A stretch of DNA of 64,000 nt from Pseudomaricurvus alkylphenolicus (GTDB lineage: Bacteria; Pseudomonadota; Gammaproteobacteria; Pseudomonadales; Cellvibrionaceae): positions 124,001 through 188,000 of the forward strand of contig NZ_JAAQPI010000004.1 in assembly GCF_011683955.1 (NCBI RefSeq). Direction: 5' to 3'. Of this stretch, positions 1-64,000 are shown one piece after another. Numbering within the stretch: the stretch's first letter is position 1; each line of letters starts with the position of its first letter. The position numbers were made by a program, and so were the translations under genes. The notes below the pieces were generated by a model. It saw only the letters and a program-made list of their open reading frames with translations, searched no databases and was not told the origin of the DNA.

Positions 1-2
1 GC

Positions 3-128
3 CCCTTGAGAGCCCTTAAGAACCACACCACACCGGTCAAAGGCCTCTACCACATTGGCGCCTCCACCCATCCGGGGCCCGGCCTGGGCGGTGGCTCTGG
101 CTATCTGGTGGCAAAGGCTATCGGATGA
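3..128 (+). CDS. FAD-dependent oxidoreductase, C-terminal end only (phytoene desaturase-like)
   Basis: This is the tail of a gene that begins outside the window; frame 3 is open from the edge to a TGA at 126-128. The visible 41 residues carry the pattern GLYHIGASTHPGPGLGGGSG. This is the C-terminal FAD-binding signature of phytoene-dehydrogenase-like amine/carotenoid oxidoreductases. A comparable ending (TGPSCHPGGGICGMG) is found in the full-length family member at 50121-51704. The substrate cannot be told from the fragment. The family call is fairly secure; everything upstream is unseen. Confidence 0.7.
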   Translation, partial: PLRALKNHTTPVKGLYHIGASTHPGPGLGGGSGYLVAKAIG

Positions 129-160
129 CCCGAGCGGCACCATGAGTCACAACCGAAAAT

Positions 161-178
161 TGCATTACATGTAAAGTA
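161..178 (+). promoter_or_regulatory. Putative MarR-regulon operator, copy 1
   Basis: TGCATTACATGTAAAGTA contains the perfect palindrome TTACATGTAA. It matches the 18-bp motif at 38250-38267 at 14 of 18 positions. It is the weakest of four copies and lies upstream of the AraC-type gene. That it is an operator is inferred from recurrence. Confidence 0.45.
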
Positions 179-219
179 TTTCTATACTGGCTTCGTGATA
201 TAACCTCCGTCACTATATG

Positions 220-256
220 GCTATACCGATTGCGCAGTCGCTATGCCGATTGCGCA
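220..256 (+). promoter_or_regulatory. Two direct repeats upstream of the AraC-type gene
   Basis: GCTATACCGATTGCGCA (220-236) and GCTATGCCGATTGCGCA (240-256) differ at one base and are spaced exactly 20 bp apart. AraC-family activators usually bind tandem direct half-sites about two helical turns apart, so this is a likely site for the adjacent regulator. The binding partner is inferred. Confidence 0.5.
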
Positions 257-384
257 CATTGGTGCGGGCCCGGGCTTGTTTTAGTAGTCGACATACCCAA
301 TCGGGAGTATATTCGAAGTATCCAAAGCGTCACCCGTCTGCCGGACGGGACTAATAATAATGGGAAAGCCGAGGAGAAACCGAG

Positions 385-1350
385 ATGGATTTGCTGACAA
401 ATCACGAACTGTTTCACTCCGATGACGTGGACTTTGTCCGCGCGGAAGTCGCCAAAGTCTACTGCGACCACAAACTGACACCGGTCAAGGGCAACAGCTT
501 AAGAGCCCGCCACCACCGTGCCAAAATCGCCGACGTCTCACTCAACTACATGCAGTACGGCGCCGAAGTGGACATCACCCCGGGTGAACTCAACGATTTC
601 TTCCTGATCCAGCTTCCTCTCGCCGGCTTTGCGGAAATCAACAGCGGCAACCAAACCGTAATCTCCGATGAATCCGCCGCCTCCATTCCCGCACCCGACG
701 AACACCTGTCCATGCGCTGGAGCGAAGACTGTGAACAACTGCTCGTACAAATTTCCCGTAACGCCATAGAAAAACGCCTTAGCTCACTGATTGCCCAGCC
801 GCTCAATGCCCCCCTGGCGTTTGATCTGTTGATGTTCAGTGAAGACCAGAAAATCAAAGCCTGGTGGCGACTAATCGACTACATGCTGACGGAGTTCCAG
901 AACGACCAACCGGTAACCGCAGGTGGCGGTGCCGAACATATGGAACAGTTGATTATGACCAACCTGCTCTACGCACAACCACACAACTACACCGACACAC
1001 TGCTGTCAAAGTCGCACTCTATTGCACCGGCGCACGTTAAAAAAGCCGAAGAATACATCCGCGCCAACATCGCCTCCCACATCTCCATCGACGACCTCGT
1101 CGCCGTCACCGGCGTCAGCCCCCGCTCACTGCACGAAGGATTTCGAAAATTCCGCGGCCAAAGCCCCCTCAACTACCTGAGATCACTGCGCTTTGAAAAC
1201 GCCCGCAAAGACCTCATGGCATCCAACGGCGACAGCGTCACCGCCATTGCCAGCAAATGGGGATTTACCCAGCTGGGACGCTTCTCAGTCACCTACAAAG
1301 AAGTCTATGGCGAATCCCCGTCGGAAACGATGAAGCGTTCGAAGTTCTAA
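385..1350 (+). CDS. AraC-family transcriptional regulator
   Basis: This 321-residue protein has an N-terminal ligand-sensing half (about residues 55-195, AraC_binding_2-like) and a C-terminal double helix-turn-helix (about residues 220-318). The second half includes the typical SIDDLVAVTGVSPRSLHEGF and WGFTQLGRFSVTYKEVYGES stretches. The ATG is preceded by a good ribosome site (GAGGAG). Upstream lie two 17-bp direct repeats with 20-bp periodicity and a copy of the TTACAYGTAA motif, so the gene is probably autoregulated and may be linked to the MarR regulon. AraC regulators are also described beside indole-oxidation clusters in Acinetobacter (iif type). The SDR and flavin reductase downstream are consistent with that, but the effector is not known. 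Confidence 0.9.
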   Translation: MDLLTNHELFHSDDVDFVRAEVAKVYCDHKLTPVKGNSLRARHHRAKIADVSLNYMQYGAEVDITPGELNDFFLIQLPLAGFAEINSGNQTVISDESAASIPAPDEHLSMRWSEDCEQLLVQISRNAIEKRLSSLIAQPLNAPLAFDLLMFSEDQKIKAWWRLIDYMLTEFQNDQPVTAGGGAEHMEQLIMTNLLYAQPHNYTDTLLSKSHSIAPAHVKKAEEYIRANIASHISIDDLVAVTGVSPRSLHEGFRKFRGQSPLNYLRSLRFENARKDLMASNGDSVTAIASKWGFTQLGRFSVTYKEVYGESPSETMKRSKF

Positions 1351-1407
1351 CTGCTCCTGTTGCCTATTAACGATGAGGCACAAATCTACGAGAACTGCAG
1401 TGCAAAA

Positions 1408-1549
1408 GGTGGCTGGGGGTTTCGTTTTGGAGCATCAAAAGCCAGCGCTGAAGGAGCAAAAAAGACCAACGTTTTCTGTTGGGCTTTTTTGTAACTGAAG
1501 GCACCCTGGAAGGGCGCGGCTTAGCTCCAAAACGGAACCCCCAGCCGCC
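1408..1549 (+). repeat. Structured dispersed repeat, copy A (divergent)
   Basis: A 26-bp stem closes the element: 1408-1433 pairs with 1524-1549, broken only by two G.U positions. An inner hairpin (AAAAAAGaCCAAC / GTTGGgCTTTTTT, loop GTTTTCT) lies at 1458-1490, and a CCC/GGG hairpin at about 1504-1514. Copies B (29054) and C (58010) keep the same architecture with different stem sequences. The G.U pairs occur only if the plus strand is the RNA. It lies between the convergent AraC and SDR genes. I do not recognise it as a named family. Confidence 0.75.
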
Positions 1550-1642
1550 GCTTGAGGCACCCAACCAAAAGCCACTTTCCACAAAGCCTGCGAACTCCAT
1601 GATAGTTTCGGTCGGAGCTCATCCTTCAAGAACAGCGTCTAA

Positions 1643-1668
1643 TAAAAAAACCCGCACAAAGGCGGGCA
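1643..1668 (-). terminator. Rho-independent terminator for the SDR gene
   Basis: Read on the minus strand, a GCCCGC/GCGGGT hairpin with loop CTTTGT is followed by seven T. It lies about 30 bases past the stop codon of the SDR gene. Confidence 0.85.
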
Positions 1669-1697
1669 TAAACGAGTGCAGGAAAAACCTGCCAGGG

Positions 1698-2510
1698 TCA
1701 ACTAACCTTCGATTCCTCAACAGCCCGCATCATCGCCACCATACAAGACTCCGTCGCCTCAGGCCCAAGCGCCGAATAGCCCCCATCCACAGGAATCTCC
1801 GCCCCGGTAATAAACCGGGCGTGATCCGAACACAAAAACAACACCGCATCAGCCACCTCCTCAGCCTCAACCACACGCCCCAAAGGCTGATAATTCGACA
1901 CCACCTCATCGGCAATCTGACGATTATTCTCCGTCAAACCCGCCACAGGCACACTCCAGGTAATCCCCGCCAAAATCGTATTCACCGTCACCCGATCCTT
2001 AGCCAGATCCAACGCCATATTCCGCGTCAACTGATGAATCGCCGCCTTAGACACCGGATAGGTCCAACGCCCCGCCTGAGCAATGGCCGCAGAAATACTG
2101 CCAAAATTTACAACCGCCCCACCGGTACTCTTAGCCAGATACGGCTGCGCCTCATTCACCAACAACGCATGACCAAACACATTCGTATTGAACGTATCCA
2201 CCCACTGCTGCCGACTCGACGCCATGCCATCATCGTCATACAACGCCGCCACATTCACCACAAAATCAATCTGCCCGAACTCCTCCAGCGCACGCCCCAC
2301 CAGCGCCTTGATATCCTCATCCCGCTGCAAATCCGTGCGCTGAAAAACCGCGCCTGCGCCCAAATCCGACGCCAAGGCCTCACCCACATCCGTACTGCGG
2401 GCTGCAATCACCACCTTGGTACCCGCGCCATACAACGCCCGCGTCACCGCCTCACCAATACTCGCCGCACCACCCGTAACAATCGCTACCTTATCCTGCA
2501 AACCTTTCAT
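1698..2510 (-). CDS. SDR family oxidoreductase
   Basis: A classical short-chain dehydrogenase/reductase of about 270 residues. It has a cofactor glycine motif (TGGAASIG), an NVAAL segment in place of NNAG, the YPVSK catalytic Tyr-Lys pair and a C-terminal PVDGGYSALG. An in-frame start 14 codons upstream exists, but the internal ATG at 2510 sits after GAGGAACAGACG and begins directly with the Rossmann fold, so I prefer it. It follows the flavin reductase by 25 bases on the same strand and is probably co-transcribed. SDR plus flavin reductase pairs occur in indole and indoleacetate degradation clusters (iacE/iacG, iifA/iifD). The substrate here is unproven. Confidence 0.88.
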   Translation of the reverse strand: MKGLQDKVAIVTGGAASIGEAVTRALYGAGTKVVIAARSTDVGEALASDLGAGAVFQRTDLQRDEDIKALVGRALEEFGQIDFVVNVAALYDDDGMASSRQQWVDTFNTNVFGHALLVNEAQPYLAKSTGGAVVNFGSISAAIAQAGRWTYPVSKAAIHQLTRNMALDLAKDRVTVNTILAGITWSVPVAGLTENNRQIADEVVSNYQPLGRVVEAEEVADAVLFLCSDHARFITGAEIPVDGGYSALGPEATESCMVAMMRAVEESKVS

Positions 2511-2535
2511 CGTCTGTTCCTCGTTATTAATAAAA

Positions 2536-3498
2536 TCATTCCGTCCAGGCAATAATGCGTCGCAAATAACGCTTAAACATCATTGCCTCATCGGCAGTAA
2601 ACACCCCGAGCGCCTCGGCCTCATTTGTCTTGGCCACCTTCAACAGCGGCTCCAACTTCTGCCGGCCAGTGTCCGTCAACTTGATGCGGGTTGTATCCCC
2701 ATGATGCTCCCGCGACAACAACCCCGCGGCACACAACCCACGCAACTTATCGTTAACCACCTCCTCGGAAAGAATCGAATTGTGCATCAACTCCTTCAGG
2801 CTGCAGCCATCCTTGCCACCCAGAGAGGCCATCACCCGATACTCGTTCTCATCCAACCCCTGCGAATGCAACACACTGGTGAGCTTCGTCATCAACTGAT
2901 CAAAACTGCGTCCGACCAAATAATGCAGATAATCATCCACAAAACCCGCATCCGTTCCCAAGTCATCCGGCAACTGCTCATTGCAGGGATGAAAACTGGA
3001 CACCACATACTTGCCCCGATGAAACATCAATCCCGAGCGACCCGTCGTGTGAAAACGCTTGACCTCACCCACAATAATAATGTGGTCACCGCCCTCATAC
3101 TGATACTTGGTCTCACACTCGAACTGTGCCGCACAACCCTTCAATAGCGGCGCATCACCCAATCCCAATTCATAGTCAATACCGGAGAACTTATCCTCCT
3201 GGGGCCGTGCAAAGTGATTCGACAGAGAGACCTGGTCCGCGGCCAATACATTCACCGCGAAGAACTCCGCCTTTTCATAGGCCTCCAGACTGCGGGCACG
3301 CTTGTCAATACTCCATAGAACCAGAGGGGGTTCCAGGGAAACAGAATTAAAACTGCTGGCGGTTGTACCAACGTACTGATTACTGCCTTCTCCAGCGTCA
3401 TCCCTGGCAGTAACAATAGTTACGCCTGTGGCAAAATTGCCCAATGCATTGCGAAATGCCATGGGATCGATTGTCGTTTCCGTCAGTGCTTGATTCAT
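2536..3498 (-). CDS. Flavin reductase with C-terminal MarR-like domain
   Basis: The first about 170 residues are a flavin reductase domain of the HpaC/C1 type (FRNALGNFATGVTIVT, SSFNSVSLEPPLVLWSI, GDHIIIVGEV). Residues about 205-315 form a winged-helix MarR-like module (ENEYRVMASLGGKDGCSLKEL, LSREHHGDTTRIKLTDTGR). The same architecture is known in the reductase component of Acinetobacter p-hydroxyphenylacetate hydroxylase, where the MarR-like part senses the aromatic substrate. It would supply reduced FMN/FAD to a two-component oxygenase, but no such oxygenase is encoded nearby. The start at 3498 has an AAGGTGA ribosome site; a longer ORF start lies 12 codons upstream. Confidence 0.88.
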   Translation of the reverse strand: MNQALTETTIDPMAFRNALGNFATGVTIVTARDDAGEGSNQYVGTTASSFNSVSLEPPLVLWSIDKRARSLEAYEKAEFFAVNVLAADQVSLSNHFARPQEDKFSGIDYELGLGDAPLLKGCAAQFECETKYQYEGGDHIIIVGEVKRFHTTGRSGLMFHRGKYVVSSFHPCNEQLPDDLGTDAGFVDDYLHYLVGRSFDQLMTKLTSVLHSQGLDENEYRVMASLGGKDGCSLKELMHNSILSEEVVNDKLRGLCAAGLLSREHHGDTTRIKLTDTGRQKLEPLLKVAKTNEAEALGVFTADEAMMFKRYLRRIIAWTE

Positions 3499-3833
3499 CG
3501 CCGTCACCTTTTGCCTCTCTTTGATGCCAACCATCGTTGCTCTTAGATGGTCGCTTATCGCTGTTATGGATTTCAGGATTTATGCTAGAGACTTAGTCCC
3601 AATGGGAATATTCAGAGAAGGTCGCGCCTATGCAACTTGCGCAGTTTCCGAGATCCAGTAACCGGAAACTTATGCACCTGGATCAATCAATCGCGACTCG
3701 GCAGCAGTTACTGAATAGGCCCTGCAATTCATGCATAGATCTCACCCGGAATCCGTTTCACACTGAACCTACAAAAAATCAATAATTCGAAAAATCTATA
3801 AATCCAAAAATCAGCCCACTGGAGGCATGAACA
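3499..3833. other. Divergent promoter region, no recognisable sites
   Basis: These 335 bases separate the flavin reductase (minus) from the TonB receptor (plus) and must hold both promoters. I found neither the TTACACGTAA nor the TAATCCCATTA motif here, and no convincing small ORF or hairpin. Confidence 0.6.
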
Positions 3834-6179
3834 ATGAAAGCCAAACTGCTTAGCCAGATGATAGCCGCTACCATCATTGGCGGTCTGCCCGCCGCTGCCA
3901 CTCAGGCAGAAGCAAAAGACACCCAACATTGGGCGGTCGAGGAAATTGTGGTTACCGCCCGTAAACGCGAAGAAAACCTTCAGGACACCCCTATCGCCGT
4001 GACCGCCTTTTCCGGCGAGGGCATGGAAAAACGCGGCGTGACCAAATTGAACGGAGTAGCCGCCTACGCGCCCAATATGAGCTTCCAGAGCAACCCCAGC
4101 TTTGGCGGCGCCTCCAACGCGGCCTCCATCTATATTCGCGGTGTTGGCCAGAAAGAATTCCTGCCCACCACTGAACCCGGCGTGGGTCTCTATGTGGATG
4201 GCGTGTATATCGCCCGCTCAGTGGGCGCGATTCTGGATCTGGTGGATATCGCCCAGGTGGAAGTCCTGCGCGGTCCCCAGGGCACGCTGTTTGGTCGTAA
4301 TACCATCGGCGGTGCCATCAGTATTACCAGCCAGAAACCGGACGCCGAATTCGGCGGCAAAGTTTCCGTCGGATTGGGCACGGATAACGCGTTGACCGTC
4401 AAAGGCACTGTCGATATTCCCCTCAGCGATACGCTCCACACCCGCATTTCATTGGCGGACATGTCCCAGGACGGTTATGTGGAGAGACTGGACGGCGTCG
4501 AACTGGGTGACGATGACACCCAGACCGGGCGCTTTAACGCGGTCTGGGCCCCCAGCAGCGACTTTGAAATGAACTTCTCGGCAGAGTTTTCCCGTGATCG
4601 AGAGAACGGACCGCCGATGACCTTGATGGACATCAACCTGGGCAACCCCATTGATCCCAACACACCACCGATGGCCGTTATCCACAACGTGGTCGCCAAT
4701 GCCATGGCGGGAGCCACGGATGGCAGCCCCTGTGCCAACCCGATTAATAAAATCAACCTGGACGTACCCGGTTGTTATGACCTGCGTTACGACCTGGGCG
4801 ACAGCAAAAACGCCGGCACCGCGCCAGCCAAATCCGAGTCAGATTTCAAGGCCACAAACCTGAATATGACTTGGGACATCAATGACAATCTGACCTTTAA
4901 ATCCATCACTGCCTGGCGCGATCTGGATGCGGAATTCTCTCGCGATGGTGACCACTCCCCCCATCGCGTCAGCCAGTTTCACGACACTCTCGAGCAAACG
5001 CAATTTACCCAGGAATTCCAGCTGCTGGGCAGCCATCTTGACGCCAAGTTAAACTGGATTTTTGGCCTTTACTACTTTGATGAAGACGGCGATAACGTGA
5101 ACACCCTGGACTTTACCGTCTCCAACTTTACCAGCGGTGGTGAATTTTCCAATACATCCAAGGCCGCCTTCGGACAGGCCACCATGGACTTTACCGACTG
5201 GTTCAGTCTGACTCTGGGATTGCGCTATACCAAGGAAGACAAGGAATTCACCCCCGACCAGGTCATCTTGCAGAACTACTTTGCCGGCAGCGGCCACCCG
5301 ATGCTGGATGCACCCTTCATGCAGGCGGGCACACGGGTACTGCCGCTGGCGACTGACAAGCAGTCCATCTCCGAAGTCACCCCCATGGTGAACGCCTCCT
5401 TCCATCTGAATGACAACACCATGCTCTACGCCAGTTATTCCGAGGGCTTTAAGAGCGGCGGCTTTACCCAGCGGGTTTTTCCACCCCAGGTTGCAGGATT
5501 TACCGCCCCGGCGGACGCCAGCGATACCGACCTGATTCCCGACTTCGATCCGGAATTTGTTGAAGTTTACGAACTGGGTGTGAAGTACACAGGCCTGGAT
5601 GGCCGGTTGAAATTAAACGCCGCAGCCTTCCACACCGTGTATGACGACCTGCAAATCCAAGTTTTCACCAGCGTAGCACCGGTCACCAAGAACGCAGCGT
5701 CTGCCAAAATCACCGGTTGGGAAACTGAACTGAGCTGGTTGCCGGCCGAAAACTGGCTGGTGGAGGCCAGCTACGGCTGGCTCAACGCCCGCTACGACGA
5801 TATCGATTTTGAGGAAACCTTTATCGATCCCGGCAATGAGTTTGAACGCGTACCCGAGCGCACGGCGAGCCTTGCTGTCAGCCGCGATTTCTATACCGAC
5901 ATCGGTTCCTTTACCGCTCGGGTGGATTGGTCCTATCGCTCCAAGGAGTATATGGACTCATTCAACACCGAGCTGATTGCCCAGGACGCCTATGATCTGT
6001 TTAACGCCAACCTGAACTGGACCAGCAACGACGAAGTTTGGGATGCGCAATTGACGTTAAAAAACATCACCGATGAGAAGTACCTGACGACCGGGATTAT
6101 CGGCGATGCCTTCCAGACCTATGAGGGTATTTACAATCGTGGGAGGGAATGGCGGTTTAATGTTAAGTACAACTTCTGA
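3834..6179 (+). CDS. TonB-dependent outer membrane receptor
   Basis: A 781-residue receptor. It has a signal peptide (about residues 1-27), a TonB-box-like VEEIVVTARKREENLQD, and a plug domain containing YIRGVGQ, VEVLRGPQGTLFGRNTIGG and ITSQKP. A long beta-barrel ends in the typical aromatic residue (WRFNVKYNF). The start has GGAGG 9 bases upstream. It belongs to the large FecA/SusC-unrelated family common in marine and sphingomonad-type degraders, importing an unknown ligand. It diverges from the flavin reductase/SDR pair, which hints at uptake of an aromatic or a co-regulated nutrient; that is inference. Confidence 0.93.
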   Translation: MKAKLLSQMIAATIIGGLPAAATQAEAKDTQHWAVEEIVVTARKREENLQDTPIAVTAFSGEGMEKRGVTKLNGVAAYAPNMSFQSNPSFGGASNAASIYIRGVGQKEFLPTTEPGVGLYVDGVYIARSVGAILDLVDIAQVEVLRGPQGTLFGRNTIGGAISITSQKPDAEFGGKVSVGLGTDNALTVKGTVDIPLSDTLHTRISLADMSQDGYVERLDGVELGDDDTQTGRFNAVWAPSSDFEMNFSAEFSRDRENGPPMTLMDINLGNPIDPNTPPMAVIHNVVANAMAGATDGSPCANPINKINLDVPGCYDLRYDLGDSKNAGTAPAKSESDFKATNLNMTWDINDNLTFKSITAWRDLDAEFSRDGDHSPHRVSQFHDTLEQTQFTQEFQLLGSHLDAKLNWIFGLYYFDEDGDNVNTLDFTVSNFTSGGEFSNTSKAAFGQATMDFTDWFSLTLGLRYTKEDKEFTPDQVILQNYFAGSGHPMLDAPFMQAGTRVLPLATDKQSISEVTPMVNASFHLNDNTMLYASYSEGFKSGGFTQRVFPPQVAGFTAPADASDTDLIPDFDPEFVEVYELGVKYTGLDGRLKLNAAAFHTVYDDLQIQVFTSVAPVTKNAASAKITGWETELSWLPAENWLVEASYGWLNARYDDIDFEETFIDPGNEFERVPERTASLAVSRDFYTDIGSFTARVDWSYRSKEYMDSFNTELIAQDAYDLFNANLNWTSNDEVWDAQLTLKNITDEKYLTTGIIGDAFQTYEGIYNRGREWRFNVKYNF

Positions 6180-6199
6180 TTAACGACACTTGAATAAAG

Positions 6200-6225
6200 A
6201 GCCTCGCAGTTGCGGGGCTTTTTCG
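6200..6225 (+). terminator. Rho-independent terminator after the TonB receptor
   Basis: AGCCTCGCA-GT-TGCGGGGCT (one U.G pair) is followed by TTTTT. It starts about 20 bases past the receptor stop codon. Confidence 0.85.
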
Positions 6226-6355
6226 TATCTCTGGGATCTTTCGTTATCAGAGGAGTGTTTGGGAATTAATCTTCAGCAAAGTGCCAGGAGCGGAAGTTCA
6301 TAATCCTGGTTCAGGGCACCATGGGCGTTCGATGATGTCCGCAACGGCCGCACGA

Positions 6356-6543
6356 CGTAGGGTGGATTAGAAGCGCTTTGCGCTTCGTAATCCACCGATC
6401 CGCCGAAGGTTTAAATTGGCGGCGGCCGTGTATAAATCACCTGTTGCAGGAACATTCAAGGGTGTTAAAAACCGGGCCGCAGCCAACGAACATCTCCGGC
6501 AGAACCGGCGGATTACGGCGCAAGCGCCTAATCCGCCCTACGC
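6356..6543. repeat. Pair of inverted short palindromic (REP-like) elements
   Basis: The left unit (6356-6396) is GTAGGGTGGATTA, a small hairpin (GAAGCGC/GCGCTTC) and TAATCCACC. The right unit (6507-6543) is GGCGGATTAC, GGCGCAAGCGCC and TAATCCGCCCTACG in opposite orientation. Together they form a BIME-like or MITE-like block. Related single units occur at 40431 and 45801. The rest of the 6226-6660 gap shows nothing else. Confidence 0.6.
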
Positions 6544-6667
6544 ATAAACAACGCCATCAGAGTACCAATCCTGCGAATTTCTAAGACCGGTTATGGCACA
6601 CAAGAGACATTGCCCAATAACTCCAGCAGCGGTATCATCATCCACCAGTGTTAAGTCGCAAAACGAA

Positions 6668-6690
6668 AAAACGCCCGATAACGGGCGTTT
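6668..6690. terminator. Bidirectional terminator hairpin
   Basis: AAACGCCCGATAACGGGCGTTT is flanked by T-rich sequence when read from the minus strand, about 30 bases after the iorB stop. It should end the minus-strand ior operon. Confidence 0.8.
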
Positions 6691-6721
6691 CCTGGAACTT
6701 CACTGATCAGCTTACAAGATA

Positions 6722-8296
6722 TCAAGCCGAAACCGCAGACTGTCGCATCTCAACCACATTATCACTAGGCGTTGTGGCCACCGGCAAAGCAGCAAGCGCC
6801 TCATCGAACGCCTTGCCATCTTCGCCCGCCAGGGCGGCATCACACAACTCCTGCACCGTGACACCGGAAAGGCTGGAACCCTGTTGCTCCACGACTTTCA
6901 TTACCGCATTAAAGCGCTTCATGCCGCGAGCGTGGGTGGGGCCATACCCCTTGATCAAACGAGGTGCCCGACTCACAGCAAGTGCCAGAGCATAATTGCG
7001 CCCCGCCAGATCCAACACATTTTGCAACCACGCCTCAATCGCCGTATTCTCATGGGCGTAACGCAAGGTCGAACGACGCATAAAGCGCAGACTGGCCAGC
7101 GTATACATCAAGAGATAACCGCTGAGCTTGCCGGTCTGAAGCTTGCGACCGTGGGTAAACAAGCCACCCAACAGCTTCTTTAAACCACCGGAGTTCAGCA
7201 TAAACTCGCCAAGCCCCTTAGGCAAAGTATCGCAAATTTCTTCATAGCGGGGATGCAGAAATTCCACGGGATAAACAAACTGACCCGGTTGCGCCTTAAC
7301 TTCGCTGCGAATGCGTTCACTGCGCTCGCGGCGGGTCTTTTGATCCGCCACGCGAATCGTATCCTGGAACGCCATCCACAGTGCCAGGTAGCGAGCCGTC
7401 TCGCGGCTGAGGGCGAAGTTGCTTTCTTTATCGCGCGCCAGAACCTGATCCATGCGATCCAAATAGAGCTCCGCGTAAGCAAAGTCCTGGTAATCCACCA
7501 ATTGGCGAACACCTTCGCAAACAATACCCTGTACCTCCGCAGGAAATGAACCCTTGATCCGCTGTAGCAGGGCTTCGCCCTGAGGAGTTGCCGCACTTTG
7601 TGGAACCGGTAGGTCTTTTTCCTGGCGGCTATCTTCGGGGGTTTCCAGCATATGCTGTTCAGCCCGTTGATAAGCTGCTTCAAACGCCTTGAGGTTGGTT
7701 TCAACCGCAATACCACCTTTGCGAATTGCCTCTTCAAACTCCTCTTTCTTAAAGGGCAAGACACGAGTACCGGCAATCGCACCAAACAATACCGAACTGA
7801 TCACCGATTGATTGTCCTTGGCCAACTGCTCCATATCGAAAGCAATACAATCTTTGGAGGCGGCCTGCAAGGCTGACATTATTTTGCCACTATCCGCCAG
7901 ACCGTTACCCATCTGCTCCTTTTCCGCTACCGTATAAGAACGGTGAGTGGCAGCAATCAGAGTCGTACGGTCGGGAGTCACAAAACCTCTCTGCACCGCA
8001 CGACCAGCTTCCACCAGTTCGGCGGCAATCAGCAAATCCACATCGCCGGGAACCGGATTCATGCTCAACACGGGTAGCTGATTGACCCGCTTTGCCTCTG
8101 CCTCTGGGAAAATCTCCAGATAGTAAATGGTGGCGCCGGTTCGTTGCGCCACACCCGGAACAGACGTGGACTGAGCCAGATAATCGTGGGCTTCCGCCAC
8201 ATCGCGGATCCAGTTGGACAACACGCCACCGCCCTGACCACCCATGGCGGAGATGGCGATCTTGATCGGTTGAATCTCAGATACCAAATTGCTCAT
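6722..8296 (-). CDS. iorB: Indolepyruvate:ferredoxin oxidoreductase beta subunit (long form)
   Basis: A 524-residue protein. Residues about 10-205 are the pyruvate/ketoisovalerate oxidoreductase gamma domain (SAMGGQGGGVLSNWIRD, STSVPGVAQRTGATIYY). The remaining about 300 residues are a C-terminal extension typical of the bacterial long IorB form, whereas archaeal IorB is only about 200 residues. With IorA it would decarboxylate aryl-pyruvates such as indolepyruvate to the aryl-acetyl-CoA, reducing ferredoxin. The gene begins 15 bases after iorA with an AGGAGAGGAG ribosome site, so the two are translationally close in one operon with the isatin-hydrolase-like gene and the thioesterase. Confidence 0.9.
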   Translation of the reverse strand: MSNLVSEIQPIKIAISAMGGQGGGVLSNWIRDVAEAHDYLAQSTSVPGVAQRTGATIYYLEIFPEAEAKRVNQLPVLSMNPVPGDVDLLIAAELVEAGRAVQRGFVTPDRTTLIAATHRSYTVAEKEQMGNGLADSGKIMSALQAASKDCIAFDMEQLAKDNQSVISSVLFGAIAGTRVLPFKKEEFEEAIRKGGIAVETNLKAFEAAYQRAEQHMLETPEDSRQEKDLPVPQSAATPQGEALLQRIKGSFPAEVQGIVCEGVRQLVDYQDFAYAELYLDRMDQVLARDKESNFALSRETARYLALWMAFQDTIRVADQKTRRERSERIRSEVKAQPGQFVYPVEFLHPRYEEICDTLPKGLGEFMLNSGGLKKLLGGLFTHGRKLQTGKLSGYLLMYTLASLRFMRRSTLRYAHENTAIEAWLQNVLDLAGRNYALALAVSRAPRLIKGYGPTHARGMKRFNAVMKVVEQQGSSLSGVTVQELCDAALAGEDGKAFDEALAALPVATTPSDNVVEMRQSAVSA

Positions 8297-8311
8297 CGTT
8301 ATCTCCTCTCC

Positions 8312-10507
8312 TTAAAACGCGTACTTTTTCAAACGACGATCAATCCGGTTTTGCAGAAAACCGATAACCGAACGACGCAGGCCGCCGAGGAGGCGATCAA
8401 CAATACTCGGGTTAAACACAATCTCTGTGCGTGAAAACGATGGACACAACACCGCAGTATGGGCATTGGCTCCACAGAGACCACAACCCAGACAATCGTT
8501 GTCGACATAGGCCACCGGATCACTTTTGAGAGGATTCGGATTGTCCTTCACCGTCAGCGACGGACAACCGGACAGTCGAATACAAGCGTGATCGCCGGTA
8601 CAGGTATCGCTGTCGACAAAGAAGCGTTCGCGCACGACGCGCTTGCCTGCTTTCACTTTCTTTTTGAATGCCGGTTTTTCACGACGCTGCTTGTTCAGCA
8701 TACATTCGTTTTGGGCGATAATGACCTTGGGGCCGTCAACGGGCGTATTCATGGCCTCCTTGAGAGTATCTTTCATGGACCCGACATCGTAGGTATCGAT
8801 GGTCTGCACCCATTCAACACCCACGCCCTTAACAGCGTGTTCAATGGCGTGCTGGGTGGAGCGATTCTCCAGCTCGCCCTTGGACGAAAGGATATCCTGG
8901 CCACCCGTTGCAGCAGCATAGTTATTGTCCACAATCACAACGATATCGTTGCTCTTGTTGAACACTGCATTGCTGATGCCGGAGGTGAGGCCGTTATGCC
9001 AGAACCCCCCGTCCCCCATAACGCTGATACTGGGGCGGTCGGAATCGACGTTAAAGGCAGAACCACTGGCCGCGCCCAGGCCGTAGCCCATGGTAGTAGC
9101 GCCCAGATTAAATGGCGGCAGGATGGAGAAAAGGTGGCATCCGATGTCGCTGCTGACATGCACTTCACCGGTTTCCTGCTGCACCTGCTTCATGGCACTG
9201 AAGATGGGACGCTCGGGGCATCCCACACAGAAACCTGAAGGTCGCGGCGGAATTTCTCCCTCCAGCTGCTTGACCGGAATCAGTTGCGCTTTTTCAGCCT
9301 TGGTGTCTTCTTCCAGACTGACGGGCTTGGGCTCGAAAAAAGCCACACTGTCTTCGGCGTTTTCATCACCCAGCAGTTGCGGCAGCGCCGCGTGCAGAAA
9401 CTTCTTCACGCCTTCCATGACCACGGCGCCCTGGTATTCGCCATAGGAAGGCAGAACATCCTTGCCGTAAAGCCGCGTTTGCAGGTCGGCCTTGCGCAGG
9501 ATATGGGCCACCGCCTGCTCGATATATTCCGGCTGCCCTTCCTCGATCATCAGTACCGCTTTTTTGCCGGCACAAAACTCAATAATCTCCTCATCCACAT
9601 AGGGGTAAGTGACATTCATCACGTACATGGGCAGGCGGCTGTTACCGAAGCTGTCGGCAAGCCCGAGGATATTCAGCGCTCGAATCACCGTATTATAGAG
9701 GCCACCCTGGAGAATCAGACCTACCTCATCAGTGTCGCCAGGCATAAACTCATTGAGCCTGGTGGACTTGATGTATTCGATGGCAGCCGGAAGACGACCT
9801 TCGATTTTCTCCTTTTCGTGCAGGAAGTTTGAAGGCGGTAAAACGATGCGGGAATAGTCGCGATTGGGGTTGGCCTTGGCTTCTCTAACCGTCATGCGCG
9901 GACGCTGGTTGTCTTTCGCGGTAAAAGTACCGTGTACATGACAGGCGCGGATACGCAGCTCCAGCATAACGGGTGTATTACTGGCTTCAGACAGCTCAAA
10001 GCCCTGCTCTACCATTTCGGTGATCATAGGCAGATTGGGGCGCGGATCCAGCAACCACATTTGCGATTTCATGGCAAATGCGTGAGAGCGCTCCTGCATA
10101 ATGGAGGAACCCTCACCGTAGTCCTCACCCACCACAACCAGAGCACCGCCCTGCACACCTCCAGAAGCCAGATTGGCCAAGGCATCAGAGGCGACGTTGG
10201 TGCCAACGGTGGATTTCCAGGCAACGGCTCCCCGCAGTGGATAGTTCACAGACGCGGCCAGCATCGCCGCCGCAGTGGCCTCGCTGCCGTTGGATTCAAA
10301 GTGCACATCCAACTCTCCCAGGATATCCTGGGCATCGTTGAGCACATCCATCAGGTGGGAAATAGGCGAACCCTGATAGCCGCCAACATAGGCAACACCC
10401 GCCTGTAACAGGGCCTTGGTGACCCCCAAAATACCTTCGACATGCAACTCTTCGCCCGCGCCTTTGCGCAGCAACTGCACTTCTTTTTTAAACGACCTTT
10501 CCGCCAT
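8312..10507 (-). CDS. iorA: Indolepyruvate:ferredoxin oxidoreductase alpha subunit
   Basis: A 731-residue subunit. N-terminal pyrimidine-binding domain (YQGSPISHLMD, about residue 43), central domain, then the thiamine-diphosphate domain with VMGDGGFWHNG and DNNYAAATGG. The C-terminal end has ferredoxin-like cysteine clusters (CTGDHACIRLSGC, CLGCGLCG, LCPSF) for [4Fe-4S] centres. It forms the catalytic core with IorB for oxidative decarboxylation of aryl-pyruvates derived from aromatic amino acids. Third gene of the thioesterase - cyclase - iorA - iorB order. A 166-base gap precedes it, so a secondary promoter is possible. Confidence 0.93.
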   Translation of the reverse strand: MAERSFKKEVQLLRKGAGEELHVEGILGVTKALLQAGVAYVGGYQGSPISHLMDVLNDAQDILGELDVHFESNGSEATAAAMLAASVNYPLRGAVAWKSTVGTNVASDALANLASGGVQGGALVVVGEDYGEGSSIMQERSHAFAMKSQMWLLDPRPNLPMITEMVEQGFELSEASNTPVMLELRIRACHVHGTFTAKDNQRPRMTVREAKANPNRDYSRIVLPPSNFLHEKEKIEGRLPAAIEYIKSTRLNEFMPGDTDEVGLILQGGLYNTVIRALNILGLADSFGNSRLPMYVMNVTYPYVDEEIIEFCAGKKAVLMIEEGQPEYIEQAVAHILRKADLQTRLYGKDVLPSYGEYQGAVVMEGVKKFLHAALPQLLGDENAEDSVAFFEPKPVSLEEDTKAEKAQLIPVKQLEGEIPPRPSGFCVGCPERPIFSAMKQVQQETGEVHVSSDIGCHLFSILPPFNLGATTMGYGLGAASGSAFNVDSDRPSISVMGDGGFWHNGLTSGISNAVFNKSNDIVVIVDNNYAAATGGQDILSSKGELENRSTQHAIEHAVKGVGVEWVQTIDTYDVGSMKDTLKEAMNTPVDGPKVIIAQNECMLNKQRREKPAFKKKVKAGKRVVRERFFVDSDTCTGDHACIRLSGCPSLTVKDNPNPLKSDPVAYVDNDCLGCGLCGANAHTAVLCPSFSRTEIVFNPSIVDRLLGGLRRSVIGFLQNRIDRRLKKYAF

Positions 10508-10620
10508 AGTGGCTAACTCTCAATTCGACCAATCAATGCTATCTGACGCTGCCAAATCTGAATTTTGACGACGCCTAACTCATACAGTCTGTGTTCTGAG
10601 ATCTTATTATTGTTTTTGTC

Positions 10621-10654
10621 TGGCCCACCATTGCTTTTTGTTTTGTGTGGGCCA
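10621..10654. other. Inverted repeat between the cyclase gene and iorA
   Basis: TGGCCCA (10621-10627) pairs with TGGGCCA (10648-10654) around a T/G-rich 20-base loop. On the transcribed minus strand no T-run follows, so it looks like an attenuating or stabilising hairpin and not a strong terminator. Confidence 0.4.
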
Positions 10655-10673
10655 ATCTTTTCTATCCGAACGC

Positions 10674-11465
10674 TTAGTTTGCAACCAATGCCAGCACCCG
10701 GGTCGGGCTGCCGGAACCGTTTTTGATCTTAAGCGGCGGAGCGATCAGCAGTGCCCCCGTGGGCGGCAGTTGATCCAGATTACACAAGCTGGCAAGGCCA
10801 CACTTGTTGGCTCCATGCATCAAATTGTGGCAAGGGAACATGGGATCCTGGGTTGGTGCAATACCGGCATCGGTACCCACGGTTTCCACGCCCACACCAA
10901 TCACATTACGTTCTTCCGCCAGGAAGCGTACGGTATCGGGGTCCCAACCGGGGGTGTGACCGCCATCTTCTTTGATATTGAGATATTCATCGTTATCGGT
11001 TTTCTTGGACCAATCGGTGCGATAAAGCACCCAGGAGCCCGGCGTGATCTGGCCATGTTTTTCTTCCCAGGCCTTGATAAAGTCGACAGTCATCAGAAAA
11101 TCGGGGTTGGCAGCCGCTTCAGCCACCGCATCAATCACAAACGCCGGGGCCACAAAGTTGCCGGTAGGCAGGGTATCGGTGGCATGGTTCTCGTGATCCT
11201 GGCCCGTGACCCAGTGAATGGGCGCATCGAAGTGAGTACCGGTGTGCTCACCGCACTTAATGTTGTTCCAGTACCAGGCGGGACCGCGATCATCGTAGTG
11301 GGAAATCTCTTCCATACTGAACGGCCAGGACTCTCCCCACCCCATTTCCGGCGGCAGTTGCAAAATCGGGGTGTCCGGCTCCAGGGTGCGGGTCAGATCC
11401 ACCACCTTGATTCCACCAGTGGCCAGCAATCCGGCCAGGTCTTGCAATACGCTCTGTGAAGTCAT
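10674..11465 (-). CDS. Cyclase-family metal hydrolase, probable isatin hydrolase
   Basis: A 263-residue member of the cyclase/kynurenine-formamidase family with the metal-binding signature HTGTHFDAPIHW (HxGTHxDxPxH). From memory it resembles the Labrenzia isatin hydrolase along most of its length: RGPAWYWNNI, LYRTDWSK, ETVGTDAG, NLDQLPPTGALLIA and PLKIKNGSGSP all match that enzyme's pattern. It would open isatin to isatinate with a Mn/Zn ion. Arylformamidase (kynurenine formamidase) is the main alternative. Its position between a thioesterase and iorA, in an operon preceded by the shared TTACACGTAA motif, supports a tryptophan/indole degradation role. Confidence 0.82.
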   Translation of the reverse strand: MTSQSVLQDLAGLLATGGIKVVDLTRTLEPDTPILQLPPEMGWGESWPFSMEEISHYDDRGPAWYWNNIKCGEHTGTHFDAPIHWVTGQDHENHATDTLPTGNFVAPAFVIDAVAEAAANPDFLMTVDFIKAWEEKHGQITPGSWVLYRTDWSKKTDNDEYLNIKEDGGHTPGWDPDTVRFLAEERNVIGVGVETVGTDAGIAPTQDPMFPCHNLMHGANKCGLASLCNLDQLPPTGALLIAPPLKIKNGSGSPTRVLALVAN

Positions 11466-11504
11466 GTGTCGCCTCTTTTATTGTTAATGAGTGGAGAGAA
11501 TGGC

Positions 11505-11912
11505 TCAGGATTCGTGCAGATAATCCGTCATCCGCTCGCGCAGGAGCTTGGGTATCACCTTGCTTTCGGTGCGGTACACCAACACATTGGTGGTGCCCAG
11601 GGCAAGGGTACCGTTATTCATGGCCTCGATTCGCACCGTGAGCGAACTCTGGCCCAGTTTTAGCACCTTCAGGGTAAAGTTTAGCTGGTCCCCAAGACGG
11701 CTGGGGGAGAGAAACTGACAGTCGATATTCACGGTAGGCAAACCGTCACCCAGCTCCTTGACGAGGTAGCCAAAGGACCAGTCCATAGAGGCCATCCACT
11801 CTTCGACCACGTTGTTGATCATTTCGAAGTAGCGGGGATAGAAGGCAATGCCATCGGGGTCACAGTCGGCGAATCTTACCGGAAATGTGACTTGAAATAC
11901 CGATTTGGTCAT
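11505..11912 (-). CDS. Acyl-CoA thioesterase, 4-hydroxybenzoyl-CoA thioesterase type
   Basis: A 135-residue single hotdog-fold protein. It has the 4HBT active-site stretch RFADCDPDGIAFYPRYFEM, with the catalytic Asp in the DCDPxGI motif. This is the usual length for the family. It would hydrolyse an aryl-CoA or arylacetyl-CoA, plausibly the product of IorAB encoded downstream. First gene of the minus-strand operon, 39 bases before the cyclase gene; a strong copy of the putative MarR operator lies about 55 bases upstream of the start. The exact substrate is inference. Confidence 0.87.
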   Translation of the reverse strand: MTKSVFQVTFPVRFADCDPDGIAFYPRYFEMINNVVEEWMASMDWSFGYLVKELGDGLPTVNIDCQFLSPSRLGDQLNFTLKVLKLGQSSLTVRIEAMNNGTLALGTTNVLVYRTESKVIPKLLRERMTDYLHES

Positions 11913-11967
11913 ACCATGGGCTCCCCTGGGACTGGCAGGTTATCATCGAGACCATGGTATCGCTATT

Positions 11968-11985
11968 TATCTTACACGTAAACTA
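11968..11985. promoter_or_regulatory. Putative MarR-regulon operator, copy 2
   Basis: TATCTTACACGTAAACTA matches the motif at 38250 at 16 of 18 positions and has the core TTACACGTAA. It lies in the promoter region of the thioesterase - isatin hydrolase - iorAB operon, between that operon and the divergent GGDEF/EAL gene. Confidence 0.65.
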
Positions 11986-12112
11986 TTTATTAGAAAGATT
12001 TTATCGTAGTGAAGCCGCTCTCTCGCTCAGTTCGACGGTCATACAGGGGTTAAATCCTCAGATTCGATTCTCTATACTTTCACAATAATCCACATAGCAT
12101 CGGGACAGATTT

Positions 12113-13978
12113 ATGCGCGCAGCCTCCCCCAGTTCCTTAGCACGAGTTCCACTCGCCCCTTTTGAACTCGATCCCGATGACCAGAGAGCGATTCTTGAGA
12201 TTCAACTGAATATTCTGGAGATGAGTGCCGGTAACAGCAGCGACGAAGAGATTTTCACAAAACTCTGTTCAATGGCGGAGGAGCTGCTGCCCAATTCCGT
12301 TGCCTCCATCATGCTCAAGCAGCCACCCTCGGGAGCGTTGGATGTGCTTTGCGCCCCCAGCGTCCCCCCCGAAGGTATCAGCAAACTCAACGGTCTGGTC
12401 CCCAGTCCCTCTGGCGGTTCCTGCGGCAATGCCGTGTATCAGAATAATCCCGTCTACGTCGTTGACGCCATTAACGACAGCCGCTGTGGCGATACCCGGG
12501 AGGTGTTTCGCGAATTTGGCCTCTGTGCCTGCTGGTCGCATCCGGTGCGCGACTCCGAGGGCAACTCGATTGGCAGTTTTGCGCTGTCATCATTTGAAAT
12601 ACGCGAACCCAGCGATTTTCATCGCCAATTACTCGCCATTGGCGCCTGTATCGTCGGTATCATATTGCAGCGCATACGCCAGCGCGATCAGCTTGAATTT
12701 ATGGCCTACAATGACCCTCTCACCAGCCTGGCCAACAGAGCGAGCTTACTTAAACGTTTGAATGCGGCAATTAAGGAGCCTCAGCAGAACGAATCCAGTT
12801 TTGCCGTGCTGTTTCTTGATTTGAATCGCTTCAAGAACATCAACGACACCTTTGGTCACTCACTGGGGGATGAAGTGCTGGTACTGATCGCCCAGCGTTT
12901 AAGGCAGGCGCTGCAGGAGACAGACACGCTCGCTCGCATAGGCGGTGATGAATTTGTGCTGCTGGCAAGAACACCTGGAGAAGTGGAGGCATGGTGTCAG
13001 CGAGCAAGGGAATTACTGGAAACGCTGAAGAATCCTATAAACTGCCAGGGACACCACTTTCAAATCGACGGCAGTATCGGTATCGCCTGTTTCCCACAAC
13101 ACGGTGCCAGCGCCGAAGAATTGATCAAACATGCTGATATCGCCATGTACCAAGCCAAAGAGCAAGGCAACAACCAAATCAGCATGTACGAAAGCCGTCT
13201 CTCCGAAAAGGCCAAAAGAGCTTTTGAAATTGAGCGCGACCTTAAAACAGCGCTGCGCGAAGACGGCTTTCAGTTGCATTTTCAAACTCAGGTAAACGCA
13301 CAGACCTCAGAGGTTGTTGGCTTGGAGGCACTGGTGCGATGGCTCGAACCAAACCACTCGACGATAAGTCCCGCTGAGTTTATTCCCATCGCCGAGGACA
13401 CTGGATTGATTATTCCCCTGGGGGAATGGGTGTTGAAAAAAGCACTGCAGCAGACAGAAAAGCTGATCGCCAGCAGGAACCAACCTTTTGGTGTATCCAT
13501 TAACATATCGGGCGTTCAGATTTTCGAAGAAGGCGTGGACAGGCTGCTGCAAATCATCAATAACAGCTCAGTGCCCAATTCCTGCATAGAATTGGAAATC
13601 ACCGAGACCTTTTTGGTACAGGAGGCCGAATCGACGACGCACCATCTGAAAAAACTGCAGCAATCCGGAGTGCGCTTGGCCATAGATGATTTTGGTATTG
13701 GCTACTCATCGCTGGCGTACTTGAGACGATTTAACGTCGATACCTTAAAGATTGACCGGCTGTTGATTAATGATATTGCCGCCGACGAGGATGCGCTTGC
13801 CATAGTGAAAGCGGTAATTGCCATGGGACACAGCCTGGGATTAACCGTTGTTGCGGAAGGTGTGGAAACCAGAGAGCAACTGGCCCTGTTGCAAGAAATT
13901 GATTGCGACGTCATTCAGGGGTTTTATTTCTCCAGGCCGGCCCCTATACAGACACTGATTGAACAAGAACTGATTTAG
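12113..13978 (+). CDS. GAF-GGDEF-EAL cyclic-di-GMP enzyme
   Basis: A 621-residue cytoplasmic signalling protein. It has a GAF sensor (about residues 30-185), a diguanylate cyclase domain with an intact GGDEF motif (ARIGGDEFVLLA, about residue 278), then a phosphodiesterase domain with EAL (GLEALVRW, about residue 403), DDFGIGYSSL and EGVET. Both active sites look complete, so it may make or degrade c-di-GMP depending on the GAF input. No transmembrane segment is evident. The ribosome site is weak (GGGACAG). It diverges from the thioesterase operon; no functional link is evident. Confidence 0.92.
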   Translation: MRAASPSSLARVPLAPFELDPDDQRAILEIQLNILEMSAGNSSDEEIFTKLCSMAEELLPNSVASIMLKQPPSGALDVLCAPSVPPEGISKLNGLVPSPSGGSCGNAVYQNNPVYVVDAINDSRCGDTREVFREFGLCACWSHPVRDSEGNSIGSFALSSFEIREPSDFHRQLLAIGACIVGIILQRIRQRDQLEFMAYNDPLTSLANRASLLKRLNAAIKEPQQNESSFAVLFLDLNRFKNINDTFGHSLGDEVLVLIAQRLRQALQETDTLARIGGDEFVLLARTPGEVEAWCQRARELLETLKNPINCQGHHFQIDGSIGIACFPQHGASAEELIKHADIAMYQAKEQGNNQISMYESRLSEKAKRAFEIERDLKTALREDGFQLHFQTQVNAQTSEVVGLEALVRWLEPNHSTISPAEFIPIAEDTGLIIPLGEWVLKKALQQTEKLIASRNQPFGVSINISGVQIFEEGVDRLLQIINNSSVPNSCIELEITETFLVQEAESTTHHLKKLQQSGVRLAIDDFGIGYSSLAYLRRFNVDTLKIDRLLINDIAADEDALAIVKAVIAMGHSLGLTVVAEGVETREQLALLQEIDCDVIQGFYFSRPAPIQTLIEQELI

Positions 13979-13982
13979 CAAC

Positions 13983-14162
13983 GATTTTCCTGTTTATCGT
14001 TACCATCTGGGCAGGCCAGCCGTAACCTGCCAGAGTAAAGCCCCCGCACCCCCCTGGACACTACTGATCGATACCAAAGGTGAGCTTGTCACGGCCCTCA
14101 GGGGCTATATTCCTCTCGACAAGCTCGAGCGCCTGTTTGAGCCTGTCTGCAGCGCGTCCTAA
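13983..14162 (+). pseudogene. Possible remnant of a thioredoxin-like protein
   Basis: An open stretch just after the GGDEF/EAL gene, in another frame, translates at its end to LLIDTKGELVTALRGYIPLD and then KLERLFEPV before a TAA. This resembles the C-terminal strand-turn-helix of thioredoxin-like periplasmic proteins. There is no start codon, no CxxC part and no ribosome site, so if real it is a truncated relic. The evidence is only a short resemblance. Confidence 0.25.
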
Positions 14163-14497
14163 TTGATAATTTCCACTGGCCCATGATCGTCGCAGTGGCC
14201 GTCGTGCACATGATGCAGCCGTCCGTCGACTATATAGTCGATGTGGTCGCCGTGGGGCACGGCTTCGTGGCCGCAGCCAGGACCATGCACGTGGTCCCCG
14301 CAGGTGTGTACCGCATGACAGCCATCGGGGTTGGTGGCACTGACTTCGATTGCGTGCTCGTCGTAGTGGTCTTCGTGGGGATAGTGCAGGTGTCCGTCGT
14401 GGAGATAATCCGTGTGGTCACCGTGGCGGATGGCCGTGTGGCCGCAGCCGGGGCCGTGGGTGTGCTCCGGATGAGTGGAGGTATGTGAACAGGGCAT
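14159..14497 (-). CDS. Histidine-rich metal-binding-type protein with internal duplication
   Basis: A 112-residue soluble protein built of two related halves. Each has HGPGCGH, then HGDHxDY and a D-G-H/R-L-H turn (HGPGCGHTAIRHGDHTDYLH; HGPGCGHEAVPHGDHIDYIV). The His, Cys and Asp density suggests zinc or another transition metal. Proteins of this kind occur beside COG0523 GTPases, as here. The start at 14497 follows GGAGGAAGCCTCC; the ORF is open 22 codons further but without a ribosome site. It is probably the last gene of the zinc locus. The function (buffer, chaperone) is not established. Confidence 0.75.
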   Translation of the reverse strand: MPCSHTSTHPEHTHGPGCGHTAIRHGDHTDYLHDGHLHYPHEDHYDEHAIEVSATNPDGCHAVHTCGDHVHGPGCGHEAVPHGDHIDYIVDGRLHHVHDGHCDDHGPVEIIN

Positions 14498-14611
14498 GGA
14501 GGCTTCCTCCCTATGGGGTTTGTGGTGAATGACCACATAAAGCCTAGACCAGAAATCGCGCAATTCGATGAAATACTTGCCCGATTGGCCTGATTATACC
14601 CAGAGTAGAGC

Positions 14612-15619
14612 TTATTGCCGGGTTCCGCAGTCAAGCAGTTTGGCCTCCAGTGACTCCAGCAATGCCCGGTCAGTGCCAATGCACTCGATGCGGCTATCGA
14701 GACTGTCGTCCAGCTGAGATTCCGTCAGAACCCCGTCAGCCTTATTGAAGGCGATAATCCCCTGCTCGGTGACAAACACACCCTTGATGCGCTCGGCCTC
14801 CACCCCCATCAACAGTGCCGACAGTTTAAGGCCATCAAACACCCATTCCGGACTGAAAATCCAGCCACGGCTGAAAAAGCCCTCGCCCTGATTATCAATG
14901 CAAAGGTAACCCTCTGCAGGCATTTGCGGTGACTCCAGCACCGAGGTGGCAGTTTCCGGGGATGCATGATGATGGTGGTGATCGCAACTGTACTGACTGG
15001 CGGGTGCCTGCAGCCACGACAGCTGCAGCTGCCCATGGGAAACCTGGTGGACACTCTTGTCGGCCACAGTCACTTCAGACTCAAGATAATCAACCAGTTT
15101 CTGGAAATCCCCAGGTTGGTACTGGTCTGACTTGTTGGCGACGATCACATCCGCCACCGCCAGCTGCTGGTTAAAAGTGGCGTGGCTGGTGTAGCGCTCA
15201 TCGCTGATCTTGCGGGCATCCACCAGCGTGAGGGTGGCACGCAGATCCAATACCTCGCGATAATGCTCCGCCCCCAGCACTTCCAGTACCTCGCGGGGAT
15301 GCCCAAGGCCCGTGGGCTCAATCAACAGACGATCGGGCTTGGAGCGGGCAAGCAGCATATTGAGGGCAATCTGCATGGGCAGACCTGCCGCGCAGCACAT
15401 GCAGCCGCCCGGCACCTCGCGGACAAACACGCCCTGCTGTTCGCTTTCCTGTCCGCTGAACAGACTGCCATCGATACCCACCTCGCCAAACTCGTTGACC
15501 AGCACCGCCCAGCGTTCGCCCTCGGGCTTTCGCTTGAGCAGCTCCAGGATAGCAGTGGACTTGCCTACCCCCAGAAAGCCGGTGATAACGTTGGTGGGGA
15601 TGGCTTTGAGTGTGGGCAT
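14612..15619 (-). CDS. COG0523-family GTP-binding metallochaperone
   Basis: A 335-residue G3E GTPase. It has Walker A (TGFLGVGKST), the diagnostic metal-binding GGCMCC motif, LIEPTGLGHP (switch/Walker B region), ANKSD for guanine specificity and a His cluster (CDHHHHHASPE) before the CobW_C domain. Such proteins deliver zinc (ZigA/YeiR/ZNG1 type) or other metals to client enzymes. The neighbouring His-rich protein, MerC-like protein, His-rich TonB receptor and Zur-like site argue for zinc starvation. No strong ribosome site is seen before the ATG. Confidence 0.9.
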   Translation of the reverse strand: MPTLKAIPTNVITGFLGVGKSTAILELLKRKPEGERWAVLVNEFGEVGIDGSLFSGQESEQQGVFVREVPGGCMCCAAGLPMQIALNMLLARSKPDRLLIEPTGLGHPREVLEVLGAEHYREVLDLRATLTLVDARKISDERYTSHATFNQQLAVADVIVANKSDQYQPGDFQKLVDYLESEVTVADKSVHQVSHGQLQLSWLQAPASQYSCDHHHHHASPETATSVLESPQMPAEGYLCIDNQGEGFFSRGWIFSPEWVFDGLKLSALLMGVEAERIKGVFVTEQGIIAFNKADGVLTESQLDDSLDSRIECIGTDRALLESLEAKLLDCGTRQ

Positions 15620-15632
15620 TGTTTAACGAGCT

Positions 15633-15825
15633 CTAGGAGGATGAAGCGGGTTGACTGAATGATGGTCGCGAGCATTCTAACACCACCTGTTCGCTGGCGT
15701 TATCCACCCGCAAATAGAAACACGTTTCCCTGCTCGTTATAGCTCAGATTGTCGAGTACCCGGTGCAGAGGCTGTTGGTGCCCCTGCTGGCAATCTTCCA
15801 GGGATACAAAGTAATCGTTGATCAT
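15633..15825 (-). pseudogene. Small ORF with apparent frameshift in the zinc locus
   Basis: Starting 7 bases after the MerC-like stop codon, an ATG opens MINDYFVSLEDCQQGHQQPL and continues to NEQGNVF before a TAA. Skipping one G in the GGG near 15731 joins it to a frame reading ETCFYLRVDNASEQVVLEC that runs to a TAG at 15633. The joined product would be about 63 residues and looks like one coherent peptide. It may be a real gene with a one-base insertion, a sequencing error, or chance. I recognise no family. Confidence 0.4.
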
Positions 15826-15831
15826 CCCAGA

Positions 15832-16230
15832 TTAGTCACAGGAGCAGGGTTTCTGGTTGCACAAGCGGTAGTTGAAAACATGCCCCAGGGCTACCAGGGC
15901 CGTCCCGAATACGGTGCCGAGCTTTTCGCCCTGCTCCCCCAGGAGGTCATGACCAAACAGCGACACCAGCACCAGAACCGCAATACCGGGCAGACCAACC
16001 TTCAATACCGTGGTGTTGCGGTGTTGTCGGCACCCCATGGTCAGTGCAAACAGGCTCGCGGGTATCACGGCGATGAGCAGGTAAAAGTGAAAACGCTCCT
16101 CCCCAAATATGGTGCTCGCCAGCGCCGGCAGCATCACCATCGCGACGGGCAGCAACAGGCAATGGGCGGCACAAAGCAGGGACAGGCCAATAGCGGCCTT
16201 GTCGATGCTGGTCGTATATGAAGGTTTCAC
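15832..16230 (-). CDS. MerC-domain membrane protein
   Basis: A 132-residue inner-membrane protein with about four hydrophobic segments. It has the MerC-like Cys pair near the first helix (SLLCAAHCLLLP) and a Cys-rich C-terminus (CNQKPCSCD). MerC proteins move metal ions (mercury in the classical case) across the inner membrane. Here it sits directly downstream of a zinc-type TonB receptor (2-base gap), so transport of zinc or a similar ion is more likely than mercury. That assignment rests on context. Confidence 0.82.
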   Translation of the reverse strand: MKPSYTTSIDKAAIGLSLLCAAHCLLLPVAMVMLPALASTIFGEERFHFYLLIAVIPASLFALTMGCRQHRNTTVLKVGLPGIAVLVLVSLFGHDLLGEQGEKLGTVFGTALVALGHVFNYRLCNQKPCSCD

Positions 16231-16232
16231 GA

Positions 16233-18731
16233 TTAAAAGCTTCCGCGCAACCCGACACTGAAACCACGGCCAGGCAGAGGTGCGCGATCCTTCAGGAAGG
16301 AGGAATGCACACGGGCCTCTTCGTCGGTCAGATTGGTACCCTTCAGATAGAGCGTGATATCGGTGTCATCGCCATTACTAAAGGTGTAGGAAACCTGGGC
16401 GTCCACCAGGGTGTAGGAGTCCGTGCTGGTTTCCTCTTCAGCCACCTTGTCTTGCTCGAAGTAGTGGGTAAAGCCGATCTCGCTCTGCCAGCCGCCCTGC
16501 TCAAAACGCAGCTCACTGCCAACTCTGGCCGGCGGGATACGAGGCAGATCGCCGCCGTCGTCAAGCTCGCCTCGAATCGTGTCACCCCACACAGACAGTT
16601 TCAGCGGTGAGTTGATCTGCCAGGCCAACTGCGCTTCCAGACCATAGAGAGTCGCGTCGGCCTGCTCGAAGACGAACACTGGTGTTTCGCCTTCGCTGTG
16701 CTCTTCGCCATGATCTTCATCATGATCTTCATCATGATCTTCATCATGATCTTCATCATGATCTTCATCATGATCATGCTCGGTAAACACGTCACTGCTG
16801 AGGCCGGTATCGCGCTCGTAGTAGAAGTTATCCACCTGGTTGTAGAACAGATTCACCACCCAGCCCACATCGCCGGAGTGCTTGCGGAAAGTCAGGTCGA
16901 CATTAGTGGAGGTTTCTTCATCCACATCGTTGCTGTAGTCGAAGTGAGGCTCGTCACCGCCATGTAACTCAAATACCGCACCCACCTCATAGGTACCCGT
17001 GCCTATGTGAGGACCGTAGGAAAACAGCTCCGCCGCACTGGGAGCGCGCTGGGCGTGGGTCAAAGACAGGCCCACGTTGTAGTCTTCGGCGTAGGACCAG
17101 ACAACGCCGGCCGAGAGGCTGAAGGGGGTGAAATCGACGGAGTCAAAGTTCAGCAACTCCTCTTCAGAGTGATCGCCGTCTTCCTCGTGATCATGCTCAT
17201 CGTGTTCCTCTTCGTGCAGGTCTTCCCAGGGAATGGGGTCGGCTTCAATAGAGACCCGTTCAGCCCGCGCCCCCAGCTGCCACAGGAAGTCGTCAATATG
17301 CTTTTCCTGCATAAATGCGATGGCGTAGCTGTCAGTTTTGCTCGGCGGTGTAAACGCCTCTTCACCAACAGCTTCAAAATCGGTGGTCTTGGCTTCCAGC
17401 GAGATCGCGCCGTGCCAACCGGCCCACTCCTTCAACATCAGGTCCATACGCACCTGCGCGGTCTCATTTTTGAACACAGTGCCGGTTTCGCCGTTCTCGA
17501 TTTCAGCGTGTTCGTAATCGGTGTAACCCATGCGCAGGTTAATGCCGCTGAGCCAGTCGCCGTCCAGTGACAGTTCGCTGATCAGCTGCCAGCGGTCCTG
17601 CTCAAGATCCGACATAACGGCTTCCTCGCCGTGCTCTTCGCCTTCATGCTCATCTTCGTGATCTTCTTCATGTTCGTGCTCGTCTTCATGAGCATGGCTG
17701 TGACCGGGAATCCCATTGATCCTTTCGAGACGACCATAGGAAATGCCGACATAACCGTTGTCCAGCAACCAACTGCCGCCAATGTTAAAGCCCTTACTCT
17801 CTGAGGCACTATTCTCCAATACGCCGCTGCGCTGCTCTTCGCCGTGCTCTTCGTGATCGTCGTCGTGGTCTTCTTCGTGATGGTGCTCGCTTTCAAGCTC
17901 GGCGACACCGGGAATTTCGTAGTCACTGCCATCGCGCCAGAATCCATCGACGTGGAAAGCAAAATCTTCATTACCACCGGTAAAGGCAAAGGAGGCTTCA
18001 TCCTCGTCGGCAACGGTATTGTGCCCCACCGTAAACGCACCTTTGGATTCACTGGAGGTGGGGACGCGATTGTCCACCACATTGACCACGCCGCCGATGG
18101 CGCCGGAGCCAAAGAACAAGGTGGCCGGGCCACGCAGAATTTCGATCTGCTCCGCCACGGCAGTTTCGGTGGCAACCACATGATCCGGACCGACCCGGGA
18201 AGCATCGCTGACATCCAGCGAATTCTGCGTGATCAACACCCTGGGACCATTGAGGCCACGGATAATGGGGGTACTGGCTACCGGTCCAAAATAGCTGGAG
18301 TGCACGCCCACTTCATTTTTCAGGGTCTCACCAAGCGTGGCCGCTTGCTTGCGACGCAGCTCTTCTCCGGCCACCACATTCACGGGTACTGCCGATTCCA
18401 TGATAGAAGTGTGCAACGGCGTGGCCGTCACGTCGACCTGCTCGATAGCGGAGCGGCGCAGTACCACACGCACGGATTCCACGCCCTGTTTTTCCAGCTG
18501 CACGGTGGTGTGGTTGTAGCCCGGGGCGGTGATGTGAATTTCTTCGCCCGAGGCATCCGCATCCAGCTGAAAGTTGCCTTTGGCATCCGTACGGGTGCTG
18601 GACTGTGTTCCGACGATTTCGATTTTGGCGCCTTTAACAGGCTTGCCACGAACATCGGTAACCAGGCCTGACATGGCTTGCGCCAGGCCCGATGCGGCCA
18701 TCAGGCCCAGAAAAAGTGCGGTTCTGTTCAT
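16233..18731 (-). CDS. TonB-dependent receptor with His/Asp-rich loops, probable zinc receptor (ZnuD-like)
   Basis: An 832-residue receptor. Signal peptide (about 1-19), then a carboxypeptidase-regulatory-like N-terminal domain (GLVTDVRGKPVKGAKIEIVG), plug (EILRGPATLFFGSGAIGGVV) and beta-barrel ending in FSVGLRGSF. Several loops are extremely rich in His/Asp/Glu (ESEHHHEEDHDDDHEEHGEE; repeated DEDH units; HEEEHDEHDHEEDGDHSEEE), as in zinc-importing ZnuD receptors. One loop is encoded by a 12-bp tandem repeat. A Zur-like palindrome lies about 140 bases upstream. It is the first gene of the zinc locus. Zinc specificity is a strong inference; other divalent metals are possible. Confidence 0.9.
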   Translation of the reverse strand: MNRTALFLGLMAASGLAQAMSGLVTDVRGKPVKGAKIEIVGTQSSTRTDAKGNFQLDADASGEEIHITAPGYNHTTVQLEKQGVESVRVVLRRSAIEQVDVTATPLHTSIMESAVPVNVVAGEELRRKQAATLGETLKNEVGVHSSYFGPVASTPIIRGLNGPRVLITQNSLDVSDASRVGPDHVVATETAVAEQIEILRGPATLFFGSGAIGGVVNVVDNRVPTSSESKGAFTVGHNTVADEDEASFAFTGGNEDFAFHVDGFWRDGSDYEIPGVAELESEHHHEEDHDDDHEEHGEEQRSGVLENSASESKGFNIGGSWLLDNGYVGISYGRLERINGIPGHSHAHEDEHEHEEDHEDEHEGEEHGEEAVMSDLEQDRWQLISELSLDGDWLSGINLRMGYTDYEHAEIENGETGTVFKNETAQVRMDLMLKEWAGWHGAISLEAKTTDFEAVGEEAFTPPSKTDSYAIAFMQEKHIDDFLWQLGARAERVSIEADPIPWEDLHEEEHDEHDHEEDGDHSEEELLNFDSVDFTPFSLSAGVVWSYAEDYNVGLSLTHAQRAPSAAELFSYGPHIGTGTYEVGAVFELHGGDEPHFDYSNDVDEETSTNVDLTFRKHSGDVGWVVNLFYNQVDNFYYERDTGLSSDVFTEHDHDEDHDEDHDEDHDEDHDEDHGEEHSEGETPVFVFEQADATLYGLEAQLAWQINSPLKLSVWGDTIRGELDDGGDLPRIPPARVGSELRFEQGGWQSEIGFTHYFEQDKVAEEETSTDSYTLVDAQVSYTFSNGDDTDITLYLKGTNLTDEEARVHSSFLKDRAPLPGRGFSVGLRGSF
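16709..16774. repeat. 12-bp tandem repeat inside the TonB receptor gene
   Basis: Five exact copies of CATGATCTTCAT (plus strand) plus a partial sixth encode the repeated Asp-Glu-Asp-His loop. Copy-number change would keep the frame and only lengthen or shorten the metal-binding loop. Confidence 0.9.
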
Positions 18732-18869
18732 GCTATGCGTATCCTCTTGCCCAAAGGGCCAGTGTCAGCTGAAGTATCAATTTCATGTTTTTTTGCTTCG
18801 CGCCTAGGGCCTGTTGACGCCTAGGGGAGATCGGTAGGGCTTTATATTCGTCAATGATAATTGCTGTAG

Positions 18870-18886
18870 ATGTTATAACATAACAT
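18870..18886. promoter_or_regulatory. Zur-like operator
   Basis: ATGTTAT-AAC-ATAACAT is a perfect 7-bp inverted repeat with a 3-bp spacer. It closely matches the gammaproteobacterial Zur box (TGTTATANTATAACA-like). It sits in the divergent region between the His-rich TonB receptor and the UMF1 transporter, and most sensibly controls the receptor. Confidence 0.75.
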
Positions 18887-18964
18887 TTATGATGGCAAAT
18901 ATTAGACGATGTCTGCCGCTGTCTATACTCAACACAATAATCACCGTTTGAGACTAATCAACAC

Positions 18965-20314
18965 ATGACGGTCAAAACCACCTCAGCAGGCCCAAACTCC
19001 ACTGCCCCTTATGCAGAACGTCGGGAGTTGTTTGCCTGGGCCATGTACGACTTTGCCAACTCGGGCTACACCACCGTGGTATTTACCACCATTTTTAACG
19101 TCTACTTTGTGGGCGTCGTGGCGGCCAGTCTACCCGACGAGGGGCGGGCCACCTTTCTATGGACTCTGGCCTTGGGTATTGCCAATGGAATTGTCTTGAT
19201 CAGCGCACCGGTACTGGGTGCCATTGCCGACCACCGTGCGATCAAAAAGCGCTTGCTGCTGTTTACCACCGTCGGCTGTGTCGGCGGCACGGCATTGTTA
19301 TCACTGGTGGGCCCCGGGGATATCGCACTGGCCATGACGCTGGTGGTGATCTCGTCGGTGATGTTTGCCAGCGGTGAAAATTTGATCTCGGCTTTTTTGC
19401 CGGAAATCAGCAGCAGTGAGCAGATGGGGCGAATCTCCGGGTTTGCCTGGGGGCTGGGTTATTTTGGCGGTATTGTCTCGCTTGGCGCCTGCCTGGCGTA
19501 TATCGCCTGGGCCGAATCACAGGGTCACGGAGCCACAGACTTTGTGCCGGTTACCCTGTTAATCGTAGCGGTGATATTTGCCCTGTCTGCCGCACCGACA
19601 TTTATATGGTTGCGTGAACGGGCCCTACCGAGCCCATCGCAATCGTCCTCGCTCTTGACTCTGGTGGTGGATGGTTGGCGAAGAGTCGATCGCACCCTGC
19701 GGGAAACTGTTCGATTTAAAGATCTGTTTCGCTTTTTAATCAGCCTGACCCTATTTCAATGCGGCATTATGACGGTGATTGTGCTGGCTGCCATCTATGC
19801 CACCGAAGTTATCGGCATGTCGCAGCAACAGGTAATCATTTTGGTGCTGGTAGTGAATGTTACGGCCGCCCTGGGAGCCGTATCCTTCGGTGTGCTGCAA
19901 GACAAGATTGGCTCCGTTCTCACGCTGGCTATCACTCTGTTGATCTGGATTATCGCAGTGGCCGTCGCCTACAACGCCAATACCGTTGAGCATATGTGGT
20001 TAACCGGCAACTTGATTGGCTTGGCCATGGGCGCCGCCCAGGCAGCTGGGCGCGCCCTGGTGGGCCAGTTTACCCCACCCGATAGAACCGCCGAATTTTT
20101 CGGGCTTTGGGGCTTAGCCATGAAGTTGGCCGCAATTATCGGCCCGCTCAGTTACGGCACTATTAACTATCTGGCCGCGGGCAATCACCGCCTGGCGCTG
20201 CTTTCCACCCTGGTATTTTTTATTGCCGGGCTCGGTGTGCTGCTCACGGTCAGGGAGCAGCGAGGCAAGCAAGCGGTTATCGAACCGAGGGCCGAGGTTC
20301 TGGAAAATGCCTGA
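18965..20314 (+). CDS. MFS transporter, UMF1 (Atg22-like) family
   Basis: A 449-residue membrane protein with about 12 hydrophobic segments. It has the family's hallmark N-terminus (ELFAWAMYDFANSGYTTVVF). UMF1 proteins are MFS members with poorly defined substrates. The stop codon overlaps the start of the downstream acyltransferase fusion (ATG at 20307, TGA at 20312), which indicates translational coupling. Because E. coli pairs the MFS lysophospholipid flippase LplT with the acyl-ACP synthetase/acyltransferase Aas, a lipid flippase role here is an attractive inference. UMF1 and LplT are, however, different MFS branches. Confidence 0.88.
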   Translation: MTVKTTSAGPNSTAPYAERRELFAWAMYDFANSGYTTVVFTTIFNVYFVGVVAASLPDEGRATFLWTLALGIANGIVLISAPVLGAIADHRAIKKRLLLFTTVGCVGGTALLSLVGPGDIALAMTLVVISSVMFASGENLISAFLPEISSSEQMGRISGFAWGLGYFGGIVSLGACLAYIAWAESQGHGATDFVPVTLLIVAVIFALSAAPTFIWLRERALPSPSQSSSLLTLVVDGWRRVDRTLRETVRFKDLFRFLISLTLFQCGIMTVIVLAAIYATEVIGMSQQQVIILVLVVNVTAALGAVSFGVLQDKIGSVLTLAITLLIWIIAVAVAYNANTVEHMWLTGNLIGLAMGAAQAAGRALVGQFTPPDRTAEFFGLWGLAMKLAAIIGPLSYGTINYLAAGNHRLALLSTLVFFIAGLGVLLTVREQRGKQAVIEPRAEVLENA

Positions 20315-23129
20315 GCCGTGTCTTGATGCTGAAACCGCTGCCAGCGAATTAATGGCGCTGATTCGGCAGCTCAGTGACGAGATTCGCTCCCAGTCTTCCG
20401 CAGTTTCCAACCGCAAAGCAGAGGCCGCAACGCTCGATAGCCTGCTGGATCGGGAACTGGGCTTCGACAGCCTTACGCTGGTTGAGTTACTGCAACGCAT
20501 TGAGCAGACATTTAATATCCATCTGCCTGAACAAACCATTGGCAGGGCGGAAACGCCCCGCGACCTGCTGAGGGAGATGCTGCGCTCTAAGGAGCGTGGC
20601 GGCGCGACTGTCACCAAGGCGGTGGAAGAAATTGTGGCGGTGCATGTGGGCACACTCCCAGACAAGGCAAGCACCCTGCAAGAGGTACTGCATTGGCACC
20701 TGGAACATAATCCGCAAAGAACTCATCTCTACTTTTACGAAAACGCCGACCAGGTAACCCCTTTAAGCTATCAGCAACTCCATAACGGCAGTGCCGCCAT
20801 CGCCGCCAACCTGATTCAGCGCGGCATAGAGCCGGGGCAATGTGTGGCCATTATGCTGCCCACCAGCCTGGAGTACTTTTACAGCTTTATGGGTATTCTG
20901 CTGGCGCGGGCGATTCCTGTGCCCATATATCCCCCGGCTCGGCCCAGTCAATTGGAAGATCACCTGACACGTCACGCGGGGATACTCAATAACTGTCAAG
21001 CCAGAGCCTTGATTACCCTTGAGCAGGGCAAGGTGGTATCCCGCCTGCTCCGGTCTCTGGTCGACAGCTTGCGGGTGGTCATAAATGTCGAAGAGCTGGA
21101 GTCACAGGACCAGAGCATCAACGTCGGCAACGCCCGAGCCCGGGACACTGCTTTTCTTCAGTACACTTCCGGCAGCACCGGCCAGCCGAAAGGCGTGATT
21201 CTTAATCACACTAACCTGCTCACCAATATTCGCGGCATCTGTGGCGCCCTACAGGCGAGCTCCGATGATGTATTTGTCAGCTGGTTGCCGCTCTACCATG
21301 ACATGGGGTTGATTGGTGCCTGGATGTGCAGCTTTTATCACGCCATTCCGCTGGTGGTGATGTCACCACTGCACTTTTTAAGTAATCCGGCCCATTGGCT
21401 ATGGGCTATTCACCGCTATCGGGGAACGGTCTCCGCCGCCCCGAACTTTGCTTACGAGCTTTGTTTGCGACTGAACGATGAAGCGCTGCAAGGTTTGGAT
21501 CTAAGCAGTTGGCGCCTGACACTCAACGGTGCGGAACCCGTCAGTCCATCAACTCTGCAACGATTTGAAAAACGCTTTGCGCCCTATGGGTTTCGCCCCG
21601 AAGCCATGGCTCCGGTCTATGGTCTGGCGGAATGTTCTGTAGGGTTGGGGTTCCCGCCCCTCGGCCGCACACCGGTTATTGATCGTATTGATCGCAATCA
21701 GATTGAACAGAAGGGTTTGGCCGTTCCCGTCGATGATCCTGACGCGGAAGCAATGGAAGTCATCGCCCTGGGACGCCCTCTGCCAAACCATGAGATGCGC
21801 GTGGTGGATGGCAACGGACAGGAAGTCCCCGAACGAACCACGGGTACATTGGAATTTCGGGGACCATCGGCAACCAGCGGTTATTATCGCAACCCGACGG
21901 CAACAAAATCCCTGTTTCACGGCAACTGGTTAAACACCGGCGACCAGGCCTATATGGCCGGGGGCGAGCTTTATATCACCGGCCGTAATAAAGATATGAT
22001 TATTCGTGGCGGCCGTAATATTTACCCCCACACATTGGAAGAAATCGTCGGCGCTATTCCCGGAGTGCGTAAGGGTTGTATCGCCGTGTTTGGCAGCCCT
22101 GACCCACATACCGGCACCGAGCGACTGGTGGTGATGGCGGAAACCCGTCGTCAGGATTCAGAAGCAACTCTTGAACTGCGACAGACTATCTCTGAGGCGA
22201 CGTTTGACCTCCTGGGAATGCCACCGGATGAAGTGGTGCTGGCACCGCCGCACACCGTGCCCAAAACCTCCAGTGGCAAAATCCGCCGGGCCGCCTGCCG
22301 GGAAATCTATGAGCAGGGAAACAGAGGGACAACCTCACGCTCCGTTGTCTGGCAAAGCATTCGTCTGATGGGTCGCGGCGCGCTTCCCGCTTTGAGAAAA
22401 GCCGGCCGCCTGATCGGTGACTGGTGTTTTGCTTTTTATGGGTTACTGCTGGCGCTACTGACCGCCTTGTTGATCTGCCCGATTGTGCTGTTGCTACCCC
22501 GTCGATCAATGCGCTGGAGGTTATTGGCTCAAACCGGGAAGCTGCTCGCTCTAGTCACCGCAACGCCGCTTTCGGTCCAGGGCTTGAAAAACCTGCCTGA
22601 TAAAAGTGAAAAAGCGGTATTGGTCGCTAACCACAGCAGCTACCTCGATGGTTTGGTGTTAATAGCCACCCTGCCTCTTCAATGTCGATTTGCCGCAAAA
22701 GCGGAACTCAACAAAGTACCGTTGATCGGGCACTTTCTCGCCCGTTTGGGCGTGGAGTTCGTGGAACGCTTTGACCGCGAAAAGAGTGTCTCGGACGCTG
22801 CGCACCTTGTTGATCTCTGCCGTAAAGGCGAACCGCTAATGGTGTTTCCCGAAGGGACTTTTCGCCGGGAAACCGGCCTGCTGAGCTTTCGCATGGGGGC
22901 TTTCCAGGCCGCCGCCGATGCCGGTGTGCCCGTGGTGCCCATCACTATTGTCGGTACCCGTGCAAAACTGCGCGCAGAAACCTGGATGGGGCGCCGAGGT
23001 CCTGTTCGCGTGGTCATTGCTCCGCCGATCGCTCCTGCCGGTGAAGGCTGGTCCGCGGCACTGGCTCTGCGCGACGCCGCCCGTCAGGCTATCCTGGAGC
23101 GCTGCGAAGAACCCGACTTGGCCACGTAA
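20307..23129 (+). CDS. Fusion: acyl carrier domain, acyl-AMP ligase and PlsC acyltransferase
   Basis: A 940-residue three-domain protein. Residues about 10-90 are an acyl carrier domain with the phosphopantetheine serine (Ser55 in LGFDSLTL). Residues about 95-670 are an adenylate-forming domain (YTSGSTGQPKG, about residue 286; GLAECSVG; NTGDQAY; GRNKDMIIRGGRNIYP). It is like fatty-acyl-AMP ligases, ending in PKTSSGKIRR. After a hydrophobic segment (about 710-740), a PlsC domain follows with NHSSYLDG (about 774) and FPEGTFRRETG (about 847). The protein could activate a fatty acid, hold it on its own carrier and transfer it to a (lyso)phospholipid. The start at 20307 overlaps the MFS gene; a longer frame runs 28 codons upstream inside that gene. 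Confidence 0.9.
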   Translation: MPEPCLDAETAASELMALIRQLSDEIRSQSSAVSNRKAEAATLDSLLDRELGFDSLTLVELLQRIEQTFNIHLPEQTIGRAETPRDLLREMLRSKERGGATVTKAVEEIVAVHVGTLPDKASTLQEVLHWHLEHNPQRTHLYFYENADQVTPLSYQQLHNGSAAIAANLIQRGIEPGQCVAIMLPTSLEYFYSFMGILLARAIPVPIYPPARPSQLEDHLTRHAGILNNCQARALITLEQGKVVSRLLRSLVDSLRVVINVEELESQDQSINVGNARARDTAFLQYTSGSTGQPKGVILNHTNLLTNIRGICGALQASSDDVFVSWLPLYHDMGLIGAWMCSFYHAIPLVVMSPLHFLSNPAHWLWAIHRYRGTVSAAPNFAYELCLRLNDEALQGLDLSSWRLTLNGAEPVSPSTLQRFEKRFAPYGFRPEAMAPVYGLAECSVGLGFPPLGRTPVIDRIDRNQIEQKGLAVPVDDPDAEAMEVIALGRPLPNHEMRVVDGNGQEVPERTTGTLEFRGPSATSGYYRNPTATKSLFHGNWLNTGDQAYMAGGELYITGRNKDMIIRGGRNIYPHTLEEIVGAIPGVRKGCIAVFGSPDPHTGTERLVVMAETRRQDSEATLELRQTISEATFDLLGMPPDEVVLAPPHTVPKTSSGKIRRAACREIYEQGNRGTTSRSVVWQSIRLMGRGALPALRKAGRLIGDWCFAFYGLLLALLTALLICPIVLLLPRRSMRWRLLAQTGKLLALVTATPLSVQGLKNLPDKSEKAVLVANHSSYLDGLVLIATLPLQCRFAAKAELNKVPLIGHFLARLGVEFVERFDREKSVSDAAHLVDLCRKGEPLMVFPEGTFRRETGLLSFRMGAFQAAADAGVPVVPITIVGTRAKLRAETWMGRRGPVRVVIAPPIAPAGEGWSAALALRDAARQAILERCEEPDLAT

Positions 23130-23142
23130 CATAAGTCCGTCA

Positions 23143-23856
23143 TCAGTTTTCAACGCGCTTAAAGCGGCCATTTTCCAGATAATAGATGACTTGCTCGATT
23201 ACCGATTGGTTTCTCATCATAAACGTATGCGTGGTCGACATTTCGATATGATCATTCATGCCGTCGAGTTTGGTTCGTTCGATCGACACCTTGCCGTCAT
23301 CATCGCCAGGGATCAATGTCGACAGAATCAGGTTCACGCTTTTATTGCCGGCAATAATTCCCACATCAAAGTTGGCTGGCCCCAGACGATTGGGAATACT
23401 TAACTCACCGGTACCCAACTGCAGTCCGGCATCTCCATTCATAAAATGAAATCCGGGAACAGAGCCCAACTTATCGACGACCTCACTGCCCCGATTGGGA
23501 GGGCCGAGCATGACCACACGATTAAGATTGGGAATGGTGTTGCTGGCCAGATACTGGCGAACCAGAATACCGCCCAGTGAGTGGGTAACGAAATTGACTT
23601 CCGCTTCTTCGCGACAGGCTTCCAGCGCGGGTGAAATCGCTTTTTCGGCGAGGACGTCAATCGCGTGCTCTCGAGAGGGGTAGCCCAGATTCACGGCGCG
23701 ATAGCCACTCTCGCCAAGTCGGGTTTCCAATACCGCCATGGATTGATCCGATCTCGCCAGGCCATGCAGCAATATTACGCAGGATGCCTGAGCCGGCAGG
23801 GTCGCGAACAGCAGCCAAACCAGCATTGTGAAGGTGGGAATTTTCCTTATCAGCAA
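23143..23856 (-). CDS. Secreted alpha/beta-hydrolase (lipase-like)
   Basis: A lipase-type hydrolase with VILLHGLARS (oxyanion-hole region), the nucleophile elbow THSLGG and VMLGPPNRGSE. This pattern is typical of LipA-like/triacylglycerol lipase family proteins whose active-site Ser is in HSLGG. A signal peptide (LIRKIPTFTMLVWLLFATLP, cleavage after AQA) argues for export. I prefer the TTG at 23856, which follows AGGAGAGATAG. An ATG 31 codons upstream gives a longer N-terminus that would bury the signal. It converges on the PlsC fusion with a 13-base gap and diverges from the GntR-like gene. Confidence 0.8.
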   Translation of the reverse strand: MLIRKIPTFTMLVWLLFATLPAQASCVILLHGLARSDQSMAVLETRLGESGYRAVNLGYPSREHAIDVLAEKAISPALEACREEAEVNFVTHSLGGILVRQYLASNTIPNLNRVVMLGPPNRGSEVVDKLGSVPGFHFMNGDAGLQLGTGELSIPNRLGPANFDVGIIAGNKSVNLILSTLIPGDDDGKVSIERTKLDGMNDHIEMSTTHTFMMRNQSVIEQVIYYLENGRFKRVEN

Positions 23857-23934
23857 TCTATCTCTCCTGATGATGGTTTGGTATTGCCCCATCGTGCCAT
23901 ACCCCGGGTTTGATTGAAAATATCCTTGCGCAGT

Positions 23935-23972
23935 AATTGAGATACTCATTTATACAATTGAGAATCTCAATT
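23935..23972. promoter_or_regulatory. Tandem palindromic operators between lipase and GntR-type gene
   Basis: AATTGAGAATCTCAATT (23956-23972) is a perfect 17-bp palindrome. AATTGAGATACTCATTT (23935-23951) is a degenerate second copy, centred exactly 21 bp away (two turns). This placement suits autoregulation by the GntR-like protein and co-control of the lipase. Confidence 0.6.
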
Positions 23973-24051
23973 AATAATGCTATGTTGTACCCCAGTCATC
24001 CAGGAAAATACCGTCTCCAAACGAAGAAAAAGCTCACAAGATCAATAAGTT

Positions 24052-24831
24052 ATGAAAACAAGTTCAGCACTGCCCGACCGAATTGCCGATTTCTTTGTGG
24101 CCAATATTGCCTGTGAAAGGATTCGTCCTGGCAGCAAGTTACCTCCCTATCGGGTTCTGGCCGAACAACTTAATGTGGACCAGACCTCTCTGCGCTCTGC
24201 GCTAAGAATCCTGGTTCGAATGGGTTTGATCAGCCCCGTTCAGGGATCGGGCATGACGGTAAATAACTATCATCAGGTAGCGGGTCTCGATCTACTCGAC
24301 AATCTCTTCCAGATTGAGGAATTGGAGTTGGGCCAGGAGCTGCTGAACAGCACCTTTGATTTGTTTGTCAGCATCACGCCGCGAATTTTGCAACAGGTGT
24401 TGCCATCATTGTCCGACGATGCGCGCCTGCGGGTCAGTACACTGCTCAGCCAACTGCAAAAAGCTGCCAGCGACGATGCCGGCAGCGCTGAATTGGCAGA
24501 GCTGGATGTCGCCATTTTTGAGGTGGTCAGCCTGGAGTTGCAGGGACTGCTTTACCAGCTGGCCGCAAACAGCTCTCGAACGGTCCGCTTCAAATTGACA
24601 CGCCAGCTCTATGAAAGTGTCGATGCCAATTCCCATGTCGCTCAACTGAAAGGCCTGTTTATTGGTGCTCTCTTGGGCGAGATCAGCCAAGCGGACATTG
24701 AACATCGGTTTCGAGATCTGTTTGTCAGCGCAACCAACCTGTTGCGTCAGAACATAAAGGATCTGCCTCTGAAGCCGTCCATCGCGGCAGCTATTCTGCC
24801 CGGCGTCGATGCCTACTTCGAACTGAATTAA
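24052..24831 (+). CDS. GntR-type transcriptional regulator
   Basis: A 259-residue regulator with an N-terminal winged helix of GntR type (IACERIRPGSKLPPYRVLAE, LNVDQTSLRSALRILVRMGL, SPVQGSGMTV). The all-helical C-terminal part (about 90-240) is FCD-like in length but I cannot identify its metal-binding His residues clearly. The two AATTGAGA palindromes upstream are probable binding sites. It precedes the GST-like gene by 16 bases, so the two are probably one transcript. The ligand is unknown. Confidence 0.82.
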   Translation: MKTSSALPDRIADFFVANIACERIRPGSKLPPYRVLAEQLNVDQTSLRSALRILVRMGLISPVQGSGMTVNNYHQVAGLDLLDNLFQIEELELGQELLNSTFDLFVSITPRILQQVLPSLSDDARLRVSTLLSQLQKAASDDAGSAELAELDVAIFEVVSLELQGLLYQLAANSSRTVRFKLTRQLYESVDANSHVAQLKGLFIGALLGEISQADIEHRFRDLFVSATNLLRQNIKDLPLKPSIAAAILPGVDAYFELN

Positions 24832-24847
24832 TCGCAGGAGTCATATC

Positions 24848-26017
24848 ATGTCGAATCCACAAGCCGTTAAGTTATACGGCGTAAAACAGTCTTATTTTAC
24901 TGGCAAACTGGAAGCCTACCTGCGATTTAAAGGTATCCCCTTTGAATTTGTAACGATGGACTACAAAATGTTTGGGGATTTGATTCCGCGCAAAACCGGA
25001 GCCTCGCAGATGCCGGCATTGGAACTGCCCGATGGTCGATGGATGACCGATACCACTCCGATTATTCAGTGGTATGAAAAAGAACTGCCTTCGACCCCTG
25101 TTATTCCGAATGACCCGACCCAAGCTTTCCTGTGCTTTCTGATCGAAGACTATGCGGACGAATGGCTGTGGCGCGCCGCCATGCACTATCGCTGGAGCTA
25201 CAAACAGGGCCGGGATCTGGTCAGCACTCAATTGTGTGAGGATATGTGCGGAGACCTGCCCGTCCCCCTTTGGTTAATGCGAAAAGCGATGGCTCGGCGG
25301 CAGCACAAGAACTTTGTCGTCAATGATGGGGTGACCAAAGCGACCTGGGAACACGTGGAGTCTGGCTACCTGCGCTTGTTGGATATACTGGAAACAATCT
25401 TCAGTAACCGTCCTTTCCTCCTGGGTGAGCGCCCCAGCCTGGCGGATATCGGCCTGTTTGGCCCCTTCTTCCGGCACTTTGGTATTGACCCAAATCCTGC
25501 GGCCATTATGCGTGAGCAGGCGCCATCTGTTTACCAATGGCTGGCGCGTATGTGGAACGCCAAGTCCGGGAAATTGGATGCGGGATTTGTGCAGGAGGTA
25601 CCGGAGGACCTGACGCCACTGCTGCGTGAAATCGCGGAGACGCATCTGGAATTACTTTGTGCCAATGCAGAAGCCTTTCAGCGGGACGAGCGACGTTATG
25701 GTGTGACGATTCAGGGGGTCACTTACAACAACCTGATCACCTCCCGCTACAGAGTGTGGTGTCTGGAAAAGTTACGGCAAAAGTTTCAACAATTGCCCCA
25801 AGCTGCGCAAAAAACGCTACAAACAAAGCTGGAGTTTTGTGGCGCCTGGGAACCGCTATGGCGTATCATCCAGTTGGAATCGGGCTTCGACACCCAAAAC
25901 CAGCTGCCGTTTGCCAGCGGCATTGAAGTATTCTCCGGTGACGAATGGGACCGTAGTGAAAAGTTCGTGGAACGCATTGTGAATTGGGTGATACAGCCCA
26001 AGGCATCGCAGCACTAA
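24848..26017 (+). CDS. Glutathione S-transferase-like protein, extended C-terminus
   Basis: A 389-residue protein. The first about 80 residues are a thioredoxin-like GST N-terminal domain (VKLYGVKQSYFTGKLEAYLR, SQMPALELPDG, MTDTTPII). A helical GST C-terminal domain follows to about residue 250 (LLGERPSLADIGLFGPFF). About 130 additional residues follow that are not part of a standard GST. The ATG has an AGGAG ribosome site. Probably co-transcribed with the GntR-type regulator. Conjugation activity and substrate are unknown; uncharacterised long GST-like proteins of this kind occur in marine proteobacteria. Confidence 0.8.
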   Translation: MSNPQAVKLYGVKQSYFTGKLEAYLRFKGIPFEFVTMDYKMFGDLIPRKTGASQMPALELPDGRWMTDTTPIIQWYEKELPSTPVIPNDPTQAFLCFLIEDYADEWLWRAAMHYRWSYKQGRDLVSTQLCEDMCGDLPVPLWLMRKAMARRQHKNFVVNDGVTKATWEHVESGYLRLLDILETIFSNRPFLLGERPSLADIGLFGPFFRHFGIDPNPAAIMREQAPSVYQWLARMWNAKSGKLDAGFVQEVPEDLTPLLREIAETHLELLCANAEAFQRDERRYGVTIQGVTYNNLITSRYRVWCLEKLRQKFQQLPQAAQKTLQTKLEFCGAWEPLWRIIQLESGFDTQNQLPFASGIEVFSGDEWDRSEKFVERIVNWVIQPKASQH

Positions 26018-26024
26018 TCACTGC

Positions 26025-26522
26025 CTAACTTGCCCGAGAACTTCGCCACTGAATAAAATAATAGACTGCCGCTCCGACCAAACCGGAATACAAACACAAT
26101 TTGTGTAACATCGATATGGAGACCAGACCAAGAAAATCATTGTTCAGTGTAATTGGATAAAAAGGCTGCACATCTGAGTGCATGATGCTATCGAGGAAGA
26201 CGTGGCTAAAACTGCCTATAAACGCACTGAGAAATACTACCGGCCAGGCGATAGGAACATGAATGGAAGGCGTGATTTCCAATATCCAAAGCCCCAGCTG
26301 CGACAGGTATTTGCCCGTAAGCGCTGCCACAACTGCCAGTAACGTGGCACCTACATAGGTATGTGAGAAGCCGTGCAAATGCCCTTCGCCTGTAATCATC
26401 ACCAGCAACGGCTGAATATCCATGACGATTTGGGTCCAGCCGAATACCATCAAGCTAAAACTGCCCTGCAACAGGCCCTTGATCAGGATTCCGGGCCCCA
26501 TATGAATTGGCGTAAAAGGCAT
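26025..26522 (-). CDS. Integral membrane protein, YdjM/PF04307-like
   Basis: A 165-residue protein with about four transmembrane segments. Conserved polar motifs face the start (MPFTPIHMGPG) and middle (GFSHTYVGA; GSFSHVFLDSIMHSD). The His/Asp pairs are the reason such proteins are annotated as putative membrane metal-dependent hydrolases. Function is unproven. The start at 26522 follows GATAGG and lies 8 bases after the racemase stop, so it is in that operon. Converges on the GST-like gene. Confidence 0.72.
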   Translation of the reverse strand: MPFTPIHMGPGILIKGLLQGSFSLMVFGWTQIVMDIQPLLVMITGEGHLHGFSHTYVGATLLAVVAALTGKYLSQLGLWILEITPSIHVPIAWPVVFLSAFIGSFSHVFLDSIMHSDVQPFYPITLNNDFLGLVSISMLHKLCLYSGLVGAAVYYFIQWRSSRAS

Positions 26523-26529
26523 AGGATAC

Positions 26530-27222
26530 CTATCGCAACGCCCATTCAACGGCTTTTTGGGCGTGAATCGCGGTCGTGTCCAGCAACCGGATATCCGTAT
26601 CAGCCTGGGAAACCAGCATGCCGATTTCGGTACAGCCCAGAATCACAGCTTCTGCCCCATCATCGGATAATGCATCGATAATTCGCAGGTATTCTCCCTT
26701 CGATGCCGATTCAATTTTGCCCAGACAAAGCTCTTGGTAAATAACCTTGTGAACAACTTCCCGGTCTGCCCTGTTGGGAACCAGGACATCAAGACCAAAA
26801 TTCCCTGTCAGCCTGCCTTTGTAGAAATCCTGCTCCATGGTAAAGGCGGTTCCCAGAAGACCGACCGACTTAACACCCTCATTAACGAGCACCTCGGCGG
26901 TGGCGTCGGCAATATGAAGCAGCGGAATTTGAATAGCCGACTCCACATGCTCAGCCACCTTGTGCATGGTATTGGTACAAATCAGGAGAAAGTCCGCACC
27001 GGCCGCCTCAATACGCTTGGCCGCATCGGCGAGTATTTCGGCGGCACCCTCCCAGTCGCCCTGGTGTTGCAGCTGTTCAATAGGGTCAAAGTCCACACTG
27101 TACATCGCGATCTTAGCCGAGTGCAGACCACCCAGACGGGTCTTGACCCCTTCATTGATCGCGCGATAGTAACCCAGGGAGCTTTCCCAGCTCATACCAC
27201 CCATGAGGCCGATGGTTTTCAT
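26530..27222 (-). CDS. Aspartate/glutamate racemase family protein
   Basis: A 230-residue protein of the YgeA/aspartate racemase type. It has the N-terminal IGLMGGMSWESSLGYYR and two catalytic cysteines in CTNTMH and GCTEIG, one from each half of the pseudo-symmetric fold. It would interconvert L- and D-amino acids without a cofactor. It follows the tryptophanase gene on the same strand (135-base gap) and may belong to an amino-acid catabolic transcript. The true amino acid is unknown. Confidence 0.88.
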   Translation of the reverse strand: MKTIGLMGGMSWESSLGYYRAINEGVKTRLGGLHSAKIAMYSVDFDPIEQLQHQGDWEGAAEILADAAKRIEAAGADFLLICTNTMHKVAEHVESAIQIPLLHIADATAEVLVNEGVKSVGLLGTAFTMEQDFYKGRLTGNFGLDVLVPNRADREVVHKVIYQELCLGKIESASKGEYLRIIDALSDDGAEAVILGCTEIGMLVSQADTDIRLLDTTAIHAQKAVEWALR

Positions 27223-27357
27223 ACGTCAATCCTGCAACCCTGCAATTGGAAACTGGGTTATATCACGACCTGCTCACTACTATCCAGAGCAAAACCCCGA
27301 AAGTGGGTGCGGGCAGAAGAATGCCCTAAACCTGTCTGATCCAGGACGAATAGCAAA

Positions 27358-28758
27358 TCACACCGGTTTCAAACGGGCGGTAAAGTGCCTGAGAACCGGG
27401 GGCTCATAGGTAAACGCCAGACCACGAATCGACTCTGCTCGCTTCTTAACCTCAATCAGACAGTCGGCAATGTAATCCATGTGGTCGTTGGTGTATACGC
27501 GTCGTGGAATGGTCAAGCGCAGCAGCTCCATGTTTGATGGCTTTTGCGCCCCTGTCGCTGGCTCGCGGCCGAGTAGTAGCGAGCCAATTTCCACGCCGCG
27601 TACGCCTCCCTCCAGATATAGCTCGTTGGCCAGGGCATGGGCTGGAAATTGTTCCGCGGGAATATGAGGCAGCAGAATCTTGGCATCGACAAATACTGCG
27701 TGGCCACCCGTTGGCGTTTGAATCGGGATGCCACCTTTTTCAAGGCGCTCACCCAGGTAGGCCACCTGTGCGGTGCGATAGTGCAGGTAATCTTCATTCA
27801 TGCCTTCATACAGCCCCACAGCCAGTGCCTCCATATCTCGACCGGCCATACCGCCGTAAGTAACAAAACCCTCCATGGGCACACAGCGGGTTTGCACTTC
27901 CTGGAACAGCTCCTCATCGTCGCGGATGCAACAGAGCCCGCCAATATTGACAAGAGGATCTTTTTTCGCGGACATCGTGAGCATATCGCCGTACTGGTAC
28001 ATTTCCTTTACGATTTCGGCGATGGTCTTATCCGCGTAACCGTCTTCCCTCCGCTTGATAAAAAACGCATTTTCGCAGAAGCGGGCGGAGTCGATCACCA
28101 CTGGAATGCCGTATCGCTTGGCGAGCCGATAAACCGCCCGCATATTGGCCATGGAAACCGGTTGGCCACCGGCGCTGTTACAGGTGACGGTGGTAATAAT
28201 AGCTGCGACCTTGTCAGCACCATATTCGGTAATGGTTTGTTGCAACAGGTCCAAATCAAAATCACCCTTCCAGTCATAGTGGCTGGTGGTATCAAAAGCC
28301 CGTTGCGTGACAACGTTGATTGCCTTGGCTCCATTGAGCTCGACGTGCGCTGCAGTAGTGTCGAAATGGTAGTTGGAGATAAAGACAGGCTGCGGATTGT
28401 CGTTTCTCCCTTCGGTCACTTTCCTCACCAGGCTGGGGAACAAAATCTGTTCCGCCCCGCGACCCTGATGTACCGGTAGTGTATGAGCATAATCAAAAAT
28501 ATCTTTAACGGCATTGTCCAGCTTATAAAAGCTGTCACTGCCGGCATAGGCTTCGTCGCCAACCATCATGGCGGCCCACTGGCGGTCGCTCATGGCGCCT
28601 GTACCGCTGTCGGTCAGCAGATCGATATAGACGTCTTCGCTTTTCAGCAGGAAAGGATTGTAACCGGCTTGCTCCAGGGCCAGTTTGCGGTCTTCGCCGC
28701 TGGTCATACGGATAGGCTCTACCATCTTGATACGGAAGGGTTCAGGAATACGACGCAT
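27358..28758 (-). CDS. tnaA: Tryptophanase
   Basis: A 466-residue PLP enzyme of the beta-eliminating lyase family that splits L-tryptophan into indole, pyruvate and ammonia. The PLP lysine is in [16 protein letters not shown] and GGQPVSMAN are conserved. It is separated from tyrosine phenol-lyase by two specificity positions: NYHFDTT has the tryptophanase Asp (Thr in TPL), and [11 protein letters not shown] has the tryptophanase-type hydrophobic residue where TPL has Arg (MERG). Upstream at 28854-28943 is a TnaC-like leader ORF, so induction by tryptophan through ribosome stalling is likely. The racemase follows downstream. Indole produced here could feed the isatin/anthranilate enzymes encoded elsewhere in the window. 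Confidence 0.95.
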
Positions 28759-28837
28759 GGGTTTTTCCTCGCGCGCAGGGGTTCATTGGCGCAGTTTTTA
28801 AGGCGCTGAACGGCTGCGTTTAAAAATGTTTTGGGTT

Positions 28838-28856
28838 TGATTACAGGGCGTAATCA
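28838..28856 (-). promoter_or_regulatory. Hairpin at the stop codon of the leader ORF
   Basis: On the minus strand TGATTAC-GCCCT-GTAATCA forms a 7-bp stem whose first three bases are the leader's stop codon. No long U-run follows, so it is not a strong intrinsic terminator. A ribosome stalled on the leader would cover it. This may be part of the attenuation device. Confidence 0.45.
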
Positions 28857-28943
28857 GGCGCGAGGGAAATCGTAGGTGAGCAGGATGTCCTGGGTATACC
28901 AGGAGATTGCTGAGTCGGGGTGATTGTTGATGGAGGCGTTCAT
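28854..28943 (-). CDS. tnaC: TnaC-like tryptophan-sensing leader peptide
   Basis: A 29-codon ORF ends 95 bases before the tryptophanase start. Its C-terminal half is SWYTQDILLTYDFPRA. It places Trp15, Asp19 and Pro27 with spacing 4 and 8, exactly as Trp12, Asp16 and Pro24 of E. coli TnaC, the residues known to be needed for tryptophan-induced ribosome arrest. Unlike E. coli, two codons (Arg, Ala) follow the proline before the stop, so arrest would happen in elongation and not at termination. No strong ribosome site is seen. Position and spacing make chance unlikely, but function is inferred. Confidence 0.8.
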   Translation of the reverse strand: MNASINNHPDSAISWYTQDILLTYDFPRA

Positions 28944-29053
28944 GGGGGCAATTTAACGAGGAACTGGTAGGAGTTCAAGGTTTGAAAGGAAGGGAATCAA
29001 CCTCATTTGATCTCGATCACTTACTATTAAAAATTAGTGCGAAAAAGTCGGCC

Positions 29054-29283
29054 TACCTAGGTCTAAAGGGTGGCTGGGTGTTCGTTGGAGGGGCATTTCA
29101 AGCGAACGCCGAAGGAGTCAAGGAGACAAGCGTTTTTTGCTTGGCTCATTGGGGACGGAGGGAAGCCTGGAGGGCCGGTAGCGTGCCCCTCCAACGGATA
29201 CCCAGCCGCCCGTTGTGGCACAGAATCATCAGCCCCTTGCGTCCTGTCAGCAAAGAAAAGACCTGGGAAAAACACCTATATCT
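29054..29283 (+). repeat. Structured dispersed repeat, copy B
   Basis: Nearly identical to copy C (58010) over about 225 bases and related to copy A (1408) in the core. A 27-bp stem (29069-29095 with 29184-29210, three G.U pairs in the plus-strand RNA) encloses the hairpin GAGaCAAGC/GCTTGgCTC with loop GTTTTTT. The tail after 29210 (CGTTGTGGCAC and onward) is shared with copy C. It lies between the tryptophanase leader and the monooxygenase terminator. No ORF or transposase is associated. Confidence 0.85.
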
Positions 29284-29375
29284 AATGGCACTCAGTGGAC
29301 TGTCAGATCCTATCAGTTTCCTCCAGCCTGGAACGACACCACGTCAATATTTTCGTAGGGTAGGTGCGTTCTGCA

Positions 29376-29402
29376 TAAAAAAATCCCGACACAAGGCCGG
29401 GA
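29376..29402 (-). terminator. Rho-independent terminator after the aminobenzoyl-CoA enzyme gene
   Basis: On the minus strand CCCGGCC-TTGTG-TCGGGA is followed by seven T, about 50 bases past the stop codon at 29454. Confidence 0.85.
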
Positions 29403-29453
29403 GGGTGCAAAGGGCGGCAGGAGCCGCCAACAGACTGTTTCTGAAATTTGTAC

Positions 29454-31808
29454 TTACGCCTGATCTTTATAGTGGCGTTTGGGCTTGGCCTTTTTCTGGG
29501 TTTCCAGCAGCTGGTCACGCGCTTTGCCAAGCACACTGTAAGCCTGCTGCTGGCCGGAGATATACTGTTTCTCCCACCCCTGGTCCACTTCAATACCGTA
29601 GCTGGCCGCTGCCTGACGGGTAAAGTACGGATTCCACAGATGCGGACGGGCAATGGCAACCAAGTCGGCACGGCGAGTGTGGAGGATGGTATTCACCTGA
29701 CCGGCATCAGTGATGTTACCCACGGTCATGGTGGCAATCTTGGGCACATTGCGAATCGCTTCGGAAAACTGTACCTGGAACATACGGCCATAAACGGGTT
29801 TCTGGTCGGCAACGGTCTGGCCGGCGGATACATCGATCAGGTCGCAACCGGCGTCGCGGAAAGCTTCGGAAATTGCAAAAGTATCTTCTTCACTGATACC
29901 CCCCTCTTTCCAGTCGCAGGCAGAAATACGTACAGACATGGGCTTTTGCTCAGGCCAGACGTCACGCATCGCATTGAATACCATCAACGGAAAACGCAGT
30001 CGGTTTTCCACGCTGCCGCCATATTCGTCAGTGCGCACGTTGGTCAATGGCGACAGGAACGAGGCCAACAGGTAACCGTGGGCACAGTGCAGTTCGAGCA
30101 TATCAAAGCCCGCACGGTCAGCCCGCTGGGCAGCGCTGCGGAAGTCATTGATGATGCGGTCCATACCTGCCTGGTCCAGTTCCGCCGGCACCTGAGAAAT
30201 GCCATCGAAGTAGGGAATAGGCGATGCCGAGGTGATCGGCCAGTTTTTGCTGTCATCCTCGATGGGCATATCCATTTTTTCCCAACCCAACTGGGTAGAG
30301 CCCTTGCGGCCGGAGTGACCCAACTGCATACAGATCTTGGTGTCGGTGCTGGAGTGAACAAAGTCCACAATACGCTTCCATTGTGCCTCCTGCTCATCCG
30401 TCCACATACCTGGGCAGCCGAGGGTAATGCGTGCATCGGGAGATGGACAGGTCATTTCCGTGTAAACCAGGCCCATACCGCCTTTAGCATGGCCGGCGTA
30501 GTGCACCAGGTGCCAATCCGTCAGATCACCATTTTCGTCCGCGCTGTACTGAGCCATTGGCGACATCACCACGCGGTTGCGCAGCTCCATATCGCGCAGC
30601 TTAAATTTGGTAAACATCGGCGTGGGGCGAGACTCGCGGTAGTCATAGCCTGTCTCTTCAAAGTAGCGCTGGTACCATTCGGTATCGGCTTTCTCCACAA
30701 ATTTGGGATCACGCAAGATCAAATTATCGTAGGTCACGGACTTGGCGCGACACATTACCACCATGGCGAACTGCATGGGATCCATATCCCAGGATCGGTC
30801 GAAATGTTCGAACCAGGCCAGGGAAACGTCGGCGTTGTGCTGTACGATTTGAGCAGGAACGCGACGCAATTCATCGTAACGCTGGAACGCTTTTTCCACA
30901 CTTTCTTCGGCGCATTCAATCACGGCATCGTGTAAACCAATGGCACATTCCATCGCCAACTTGGTACCGGAGCCAATAGAATAATGTGCAGAGGCTTTGG
31001 CATCGCCCAAAATCACAATATTCTTGTGGTACCAGTTTTCGCAGAAGATGCGCGGGAACTGCCGCCAGTGGGAACGGTTCAAAATCAGTGGGTAACCTTC
31101 CAGTTCTTCGGCGAAAATCGCTTCCAGCTTCGCGCGCGAATCCTCTTCGTTGGTCACCTCAAAGCCGTGGCCCTGCCAGCACTCGTCGGACATCTCAAAG
31201 ATCCAGGTAGAGCGGCCGGGCTCATACTGATAGGTGTGGGCACAGATCAGACCATGCTCGGTTTCTTTAAAGAAGTAGGTAAAGTCTTTCAGCGGACGCT
31301 CAGAACCCATCCACACAAAACGGTTGGACTTCATCACCGTGGTCGGCGCAAAGTGCTCTTTGTAGTGCTCGCGGATGGAGGAGTTGATACCATCAGAGGC
31401 CAGAATAATATCGGAATCCGCGAATTGGGTTTCCAGATTATTCACATCAATGATGGTCTCGAAATTCAGCTTGATATCCAGCTCACGGCAACGTTCATGC
31501 ATCAGGTTCAGCAGACTGACGCGCGAGGTACCGCAAAAGCCGTTACCCTCACAGCGTATTTCCTCGCCCTTGCGGCGAATCACAATGTCATCCCAGTAGG
31601 CAAAGTCATCACGGATGCGCTCGTAAGAAGGCTGGTCGCGGGACAGGAATTCTTCCAGGGTTTCGTCGGAGAACACCACACCAAAACCAAAGGTGTCATC
31701 CGGGCGATTTTGCTCATACACCTCGATATCCCAGTCTGGACGAGCCTTCTTGGTCAGGATAGAGAAATACAGGCCGCCTGGGCCACCACCAATAACGGTA
31801 ATTTTCAT
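29454..31808 (-). CDS. Two-domain flavoenzyme: 2-aminobenzoyl-CoA monooxygenase/reductase type
   Basis: A 784-residue fusion. Residues 1-390 are a class A flavin monooxygenase (VIGGGPGGLYFSIL; VILGDAKASAHYSIGSG) related to salicylyl-CoA 5-hydroxylase. Residues about 395-760 are an old-yellow-enzyme reductase (NRVVMSPMAQYSA; MQLGHSGRKG; HCAHGYLLASFLSPLTN). The architecture matches 2-aminobenzoyl-CoA monooxygenase/reductase, which hydroxylates and then reduces the ring to a non-aromatic enamine-ketone CoA thioester. Salicylyl-CoA is the alternative substrate. A MarR gene diverges from it across the best symmetrical operator copy. RidA, enoyl-CoA hydratase, acyl-CoA dehydrogenase and SDR genes with the same operator are the likely downstream steps. 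Confidence 0.9.
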   Translation of the reverse strand: MKITVIGGGPGGLYFSILTKKARPDWDIEVYEQNRPDDTFGFGVVFSDETLEEFLSRDQPSYERIRDDFAYWDDIVIRRKGEEIRCEGNGFCGTSRVSLLNLMHERCRELDIKLNFETIIDVNNLETQFADSDIILASDGINSSIREHYKEHFAPTTVMKSNRFVWMGSERPLKDFTYFFKETEHGLICAHTYQYEPGRSTWIFEMSDECWQGHGFEVTNEEDSRAKLEAIFAEELEGYPLILNRSHWRQFPRIFCENWYHKNIVILGDAKASAHYSIGSGTKLAMECAIGLHDAVIECAEESVEKAFQRYDELRRVPAQIVQHNADVSLAWFEHFDRSWDMDPMQFAMVVMCRAKSVTYDNLILRDPKFVEKADTEWYQRYFEETGYDYRESRPTPMFTKFKLRDMELRNRVVMSPMAQYSADENGDLTDWHLVHYAGHAKGGMGLVYTEMTCPSPDARITLGCPGMWTDEQEAQWKRIVDFVHSSTDTKICMQLGHSGRKGSTQLGWEKMDMPIEDDSKNWPITSASPIPYFDGISQVPAELDQAGMDRIINDFRSAAQRADRAGFDMLELHCAHGYLLASFLSPLTNVRTDEYGGSVENRLRFPLMVFNAMRDVWPEQKPMSVRISACDWKEGGISEEDTFAISEAFRDAGCDLIDVSAGQTVADQKPVYGRMFQVQFSEAIRNVPKIATMTVGNITDAGQVNTILHTRRADLVAIARPHLWNPYFTRQAAASYGIEVDQGWEKQYISGQQQAYSVLGKARDQLLETQKKAKPKRHYKDQA

Positions 31809-31901
31809 GTCGCACGTCCTCTACTGTCTTTTATCTGTATTTCCGGGCTGCTGGTAACCACCCCGGATTGATTAACTTGATGGGATTATCTTACACATTT
31901 T

Positions 31902-31919
31902 TATATTACGTGTAATATA
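31902..31919. promoter_or_regulatory. Putative MarR operator, copy 3 (symmetrical)
   Basis: TATATTAC-GT-GTAATATA is an 8-bp perfect inverted repeat. Its reverse complement differs by one base from the site at 38250. It lies between the divergent aminobenzoyl-CoA enzyme and MarR genes. A further half-site, ATCTTACACA, lies just left at 31888-31897. Confidence 0.75.
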
Positions 31920-32066
31920 TTTATATGGAATATAGATGCCCGGTTAAATAACTTAAGACTCTAAGAAAATTCGTCTTTATTACTTTTTGTCTATTGGTGC
32001 CAAGATTGCGCTACAATGCTGGCCATTGACCCTTATTTCAATTGAATCACCGGACCCAACCTCCTG

Positions 32067-32543
32067 ATGCAAAGCCTGAAAAGTCTGCATAAAGACGACT
32101 CCGATACCCTGTACTTGAAGCTCTGGCTGCAACTGGCACGCAGCTCCAAGGTGATGGAGCAGGAGATGGAGACCCGCTTTCAGAAGAACTTCAAGCAGAG
32201 CTTATCTCGCTTCGATGTACTGTCTCAGCTCGATCGTTGCGATCCGGATTGGTTGCCCATGGGCAAACTGGCCGGACAATTGATTGCTTCCAAAGGCAAC
32301 ATCACCCGTCTGGTGGACCGTATGATCTCAGAAGGCTTGATCGATCGACGCCCCAGCCCGGAAGACCGACGCATCATCCAGGTGGGTTTGACGGACAAAG
32401 GTCGCTCTTTATTTGCTGAAATGGCCGTGGCCCACGCGGATTGGGCCAAATCATTGCTGGGTAGCCTGGATATTGGCCACGGGCAGGAACTTCTTGATCT
32501 GCTGGTAAACCTTAATCGCGCCGTAAAAGCTAATATGGAGTAA
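32067..32543 (+). CDS. MarR-family transcriptional regulator
   Basis: A 158-residue dimeric winged-helix regulator with the recognition region LIASKGNITRLVDRMISEGL, the wing RRPSPEDRRIIQVGLTDKGR and flanking dimer helices. It is divergent from the aminobenzoyl-CoA enzyme with a strong palindrome between them, the standard MarR arrangement. It is the best candidate to bind all four TTACACGTAA-type sites. In related aryl-CoA pathways the inducer is usually an aryl-CoA thioester; here that would be aminobenzoyl-CoA, by inference. Confidence 0.9.
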   Translation: MQSLKSLHKDDSDTLYLKLWLQLARSSKVMEQEMETRFQKNFKQSLSRFDVLSQLDRCDPDWLPMGKLAGQLIASKGNITRLVDRMISEGLIDRRPSPEDRRIIQVGLTDKGRSLFAEMAVAHADWAKSLLGSLDIGHGQELLDLLVNLNRAVKANME

Positions 32544-32593
32544 AGCGGCTACACTTAAAGCAGCTTTTTAATGACTGCTTTAGGTGGATTGGC

Positions 32594-34162
32594 GTGTCTT
32601 CAACATCTTGTCAGGGAATGATCGCCTGTGGTCACCCCGCCACCGCCTCCGCTGCGGAGGAAATTCTGCTCGACGGCGGCAACGCCTTTGACGCTATCGT
32701 TGCCGCCCATTTTGCCGCTTGCGTCGCGGAGCCCGTGCTTGCCTCGCTCGGTGGTGGCGGCTACCTGTTGGCACATCCACTGGATCGCGATCCCATCGCC
32801 TACGATTTTTTTAACCAGACGCCGCGCCACAAGAAACCTGAATCCGATATCGAGTTCTATGCCATGTTGGCGGACTTTGGCACCGCCCAGCAGGAATTTC
32901 ATATCGGCCTGGGCTCCATGGCAACACCAGGAGCCATACGGGGCATGTTTGCCATCCATGGGGACTTGTGCAAACTGCCCATGCGACGTCTGGTGCAACC
33001 GGCAGCTCGGCTGGCTCGCGAAGGCGTTGTCTTTAATCATTTTCAATCGTACATATTTGATATTATCGCTCCCATTTTCACCGCCACTGAAGAAGCGAGA
33101 AGTATCTATACATCTGATGGCAAGACGCTGATTCGGGAAGGTGAAACACTGATCCAGACGGCCATGGCCGACACATTAGTGGCTCTCGGCGAAGAGAAAG
33201 AAGATCTGTTTTACGAAGGTGACATTGCTCAACGGCTGGCTGAACATTGCCAGCACCAGGGCGGCCACTTAACGCTGGAAGATCTCAAACATTATGAGGT
33301 CATCCGCCGCCAACCGCTCACTCGTCAATATCGTAAAGCTCGGTTGTACACCAATCCCCCGCCCTCTTCCGGCGGTACTCTGATCGCCTTTGCCTTATCG
33401 TTGTTGGAGACTGAAAACCTGGCCTCATTGGGTTGGCATAGCCCTGAACACTTGGGGCTGCTCGCCGATATTATGGCACTGACCAATAAAGCCAGAATCG
33501 ATGCCCATCTGGATGACGACGACAGCCCCATCTCCCATGACCATCATTTGAAGCAACTTCTCGATCCTGTTCTGCTCGAGCAGTATCGACAGCAGATCCA
33601 CCAACGCAGCCAGTGTCTGCGAGGGACGACCCACCTCACCGTTATGGATCAATACGGTAATAGTGCAGCGATGACTGTCAGCAACGGAGAGGGTTGCGGG
33701 CATATCCTGCCGGGCACCGGCATTATGCTCAATAACGTGTTGGGCGAAGAGGATTTAAACCCGGGAGGTTTTCACCGTTGGCAACCCAATCAGAGAATGA
33801 CATCCATGATGGCCCCAAGCCTGATTGAAACCGATAACCAGCGGATCGCACTCGGCTCCGGAGGTTCCAATCGGTTGCGTACGGCTATTTTACAAGTCAT
33901 CAGCAACCTGGTGGATTTTGGTATGTCACCTGAGCAGGCTGTCGATAGCGCTCGCATTCACGTCGAGAACGAATTGCTGAATATCGAACAGGTCAACGGT
34001 GAAGTTCCCGCCAGCTTGCTGCAAGCCTACCCACAACACCGGTTATGGCCCGAACGGAGTTTGTTTTTTGGCGGCGTGCATACAGTGGTGCAGATGGCAG
34101 AGAGATTTAATGGTGCCGGCGATCCGCGGCGCGGTGGCGTCGCGGTGAGGGTGGGAATATAG
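32594..34162 (+). CDS. Gamma-glutamyltransferase family protein
   Basis: A 522-residue Ntn-hydrolase precursor with a GTG start. The predicted self-cleavage/nucleophile threonine lies in RGTTHLTVMD, followed by GNSAAMTVSNGEG and LGSGGSNR, all typical of the family's small subunit. The N-terminal large-subunit region carries DGGNAFDAIVAAHFAACVAEP. It lacks an obvious signal peptide, unlike periplasmic E. coli Ggt, so it may be a cytoplasmic GGT-like acylase/amidase. It begins 50 bases after the MarR gene on the same strand. Whether it acts on glutathione or on a gamma-glutamyl conjugate of an amine is unknown. Confidence 0.85.
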   Translation: MSSTSCQGMIACGHPATASAAEEILLDGGNAFDAIVAAHFAACVAEPVLASLGGGGYLLAHPLDRDPIAYDFFNQTPRHKKPESDIEFYAMLADFGTAQQEFHIGLGSMATPGAIRGMFAIHGDLCKLPMRRLVQPAARLAREGVVFNHFQSYIFDIIAPIFTATEEARSIYTSDGKTLIREGETLIQTAMADTLVALGEEKEDLFYEGDIAQRLAEHCQHQGGHLTLEDLKHYEVIRRQPLTRQYRKARLYTNPPPSSGGTLIAFALSLLETENLASLGWHSPEHLGLLADIMALTNKARIDAHLDDDDSPISHDHHLKQLLDPVLLEQYRQQIHQRSQCLRGTTHLTVMDQYGNSAAMTVSNGEGCGHILPGTGIMLNNVLGEEDLNPGGFHRWQPNQRMTSMMAPSLIETDNQRIALGSGGSNRLRTAILQVISNLVDFGMSPEQAVDSARIHVENELLNIEQVNGEVPASLLQAYPQHRLWPERSLFFGGVHTVVQMAERFNGAGDPRRGGVAVRVGI

Positions 34163-34561
34163 CTATCGGGATGTTCCTTTCAGGTAACAAATCACCGCCT
34201 GCCGCTGGTGCTCCTTGCGAATCCCCGCAAACGCCATGGTGGTGCCAGGAAAGTTCTTCATGGGATTGGCAAGGAATTTGTCCAGCGCCGCTTCTGACCA
34301 ATGAGTGCCCTGCTCACTTAGCGCCGGAGAGAATGGAAAACCTTCAATCTTGCCAATGCCACGGCCAACCACACCCAGTAAGTTGGGCCCCGCAGCGTGT
34401 GAGCCGCTGTTGTCAAAGGTATGGCAAGCCGCACATTTGCCAAATATCTTTTTACCCAGTTTCTGATCGCATTCGCCTGAAGATTTCGCGCCGGCTAGGG
34501 CGCACACAGGAATCAACACAAAAATGAGTGCTTGTATGACGGTTCGAACCCATATTCTCAT
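34163..34561 (-). CDS. Class I cytochrome c, periplasmic
   Basis: A 132-residue protein with a signal peptide (ending near CALAGA), one haem-binding CAACH motif (KCAACHTF), a GPNLLGVVGR stretch and an axial Met in TTMAFAGIR. This fits cytochrome c2/c550-type electron carriers. It lies 10 bases after the small secreted protein and downstream of a TAT-exported amine oxidase on the same strand. It may accept electrons from that or another periplasmic dehydrogenase; that link is inference. Confidence 0.9.
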   Translation of the reverse strand: MRIWVRTVIQALIFVLIPVCALAGAKSSGECDQKLGKKIFGKCAACHTFDNSGSHAAGPNLLGVVGRGIGKIEGFPFSPALSEQGTHWSEAALDKFLANPMKNFPGTTMAFAGIRKEHQRQAVICYLKGTSR

Positions 34562-34571
34562 GGCACCAACC

Positions 34572-35090
34572 TCAACGCATACTCACGGAAGACGGCAAGT
34601 TCAGGAACCCCTTGCCTTCGTCCGTCCCCAGGAAAACATCTTCCGACGGTGCTGGCAGGTACTCAAAGTTACTTTTAAATGAACCGGAAACACCCTGCCA
34701 TTTTCCGGTACCACCTGTTACGCGATAGCGATTTGACTCGCCCTCGGTCACCAATTCGATCATCAATCTGTCGTTATCAGAGTCGGCCCAACTGCATCGC
34801 CCGACCCCGCTGGTACCAGCGTGGCCACCCACCTCATCGAAGCCAAGACAATCTATGGAGAACTTCCATTGTTTGCCGCTATTTGTCGTTAGCGTTGTTG
34901 CCCCTTTGACGCTGTAAACAAATGCACTTTGACGTTCACCGGTACTGATCAGACTTTCCGTAACGGCGTGAAAGGCGCCGGATAACTTCACGTTCAGGCG
35001 TTCAGCGGATATGGCGGTTGTGGAGATTGCCAGAGCTGCAACGGCGATGACAGACTTGATTGTGGTCGCAGGTTTGGTAGACAGTTTCAT
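34572..35090 (-). CDS. Secreted protein of unknown function
   Basis: A 172-residue protein with a signal peptide (about residues 1-29, ending ISA). The mature part is beta-rich with a GGTGKWQGVSGSF motif, reminiscent of small beta-barrels of the allene-oxide-cyclase/dirigent kind. I do not recognise a specific family. It sits between the amine oxidase and cytochrome c genes on the same strand, 61 bases after the former, suggesting a shared periplasmic process. Confidence 0.7.
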   Translation of the reverse strand: MKLSTKPATTIKSVIAVAALAISTTAISAERLNVKLSGAFHAVTESLISTGERQSAFVYSVKGATTLTTNSGKQWKFSIDCLGFDEVGGHAGTSGVGRCSWADSDNDRLMIELVTEGESNRYRVTGGTGKWQGVSGSFKSNFEYLPAPSEDVFLGTDEGKGFLNLPSSVSMR

Positions 35091-35151
35091 AATGACATTC
35101 CTCTCTGGTGTCGTTTTCAGAATCTTTCGGAGTTAAAGATCAGTGATCGGT

Positions 35152-36615
35152 TTATGCCGACTTTGCGCTAGGCGAGGAGACTCCGGCCAGTTCTTCCGGG
35201 ATCAACCTTTCACCGACCAGGCGGGCTGCCCTGGCTCCGGTTTCGATGGCGCCGTCAATAAAACCACGCCAACCATTGGCGATATCCGCGCCGGCGAAGT
35301 AGAGGTTACCCTCTGGGCGCTGAAGCTCCTGCAGTGCCCCGGTCAACATCCCGGGCGGATACATACACCAGGTGCCTTTGGAGAAGGGATCAAGATTCCA
35401 GTCATAGCTAAAGGACTCCAGCAGTTCCACTCCAGGCTGGAAAAGATGCACCGCTTTCTGGATTTCCTCGTCATCGTTAACGTCCAGATAATCGGGCGAT
35501 GCGTTAAAACCAACAGTGATCTGGCTATCGCCATCGTCGTACTCCGTCCAGTAAAAGTTAAACGCCATATCCTCACGACCCTGTGCAAAAATCACCGGAT
35601 GCTTACCTTTAATACGCATGTAAACTTTACTGCCAGAACCTGTGTGACCTTGCTGGCTGGCGTCGAGCTTGACGTGTGAAATGGTCGGTTCGAATTGAAT
35701 CTGGGAAAGGACATTGAGAGGCAGTGCAAAAATCACCGTTCGAGCGCGAATGTGTTCACCGCGCCCCGTTACAATGCTGACGCCACCAGCCTGCTGGGAC
35801 ACACTTCGAACCACCGTACCCAAACGTAACTCCGCCCTGCTGTCGCCTTGCATTTTTTCCAACAATGCTCGGGTACCGCCTTTTAAGCGGTAATAACCCA
35901 AGTTGGACCACATAAATGCCTGATCAAAACCGCCGAGGGCAATCCAGCGCAAGTGGTCGAGGTAGCTGCTCTCAGTGGCGGGGGCATGTCCGTTAATAGC
36001 GGCAAGACTGCGAGCCAGGGTTTTCTGAACGTCGCTCAGGTCCAATTTTTCGATCGCCTCCGCCGCGGACATTTGATCCAGTTGCTGGAATTGGCGACTT
36101 TGCGACTGCAACAGGGGCTCATAGGGGTGAGGAAACATCTCCCTGGCCGGTGCAAAAAACTTTTCGAACGCTTCAGTGGAAAGCCTGCCGTACTCTGCAC
36201 CATTACCTTCCATCCGCTCGCGGCCGTGGTACCAAACGAATTGCTCGGCACCGGTGGAAGCGCTCATGTCGATCTCCATACCGTAACGCATGCACTCCGA
36301 CCACACATGAGGCTGGCCCCAACCCAACCAAGTGCCACCGGCATCAATATCATGCCCACCAAAGCGGGTGGTAAAGGTGCGGCCACCAAGACGCGGGCGA
36401 GCTTCCAACAGCAGTGTGCGCAGGCCCATCTGGCTGGCATCGCGAGCGGCGGTGACTCCGGCGAAACCCCCGCCAATCACCACAGTGTCGTAAAGGTCTG
36501 TGCCGTTACTGTCAGCGTGTTTTCTCTCGCCTGCCGACCCACCGGCCAGGGATGATCCGGCGGCGGCAACAGAGAGGCCCCCCAAGGTGTGTTTGATAAA
36601 TTGACGACGTTGCAT
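35152..36615 (-). CDS. TAT-exported flavin-containing amine oxidase
   Basis: A 487-residue flavoprotein. It starts with a twin-arginine signal (RRQFIKHTLGG) followed by a hydrophobic stretch, so it is folded with FAD before export. The FAD site is VVIGGGFAGVTAARDASQMG and RPRLGGRTFT. The C-terminal GNLYFAGADIANGWRGFIDG is the monoamine-oxidase-type flavin motif. It would oxidatively deaminate an amine in the periplasm to an aldehyde and ammonia. Context with a cytochrome c suggests it may use an electron acceptor other than oxygen. The substrate is unknown; tryptamine or polyamines are possible. Confidence 0.88.
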   Translation of the reverse strand: MQRRQFIKHTLGGLSVAAAGSSLAGGSAGERKHADSNGTDLYDTVVIGGGFAGVTAARDASQMGLRTLLLEARPRLGGRTFTTRFGGHDIDAGGTWLGWGQPHVWSECMRYGMEIDMSASTGAEQFVWYHGRERMEGNGAEYGRLSTEAFEKFFAPAREMFPHPYEPLLQSQSRQFQQLDQMSAAEAIEKLDLSDVQKTLARSLAAINGHAPATESSYLDHLRWIALGGFDQAFMWSNLGYYRLKGGTRALLEKMQGDSRAELRLGTVVRSVSQQAGGVSIVTGRGEHIRARTVIFALPLNVLSQIQFEPTISHVKLDASQQGHTGSGSKVYMRIKGKHPVIFAQGREDMAFNFYWTEYDDGDSQITVGFNASPDYLDVNDDEEIQKAVHLFQPGVELLESFSYDWNLDPFSKGTWCMYPPGMLTGALQELQRPEGNLYFAGADIANGWRGFIDGAIETGARAARLVGERLIPEELAGVSSPSAKSA

Positions 36616-36799
36616 GGCAGCTTGCCTCCCGCTCCGAATCTTTTTTGAGGGTCTCCCGGCCTGTTTCCAGGACAGCCTCTGGGATCTTGAAACTTCTTAA
36701 ATTTGTCATACGACTGACCAAACTATACTCGGCAGGAATATTGCCGGTCAAGACTTTTGTCATCTAACCAAACTAGCTCTTATTCGCTATAATCACCGA

Positions 36800-37420
36800 A
36801 TGACAAAATCCAACACCCCCAAGCGCACCCGCGCAGGCACCGCCCAACGTACCGATGGCAAGGCTACCGCCGTCAAAATTGTCGAAGCCGCCTACCAATT
36901 GCTTAAAACCGATGGCGCCGATGATTTCTCCTTGCGTAATGTCGCCCAAAAGGCAGAGGTCCGGCTGGCCAACCTGCAATACTACTATCCTCGCAAGGAA
37001 GCCCTGATCCGGGCGCTAATGGAATATGTGGGGGACGAATACGACCGACGCTATGAACGGCATCTGCTCAGCGTCGAGGATTCTCCTTTGGGGCGCTTTA
37101 AGGCGGTGATTGAATTTAACCTGGCGGATGTCAGTGCTCCGGAAACCCGGCACTTTTTTATTCAATTCTGGCCGTTATTGGGTGTCGCAGACAATTACAC
37201 GGGTGAGTTGTTGGCGCAGTTCTATACTCCACAGAAGCGCCAGCTATGTAGCAGAATCAAAGAGCTGAATCCTGCGCTGACGCCCCAGGAGATCACCTTG
37301 CGAAGCGAACTGATCACCGCCATGTTTGAGGGTTTGATGGTTACGTCGAGCCTGGAGCACTCGGATCTGGAGGCCATGAAGACTCTGATACTCGACCAGG
37401 CGTTGGCTCTGGTAAGCTGA
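36800..37420 (+). CDS. TetR-family transcriptional regulator
   Basis: A 206-residue regulator with an N-terminal TetR helix-turn-helix (KIVEAAYQLLKTDGADDFSL, NVAQKAEVRLANLQYYYPRK) and a helical ligand domain. It diverges from the amine oxidase gene across 184 bases, so control of the amine oxidase group is the simplest guess. No palindrome stood out to me in that interval. Confidence 0.88.
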   Translation: MTKSNTPKRTRAGTAQRTDGKATAVKIVEAAYQLLKTDGADDFSLRNVAQKAEVRLANLQYYYPRKEALIRALMEYVGDEYDRRYERHLLSVEDSPLGRFKAVIEFNLADVSAPETRHFFIQFWPLLGVADNYTGELLAQFYTPQKRQLCSRIKELNPALTPQEITLRSELITAMFEGLMVTSSLEHSDLEAMKTLILDQALALVS

Positions 37421-37443
37421 GTTCTGCAGAGTCATTCGAGACC

Positions 37444-38205
37444 TTACATTACTTCTCCACCCGCAACCGCAATCGCCTGCCCGGTCACCGATTCCGAGCC
37501 GGGCTGGCACAACCACAACACCGCATTGGCCACTTCTTCAGGTTGTACCAGTCGCCCTTGAGGGTTGCTGGCCGTCAGCTCGGCTCTCGCCTCCTCTTCC
37601 GTACGACCGGTTTTCTCCATGATGGTGGCAATGGAATCCTTGACGATATCAGTCTCGGTATACCCGGGGCAGACGGCATTAATGGTAATGCCCTTAGCCG
37701 CATTCTCCAGGGCCATGGAACGGGTCAAACCCAAAGTGCCGTGTTTGGCCGCCACATAGGCGGAGACATAGCCGTAACCCTTGAGCGCCGCAGTACTGGC
37801 AATATTAATTATCTTGCCGCTGTTGCGGGGCTGCATGTCCTTTAAAGCCTCGCGGCTGCAGTAAAAGACACTGTCGAGATTCACCGCCATCATCCGGCGC
37901 CAGAGATCATCATCCATTTTGTGGGCCGGCGCCGTGTGCGCCTGACCGGCGTTGTTGACCAGTATGTCGATGGGGCCGAAGCCCTCCCGGGCTTGTTCGA
38001 AGGCATGGGCAATAGCACCGCTGTCGGTCACATCCACTGAAATCGCTTGTGCCTCTGCCAACTCAGCCGCTTTGGCTTGCAGGGATTCCAGGGATCGCCC
38101 CATCAAACTGATCTTGGCGCCTTCTGCCGACAAGGCATCCACAATCGCCGCTCCGATGCCACGTCCTGCTCCGGTAACCACAATATGCTTATTTTTCAAT
38201 GACAT
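37444..38205 (-). CDS. SDR family oxidoreductase, probable 3-hydroxyacyl-CoA dehydrogenase type
   Basis: A 253-residue SDR with TGAGRGIGAAI, NNAGQAHTAP, the catalytic Ser in NIASTAALKG, YVAAK and C-terminal GQAIAVAGGEVM. The start at 38205 begins MSLKNKHIVVTG; 10 extra codons lie in frame upstream. It is divergent from the enoyl-CoA hydratase gene and shares the operator at 38250, so it is probably part of the same ring-degradation route. It could oxidise a hydroxyacyl-CoA formed by the hydratase. The substrate is inferred from context. Confidence 0.85.
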   Translation of the reverse strand: MSLKNKHIVVTGAGRGIGAAIVDALSAEGAKISLMGRSLESLQAKAAELAEAQAISVDVTDSGAIAHAFEQAREGFGPIDILVNNAGQAHTAPAHKMDDDLWRRMMAVNLDSVFYCSREALKDMQPRNSGKIINIASTAALKGYGYVSAYVAAKHGTLGLTRSMALENAAKGITINAVCPGYTETDIVKDSIATIMEKTGRTEEEARAELTASNPQGRLVQPEEVANAVLWLCQPGSESVTGQAIAVAGGEVM

Positions 38206-38249
38206 AGTTCTATTATCCCAATTTCTCGGCGGCAATTGACAATCAATTT

Positions 38250-38267
38250 TATATTACACGTAAAATA
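38250..38267. promoter_or_regulatory. Putative MarR operator, copy 4
   Basis: TATATTACACGTAAAATA is the reference copy of the motif shared with sites at 161, 11968 and 31902. It lies between the divergent SDR and enoyl-CoA hydratase genes and could control both. Confidence 0.72.
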
Positions 38268-38378
38268 TTTGCCAGTAATGGATTTACTCTCTACAATGTC
38301 AGCATCTCTAACCATACTCATAGACAGCAATTGCGCAGATAGCCAACGACTAACGATTAAACGAGAGGAGCCCGTCAC

Positions 38379-39206
38379 ATGCGAGACAGGAACCGTTTTG
38401 ACCCCACCACCTACAGCCCGGAACATTTTCTCTGGAGCTTTGATCAGGGCGTAGCCACCATCACCCTGAACATCCCCGACCGCAAGAACCCTCTGACCTT
38501 TGAGTCCTATGCGGAGCTGCGCGATACCTTCCGCGACCTGGTGTATGTGGACGATGTGAAAGCGGTGGTGATGACCGGTGCGGCGGGCAACTTCTGCTCC
38601 GGCGGCGATGTACACGACATTATTGGCCCCCTCACCCGCATGGATATGCGCGGCCTGCTGGACTTTACCCGCATGACCGGTGATCTGGTTAAAGCCATGC
38701 GCAACTGCCCGCAGCCAATTTTGTCCGCCATCGATGGTATTTGCGTTGGCGCAGGCGCGATCATCGCCATGGCCAGTGACCTGCGTTACGGCACCGAGAA
38801 GGCCAAAGCCGCGTTTCTGTTTACGCGCGTGGGCCTTGCCGGTTGCGATATGGGCGCCTGCGCCATGCTGCCGCGTATTATCGGCCAGGGCCGCGCCTCG
38901 GATCTGCTCTATACCGGTCGCACCATGAGCGCGGAAGAAGGCGAGCGCTGGGGTTTTTATAACCGCCTCTGCTCATCGGAGACCGTGCTGGAAGAAACCC
39001 AGGCCATGGCTCATAAACTGTTGCAGGGCCCTACCTTTGCCCACGGTATTACCAAGACCATGTTGCACCAGGAGTGGAACATGAGCATCGACCAGGCCAT
39101 CGAGGCGGAAGCCCAGGCACAGGCCATTTGCATGCAGACCGCCGATTTCGAACGCGCCTACAACGCTTTCGTCAACAAAGAGAAACCCACGTTCGAGGGT
39201 AACTGA
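38379..39206 (+). CDS. Enoyl-CoA hydratase/isomerase family protein
   Basis: A 275-residue crotonase-fold enzyme. It has the oxyanion-hole stretches [14 protein letters not shown] and [20 protein letters not shown]. In the second region the usual catalytic Glu pattern is shifted ([20 protein letters not shown]), as in family members acting on ring-derived CoA esters. The ribosome site is good (GAGAGGAG). It is the first gene of a plus-strand operon with acyl-CoA dehydrogenase (2 bases apart) and RidA. It likely hydrates or opens the dearomatised ring product of the aminobenzoyl-CoA enzyme; the precise step is inference. Confidence 0.88.
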
Positions 39207-39208
39207 TT

Positions 39209-40387
39209 ATGGAACTGTCTCTGGTCGACAAGACTTATCTCAATTGGCCATTCCTGGAAGACAAACATCGCCAGCTGGCCAACGATATTGATACCTGGGC
39301 ACAGGCCAATATCGATGGCGAAGCCCATGGCGATATTGACGTGGATGCCGAGTGCAGCAAGATCGTGCGGCAGTTGGCCGAGGCCGGTTTTCTGAAGCAC
39401 TGCGTTGCCCTTCGCGATGAAAACGGCAAGCTGGATGTTCGCAGCATGTGTCTGATGCGTGAGCACCTGGCCCGCCAATCCGGCCTGGCTGATTTTGCCT
39501 TTGCCATGCAGTGTCTGGGCAGTGTGGCCATCAGCCTGTTCGGCAACGATGAACAGCAACAGCAATACCTGGCTGCAGTTCGCGCCGGTGAAAAAATTGC
39601 CGCATTTGCCCTGACCGAGCCAGACGCCGGCTCCGACGTCGCTGCCATGAGCACCAGTGCGGAGCTGGATGGTGACGAATATGTCATCAACGGAGAAAAA
39701 ACGTTCATTTCCAACGGTGGCATCGCGGATTTTTACACTCTGTTCGCCCGCACCGGTGGCGAGGGGGCTCGGGGCATCACGGCATTTATCGTTGATGCCA
39801 ATACTCCGGGTCTGGAAATCGCCGAGCGCATTAATGTGATTGCGCCGCATCCATTGGCACGGCTGAAATTCACCAACTGTCGTGTTCCCAAGAGCGCCAT
39901 GCTGGGTGAAAAAGGTAAGGGATTTAAAGTCTCCATGGCGACCTTGGATGTGTGTCGTTCCACCGTGGGCGCCGCGTCCCTGGGCTTTGCCCGTCGGGCG
40001 CTTGCTGAAGCCCTGCAGCGTACTGCAAGCCGCGAGCTGTTCGGCGCGCCCATGAACCAGATCCCCGGCGTGCAAACCCAACTGGCGGAGATGGCGACCA
40101 ACATTGATACCAGCGCGCTGTTGATCTACCGCGCCGCTTGGACCAAGGATTGCGTTGCTGACCGTATCACCCGCGAAGCGGCCATGGCCAAGATGTATGC
40201 CACCGATTCTGCCCAACAGACGATCGATGCTGCAGTACAGCTGTTCGGGGGACTGGGTGTTACCAGCGGCATCAAGGTTGAAGAGTTGTACCGTGAGGTG
40301 CGTGCCCTGCGAATTTACGAAGGTGCGTCCGAGGTACAGAAACTGATTATCGCCCGCCAGACGTTGCAAAACGCGGGTGTGATATGA
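39209..40387 (+). CDS. Acyl-CoA dehydrogenase
   Basis: A 392-residue FAD enzyme with [15 protein letters not shown] and the FISNGG flavin/substrate motifs, the C-terminal [11 protein letters not shown] region and the catalytic-base segment [18 protein letters not shown] (acid residue in YEGASE). This is the standard length for soluble acyl-CoA dehydrogenases. It begins 2 bases after the hydratase stop codon. It probably desaturates a cyclic or opened CoA ester in the aminobenzoyl-CoA route. I considered an IacA-like indole oxygenase, which belongs to the same superfamily, but the intact base region favours a true dehydrogenase. Confidence 0.9.
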
Positions 40388-40430
40388 CAAACCCTCAGAG
40401 CAACGCCAGTTGCTAACCAACATAGCAAAC

Positions 40431-40461
40431 CGTAGGGTGGGTTAGCGAAGCGTAACCCACC
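40431..40461. repeat. Short palindromic (REP-like) element within an operon
   Basis: CGTAGGGTGGGTTAGCGAAG continues to CGTAACCCACC, a hairpin related to the units at 6356 and 45801. It separates the acyl-CoA dehydrogenase and RidA genes and could stabilise or partition the transcript. Confidence 0.65.
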
Positions 40462-40498
40462 AAGCGCCAACTAAAAAATTCCGGGAGAAAACCAAACC

Positions 40499-40888
40499 AT
40501 GCAGATTATTCAACCCGAAGGCTGGGCGCAGCCAAAAGGCTATTCCAACGGCATCCTGGCCCAGGGCCAGACTCTATACGTGGGCGGCCAGATCGGCTGG
40601 GACGAGAACGAACAATTCCAAAGCGACGACTTCGTAGATCAGGTTCGTCAGACTCTGCTTAACACCGTTGCCATTCTGGAAGCCGGTGGCGCCAGGCCTG
40701 AGCATATTACCCGCATGACCTGGTATATCACTGACAAACAGGAATACCTGAGCCGCCTGAAAGAAGTGGGCGCCGTTTATCGTGAAGTGATCGGCCGCAA
40801 TTTTCCTGTCATGGCGATGGTTCAGGTAGTGGCACTGATGGAGGATCGTGCTAAGGTGGAGATTGAAACCACCGCCGTTATACCCTGA
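40499..40888 (+). CDS. RidA family (YjgF/YER057c/UK114) enamine/imine deaminase
   Basis: A 129-residue small trimeric protein with PKGYSNGILAQGQTLYVGGQ and the conserved Arg near the end (DRAKVEIETTAV) that holds the carboxylate in RidA enzymes. RidA proteins hydrolyse enamines/imines to ketones and ammonia. This is relevant because 2-aminobenzoyl-CoA monooxygenase/reductase yields an amino-oxo-cyclohexene-carboxyl-CoA, an enamine. A dedicated RidA would remove its nitrogen. It lies 111 bases after the dehydrogenase with a REP-like hairpin between, and probably in the same transcript. The pathway role is inferred. Confidence 0.88.
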   Translation: MQIIQPEGWAQPKGYSNGILAQGQTLYVGGQIGWDENEQFQSDDFVDQVRQTLLNTVAILEAGGARPEHITRMTWYITDKQEYLSRLKEVGAVYREVIGRNFPVMAMVQVVALMEDRAKVEIETTAVIP

Positions 40889-40892
40889 GTTT

Positions 40893-41813
40893 ATGAATCT
40901 ACGCAGCGTCGACTTAAACCTCCTTACCATCTTCGATGCCATTATGACCGAGCGGAAACTCTCCGCTGCCGCCGACAAGATCGGCATGAGTCAACCTGCC
41001 ATGAGCGCCGCCCTCGGGCGGCTGCGCATAACCCTGAAAGACGAGCTGTTTCTCCGCACCGGCAGCGGTGTACGCCCCACCCCCAGAGCCCTGGAACTGG
41101 AACGCCCGATTCGAGAGATTCTGGACAAAATCTCAGATACCATCGCCCAGACGCAAGAGTTCGACCCCACCAAAAGCGACCGCATCTTTACCCTGGCCTC
41201 CATCGATTATGGCGGCATTGCCGTGGTACCTTCGCTGCTGCAAAAGTTGGCCGATCTCCAGACCAGTGTACGCGTCAATATCTGGCCTCAGTACGAAGAA
41301 GACCTTAAAGATCTGATGCACTTTGGCAGCGTGGATTTTGCGCTGGACAATATTCCCATTCTGGAAGATGACTATCATGTGGAAACGGTGCGTCAGGAGC
41401 CCGGCTATTGCCTGGTACGCAAGGATCACCCCGACATTCGTGATGAGTTAACGCTGGACCAATTTCTGGCTGCTGAGCACGTTGTGCTCTACCCCAAGAC
41501 CAATCGCATCTCGTTGCTCGACCAACACCTGCTCTCTACCGGGCTGCGTCGTCGCCATGGTATGAAGGTGCCAAGCTTTTTCAATATGCCCTATATCGTG
41601 CAAAAGACGAATATGATCTGCGCACTGCCCGAACCGGTGGCGCGGCACTTTGCGGAGTTGTTTGATTTGGCACTCTACCCCGCCCCGGTGGAGGATTGGA
41701 AGGCACCGCTGTACCTGATGTGGCATAACAGCCTGCACGGCGAGCCCGGACACCGCTGGCTGCGTGAGATGATTATCGAGTTGTGTCGCGGTTTTAACCC
41801 AGCATCCCGCTGA
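40893..41813 (+). CDS. LysR-family transcriptional regulator
   Basis: A 306-residue LTTR starting at MNLRSVDLNLLTIFDAI with the winged helix ERKLSAAADKIGMSQPAMSA and ALGRLRITLKDELFLR. A periplasmic-binding-like effector domain follows (about 95-300). The start lies 4 bases after the ridA stop codon, so it is probably co-transcribed with the catabolic operon, unlike most LysR genes, which are divergent from their target. Its 3' end overlaps the convergent DUF819 gene by 20 bases. The effector is unknown. Confidence 0.9.
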   Translation: MNLRSVDLNLLTIFDAIMTERKLSAAADKIGMSQPAMSAALGRLRITLKDELFLRTGSGVRPTPRALELERPIREILDKISDTIAQTQEFDPTKSDRIFTLASIDYGGIAVVPSLLQKLADLQTSVRVNIWPQYEEDLKDLMHFGSVDFALDNIPILEDDYHVETVRQEPGYCLVRKDHPDIRDELTLDQFLAAEHVVLYPKTNRISLLDQHLLSTGLRRRHGMKVPSFFNMPYIVQKTNMICALPEPVARHFAELFDLALYPAPVEDWKAPLYLMWHNSLHGEPGHRWLREMIIELCRGFNPASR

Positions 41814-42927
41814 TAGACACCCCGATAAAGGTAGCAATGGCGTAGCCAAATATACCGCACATGATGCCCGGCGTCACAAGCTCCCGCCAGTTTCTGGACG
41901 TGGCGATGGCGGCGGTAACCGCTGGCCCCACCAAGGCGGCACCGGAGGCAACCACTGTTTCCTCCAGGCCGAACTTAAAGGTACGGGCAAGGGCAAAAGT
42001 AACAACAAGGTGAATGACAATAATAAAACTGCCATAAAAGAACAGAACAATCGCGGCACCAAGAAAGGCTGACATATCCGTGCCGGCACCCACCACCGCA
42101 AAGAACAGATACATGAGTAGCAGGCCCGTGTCGAATTCGCCTTCAATTCTGTTCATCAATTTTGGGAACAAGTTGGCTATCAGCAGCGTCAAAGCGGTAA
42201 TAATCAAGAATGTATACTGCTCAAAGCCCGTTTTAGCGGCGACAAACTTCGACACCGTACAAATCAAAAAGCTCAAGGTCAAGGCGCCGGACAAATGAGT
42301 CAAGCGAAAGCTTGTGACTTTGCTTTTCAGCGCTACTTTGTTCTCAACACCATCTTCAGTGATAGCGTAGGCAGACTGGAACTGCCGGGTAATCCATTTA
42401 ATGGAAGGAATCGCCAACAGAATCATCAAGGCGAGAATACTGACAATGCTGCTGGCGCTGATAGCCGTGCTAAACTCGTCCGTACTCATCTCCACCACCT
42501 GCGAAACCGCCAGGAAATTTACCGCACCGCCAATGTAACCGCCACTGTAAACGCCAGCCACCTTGGGACCTATTTCACCAAGATCGAATAGATAAAACCC
42601 CAGAACTGCGCCTGTTACCGTAGCTGCACTCGCCAGGCAAAAAATAAGCATGACCTTGCCGCTCTCTTTAAAAATCCGGCGCATATCGCTCTTGAATAAC
42701 AGCAGCGGAATTGCCAGAGGCACCAAAACACCGCCGACAAAATCATAAACCTGGCTTTTGAAGGGAATCACTTGGAAATTGGACAACAACATCGCGCCAC
42801 AGAGCACCCAAACCACACCGGAGATCTTTCGCCCAATAGACAGTGTATCTATCCAGAAGCCAAGCCAGGCAAGGCCGAATACAACTGTACAAACGGCCAG
42901 GACATTATCGGCGGGGACTAACGACAT
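41794..42927 (-). CDS. DUF819 family membrane protein
   Basis: A 377-residue integral membrane protein with about ten hydrophobic segments. It has the duplicated GxYxGGxxNF-type motif of DUF819 (GVYSGGYIGGAVNFLAVSQ; ASGAALVGPAVTAAIATSRN). DUF819 proteins look like secondary transporters, but few substrates are known. The ATG at 42927 follows GGAG; an in-frame TTG is two codons earlier. It lies downstream of uxuA on the same strand (78-base gap), so uptake of a related organic acid is possible but unproven. Confidence 0.85.
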   Translation of the reverse strand: MSLVPADNVLAVCTVVFGLAWLGFWIDTLSIGRKISGVVWVLCGAMLLSNFQVIPFKSQVYDFVGGVLVPLAIPLLLFKSDMRRIFKESGKVMLIFCLASAATVTGAVLGFYLFDLGEIGPKVAGVYSGGYIGGAVNFLAVSQVVEMSTDEFSTAISASSIVSILALMILLAIPSIKWITRQFQSAYAITEDGVENKVALKSKVTSFRLTHLSGALTLSFLICTVSKFVAAKTGFEQYTFLIITALTLLIANLFPKLMNRIEGEFDTGLLLMYLFFAVVGAGTDMSAFLGAAIVLFFYGSFIIVIHLVVTFALARTFKFGLEETVVASGAALVGPAVTAAIATSRNWRELVTPGIMCGIFGYAIATFIGVSISGMLG

Positions 42928-43005
42928 GAACAAATTCTCCAGAGCGTTCAGTTATTATTCGCTGTAACTACAATAGCACCGTGATGCCGAACAACCAATG
43001 CTGCC

Positions 43006-44196
43006 TTATCCTGCACGCAGATTTCCGACGTTTTCCAGCGCATGAATCACGCCTCTGAGTTCTGCTAGACCTTTTAGCCGACCGATCATGGAATAGCCTG
43101 GATTGGAATCTTTGCCAATATCGTCAGCCATCAGATGCCCGTGATCGGGTCGCATGGGAATCGCCTGATCTGAGCGACCGCAATCACGTCGGCGTTGCTC
43201 TTCCTGCAGGAGAGCCTGAACGATACCCAGCATATCGTTGTCGCCATCCAGATGTTCCGACTCGTAAAAAGAACCATCGGTTTGGCGACGAACGTTTCTC
43301 AGGTGCACGAAATGTATGCGACTGGCAAATTCCCTGACCATGGCCACGAGGTCGTTATCGCCTCTGGCGCCGTATGATCCGGCACACAGGGTCAAGCCAT
43401 TGGCGACACTATCGCTGGCCTTGAGCAGAGCCCGGGCATCGTCTGCAGTGGAAACCACGCGGGGCAAACCAAACAGCGAGAAGGGAGGATCATCCGGGTG
43501 AATACACATTCTTACTCCCGCTTTTTCTGCCACCGGAATCACTTCGCGGAGAAACGCAAACAGGTTCTGTCGAAACTCATCATCAGAGACGTTTCTGTAC
43601 TCATCGATAGCCGTACGAATACCATCCCGGTCAAAGCCGTCCGCACCACCCGGTAAGCCGGCGATGATATTGCTCTCCAGCTGTCGGATTTGTTCCTGGC
43701 TCATGGACTCAAAATAGCGGCGGGCACTCTCGATCTGCTCTGCCGTATAGCTGTCGGCGGCGCAGTGGCGCTCCAGAATATACAGATCGTAGGCCACGAA
43801 GGCTTCCATGGAGAAACGCAAGGCGTAGCTCTCATTGGGCAGCTTGTACATCAGGTTGGTTCGGGTCCAGTCCACTACCGGCATAAAGTTGTAGCAGACG
43901 GCCTTGACTCCCGCCTCACCGAGGTTTTTGAGGGTTTCCTTATAGGCTTCAATGTAATCTTGACAGTGGCTTTTTCGCAGTTTGATATCGTTGTGAACAG
44001 GAACGCTTTCCACCACACTCCACACCAGTCCGCGCTCCTCGATCAACTGCTTTCGCTTCAGTATCTCACCCAGCGACCAGGCTGCTCCCACCTCGATATG
44101 GTGCAGTGACGTGACCACGCCACTCGCGCCGGACTGAATAATGTTCTCCAGAGAAACGGGGTCCGAAGGACCAAACCAACGCCAGGTTTCCTGCAT
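43006..44196 (-). CDS. uxuA: Mannonate dehydratase
   Basis: A 396-residue protein that follows E. coli UxuA closely along its length. It starts ETWRWFGPSDPVSLENI. It has GVVTSLHHI, LVWSVVESVPVH, VCYNFMPVVDWTRT, MCIHPDDPP, PRVVSTADD, and the metal/substrate-binding MRPDHGHLM. It dehydrates D-mannonate to 2-keto-3-deoxygluconate, using Mn/Fe. The ribosome site is AAGGAGATCCTC. It is at the distal end of a minus-strand gene group controlled from 51704. The FadR-type regulator at 52062 resembles sugar-acid sensors of DgoR type, which fits. No other hexuronate gene is near. Confidence 0.92.
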   Translation of the reverse strand: MQETWRWFGPSDPVSLENIIQSGASGVVTSLHHIEVGAAWSLGEILKRKQLIEERGLVWSVVESVPVHNDIKLRKSHCQDYIEAYKETLKNLGEAGVKAVCYNFMPVVDWTRTNLMYKLPNESYALRFSMEAFVAYDLYILERHCAADSYTAEQIESARRYFESMSQEQIRQLESNIIAGLPGGADGFDRDGIRTAIDEYRNVSDDEFRQNLFAFLREVIPVAEKAGVRMCIHPDDPPFSLFGLPRVVSTADDARALLKASDSVANGLTLCAGSYGARGDNDLVAMVREFASRIHFVHLRNVRRQTDGSFYESEHLDGDNDMLGIVQALLQEEQRRRDCGRSDQAIPMRPDHGHLMADDIGKDSNPGYSMIGRLKGLAELRGVIHALENVGNLRAG

Positions 44197-44256
44197 GAGG
44201 ATCTCCTTAGGGAAAATAGGTTGTGAGAAAGTCAGGAAGACCTTTTCAAAAACTTG

Positions 44257-45750
44257 TTAAAGCTTTGCCACCACAGATTTCAACTCGGTATATTGCAGCA
44301 GTGAATCGTAGCCATTCTCGCGGCCCCAGCCAGACTGCTTGTAGCCTCCAAAGGGGATTGCCATATCGGGAATACCGTGACAGTTGATCCACAGCAGGCC
44401 CGCCTTGATCGCCGCAGCGGTTTTATGGGCTTTGCTGACGTCGCGTGTCCAGACACTGGCGGCCAGACCGTATTCGCTGTCGTTGGCCAATGGGACTATG
44501 TCGTCATCGGCACTGAATTTGATCACCGTCAGAACCGGACCGAAGATCTCTTCTTTAACCACACTGTGCGAATGATCGCATTCGGTGAGGATGGTAGGCT
44601 CCAGAAAATATCCACCGTCCAGCTCCAAACGACGGCCGCCTGCGGCCAGTACAGCCCCCTCTGTAAGCCCCCGCTCGACCCGATCACAGACCCGGTTGAG
44701 ATGTCGCTGGGAAATCAGCGGCCCCATATCCAGACCTGCGGTGGTGGCAGGACCTACCTTCATGTCCTGAGCTATCCTGACCAGACCGGACAGCACCTGG
44801 TCGTAGACCGACTCCTGGACATACAGCCGGGAACCCGCCACGCACACCTGCCCGGCATTGGAGAAAATCCCCTGTGCCGCGCCGGCAATGGCTTCGTCGA
44901 GGTCAGCATCATTAAAAATGATCACCGGGGACTTGCCGCCCAGTTCGAGGGACACCTTTTTCAGATTGCCCTTGGCCGCATCGATAATTTTTCTGCCGAC
45001 TTCAGTAGAGCCGGTAAAGGACACCTTGTCGACGTCCGCGTGTTCAGCCAATTGCTGACCGACGGTTGACCCCTCGCCCAACAACAGATTAAACACCCCG
45101 GCAGGCACACCTGCCTCCATCAGAATCTCACCCATCCGGACGGCCGACAGCGGCGTTTCTTCAGCCGGTTTTAGAATACAACTGCAGCCTGCGGCCAGTG
45201 CCGGAGCCACCTTCCAGGCGGCCTGCACCAGCGGGCCGTTCCAGGGCACAATTAAGGCGGCAACACCGATTGGCTCCCGCCGCGTATAAGCGTGAAATTC
45301 CTGCCCCGGGATGATCGACAGCTGCTTGGTACTGCCCTCTATTTTGGTACACCAACCCGCGTAGTAGCGAAAACACTCAGCGGCGAAGGGAATCTCCCCT
45401 CCCCGCGCGCCGGCAAGTGACTTGCCGGCGTCGAGCATTTCCAGCTCGGCAAGCTCATCAGCATGCTCTTCCAGCAGATCCGCCGCCCGCCACAGAATTT
45501 TTGCCCGTTGCGCCGGCGTCATGCCAGTCCATAAGCCAGTGTCGAATGAACGTCTGGCTGCGGCTACCGCCCGCTCGACGTCCTGGTATTGTGCCATGGC
45601 CGCCCGACTGATGGTCAGACCGCTGGAGGGATTGATAACATCCGACACCTGCCCTTCATCCGATTCTTGCCAGCGGCCGTCGATCAATAAACGCTGAACT
45701 CCTGACAGTCGGTGCTTAACTTCTGGAGACATTGAATAGACTTCGTTCAC
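44257..45750 (-). CDS. NAD(P)-dependent aldehyde dehydrogenase
   Basis: A 497-residue ALDH with the catalytic Cys in SNAGQVCVAGSRLYV, the general-base Glu in SLELGGKSP, the cofactor motif SFTGSTEVGRKI and the C-terminal GIPDMAIPFGGYKQSGWGRE of betaine/phenylacetaldehyde-type ALDHs. A GTG at 45750 and an ATG at 45732 are both possible starts. It follows an aminotransferase and a TPP-dependent decarboxylase-like gene on the same strand. It is therefore placed to oxidise an aldehyde made from an amino acid through its 2-oxo acid. The actual aldehyde is unknown. Confidence 0.92.
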   Translation of the reverse strand: MNEVYSMSPEVKHRLSGVQRLLIDGRWQESDEGQVSDVINPSSGLTISRAAMAQYQDVERAVAAARRSFDTGLWTGMTPAQRAKILWRAADLLEEHADELAELEMLDAGKSLAGARGGEIPFAAECFRYYAGWCTKIEGSTKQLSIIPGQEFHAYTRREPIGVAALIVPWNGPLVQAAWKVAPALAAGCSCILKPAEETPLSAVRMGEILMEAGVPAGVFNLLLGEGSTVGQQLAEHADVDKVSFTGSTEVGRKIIDAAKGNLKKVSLELGGKSPVIIFNDADLDEAIAGAAQGIFSNAGQVCVAGSRLYVQESVYDQVLSGLVRIAQDMKVGPATTAGLDMGPLISQRHLNRVCDRVERGLTEGAVLAAGGRRLELDGGYFLEPTILTECDHSHSVVKEEIFGPVLTVIKFSADDDIVPLANDSEYGLAASVWTRDVSKAHKTAAAIKAGLLWINCHGIPDMAIPFGGYKQSGWGRENGYDSLLQYTELKSVVAKL

Positions 45751-45800
45751 TTTTACCGCCGATTAAGATATTTTTTGTGGATGCAACCCGCCCCGCGTTT

Positions 45801-45832
45801 GGTGGATTACGGCTTCGCCTATTCCACCCTAC
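45801..45832. repeat. REP-like palindrome overlapping the 3' end of the aminotransferase gene
   Basis: GGTGGATTACGGCTTCGCCT continues to ATTCCACCCTAC. It belongs to the same family as 6356 and 40431. The last codons of the aminotransferase gene (GRVE then TAG) lie inside it. Confidence 0.65.
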
Positions 45833-46916
45833 CGGTGGCCATATAATCGGCCAGAGACGCCAGAACTGCTTCATTTTCGTAGTCCAACCCAACCGTAATT
45901 CGCAGGAATTTGTCCGAGCCGCCCGTTGGCCGGGGAATGATACCCCTGGATTTCAGGAAGGCATCCGCATCGGAGCCGTTCTTGTCCCCCTCGTCCGGAA
46001 ACTTCAACAAATAAAAGTTGGCGACGCTCGGGATCATTTCGATTCCAAGCTCTGCTACTGCATTGGAAATTTTTTGTAGCCAGCGATGATTGTGACTGCG
46101 AATCATCTCAACGTAGTTGACATCCATGACAGCGGCAGCCGCTGCGGCCAATGCGGGTCCATTGGTATTGAAGGGCGTGCGAATGCGGCCGGCTTCGCCG
46201 ACGATTTTTTCGGGGCAGTAACACCAGCCGATACGCAGCGAAGGCAATCCGTAAATTTTGGAAAAGGTCCGGGTCATCACCACATTGTCGAATTGATTCA
46301 CCAGTGCCGATCCATCTTCATAATCCGGCTCGGCGACATATTCCGCGTAGGCGTTGTCAATCAGCAGCAGACAGTTTTGCGGCAATCCGGCATGCAGGCG
46401 ACGCAGTTCATCACCGCAAATATAGGTCCCCGTGGGGTTGTTGGGGTTGGCGATGGTACAAAAACGGGTCTTGTCAGTGACGCGCTCCAACAGGGCATCC
46501 ACATCCACCTTGTAGTCACGTTCCGGTGCAACCACCAGCTCCGCCCCTTGCGCAACACTATGGATATTGCTCATGATAAAGCCGTTCTCACTGACCAGAA
46601 CTTCATCGCCGGGGCTGACATAGGTACGAACCATCAGCTGGATCAACTCATCGGAGCCATTGCCGCAAATGATCTGATCCGGGTTGAGGTCGAAAACAGA
46701 ACCTATGGCATGACGCAGTTCATACTGACTGCCGTCCGGGTAGCGATTCAGTGATTCGGCCGCCTTACGGTAGGCTTCCAGCGCCGCCGGCGAAGGTCCG
46801 TGCGAAGACTCATTGGAAGACAGCTTAATAGGCTCTGCCACACCCTCAAGGGTGCTTTGCCCTTGCACGTACGGAGACAGTTTTAGTACGCCAGGTACGG
46901 CTTCTAACTTTGACAT
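45819..46916 (-). CDS. Class I/II aminotransferase, HisC-like
   Basis: A 365-residue PLP enzyme like histidinol-phosphate aminotransferase. It has LSSNESSHGPSP, CGNGSDELIQLM, ANPNNPTGTY and the PLP lysine in TRTFSKIYGLPSLRIGW. The ATG at 46916 follows AGGAA (an in-frame TTG is two codons earlier). No other histidine-biosynthesis gene is near, so it is likely a catabolic aromatic or other amino-acid transaminase. It is flanked by a TPP enzyme and an ALDH, giving the order transaminate, decarboxylate, oxidise. Its extreme C-terminus comes from a REP-like repeat. Confidence 0.88.
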   Translation of the reverse strand: MSKLEAVPGVLKLSPYVQGQSTLEGVAEPIKLSSNESSHGPSPAALEAYRKAAESLNRYPDGSQYELRHAIGSVFDLNPDQIICGNGSDELIQLMVRTYVSPGDEVLVSENGFIMSNIHSVAQGAELVVAPERDYKVDVDALLERVTDKTRFCTIANPNNPTGTYICGDELRRLHAGLPQNCLLLIDNAYAEYVAEPDYEDGSALVNQFDNVVMTRTFSKIYGLPSLRIGWCYCPEKIVGEAGRIRTPFNTNGPALAAAAAAVMDVNYVEMIRSHNHRWLQKISNAVAELGIEMIPSVANFYLLKFPDEGDKNGSDADAFLKSRGIIPRPTGGSDKFLRITVGLDYENEAVLASLADYMATGRVE

Positions 46917-46932
46917 AATCAATTCCTGCCTG

Positions 46933-48576
46933 TTACTTGCACACTTGTTTGCGGTTTTGCGGCATCATCAGGAATGGCCAGGGCGCCGGGAAGAACTCCT
47001 GCACATCCACTTCAATGATAGACGGCCCCTTCTGTTCGAATGCGCTGCGAATGGCCTGTCTCAAACTCTCCGGATCACTTGCGGAGAATCCTGCCGCCCC
47101 AAAACTCTCCGCCATTTTTACAAAGTCGGGATTGTGCAGGTCCGAACAAATCACGCGGCCATCGAACCATTCTTTTTGCTGGCGCTGAACATTGGTGAAA
47201 CGGTGGTCGTTAAAGATAATAGTAACCAGTGGCAATTGATATTGAACTGCTGTGGCTAACTCCTGGCAGGTGAACATAAAGCCACCGTCACCACTGACCT
47301 GAATCACCTTCTTGTCCATATTGCCGGCCATCACCCCCAGTGCGGTGGCATAACCATAACCCAGGGTGCCCTGGTAACCGGCACTAATGTGCTGGCGCGG
47401 TTTGTAAACTGGAAATCCGTACCAGGACACAAAACCCACCTGGGTGACTTCGTCGACAAAAATGCCATCGTCCGGCAGTTCCTTGCGAATCACATCCAGG
47501 TAAGCCATCTGCGGACCCACTTTCTCGCGCATCTCGCCATCGATTTGGGCTTTGAGTTCCGACAGTTCCACCTCGCGGCTCGCGGCTGAGAAACCGTCTG
47601 TTATCAGTTGCTGATGTAAGGCGTTGAGTACCTTGGCGGAATCTCCCAGGATACCCACCTCGGGCTCGCAGATGCGATTGATCTGTTTCGCATCAATATC
47701 CACGCGAATCAGCTTGAGGTCATCGTCTTTGCCCCACATGGTCAGTGGCCAATTCAGGCGCGTGCCTACTGCCACCACAGCGTCGGTCTCACCCCACAAC
47801 CGATGTCCCATTGGGAAGTTGGCACTGAGGTAGTGATCTGAAGAGACAATACCCTTACCACTGCGGCAAGCCATCACTGGCGCCTGTAGCAGTTCGGCCA
47901 GAGCCATCACCTCAGCACTCGCTTCCAGCGCTCCCGAGCCGACAACAATCATTGGCTTTTTGGCCTGTTTCAGAATTTCCGCGGATTCATTCACCAGACT
48001 CTGGTCCACCGGCAGACTGGGGTACTCACTCACCGCCGGCAGAATGTCGACTTCAGCCTCCATCGCCATAATATCCATGGGCATTTCCACTTCCACAGGA
48101 CGAGGGTAGCCAGTGCCCAGCTGTTTGAACGCTTCGCCGATATGGGTCGGCGCATAAGCGGGGTGATCGATGGACTGCGACCACTTGGTGACATGGCTGA
48201 TCATACCGATCTGATCTTCGATCTCGTGCAGATCGCCATAGCCTTTACCGATGGCCGTGGAGGGAATTTGCCCGGAAATACACAACACGGGCGCATAGTT
48301 GGACCAGGCCGTGCACAGTGCGCCGGCGGCGTTCAACAATCCGGGGCCCGGCACCACCGCACAGGTGCCCACTTTACCGGTGGATTTGGCGTAACCGTAG
48401 GCCATGTAGGCCGTAGCCTGTTCGTGGCGGGTATGAATCAGACGCAGATCGTCGCCCTCTTTGTACATGGCATCGAACAGGAAATCCAACTGCCCGCCTG
48501 GCAGTGCAAATACGGTATCCACGCCGTTTGCGCGCAGAGACTTAATAATGGCCTCGCCACCTGTCATCGTTGTCAT
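46933..48576 (-). CDS. Thiamine-diphosphate-dependent enzyme, acetolactate-synthase-like
   Basis: A 547-residue enzyme with the three TPP-family domains. It has the catalytic Glu in HTRHEQATAYMA, a central domain (about 190-325) and the TPP/Mg motif VSGDGGFMFTCQELATA with TIIFND. The family includes acetolactate synthases, oxo-acid decarboxylases and arginine-pathway AruI. No small regulatory ALS subunit is present, so a catabolic 2-oxo-acid decarboxylase is more likely than branched-chain biosynthesis. It begins after GAGGTTT and ends 16 bases before the aminotransferase gene. Confidence 0.88.
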   Translation of the reverse strand: MTTMTGGEAIIKSLRANGVDTVFALPGGQLDFLFDAMYKEGDDLRLIHTRHEQATAYMAYGYAKSTGKVGTCAVVPGPGLLNAAGALCTAWSNYAPVLCISGQIPSTAIGKGYGDLHEIEDQIGMISHVTKWSQSIDHPAYAPTHIGEAFKQLGTGYPRPVEVEMPMDIMAMEAEVDILPAVSEYPSLPVDQSLVNESAEILKQAKKPMIVVGSGALEASAEVMALAELLQAPVMACRSGKGIVSSDHYLSANFPMGHRLWGETDAVVAVGTRLNWPLTMWGKDDDLKLIRVDIDAKQINRICEPEVGILGDSAKVLNALHQQLITDGFSAASREVELSELKAQIDGEMREKVGPQMAYLDVIRKELPDDGIFVDEVTQVGFVSWYGFPVYKPRQHISAGYQGTLGYGYATALGVMAGNMDKKVIQVSGDGGFMFTCQELATAVQYQLPLVTIIFNDHRFTNVQRQQKEWFDGRVICSDLHNPDFVKMAESFGAAGFSASDPESLRQAIRSAFEQKGPSIIEVDVQEFFPAPWPFLMMPQNRKQVCK

Positions 48577-48629
48577 AACTTATAAACCTCGAAATTCAAT
48601 TATTTGTACACGCAGTTTTTAATAGCCTG

Positions 48630-48899
48630 CTAATGTGCAACACGCTTTCCGGCCTGCGCCTGCTTTTGACTTTTACGGCGTCGGTAGCGAATCAGGAAAT
48701 AGGGAAAGCCCAACATATACACCCAGAACATAGGCACCTTGATGGCCTTGCCAAGTGCGCTGACCACATCATCAGGGCTTACGTAGACCCTGCTCTGCAT
48801 AGGCTGATCCGGGTGGCTATGGATAATCAGGTGATCTTTTTTGTATTCGAAGTGACCGAACTCAAAATCGATATCCGCCAGTTTGCTTTTGACTTTCAT
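48630..48899 (-). CDS. Small membrane-anchored protein of unknown function
   Basis: An 89-residue protein with a soluble N-terminal part (SKLADIDFEFGHFEYKKDHL), one hydrophobic segment (about 54-72, VPMFWVYMLGFPYFLI) and a basic tail (RYRRRKSQ). I recognise no family. The gene lies 8 bases after the amidohydrolase stop codon and 53 before the TPP enzyme, so it is embedded in the operon and probably real. Confidence 0.65.
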   Translation of the reverse strand: MKVKSKLADIDFEFGHFEYKKDHLIIHSHPDQPMQSRVYVSPDDVVSALGKAIKVPMFWVYMLGFPYFLIRYRRRKSQKQAQAGKRVAH

Positions 48900-48907
48900 G
48901 GGCTCAC

Positions 48908-50062
48908 CTACGTTTTCTGCAAACGCCCTGTGCTCTGGGCGTAGTCGATGCGTTTTTGCAACAGCTCGGAAACCTCTCCCGGCTCCATCCCTGCAGGCGG
49001 AGTAAACTGGCCGCGCTCGTACAGGTTGTTAAAGACCTCTTTGCAGATGGAGATCTTTTCCACCAGTGCCTTAGGGGGTTTGCCCGACGGGAAACGGTTA
49101 GGCGGATAAATGGGATTGGTGTACATCTCCCGGAAGCCTTCAGTGCGTACATCCACCCAGCAGTTATGATTGGTACGGGTGCGATAGTGGCGCAACGCCT
49201 CGATATCAATGGTCACCGCCAACACCTGCTCAGAGGGATAAGGCGCCTCGCGCAGCAGCATGCCGGTGTAATCAATCGCGAAGGAGTGCCCGGGACAGAA
49301 TGCCTTCGGATAATAATCGTAGTTTACACTGCCCCAGTTGGAACCCAGCAGATAGCACATATTGTCGTGAGCTCGGGTGCGGCGGGTAAACTTCCAGAAA
49401 TCCCACGGCTGGGAAACACCCTCGACCTCTTGAATGGCACCGGGATGACAAATGACTTCAGCACCGTTGTAACCCAATGCCCGTGACACCTCAGGTGTGC
49501 ACCCATCGTGGCAGGTCATGGTGCCCAGCTTGCCAATCTCTGTATCAATAACCGGGAACAGATCTTTGATACTGCCGCCGAAATGTTCGCAGTATTCATC
49601 AAAAATATCGTGTGGGCTGGTACCCAGACCCAGCGAGGCATTGATGTGCCACTTGTGGTACTTCAACACCACCTCGCCGGTGGGACCTACGATAAAATTG
49701 GTGTTAAACCAGCGATCGGGAAATTCCGGTACCTGCTCAACCACACCGCCACCACAAATATACAGACCGTATTCTTTGGCGATTTCTCCCAGCTGATCAA
49801 TCTCGGGGCCGGGAATGGTCACGGCTTTTTTCATCTGGTCGCCGATCTTGCTTTCGCCCTTACCGGGCGTACCGACACCCTGCAAAAAATACTCTGGCAG
49901 AACCACCAGACGCACCGGCACTTCCCAGTAGTAACCCACACCAAAGTGAATCAGGTTTTTAACCCGATCCAGATTCAGCTGAATACCTTCTTTATCACTG
50001 ACGACATTCACTTCCGGTTGAATAATCAATGCCGTATAAGGATCAATTCTCTCTCTTGCCAT
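48908..50062 (-). CDS. Nitrilase-superfamily carbon-nitrogen hydrolase
   Basis: A 384-residue enzyme with the Glu-Lys-Cys triad: VVLPEYFLQG (Glu), LKYHKWHIN (Lys) and GTMTCHDGCTPE (Cys). It hydrolyses an amide, carbamoyl or nitrile group. The length and CHDG context suggest an aliphatic amidase/N-carbamoyl hydrolase-like branch. It is second in the minus-strand operon after the FAD oxidoreductase. Within a pathway of amine oxidation, transamination and decarboxylation, it would release ammonia from an amide intermediate. The substrate is not known. Confidence 0.87.
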   Translation of the reverse strand: MARERIDPYTALIIQPEVNVVSDKEGIQLNLDRVKNLIHFGVGYYWEVPVRLVVLPEYFLQGVGTPGKGESKIGDQMKKAVTIPGPEIDQLGEIAKEYGLYICGGGVVEQVPEFPDRWFNTNFIVGPTGEVVLKYHKWHINASLGLGTSPHDIFDEYCEHFGGSIKDLFPVIDTEIGKLGTMTCHDGCTPEVSRALGYNGAEVICHPGAIQEVEGVSQPWDFWKFTRRTRAHDNMCYLLGSNWGSVNYDYYPKAFCPGHSFAIDYTGMLLREAPYPSEQVLAVTIDIEALRHYRTRTNHNCWVDVRTEGFREMYTNPIYPPNRFPSGKPPKALVEKISICKEVFNNLYERGQFTPPAGMEPGEVSELLQKRIDYAQSTGRLQKT

Positions 50063-50120
50063 TTTGTAGTCTCTAAGAAAGTCTCTAAAAAAATGTCTTT
50101 AATATGTGACTCAATGAGCG

Positions 50121-51704
50121 TTAGAAGTCGAAATCATCGTCTTCGCTCTTGATGCCCAGGTCGTGCAAAATTTCGTTGGCCGCGATGGTGCCCATTCCGC
50201 AGATACCGCCACCGGGATGGCAGGAGGGTCCGGTCATGTAAAAGTTTTTCAGTGGACCGCGATAATCAGCGTAGTTGGGGAATGGTCGGAAAGCGCCCAT
50301 TTGCGCCAGAGTACGTTCACCACCGGTGGTGACACCGCGGTTAAAACACAGGTTGGCCCTGGCGAGGCTCGGTCCGGTCTCCACATACTCCGCCATAATA
50401 TTGTCATCGGACATATTGGTGGTGTAGTTGCGCAGCTGCTTTAACAAGGTGTTACGGCAATAGTCCGCCCCAATCTCTTCCCAGTTATCTCCGTTGGCAA
50501 GATCCACGGGCACAAAAGTATCCATGATCAATGTGTGCTTGCCGTCCGGAGCCCGGGTCGGGTCCATTCGAGTCCAGGCGGCGGTCCAAAGGAACGGATC
50601 ACTCGGCGCCTGGCCAGCCGCGATTTCCTGATACTGCTTATCGATATCCGCCACGGTACCGAAAATGCGCTGGAAGGCAGTCTGGTCCATATCCGACCCG
50701 CCTTTAAAGCTGGGCGCTTCGTGCAGGGCGTAGTGCACCCGCGCGATAGTGATGTCACCAAACTTAAAGTTGCGCACCATATCCTTGAAGCCGCCCGGCA
50801 GCTCGTTATCGTCGAATCCCTTAAGGTAGGTCTGGAATGGATCCAGAGCACTGACCACACCACGGCTCGCCATAATCTCGGTGCCGTCGTGCAATCGAAT
50901 GCCTTTGCAGCTACCGTTTTCGGTAATAAATTTATTCACCGTCATGCCGGTCATCACCGCACTGCCGTTGGCCTCGATGTAGCGCTTCATGGACTCGGAC
51001 AACATGCCGCTGCCGCCTTCCGGAATAGACTGTCCAAAGTAATGGATGCTGGGAATCATCACGTAGAAACCGGCCGCGGTTCCCAGTTGGTCCGGCAGCG
51101 TCTGGGGCGCCATGGCCCAGCCCAGGATAAACGCGCGTACATGGTCATTTTCAAAATTTTCCAGTGTGAACTGGCGTGAGCTCAACTGGTAGTCCCGCAG
51201 GCGCTTCAGGCCTTCAGGGTTGTTTTCCAGTCCTTGATACATATAGCTGGGAGGCGCCGGAGGCGAGAACATGCCCTTAACCACGCCATCCTGAATTTCG
51301 CCAAACTCTTCATAGATCTCGCGGTAGCGCTGGGCATCCTTGCGGGAGTATTCCGCGATGGTATCGCAGGTTTTGTCCACGTCCTTGTATACGATAATGC
51401 CCTGACCTTCGTACTTGTTGGGGTGACCGGTTATGTGGTCATCGGACCAAATGTATTTCAGCCCATGCTTTTCCAGCTCCGGCTTCAGCTCCTGAAAGTC
51501 CGGGTTCAGATGGATCCAAACGTGAGACGATCCAAACGGATCGTGCTTGAAATTGGGCAGAGTCAGCTCTCGCGTGAGGGCGCCGCCGCCAACCCAGTCG
51601 TTGCGCTCTGCAACCAGTACTTTCAATCCATTCTTAACCAGTAACGAGGCGCAGATCAGCCCGTTGTGGCCGCCGCCCGCAATGATTACATCGTAATCTG
51701 ACAT
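50121..51704 (-). CDS. FAD-dependent oxidoreductase, phytoene-desaturase-like
   Basis: A 527-residue flavoprotein with the N-terminal dinucleotide motif DVIIAGGGHNGLICASLLVK, RNDWVGGGALTRE and the C-terminal family motif MTGPSCHPGGGICGMG. Such proteins are often misnamed phytoene dehydrogenases; no carotenoid gene is present, so a catabolic amine or desaturation role is more likely. It is the first gene of the minus-strand operon, and two TAATCCCATTA-type sites lie 75-115 bases upstream. It has the same architecture as the fragment at the left end of the window. Confidence 0.88.
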   Translation of the reverse strand: MSDYDVIIAGGGHNGLICASLLVKNGLKVLVAERNDWVGGGALTRELTLPNFKHDPFGSSHVWIHLNPDFQELKPELEKHGLKYIWSDDHITGHPNKYEGQGIIVYKDVDKTCDTIAEYSRKDAQRYREIYEEFGEIQDGVVKGMFSPPAPPSYMYQGLENNPEGLKRLRDYQLSSRQFTLENFENDHVRAFILGWAMAPQTLPDQLGTAAGFYVMIPSIHYFGQSIPEGGSGMLSESMKRYIEANGSAVMTGMTVNKFITENGSCKGIRLHDGTEIMASRGVVSALDPFQTYLKGFDDNELPGGFKDMVRNFKFGDITIARVHYALHEAPSFKGGSDMDQTAFQRIFGTVADIDKQYQEIAAGQAPSDPFLWTAAWTRMDPTRAPDGKHTLIMDTFVPVDLANGDNWEEIGADYCRNTLLKQLRNYTTNMSDDNIMAEYVETGPSLARANLCFNRGVTTGGERTLAQMGAFRPFPNYADYRGPLKNFYMTGPSCHPGGGICGMGTIAANEILHDLGIKSEDDDFDF

Positions 51705-51780
51705 TAGTGCTTTACCTCATCTCCTTACCACCACCGTCGAATAGGGACGATTGGTTCGATGTCGTGTGCCCAAAGGCAAT

Positions 51781-51816
51781 TAATGGGATGAATGAAATTT
51801 ACTAATAATCCCATTA
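51781..51816. promoter_or_regulatory. Two FadR-regulon operator candidates near the FAD oxidoreductase promoter
   Basis: TAATGGGATGA (51781-51791) and TAATCCCATTA (51806-51816) are 25 bp apart in inverted orientation. They lie 77-112 bases upstream of the oxidoreductase start. The same word recurs at 51973 and three times at 61692-61819. Confidence 0.7.
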
Positions 51817-51972
51817 ATTGTCAACGGAAGCAGACCAACGACAACCAAATAAAATAGAGAATTTCTGTAGTGCACTGCCCAACTTAACTTATAAGTATCT
51901 GTTTTCAAAAGATTTAATTTTGGCAAAATGCCAAATAGGAAATTTCTTTAATTTGAAACCGCCCAAATCAAT

Positions 51973-51983
51973 TAATCCCATTA
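51973..51983. promoter_or_regulatory. FadR-regulon operator candidate near the regulator's own promoter
   Basis: TAATCCCATTA lies 79 bases upstream of the GntR/FadR-type gene. It suggests autoregulation. The rest of the 51705-52061 gap is AT-rich with no further feature that I can name. Confidence 0.65.
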
Positions 51984-52061
51984 TAATATTCAAAGTGGAT
52001 CATCAAAGTGGCAAAGGTTAAAATGCGTACATGTGACTAATACACCCAAGGACATCGCCTC

Positions 52062-52793
52062 ATGGCCAATTCCCCCTCCGAAGCCCCCAAGAAGAATACG
52101 CGAGGCCAGGTTAATGCCGCAGTCGATACCCTGGGCAGGCGTATTGCCGGCGGTGAATACTCAGAGGGCGAGACACTGCCCATAGAACAGGAGCTGGCCG
52201 CCAGCCTGACGGTGGGCAGAAATGCATTAAGGGAGGCCGTAAAGGTACTTTCCGGCAAAGGGCTGATTTCAACGGCGCCCCGAAGCGGCACCAAGGTTCG
52301 CCCCCGAGGTGAGTGGAACATGCTGGACCCGGACGTGCTGCGCTGGCATGCCGACCCTGAAATTGCCACGCGGGAATTTATGCTCGACCTGATCGAACTG
52401 CGCCGCATTATTGAGCCGAAAGCCGCAGAATTGGCGGCGGTGAGGGCAACCAAAGAAGATGTGGCAGAGATTCTCTCCGCCTATGAAGCCATGGCAAAGA
52501 GCGAAGACGATCAGGAGCGCATGGAGACCGATATCGCCTTCCACAGCGCGATTCTCAAAGCGTCACACAATTCCGTGCTGAGTCATTTTAAGTACGCGAT
52601 CTCCACCTACCTGCGCGCCCACGTCGATGTGGGCGAGAGCCAGCCGCAAGAGGTGGTCAAGGAAGACCTGGAGCGCCATTATCAAATTGCCTGGTCGATC
52701 GCCTCCGGGAAAGCCAAATCTGCCTATACCAAAACAGTGGAAATGCTCAACCTAAACCGCAGCCATTTTGAAGAGACTACAGAGAAGCCTTAG
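52062..52793 (+). CDS. GntR-family regulator, FadR/FCD type (DgoR-like)
   Basis: A 243-residue regulator. The GntR winged helix spans about residues 20-85 (GRRIAGGEYSEGETLPIEQE, GRNALREAVKVLSGKGLI). The sequence WNMLDPDVLRWHAD is typical of the DgoR/UxuR-like sugar-acid subgroup. The FCD ligand domain has DIAFHSAILKASHN and ERHYQIAWSI supplying metal-binding His/Asp residues. It is divergent from the catabolic operon. I infer that it binds the TAATCCCATTA sites. The ligand may be a sugar acid (uxuA is in the same gene group) or a carboxylate. Confidence 0.9.
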   Translation: MANSPSEAPKKNTRGQVNAAVDTLGRRIAGGEYSEGETLPIEQELAASLTVGRNALREAVKVLSGKGLISTAPRSGTKVRPRGEWNMLDPDVLRWHADPEIATREFMLDLIELRRIIEPKAAELAAVRATKEDVAEILSAYEAMAKSEDDQERMETDIAFHSAILKASHNSVLSHFKYAISTYLRAHVDVGESQPQEVVKEDLERHYQIAWSIASGKAKSAYTKTVEMLNLNRSHFEETTEKP

Positions 52794-54547
52794 GATTCTG
52801 ACAAGGCATTAAGCAGGCCCGCGTAATGCCCCTGCATGTCGATCAACTCGCTGTGGGATCCACGCTCAATAATCTGCCCTTTCTCCAACACCAGTATCTG
52901 ATCGGAATGACGAATGGTACTGAGTCGGTGAGCGATGGCGATGACCGTTTTATCCATAAACACATGATCGATGGCCTTTTGAATCAGTCGCTCGGTCACG
53001 GAATCCACCGAGCTGGTGGCCTCGTCGAGCAGAACCACCTCGCTGCCGGAAGCCATGGCCCGGGCAAACGCGATCAACTGGCATTGTCCCGCTGACAGAT
53101 TACCGCCATTGCCCTGCAGCTCAAATTGATACTGTCCTGGCAACTGCTCGATAAACCCGTCCGCATAAACGTAACGGGCAGCATCCCTGACCTGGGCGGC
53201 AGAGATATCCTCACGCCCCAACCCGATGTTGAATTCGATTGAGCGGTTGAAAAGAAACACTTCTTGCTGCATCAAAGAGAACAACCGACCGGCCTGCGCC
53301 TGGGAGATATCTCGCAGCTCCATACCATTTAGCCGAATGGAGCCGCTGTAGTTATCGTAGGTTTTGGTGAGCAATCGCAGAATTGTGGACTTGCCTGAGC
53401 CCGTGCCACCCACCAGGGCAATCTGGCTGCCCTTGTGCAGCTCGAAACTCACACCCTTTAGCACCAGCGGGCCGGACTCGTTATAGCGAAAGCTTACGTC
53501 CTCAAACACCAGTGATTCAAATTGTTCCAGTGCTTGAGGCTGTCGCGTCGACATTGGAGAGCTTTGTTTACCCTCTTCCTGCAGTGGCTGCTCATAAATT
53601 TCTTCGATATGACCAAACGCGGCCAACGCGCGCTGGATAGAGGCAATTTGCGAAGTAAAATCCCGTATCGGAACAAAAATCCGGTCCAGCGTCTGGGTGA
53701 ATCCAATCAACACACCATAGGTGATACTGGCCGCCAGGATCTCTTTGGCACCAAACCAGATAATCAATGCCATGGCGATCGTGGTAATACCCTCGATAAT
53801 GGCAAACAGAGCGGAGTCGTAAAAATTGGATCGCGACTGGGCGTCGTAAAAGCCCTGGGTGTAACCGCCATACTTGTGCTGCACCTGATCCTCCGCCGAA
53901 TAGAGCTGCACGGTCTTCATCCCGTTGAGGCTCTCCTGCAGATAGCCGGTTCCCTGGGACAAAACCACCCGCCCGCGGGCGTAGGATTCGCGCAGTCGGC
54001 GACGCAACATTTCCGTAACCAAGTAGGTGGGCGGCCCCATCACCAACACCATCAGTGCCAGTTTCCAGTTAATAAACGCCAGAAAAATCAGCAGAGCCAG
54101 GGTCGTGAGTACATCACGAACCATACTCAACAAACCCTGGGCAAAGGACTCGTTCACCGCTTCCAGATCGCTGGTCAGGCGTGTGAGCGATACACCAATA
54201 GGCGTGGTATCAAAATATCGACGCGGAAAGGCCAGAATACGCGCAAACATATCCGCGCGCATATCCCGTAGTGCATGCAATGCTGAAGTCTGCAAAAAAT
54301 AATTGAACAGCGCATCCGAGAGGTAGTTGCCCAGCAACACCAACAGCAGCAACCCGGACCACCAATACAGTCCGCTGATCTCGCCAGTGACCACCTTGGT
54401 ATCGATGATATGCATGATCAACCAGGGAAACAGCACACTGCACAGAATGGATAAGGGCACCGCCATGGCCCCCACATACACCTGCCGGCGGTAACACTTC
54501 AGGTACCCCCAGAAACGGTGAATCAAATGCAGATCAAACCACTTCAT
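52790..54547 (-). CDS. ABC exporter half-transporter, MdlB-like
   Basis: A 585-residue half-transporter with six N-terminal membrane helices (about 1-310) and a nucleotide-binding domain with Walker A (GGTGSGKST), signature NLSAGQCQL and Walker B VVLLDEATSSVD, which keeps the catalytic Glu. Its ATG overlaps the upstream ABC gene by 14 bases after GGAGGTGAATC. With its partner it should form a heterodimeric multidrug/lipid-type exporter like MdlAB. The substrate is unknown. The 3' end overlaps that of the FadR-type gene by four bases. Confidence 0.92.
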   Translation of the reverse strand: MKWFDLHLIHRFWGYLKCYRRQVYVGAMAVPLSILCSVLFPWLIMHIIDTKVVTGEISGLYWWSGLLLLVLLGNYLSDALFNYFLQTSALHALRDMRADMFARILAFPRRYFDTTPIGVSLTRLTSDLEAVNESFAQGLLSMVRDVLTTLALLIFLAFINWKLALMVLVMGPPTYLVTEMLRRRLRESYARGRVVLSQGTGYLQESLNGMKTVQLYSAEDQVQHKYGGYTQGFYDAQSRSNFYDSALFAIIEGITTIAMALIIWFGAKEILAASITYGVLIGFTQTLDRIFVPIRDFTSQIASIQRALAAFGHIEEIYEQPLQEEGKQSSPMSTRQPQALEQFESLVFEDVSFRYNESGPLVLKGVSFELHKGSQIALVGGTGSGKSTILRLLTKTYDNYSGSIRLNGMELRDISQAQAGRLFSLMQQEVFLFNRSIEFNIGLGREDISAAQVRDAARYVYADGFIEQLPGQYQFELQGNGGNLSAGQCQLIAFARAMASGSEVVLLDEATSSVDSVTERLIQKAIDHVFMDKTVIAIAHRLSTIRHSDQILVLEKGQIIERGSHSELIDMQGHYAGLLNALSES

Positions 54548-56390
54548 GATTCACCTCCATTTCTCCACCAGCCCGTTGCAGATCCCAGGTTTGCCGGTAG
54601 AGCGATGAAGACTCCAGCAACTCCTCATGAGTGCCGCGGGCGACAATCTCTCCCTCATCCAGCACCAATATGTAGTCCACCCGCTCCAGCACACTGGCGC
54701 GGTGAGAGACAATCAAAATGCTTTGGCTTTGCATCACTTCGAAGATCTGGTCCAACAGGAATCTTTCGGTTTCATTGTCAACGGCCGACAATACATTATC
54801 CAAAATCATCAGCTTGGACGGGGAATACATGGCGCGAGCGAGACTCAGACGCTGTTTTTGCCCGCCGGAAAGCAAAATACCTTTCTCACCCACGAGCGTG
54901 TTCTCCCCCTCTGGGAACTGCTGCACCTCATCCAGCAAATCACTCTGGAACAGCACGTCATCCAGCGCCCGATACTCCTGGTCACCAGCGCTGAAACGAA
55001 TATTGTTGGCCACAGAATCGGAAAACAGAAAGGGCTCCTGGGTGATGGTGCGAACCGCGCTGCGCAAATCCTGGCGCGAAAGCTCGGTAATGTCGTGGCG
55101 GTCAATAAAAATACGGTCTCTCTCGATTTCCAGGTGGCGATTGATGCAATTAACCAGCGTACTTTTTCCTGAACCCACCTGCCCAAGAATCCCCAGGGTT
55201 TGCCCCGGTCGGATCTCAAAACTGATGTTCTTTAGGGTTGGCTGTTGTTGCCCTGGATAGGTATAAGACAGATTCCGCACCTTAACCGCACAGCTAAACA
55301 GATTGTCGCGCTCCTCCTCCGGCAGGTGGCGCGTATCCTGGGCCGGCAAGTCGCGATCCAGAATCTTGCGCAGGCTCTCAATGCTGAGCATACCGGTCTG
55401 GAACGATGAAAAGATCATCGCCATGGAGAAAAACGGCATGGCCAGCAGCGTGGCGTAGGCCAAAAACGCCACCAGCTCACCCAGAGACAGCTCGGACTGA
55501 ATCACATACAGCCCGCCCACCGCCAGTATCAGCACCTTCATAATACGATCGGTGTAGCCCAGAATCGGCAATACCAGTGTCCGGATCCTGGCCAGCTGAA
55601 TCGAGCGTTTGAGTAACACCTCGTTGCCTTCGGCGAAAGAGGCTTTCGCCCAGGGCTGGACCTGATAAGACTTGATAACTTCAATCCCCGACATCAGCTC
55701 AACAGAACGCGTGGAAAGGTCCTGCAACTCCACCATGCGCTGCTTCATCATACGCCGCATCTTGCCGATGGCACGGTGGGAAATCAGAAACGTAACCACC
55801 ACGGGCACCATGCAGTAGAGCGTGAGCTCAGGCGAAAGCTCCCACATTTTGTAGGGGGTTAATGACAGCGCAAAACTGATATTAAACACCTGCAGCATTA
55901 CCACCCCTGCCAGCGCGCGAATACCATTGATATCGTTATTGACAATAGAAATCAGGCTGCCGGTTTCGTACTGCTGGTAAAAATCCCGCTGCAGGCGGGT
56001 CAGCTTGCCAAAGGCATCATTTTTGAGGTCTCTTTCGATGGCTCGGCCGGGGTTAAAGAACAACATCCGCGAAAGAGTTCGGGCCCCCATCATGGTCACG
56101 GCCAGCACAACGATCAATCCGATGGTGGTTGTAAACTGGTCCTGATGCTGCTCCAGGGAATCCTTAAGCAGGTCAATAGCCGTACCGATATGCCGGGGAA
56201 TACTCACTGCCAGCCAATTGGTGGCCAGCAACATAAAAATGCCCAATCCGTAGGACAGTTTGTGCTGGTAGACGTAGTTTAGGAAAAACCGCCAGTTGGT
56301 GTCGCGCGCAGGGTGATTCGACAAGCTAAATCCAGTGCTTTGTGGTGAAAAGGGGTCATTGAGAGAGGTGCTATGGTACCTTTTTTGCAC
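54534..56390 (-). CDS. ABC exporter half-transporter, MdlA-like, degenerate catalytic site
   Basis: A 618-residue half-transporter with six membrane helices (about 30-330), Walker A (GQVGSGKST), signature LLSGGQKQR and Walker B LMILDNVLSAVD. The residue after the Walker B Asp is Asn where an active ATPase has Glu, so one of the two ATP sites of the heterodimer is probably non-hydrolytic, a known feature of such exporters. The GTG start at 56390 has little ribosome-site support. It overlaps the promoter of the divergent SDR gene. Confidence 0.9.
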   Translation of the reverse strand: MQKRYHSTSLNDPFSPQSTGFSLSNHPARDTNWRFFLNYVYQHKLSYGLGIFMLLATNWLAVSIPRHIGTAIDLLKDSLEQHQDQFTTTIGLIVVLAVTMMGARTLSRMLFFNPGRAIERDLKNDAFGKLTRLQRDFYQQYETGSLISIVNNDINGIRALAGVVMLQVFNISFALSLTPYKMWELSPELTLYCMVPVVVTFLISHRAIGKMRRMMKQRMVELQDLSTRSVELMSGIEVIKSYQVQPWAKASFAEGNEVLLKRSIQLARIRTLVLPILGYTDRIMKVLILAVGGLYVIQSELSLGELVAFLAYATLLAMPFFSMAMIFSSFQTGMLSIESLRKILDRDLPAQDTRHLPEEERDNLFSCAVKVRNLSYTYPGQQQPTLKNISFEIRPGQTLGILGQVGSGKSTLVNCINRHLEIERDRIFIDRHDITELSRQDLRSAVRTITQEPFLFSDSVANNIRFSAGDQEYRALDDVLFQSDLLDEVQQFPEGENTLVGEKGILLSGGQKQRLSLARAMYSPSKLMILDNVLSAVDNETERFLLDQIFEVMQSQSILIVSHRASVLERVDYILVLDEGEIVARGTHEELLESSSLYRQTWDLQRAGGEMEVNHEVV

Positions 56391-56448
56391 CCTGTTGCGC
56401 TACACTGCCTGGCACCTGGCGCTCATAGCAACAACATCAGAGGCACTT

Positions 56449-57237
56449 ATGGATTTGAATCTAGAGGGCAAAACTGCCCTGGTCACGGGCAGCAACCGCG
56501 GCACAGGAGAAACCATTGCCCGGGCTCTCGCCGCCGAGGGCGTGCGTGTTGCCGTACACAGCAATGAACAAGGGGCTGCCACGGAGGTTGCCAACGACAT
56601 ACCGGAAGCCGTTGATGTATGGGGTGACCTCACTGCCGATGCCGGTGCCGCGCAGGTGCTTGAACAATGCCAGCATGCCCTGGGGCATGTCGATATTTTG
56701 ATCAACAACTACGGCACAGCGGCCGCCGGTCTGTGGGAACATTGCAGCAGTGATGACTGGCTCGACATGTACCAGAAGAACGTCTTGTCGGCCACTCGCC
56801 TGGTCCAGGGCTTGCTGCCCAGCCTTAAGAGTCGCCATTGGGGTCGAATCATCAACCTGGGCACCATCGGCAGTCACCAACCCAATGACATAATGCCCCA
56901 CTATTATGCCGCCAAAGGGGCACTGGCAACCATGGGTGTGAGCTTGACCAAAGCTTTGGCAGGCACTGGAATCACCGTCAACACCGTCTCGCCGGGCTTG
57001 ATCCACACACCCGAACTGGAGGCTGGTTATCGCAAACGGGCCGCGAAAAAGGGCTGGGGAGAGAGCTGGGAAGAGATTCTGACAAGACTGGTTGAGGAGG
57101 ACTTCCCCAACCCCTGCGGTCGGATCGCCACCCGCCAGGAAGTTGCCGATGCGGTTGTGTTTCTTTGCAGCCCGCGTTCGGACTTTATCAATGGGCAGAA
57201 TATTCGGATTGATGGCGGCGCGGTAAGGTACGTTTAA
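56449..57237 (+). CDS. SDR family oxidoreductase
   Basis: A 262-residue SDR beginning MDLNLEGKTALVTGSNRGTG. It has the NNYGTAAAG segment in place of NNAG, the catalytic YYAAK and a C-terminal GQNIRIDGGAVRYV. The frame is open 38 codons further upstream but those codons run into the ABC gene's start region, so I use the ATG at 56449. The GTG start of the DnaJ-domain gene lies 1 base after the stop codon. The substrate is unknown. Confidence 0.88.
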   Translation: MDLNLEGKTALVTGSNRGTGETIARALAAEGVRVAVHSNEQGAATEVANDIPEAVDVWGDLTADAGAAQVLEQCQHALGHVDILINNYGTAAAGLWEHCSSDDWLDMYQKNVLSATRLVQGLLPSLKSRHWGRIINLGTIGSHQPNDIMPHYYAAKGALATMGVSLTKALAGTGITVNTVSPGLIHTPELEAGYRKRAAKKGWGESWEEILTRLVEEDFPNPCGRIATRQEVADAVVFLCSPRSDFINGQNIRIDGGAVRYV

Positions 57238-57238
57238 C

Positions 57239-57814
57239 GTGGACAACCCGCTGATCACTCCTTTGGCAACCCTGCTGAGCGAGCGCAAAGCTCAGGCCTG
57301 GAGCGAACATCAGCTACTGTCGTCGCTGGTGGAACAGGGGCATCTGCAAGAAGATTACGCGTCGGATAATCTCGGCCTGTTCCAGGCTCACTTTCTGACC
57401 ATGAACGCACTCTACCGACTGCGCCGGCAGTGGCAGCAGAATGGCAGCGGCTGGTTGATCATTTCCCCACTGCTCATTGAGCTCAAGGCACCCTCCAGCT
57501 CCGAAGCAGACGAACAACAGTTGCAAGACAGCGACGGGGCGCTGGAAGATTACTATCTGGATTGGCAACATTTTCGCGGTGCCAGTGACGAGTCGGTGGA
57601 ACAGCTGCTGAATTCATTCTGGACTCGCTTTCTTGCGCAGGATGAAAAACAGCAGGCGCTGCAGCGATTGGATCTGGAAGAGCCTGTTACTTTAGCGGAA
57701 ATCAAACAGCGATATCGGCAGCGGGTAATGCAGTATCATCCGGATCGAGGGGGTGATGAAAACCAGATTCGGGAATTGAATCGTGCCATGGAGATTTTGA
57801 AGCGGTGTTTTTAG
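57239..57814 (+). CDS. DnaJ-domain protein (C-terminal J domain)
   Basis: A 191-residue protein with a GTG start. Residues 1-135 are helical and match no family I know. Residues about 140-190 are a J domain with the essential HPD motif (QRVMQYHPDRGGDENQI). It probably recruits an Hsp70 to a specific client. This layout (N-terminal DNA-J-related domain plus C-terminal J domain) occurs in other gammaproteobacteria. It is adjacent to the SDR gene by one base and therefore co-translated. Confidence 0.85.
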   Translation: MDNPLITPLATLLSERKAQAWSEHQLLSSLVEQGHLQEDYASDNLGLFQAHFLTMNALYRLRRQWQQNGSGWLIISPLLIELKAPSSSEADEQQLQDSDGALEDYYLDWQHFRGASDESVEQLLNSFWTRFLAQDEKQQALQRLDLEEPVTLAEIKQRYRQRVMQYHPDRGGDENQIRELNRAMEILKRCF

Positions 57815-57870
57815 ATTCGTTAGCCGGGATCAAAAAGGCAGCATAGTGCCACAACCGGTAATTCACAAAT

Positions 57871-57957
57871 GCGCTCTTCGAGCGCAATCGCCCTCAGGGC
57901 GGGCTCCTACAAGATACCCCAACCACCCGTAGCAGCGCGCTCCGAGCGCGACCGGTC
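57871..57957. repeat. Inverted pair of G/C-rich REP-like palindromes
   Basis: GCGCTCTTCGAGCGC with GCCCTCAGGGCGGGCTCCTAC faces GTAGCAGCGCGCTCCGAGCG, continuing CGACCGG. This is a BIME-like doublet with a style different from the GTAGGGTGG family. Confidence 0.5.
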
Positions 57958-58009
57958 TTCTCCAGAGTAACGGTTTAAAGCTGCGAAGGTCAGAACGATA
58001 AACTTGGTG

Positions 58010-58236
58010 TACCTCGATCTAAAAGGTGGCTGGGTGTTCGTTGGAGGGGCATTTCAAGCGAACGCCGAAGGAGTCAATGAGACAAGCGTTTTCTGCTTGG
58101 CTCATTGGGGACTGAGGGAAGCCTGGAGGGCCGGTAGCGTCCCTCCAACGGACACCCAGCCGCCCGTTGTGGCACAAAATCATCAGCCCCTTTCGTCCTA
58201 TCCGCAAAGAAAAGACCTGAGAAAGACACCTAATTC
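58010..58236 (+). repeat. Structured dispersed repeat, copy C
   Basis: Close sister of copy B (29054). The outer stem (58025-58050 with about 58139-58164) is retained. The inner hairpin CAATGAGaCAAGC/GCTTGgCTCATTG with loop GTTTTCT is longer and better paired than in B. Orientation is again plus. It lies between the DnaJ-domain gene and a convergent SDR gene. Confidence 0.85.
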
Positions 58237-58276
58237 CAATATCTCTTTGGGACCATACATTGGCAACTTAGGGCGA

Positions 58277-59116
58277 TCATTGCTTACCCTGATCGGGTGA
58301 GACCCACCACTCGGTAGCGGACCAATTCAATACCGCTGCCTGCCGCTCAGACTCCGACATACGATGTATTCGCCCAAGGACCTCAGCAGCAACGTCGTCG
58401 CCGGGAACCCGAAACTCCGTATTGGCTCCATCCATCACGGACATAACCGCCTGAACAACATCCTCGACTCGACCGCTGCTATCCCTAAGGCGCGGTTGTC
58501 GCAGTGCAAACATTAATGACCCATAGCAGGAAGGCACATCTGACATTATCTCCTGCCGTATTAACCCAGACGGAAAGGAGGACGGCACGACTGCACTTAC
58601 CTCGATGCCAAAGGGCTGCACCTCCACTCGCAAACTTTCCAGCATTCGCTCCAACGCTGCTTTGCTCGCTGCGTAGCTGCCATCACCAGGCAGGCCAATT
58701 TGTGCGGAGAGAGAACTGATGCCGATAATTTTGCCACAAGCCTGCTGCCTGAATATTGGGAGTACCGCCTGGACACAGTTGAGTGCCCCGAAATAATTCA
58801 CCTCAAACATCTGGCGGTCAGACGCTGCATCACTAGATTCCATCGGTGAAGTCGTGTGGACGCCCGCATTCAGTATCACCGCATGCAATGATGCGTCTTC
58901 AGAGATCCTGCCAACAACATCATTGACTTGCCCGGCCTCCGTAACATCCATCCGCAATATCTGCAACTGAGGATGTCCATCCATCGCCAGTAACTCACCC
59001 GGGCGATTCAGATCGTGCAGGGTCGCCACCACTCTCTTGCCATCATCCAGGCAACGACGCACAAGGGCAGCCCCCAGCCCGCTACTGCACCCCGTTATTA
59101 GCACCGTTCCGTTCAT
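58277..59116 (-). CDS. SDR family oxidoreductase
   Basis: A 279-residue SDR with VLITGCSSGLGAALVRR, LNAGVHTTSP, the Ser in GISSLSAQIG and YAASKAALERML. It resembles the classical SDR subgroup that includes retinol/17-beta-hydroxysteroid-dehydrogenase-like proteins. It is downstream of the TonB receptor gene but separated from it by a strong terminator, so it is probably a separate unit. Function unknown. Confidence 0.87.
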   Translation of the reverse strand: MNGTVLITGCSSGLGAALVRRCLDDGKRVVATLHDLNRPGELLAMDGHPQLQILRMDVTEAGQVNDVVGRISEDASLHAVILNAGVHTTSPMESSDAASDRQMFEVNYFGALNCVQAVLPIFRQQACGKIIGISSLSAQIGLPGDGSYAASKAALERMLESLRVEVQPFGIEVSAVVPSSFPSGLIRQEIMSDVPSCYGSLMFALRQPRLRDSSGRVEDVVQAVMSVMDGANTEFRVPGDDVAAEVLGRIHRMSESERQAAVLNWSATEWWVSPDQGKQ

Positions 59117-59176
59117 TTTCTATATTCCAAACCGCTCCCGGCGTCCTGCCTCCCGCTGAATACCGTACATCCTGTA

Positions 59177-59210
59177 AACAAAAAGGCGGGCACCCACTGA
59201 GAGTGCCCGC
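59177..59210 (-). terminator. Rho-independent terminator after the TonB receptor
   Basis: On the minus strand GCGGGCAC-TCTCAGTGG-GTGCCCGC is followed by CTTTTTGTTT. It starts 31 bases past the receptor stop codon. Confidence 0.88.
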
Positions 59211-59240
59211 TGACAGGGAGGTACAACAAGAACTGCCTAC

Positions 59241-61529
59241 TCAGTCAAACATATAGGTGAGCTGCATGCCGTATACACGTGGATGGGGCTTAACCTTGAT
59301 ACCCACCAGGCCAAAACCATCGCCGGTACCGGTGTAGTAATCTTCGCCAAAGACATTCTCAACATAAGCACTCAGACGAATACGCTCGCTTTCCAGACCC
59401 GCACGGATATTCACCACATTGTAGTCATCAATCTGGTAAGGGAATTTCGGCAGCTCCAACACTCCAGCGGTTGAAGCGACAGCCTCCAAATTGCTGGCCG
59501 CTTCGTCGCGGTAGTTCCACTCGCCGCGAATAAAGCCTTCGTATTCGCCCATGGTGAAGGCGTAGTCAAGTGATGCACTCATGGTGAGCTCGGGTGTCAT
59601 CGGCAAACGTTCGCCCGACAAATCCACCTCGGTGGAATTGCCTTTAATCAGTGCGTTTTCGAAAGAGTCAAACTCAGAATCGAGATAACCCATGCTGAAA
59701 CTTGCGGTCAGGCTTTCGGTCACTCTCGCAGTAACCTCAAGTTCGGCACCTGAGGCAGACGCCTCAGCTGCGTTCAGGGTTTTCTCCACTGCGGAACTGA
59801 TATCATTGGGATCGGCCAGGAAATTGGACTGTACCTGCAGATCGGTCCAATCCAGATAGAACAGCGCACCGGCGACACGAACACGTCCACCCGCCAGTTC
59901 GGACTTAAAGCCCAACTCGTAGCTGGTAAGTTCTTCCGGATCGAAGTCGGTGATATCGCCACTGCGGGTAAAGTCCACACCACCAGCCTTGTAGCCCTGA
60001 GAGACGGAGCCGTAAACATTAAATTCCCGGGTGGGTGCGTACTTCAACACCACCTTGGGCGAGAAGTTGGTAAATGAGCTGTCGCCCTGGCTATCGGGAA
60101 CCGCGCCTTCAAACGCAACCACATCAAACGAGCGATTGTCGATTTCGTCCCGAGTGTAACGAGCCCCCAAGGTCAGATCCCACTGATCGTTGAGGTGATA
60201 GACCGCCTCACCAAATACCGCCTGACTCTCGGTTTCAAACACGCGGTTGTTTTCATTGATTCGAAATCCGCCTGGAATCGGTGGCAACAGTCCGATGACT
60301 TCGCCCGTATTGGGATCCGTATATTCGCCGTCATCACCCGCCTGGACGGAGTTAAACTGTTCAATTTCGTCCTTGGCGTAAAACACACCCAGGGTCCAAT
60401 CAATGGTCTGGTCACCAGTGGATTGAATGCGAAATTCCTGGCTGAAGGAGCTGCCTTCATATTCATTGAAGCGTCTCAGCGTATCAAGACTCATGCCGTC
60501 CAGGTCAGCAGAGCGATCGGTCTCACTCTCAACCACACCGGTGATCGACTTAAATTGGAAACCGTCAAAATCGTGGGCAATGCGCAGGTTGACGATGGTA
60601 AATTCATTGGTGTTGATCTCTTTGAGATCCCGATTCACCTTGTCATCATTGCTGGAATAAAAGCCGGCCTCATTGATCGCCACAAAACCGGCGCCGAAAA
60701 TACTCTGGGTGTCCTGATTCAGAACGCCCGTGGGCACGGTAATATCGCCGCCTTCGTCCTCATCGGTATAGGTGAGGGATAAGTCAACGGAAGTCTTATC
60801 GGAAGGCAACCAACGAAATGCCACGCGACCGGAATGGTGCTCATAGCCATCCTCGGCTCCGGCAGGATTAACGTTTTCTACAAAGCCATCGGACTCTTCA
60901 TAGGCGTAAACCGCCCGCATCATAAAGGTTTCGGAAATGGGCAGATTAACAATGGCCTCGCCACCGTAGGTGTCAAAGTTGCTGGCTTTGACAGACGCCT
61001 CGGCGTAGAACTCGCTATCAGGCAGCTTGGTGCTGATGTTCAGAGCTCCCCCCAGCGAGTTGCGACCAAAATAGGTGCCCTGGGGGCCACGCAGCACTTC
61101 GATCCGTTCCATATCCTGCAGCTGGGGGTTAATAGTGCCATTGGAGACGCTACCCACGTTCAGCTCGTCAATATAAAAGCCAATGGAGTTGGCGGTGCTC
61201 ACTTCACCCAGGCCAACATTACTGACACCACGGATACTGATGTTGACACTGCGACTGCCGGAGCCGCCGTCATCGCTGAAGCCCACATTTGGGGTTATGG
61301 AAAGATAGTCCCGCGCCTCGCTGATATTGCCTTTCTTAAGCGCCTCGGAAGAAAATGCACTTACACTGATAGGCACGTCCTGCAGGGATTGCTCGCGACG
61401 CTGGGCGGTCACCACAATTTCTTCCAGGGTAAGGGCCTCATCGGCGATGGTGGCAGGGCCGGAACCCATCGCTATAGCCATCATCGTCAACACCAGGGGG
61501 GTTCTGTTGTGTGTCGCTAATTTCACCAT
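59241..61529 (-). CDS. TonB-dependent outer membrane receptor
   Basis: A receptor of about 762 residues with a signal peptide (ending near TIADEA), TonB-box-like LEEIVVTAQRREQSLQD, a plug with ISIRGVSNVGLG and IEVLRGPQGTYFGRNSLGG, and a barrel ending in MQLTYMFD. I prefer the ATG at 61529 (AGAGAG upstream); another ATG lies nine codons earlier. Three TAATCCCATTA-type sites precede it, so it should be controlled with the operon at 43006-51704. Its ligand is probably the substrate of that operon. Confidence 0.92.
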   Translation of the reverse strand: MVKLATHNRTPLVLTMMAIAMGSGPATIADEALTLEEIVVTAQRREQSLQDVPISVSAFSSEALKKGNISEARDYLSITPNVGFSDDGGSGSRSVNISIRGVSNVGLGEVSTANSIGFYIDELNVGSVSNGTINPQLQDMERIEVLRGPQGTYFGRNSLGGALNISTKLPDSEFYAEASVKASNFDTYGGEAIVNLPISETFMMRAVYAYEESDGFVENVNPAGAEDGYEHHSGRVAFRWLPSDKTSVDLSLTYTDEDEGGDITVPTGVLNQDTQSIFGAGFVAINEAGFYSSNDDKVNRDLKEINTNEFTIVNLRIAHDFDGFQFKSITGVVESETDRSADLDGMSLDTLRRFNEYEGSSFSQEFRIQSTGDQTIDWTLGVFYAKDEIEQFNSVQAGDDGEYTDPNTGEVIGLLPPIPGGFRINENNRVFETESQAVFGEAVYHLNDQWDLTLGARYTRDEIDNRSFDVVAFEGAVPDSQGDSSFTNFSPKVVLKYAPTREFNVYGSVSQGYKAGGVDFTRSGDITDFDPEELTSYELGFKSELAGGRVRVAGALFYLDWTDLQVQSNFLADPNDISSAVEKTLNAAEASASGAELEVTARVTESLTASFSMGYLDSEFDSFENALIKGNSTEVDLSGERLPMTPELTMSASLDYAFTMGEYEGFIRGEWNYRDEAASNLEAVASTAGVLELPKFPYQIDDYNVVNIRAGLESERIRLSAYVENVFGEDYYTGTGDGFGLVGIKVKPHPRVYGMQLTYMFD

Positions 61530-61691
61530 GACTGCTCTCTTATTCTTACTCTTCATTTTAGATGAATCACGCTACCGGTCTGATCAGGTCTTCTTATCTT
61601 CCTTCAACCTTTCGACTTATCTTTCGATTCGCCCTTTGATTTACCGTTCAGACCGACTCTCAATATCATCATGATCGACGATGGACTCATT

Positions 61692-61819
61692 TAATCCCAT
61701 TAATAACATTTCTGTCAACACACCAATCTAACATTTATGGGATTAATTAGTGGTAAAACGTGATTAAAATACTGACTTATAATAGATAGATCCTTTTTGA
61801 GATATTTTTAATCCCATTA
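61692..61819. promoter_or_regulatory. Three FadR-regulon operator candidates
   Basis: TAATCCCATTA (61692-61702), TTATGGGATTA (61735-61745) and TAATCCCATTA (61809-61819) lie between the divergent TonB receptor and AMP-ligase genes. They repeat the word found at 51781-51983. The rest of the 61530-61998 gap is AT-rich promoter-like sequence with nothing else I can name. Confidence 0.72.
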
Positions 61820-61998
61820 TTAAAATCATGGGAAATGTGATTCATAGCCTCTGACCTATAGGGTTTGCTCAGAAATAGCCGCCCAGCAATATCCATAAAG
61901 CTGATATCGGACATACACTTTATTAACTTACAATTTAAATCGGCCTCAACTACAGTATTAAAAAACGCAAAAAACAATAGCCAAGGTCACAACTGATT

Positions 61999-63654
61999 AT
62001 GCCGAGTGTCTACGAAGCTTTCCGCGACAGCGTGAGCCTGTGTCCGTCCAACCCGTTTATTCATATTCCAGCCGCTGCCTGTGCTCAGTATCACGACGGC
62101 CCCATTGAGCTGACCTACGCCGAAGCCGGAGATCAGGTGGAACAGCTGCAACTTCACTACGGCAGTGCCGGCTACGGCATAGGCCACCGAGTAGGGTTGC
62201 TGCTGGAGAATCGGGTGGAGTTCTTTCTGCACTGGATCGCCCTGAACGCCCTCGGCGTAAGTGTAGTACCTGTTAACGGCGAGATGACCGCCGAAGAAAA
62301 AGCCTACCTCTTGGGCCACAGTGAGTCTTGTCTGGTGATCACTCTGCCGCACCGACTGCAAGATCTGGAAGCCACCAACCTACTGCTGCCGGAAGCACTG
62401 CCACTGGTCCCCATCACTGACCTGACATCTTTACCTGCGGTGACAACGCCAGCCTCCAAAGGTAGGCCGAGTGACGACACCGAGTGCGCCCTGCTATATA
62501 CCTCCGGCAGTACCGGCAAACCCAAGGGCTGCGTCCTCACCAACGATTACTTTCTTACCAGTGGCCGCTGGTACGCTGAGCTGGGCGGCTTGTGCGCGCT
62601 GGAGACGGGCAAAGAGCGGTTGTTGACGCCCCTGCCCGTGGTGCATATGAACGCCATGGCCTGTTCCACCATGGTGATGATTCTGACCGGTGGTTGCATC
62701 GTTCAGCTCGACCGTTTTCACCCCAAGAGCTGGTGGAAAACTGTACGCGACAGCGGCGCCACCGTTGTGCACTATCTGGGTGTGATGCCGGCCATCTTAT
62801 TAAACATGGATGCCGATACCAGCGATACTCAACACGCGATCAAATTCGGCTTTGGTGCGGGCGTGAATCCCACACATCACGCTGCGTTTGAAGATCGCTT
62901 TAACTTCCCTCTGATCGAAGCCTGGGCGATGACGGAATCCGGATGCGCCGGCGCCATTATTGCCAACCATGAGCCTCGCCATGTGGGCACTTCCTGCATC
63001 GGCAAACCCTCGGCCGCTATCGAGGTAAAACTGGTGGATGAACAGGGCGAAGAAGTCGTTTTTGGCGAACCCGGTGAACTGCTGGTGCGCGCCGCAGGTG
63101 ATAATCCCCGCAAGGGATTTTTTGTAGAGTATTTAAAGAATCCCGAAGCTACCGCCGAAACCTGGGCCGGAGATTGGTTGCACACCGGCGATGTGGTACG
63201 TTTTGGCGAAGATGGCCAGCTGCACTTTGTGGACCGTCGCAAGAATGTGATTCGCCGCAGCGGCGAAAATATTTCGGCACTGGAAGTGGAAGCCGCGTTA
63301 TCAACACATCCGGCTATCGACCAAGTGGCCGTCGCGCCCGTGCCCGATGAAATTCGTGGCGATGAAGTGACAGCCTGCATTGTATTGGCTGACGGTTTCG
63401 CGGCCGACGAGAATACCGCACGCGATATCTACGACCATTGCTTCGAGGCTCTGGTTTACTTTAAAACACCCGGCTATATCGCCTTTGTGGACGCCCTGCC
63501 ACTGACACCTTCTCAAAAGCCCCAACGCGGTGAACTCAAGACACTGTGTCGAGAATTGGTGCAAGCGCAAAACTGCCTGGACCTTCGCGATTGGAAAAAG
63601 CGCAGCTATGTACCCGGTGCTTCGATAACAGCGGCGGAGGCCAAGGCAGGATGA
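61999..63654 (+). CDS. AMP-dependent acyl-CoA synthetase/ligase
   Basis: A 551-residue adenylate-forming ligase with ALLYTSGSTGKPKGCVLTN (P-loop), EAWAMTESGC, WLHTGDVVRFGEDGQLHFVD and RRKNVIRRSGENISALEVE. It has the style of crotonobetaine/carnitine or long-chain acyl-CoA ligases. The C-terminal catalytic Lys region is less standard (TPSQKPQRGELK). It overlaps the thiolase start by 4 bases (ATGA). It could activate the carboxylate imported by the divergent TonB receptor. It is also the only free-standing CoA ligase in the window, but its operators place it in the FadR regulon and not with the anthranilate-type genes. Confidence 0.9.
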   Translation: MPSVYEAFRDSVSLCPSNPFIHIPAAACAQYHDGPIELTYAEAGDQVEQLQLHYGSAGYGIGHRVGLLLENRVEFFLHWIALNALGVSVVPVNGEMTAEEKAYLLGHSESCLVITLPHRLQDLEATNLLLPEALPLVPITDLTSLPAVTTPASKGRPSDDTECALLYTSGSTGKPKGCVLTNDYFLTSGRWYAELGGLCALETGKERLLTPLPVVHMNAMACSTMVMILTGGCIVQLDRFHPKSWWKTVRDSGATVVHYLGVMPAILLNMDADTSDTQHAIKFGFGAGVNPTHHAAFEDRFNFPLIEAWAMTESGCAGAIIANHEPRHVGTSCIGKPSAAIEVKLVDEQGEEVVFGEPGELLVRAAGDNPRKGFFVEYLKNPEATAETWAGDWLHTGDVVRFGEDGQLHFVDRRKNVIRRSGENISALEVEAALSTHPAIDQVAVAPVPDEIRGDEVTACIVLADGFAADENTARDIYDHCFEALVYFKTPGYIAFVDALPLTPSQKPQRGELKTLCRELVQAQNCLDLRDWKKRSYVPGASITAAEAKAG

Positions 63655-64000
63655 GCCGACCACAACCCTACACAGGCGTCGCCATACTGGCACCGGTGAC
63701 TGTGCCTTACGCACGCTTTAGTGATCACAGTGCAGCCTGGTTTATCGGCAATGCACTGGCGACTATGCTCCGGCAAACCGGCATCGACAAAAAGGAAGTG
63801 GACGGCCTCAGTATTTCCAGCTTTACCCTGGGTTCGGACTCGGCTGTCAGTCTGACAGAACACTTCGGATTGGTGCCTCGTTGGTTGGAGCAGATTCCCT
63901 TTGGTGGCTCCTCGGGCGTGGTGAGTTTGCGCCGAGCCGCGCGTGCCATCCAAAACGGCGATGCCGACATGATTGCCTGCATCGGTGGCGACACCTCTCA
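63651..64000 (+). CDS. Thiolase-family protein, N-terminal part
   Basis: The first 116 codons of a gene that runs off the window. It starts with an ATG inside the ligase stop (ATGA overlap). The sequence shows VDGLSISSFTLGSDSAVSLT and a GGSSGVVSLRRAARAIQNGD stretch. This is the pattern of SCP-x/thiolase-like proteins (lipid-transfer-type thiolases), in which the usual cysteine loop is replaced by GGxSG. It would follow the CoA ligase in degradation of the same substrate. Activity cannot be judged from the fragment. Confidence 0.8.
   Translation, partial: MSRPQPYTGVAILAPVTVPYARFSDHSAAWFIGNALATMLRQTGIDKKEVDGLSISSFTLGSDSAVSLTEHFGLVPRWLEQIPFGGSSGVVSLRRAARAIQNGDADMIACIGGDTS

What the first reader, a model, noticed from the sequence alone, without database searches (positions are those of the whole stretch)
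1408..1549. A dispersed, strongly structured repeat present three times with compensatory base changes
Copies at 1408-1549, 29054-29283 and 58010-58236 share a 26-27 bp closing stem, an inner hairpin with an A/G mismatch and the loop GTTTTCT/GTTTTTT, and a CC(C/T)GGA-type hairpin. Copy A differs from B and C in the stem sequences, yet pairing is kept on both sides (for example CCAAC/GTTGG versus CAAGC/GCTTG). The wobble pairs are G.U only if the plus strand is the RNA, and all three copies have that orientation. This points to selection on an RNA (or single-stranded DNA) fold. It could be an undescribed ncRNA family or a non-autonomous mobile element moved in trans.
Basis: seen in the sequence. 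Interest (0 to 1): 0.82.

Follow-up and report, generated by a model that had tools for sequence, protein, structure and literature searches.

The report
Dispersed folding repeats that skew neighbours
A bacterial genome carries about sixty scattered copies of a short DNA element that is kept foldable into one elaborate hairpin, mostly points the same way relative to DNA replication, and has a one-sided base-composition trace in the DNA beside it; the family matches no RNA family in the library searched here.

Summary
The three window copies belong to a family with 61 full-length copies (plus remnants) in this 8.9 Mb genome and relatives in other genomes of the order (14 of 390 searched, this one included). 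A 142-nt fold is conserved: 26-bp closing stem, branched core, inner hairpin with a conserved A·G mismatch, GGA-loop hairpin. Of 44 pairs, 33 (own genome) and 42 (across genera) show two-sided compensatory changes. Pairs are G·T 140 times and A·C once, so the plus strand is the folding strand. No Rfam match.

New here: (1) 59 of 62 copies agree with their contig's orientation, which follows replication strand. (2) DNA 3' of the element carries a strong strand asymmetry (GC skew -0.26 against -0.06 at control sites), decaying over about 2 kb, not seen 5' of it, independent of gene direction. (3) Five same-genus genomes gave no match.

Best reading: a non-autonomous, structure-defined mobile repeat working through single-stranded DNA, REP/REPIN-like but not a REPIN. 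No partner enzyme was found, insertion rests on few sites, the asymmetry is strong only in this genome, and an RNA function is not excluded.

The parts
1408..1549 (+). copy A: whole 142-nt folded core
   Evidence: 146 bits with model R1
1408..1433 (+). copy A: 5' arm of closing stem P1
1524..1549 (+). copy A: 3' arm of closing stem P1
1456..1492 (+). copy A: inner hairpin with the conserved A.G mismatch and T-rich loop
1504..1514 (+). copy A: hairpin with GGA loop (CCCT-GGA-AGGG)
1374..1381 (+). copy A: 5' direct repeat TGAGGCAC, 34 nt before P1
   Evidence: 34 of 51 non-B copies within 1 mismatch in the 5' window; shuffled mean 0.5
1553..1560 (+). copy A: 3' direct repeat TGAGGCAC, 3 nt after P1
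   Evidence: 45 of 51 within 1 mismatch in the 3' window; shuffled mean 0.3
1550..3500 (+). 3' flank of copy A with strong strand asymmetry (GC skew about -0.36 at 100-1500 nt)
   Evidence: family-wide
29069..29210 (+). copy B: folded core (B subfamily, whose longer flanks are also shared)
29214..29221 (+). copy B: 3' motif TGTGGCAC
   Evidence: 12 of 12 B copies within 1 mismatch
58025..58164 (+). copy C: folded core, 2 nt shorter (B subfamily)
58168..58175 (+). copy C: 3' motif TGTGGCAC

Best explanation
A family of non-autonomous interspersed elements (unit of about 180 bp from one TGAGGCAC repeat to the other) whose working part is one DNA strand folded into a 142-nt branched hairpin. SHOWN: conserved fold with extensive covariation; plus strand favoured by wobble pairs; many dispersed, mostly intergenic copies; orientation tied to replication strand; a strand asymmetry confined to the 3' flank over about 2 kb in this genome. 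INFERRED: an enzyme acting in trans recognises the folded plus strand, cuts next to it (the TGAGGCAC direct repeats are candidate sites) and moves it into single-stranded DNA at the fork, which would give the orientation bias; and repeated cutting or unwinding at the 3' foot leaves the minus strand of the 3' flank single-stranded, where it accumulates changes seen on the plus strand as fewer G and T and more C and A. The partner enzyme is not identified.
For: Copies: 61 full-length plus 1 partial and 2 interior-deleted in a table of 64. Fold: A1, 33 of 44 pairs with two-sided changes; A4 from several genera, 42 of 44, 95.2% of cells paired, 0 of 500 shuffles reach the covariation score (A4 was fitted to the model and leans to it). 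Plus strand. Orientation: in contigs with two or more tabulated copies 59 of 62 agree with the contig (C2 7/7, C45 7/7, C66 5/5, C8 5/5, C34 9/11, C55 4/5; C11, 2 and 2, switches where its GC skew switches). 3'-flank asymmetry: right flank -0.261, left -0.091, right more negative in 60 of 64; none of 20000 context-matched control draws reaches either the right mean or the difference; same for + genes, - genes and non-coding DNA; near baseline by about 2.2 kb in nine copies with longer context. Three copies lying against the replication trend still have a negative right flank at 60-700 nt (-0.22, -0.22, -0.08). The orthologue of the gene 3' of copy A has -0.16 in three relatives and -0.416 here. 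Gaps between matching genes without the element: 348 bp here against 86 in one relative, 573 against about 130, 417 against about 130.
Against: No linked nuclease: Y1 transposase genes are found in 19 of 24 genomes searched, bearers or not, are missing in the bearers G134, G331, G350 and G369, and none of the 30 fetched Y1 loci contains the element. Asymmetry is strong only in this genome: g10 right -0.09, left -0.06; f4 right -0.08 (5 loci), f47 -0.04, others about 0. The AraC gene 5' of copy A is also more skewed here (-0.199) than in four relatives (-0.064 to -0.10), and left-flank rows exceed their orthologues too (12 of 19 negative, mean -0.083, against 9 of 10, mean -0.181 on the right; overlapping ORFs, few loci). 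One element-free relative has a 279-bp gap at the copy A site, nearly as long as ours. Two window copies are weak: B right 0.012, C -0.143. Seven of 64 copies lie inside a predicted ORF. No excision product or new insertion was seen. The direct repeats look shared by all copies, not copy-specific (by eye), so they are not ordinary target duplications. In g10 many copies sit at orthologous sites, so recent movement is not evident there. RNA and ssDNA folding cannot be told apart by these data.
Confidence: 0.45

Rival explanations
1. A non-coding RNA family: each copy is transcribed from the plus strand and the folded RNA is selected (protein-binding or regulatory RNA, or the RNA of a retro-mobile element).
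For: Covariation and G.T over A.C fit RNA. In 9 of 10 g10 orthologue comparisons the inner core is more conserved than the 150 bp on both sides (two of the ten alignments are partly misplaced).
Against: Flanking genes show no consistent arrangement: of 63 classified copies 26 convergent, 30 tandem, 7 divergent, so it is not a 5' leader. By eye no promoter-like -10 hexamer and no T-run after the stem. Transcription rightward from the element would expose the plus strand, the opposite of the asymmetry seen (inference). No match in most relatives. Expression could not be tested.
Confidence: 0.3
2. An ordinary palindromic repeat: replication template switches keep the arms complementary, and hairpins on the lagging-strand template cause gaps, so neither fold nor flank effect reflects a dedicated system.
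For: Arms can change much faster than the core yet stay paired (L108 against L109 and L110: arms 58-62%, core 88-89%); interior-deleted copies occur.
Against: Template switching predicts perfect pairs, not a 140:1 wobble asymmetry. The branched core and unpaired residues are conserved across genera. The flank effect follows the element's orientation, not the fork's, in three discordant copies. Ordinary intergenic sites lack it.
Confidence: 0.13
3. A MITE: P1 arms are terminal inverted repeats of a DDE transposon.
For: Paired ~26-bp ends, dispersed copies, flanking direct repeats.
Against: The arms differ strongly between copies and genera while staying paired, whereas terminal repeats need a fixed sequence; direct repeats look shared by the copies, not copy-specific (by eye).
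Confidence: 0.05

Closest known systems
REP / REPIN repeats moved by RAYT (TnpA-REP) transposases
   Same: Dispersed, extragenic, non-autonomous, hairpin-forming repeats with compensatory changes (passages of PMC3116915); here also pairs and arrays of alternating orientation in some genomes.
   Different: REPINs have two highly conserved inverted 16-mers at the ends and a less conserved spacer; here the ends vary and the centre is conserved. No linked RAYT found.
IS200/IS605 (IS608, ISDra2) and other HUH-nuclease elements
   Same: A foldable strand and a tie to replication strand.
   Different: The folding strand lies on the C-rich strand, by convention the leading-strand template, whereas the abstract of PMC6006769 describes targeting of the lagging-strand template; no transposase in the element; no element in the Y1 loci seen.
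Integron attC sites
   Same: Imperfect hairpins used as folded single strands (from recall); an integron integrase exists in this genome.
   Different: Copies are dispersed, not arrayed; the sequence next to the integrase shows other, ordinary-looking sites (label from recall); the integrase also occurs over cut-off in same-genus genomes without the element.

Membership tests
REPIN/RAYT | two conserved inverted REP ends with a variable spacer | tested here: not met
   ends variable, centre conserved (definition from passages)
REPIN/RAYT | linked RAYT gene | tested here: inconclusive
   no R1 match in 30 Y1 loci of about 3 kb; not every Y1 match had a locus
REPIN/RAYT | dispersed multicopy extragenic repeat forming a hairpin | tested here: met
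   (7 of 64 inside a predicted ORF)
IS200/IS605 | insertion into lagging-strand template | tested here: inconclusive
   strong strand bias, but the folding strand is on the other template by skew convention; origin not checked by gene
Integron attC | located as cassette ends in an array beside intI | tested here: not met
   dispersed over 16 contigs
MITE | sequence-conserved terminal inverted repeats | tested here: not met
   P1 arms differ between copies
MITE | copy-specific target-site duplication | tested here: inconclusive
   flanking TGAGGCAC repeats are shared by copies; no formal test for other short duplications was made
Known Rfam RNA family | covariance-model match at gathering score | tested here: not met
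   window and 7 loci from other genomes: 0 matches; two matches below gathering to eukaryotic miRNA models in 3 own loci, taken as chance
Retron or group II intron derivative | linked reverse transcriptase | not tested

The most novel reading that the evidence does not exclude
The element is a dispersed, oriented single-strand origin or nick site: a host or mobile enzyme reads the folded plus strand, cuts at its 3' foot and unwinds or resects outward, exposing up to about 2 kb of the minus strand again and again. Dozens of such sites would then act as local, one-directional mutators of whatever gene lies on their 3' side.
Probability: 0.3. Interest if true: 0.9.

Novelty: new variant of a known kind. 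Interest (0 to 1): 0.72.

Why it matters
If the reading holds, a repeat family is recognised by shape rather than by end sequence, which would widen what counts as a REP-like mobile element. The one-sided asymmetry would be a genomic trace of where DNA is chronically single-stranded, so it makes the question of how such repeats move directly testable in one strain, and it suggests that a repeat can bias the evolution of its neighbour genes.

Tried and rejected
Riboswitch or 5' leader: gene context inconsistent. Sigma-70 promoter from TTGAGG plus a 17-nt spacer: the -10 position reads CGCGGT, TACAGA and the like (by eye). Small 5' hairpin P0: 24 of 51 copies against 19.5 expected (stems of 5 or more: 12 against 6.5), not convincing. 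Intrastrand triplex (TM/BoxC) repeats: abstract and passages of PMC4666352; different consensus, no strand bias reported there. Integron attC. Gene orientation as cause of the skew: rejected by stratification and matched controls. Local-flank skew as proof of replication bias (59 of 64 negative): partly circular, because the right flank is itself altered; I rely on contig orientation and the 20-kb samples of C11, C34 and C55 (17 of 20 concordant; one C11 sample near the switch, at 1010 kb, is slightly off-sign). GTAG-type palindromes as a second test: 13 sites classed far, right more negative in 10, p 0.09, one of them in truth beside copy C; inconclusive (a first pattern found 5 far sites, 5 of 5; a stricter filter found 2, both near copies). 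G015 hits (100 nt, E 1.6e-4 or worse) resemble each other more than this family and were not counted.

Literature: seven searches listed no paper that by title or abstract start describes this family; the library lacks most subscription papers. Seen: PMC4666352 abstract and passages; PMC6006769 abstract and outline; PMC3116915 passages; the rest listings only.

Rows dropped: A1 was drawn from 44 copies that a loop motif picked out of 54 non-duplicate loci, reduced to 41 distinct cores, of which L018 (with an insertion) was left out. A copy split over C16 and C4 and interior-deleted B remnants on C3 and C55 are not in the 64. Opposite-strand shadows were ignored. The control samples contain some copies; those exclude motif-bearing neighbourhoods.

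Full report
WHAT IS THERE. The three copies are real. Copy A is 1408-1549; the matching cores of B and C are 29069-29210 and 58025-58164. blastn with B and with A gave 49 and 40 matches in the window's own genome, overlapping sets that include short opposite-strand matches. A covariance model from 40 distinct cores (R1) gave 61 full-length matches on one strand, several partial or interior-deleted ones, and weak shadows on the opposite strand. I tabulated 64 copies: 61 full-length, one partial, two with the interior deleted. The genome has 8.88 Mb in 70 contigs. The nearest named relatives of a window gene (AraC type, about 70% identity) are Pseudoteredinibacter isoporae and relatives, so the host is probably in Cellvibrionaceae (inference).

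THE FOLD. Within the genome 44 pairs are predicted and 33 have at least one sequence with both sides changed. On 52 copies from several genera 42 of 44 do, 95.2% of cells are paired, and 0 of 500 shuffles reach the observed covariation score 0.899 (shuffled mean 0.206); sliding the partner by 1-3 columns drops the score to 0.11-0.19. That alignment was fitted to R1 and leans towards its structure. The architecture is a stem of 26 bp or more with variable sequence, an asymmetric loop, a short stem opening into an inner hairpin whose base carries GANNGA on both sides (by eye), a conserved A.G mismatch in that hairpin, and a hairpin with a GGA loop. Unlike a REPIN, the centre is conserved and the arms vary: at one orthologous site in genus g10 the arms are 58-62% identical but the inner part 88-89%.

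WHICH STRAND. In A1 there are 1600 Watson-Crick, 140 G.T, 1 A.C and 17 other cells; in the other genomes' rows of A4 87 G.T and 10 A.C. The plus strand folds better than the minus strand as RNA in 58 of 61 full-length own copies and 49 of 55 others, and as DNA for all three window copies.

DISTRIBUTION. R1 matched 4 of 38 relatives, namely this genome, G014, G027 and weakly G015, 5 of 144 in the family, 14 of 390 in the order, 9 of 142 genera, and 2 of 369 in the class, this genome and one outside the order, G605; a broader model R2 gave the same two. All these counts include this genome; stricter filters were used above 40 genomes. The five other genomes of its genus gave no match. One copy as query gave no match in phages or plasmids. 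Rfam: none at gathering score in the window and 7 loci.

MOBILITY OR INHERITANCE. Three sites were compared with genomes or loci without the element. Copy A: 348 bp between AraC and the next gene here, 86 bp in L262 but 279 bp in L264; in L263 another gene lies between and in L265 the partner is not in the locus. C66:176815: 573 against about 130 bp; C8:119787: 417 against about 130 bp in G001. So insertion here is likely but rests on few sites. In genus g10, 9 of 11 G014 loci in hand match a locus of a sister genome; in one of these (L106/L118) the flanks match but the elements differ and face opposite ways; the two without a match (L103, L107) were compared only with the loci in hand. Tandem copies with a 187-base period, one with mismatched arms, occur in G137. 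So copies can be old and vertically kept. Inverted neighbours and alternating arrays occur in other genomes. Of 12 B-type copies, 5 have a GTAG-type palindrome within 200 bp on the left, 5 on the right, 2 on both (REP label from recall).

ORIENTATION. In contigs with two or more tabulated copies, 59 of 62 agree with the contig (C11 judged by its skew switch). In C11, C34 and C55, whose skew was sampled in 20-kb pieces, 17 of 20 have the plus strand on the C-rich strand. By the usual convention this is the leading-strand template; the origin was not located by gene.

THE ONE-SIDED ASYMMETRY. Pooled over 64 copies, GC skew on the plus strand is -0.23 to -0.31 within 500 bases 3' of the element and -0.03 to -0.11 on the 5' side. 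For nine copies with longer context (eight non-B, one of them interior-deleted, and copy C) it falls from -0.27 to about -0.09 by 2.25 kb, while the left side stays at -0.05 to -0.12. At 0-700 bases it is -0.264 in plus-strand ORFs, -0.279 in minus-strand ORFs and -0.201 outside, against -0.035, -0.073 and -0.058 in controls. With 208 control intergenic sites, mean right skew is -0.058; elements have -0.261, 51 of 64 lie below the 5th control percentile, right is more negative than left in 60 of 64, and 0 of 20000 context-matched draws reach the observed mean or difference. Third codon positions show fewer G and T and more C and A on the plus strand (counts). Three copies that run against the trend of their contig keep a negative right flank at 60-700 nt (-0.22, -0.22, -0.08), but not at 700-1500 nt (0.02, -0.02, 0.09); with three cases, one beside an oppositely oriented copy, this is suggestive only. 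Twelve B copies plus three near-B copies, more alike and presumably younger, are weaker than the rest (-0.146 against -0.222, p 0.008), though some are strong. Among the window's own copies A is strong (right -0.357, left -0.200), C moderate (-0.143, left 0.062), and B has none (0.012, left 0.139). The orthologue of the gene 3' of copy A has -0.16 in three relatives and -0.416 here; the gene 5' of it has -0.064 to -0.10 in four relatives and -0.199 here. Across 10 right-flank ORF rows (5 loci, overlapping ORFs included) the mean difference from the compared relative is -0.181, 9 negative; across 19 left rows it is -0.083, 12 negative. In g10 the right mean is -0.09 (20 of 26 negative, orthologous copies included), f4 -0.08 (4 of 5), f47 -0.04 (6 of 9), others about zero, so the effect is strong only in this genome.

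INTERPRETATION. A process that repeatedly leaves the minus strand single-stranded on the 3' side would give this pattern by deamination of that strand (general knowledge, from recall). Because the sign seems to follow the element, fork direction alone does not explain it. Cutting at the 3' foot followed by unwinding or resection of the plus strand would. That is the geometry of a folded nick site, hence the reading as a REP-like element acting on ssDNA. The enzyme is unknown: Y1 transposases were found in 19 of 24 genomes searched, bearers or not, were missing in four bearers, and had no element in 30 loci. Selection on an RNA, or a target preference for already skewed DNA, remains possible.

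NOVELTY. As a kind, dispersed hairpin repeats are known. A conserved branched core with freely varying, co-varying arms and a one-sided asymmetry are not described in the abstracts, passages and listings I saw.

Noticed in passing
window 6273-6612: Another dispersed repeat of about 330 bp with some 37 further matches at 88-98% identity listed in the same genome (candidates capped at 40); its right end resembles the right end of the B-type flanks by eye.
   Followed up: partly
G000 C16 end and C4 start (L015 1400-1759, L017 1-400): One B-type copy appears split by an insertion, with a short stretch present on both sides, where two contigs end.
   Followed up: partly
G000 C68:5267-6211 (L176, L182): Integron integrase well above cut-off with ordinary-looking recombination sites nearby (label from recall); unrelated to the finding.
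   Followed up: partly
L106 and L118 around 1501-1643: Orthologous site in two g10 genomes holding different elements in opposite orientation, one with what looks like a leftover arm of the other.
   Followed up: partly
L126 7213-7729: Three tandem copies, period 187; the middle one carries one arm like each neighbour, so its stem pairs less well.
   Followed up: no
3' flanks of several copies, e.g. L054, L050, L022: Tandem duplications of about 40-60 bp just 3' of the hairpin, some containing the TGAGGCAC motif (by eye).
   Followed up: no
G000 GTAG-type palindromes, 13 sites classed far: Weak hint of the same one-sided skew (10 of 13), not significant.
   Followed up: partly
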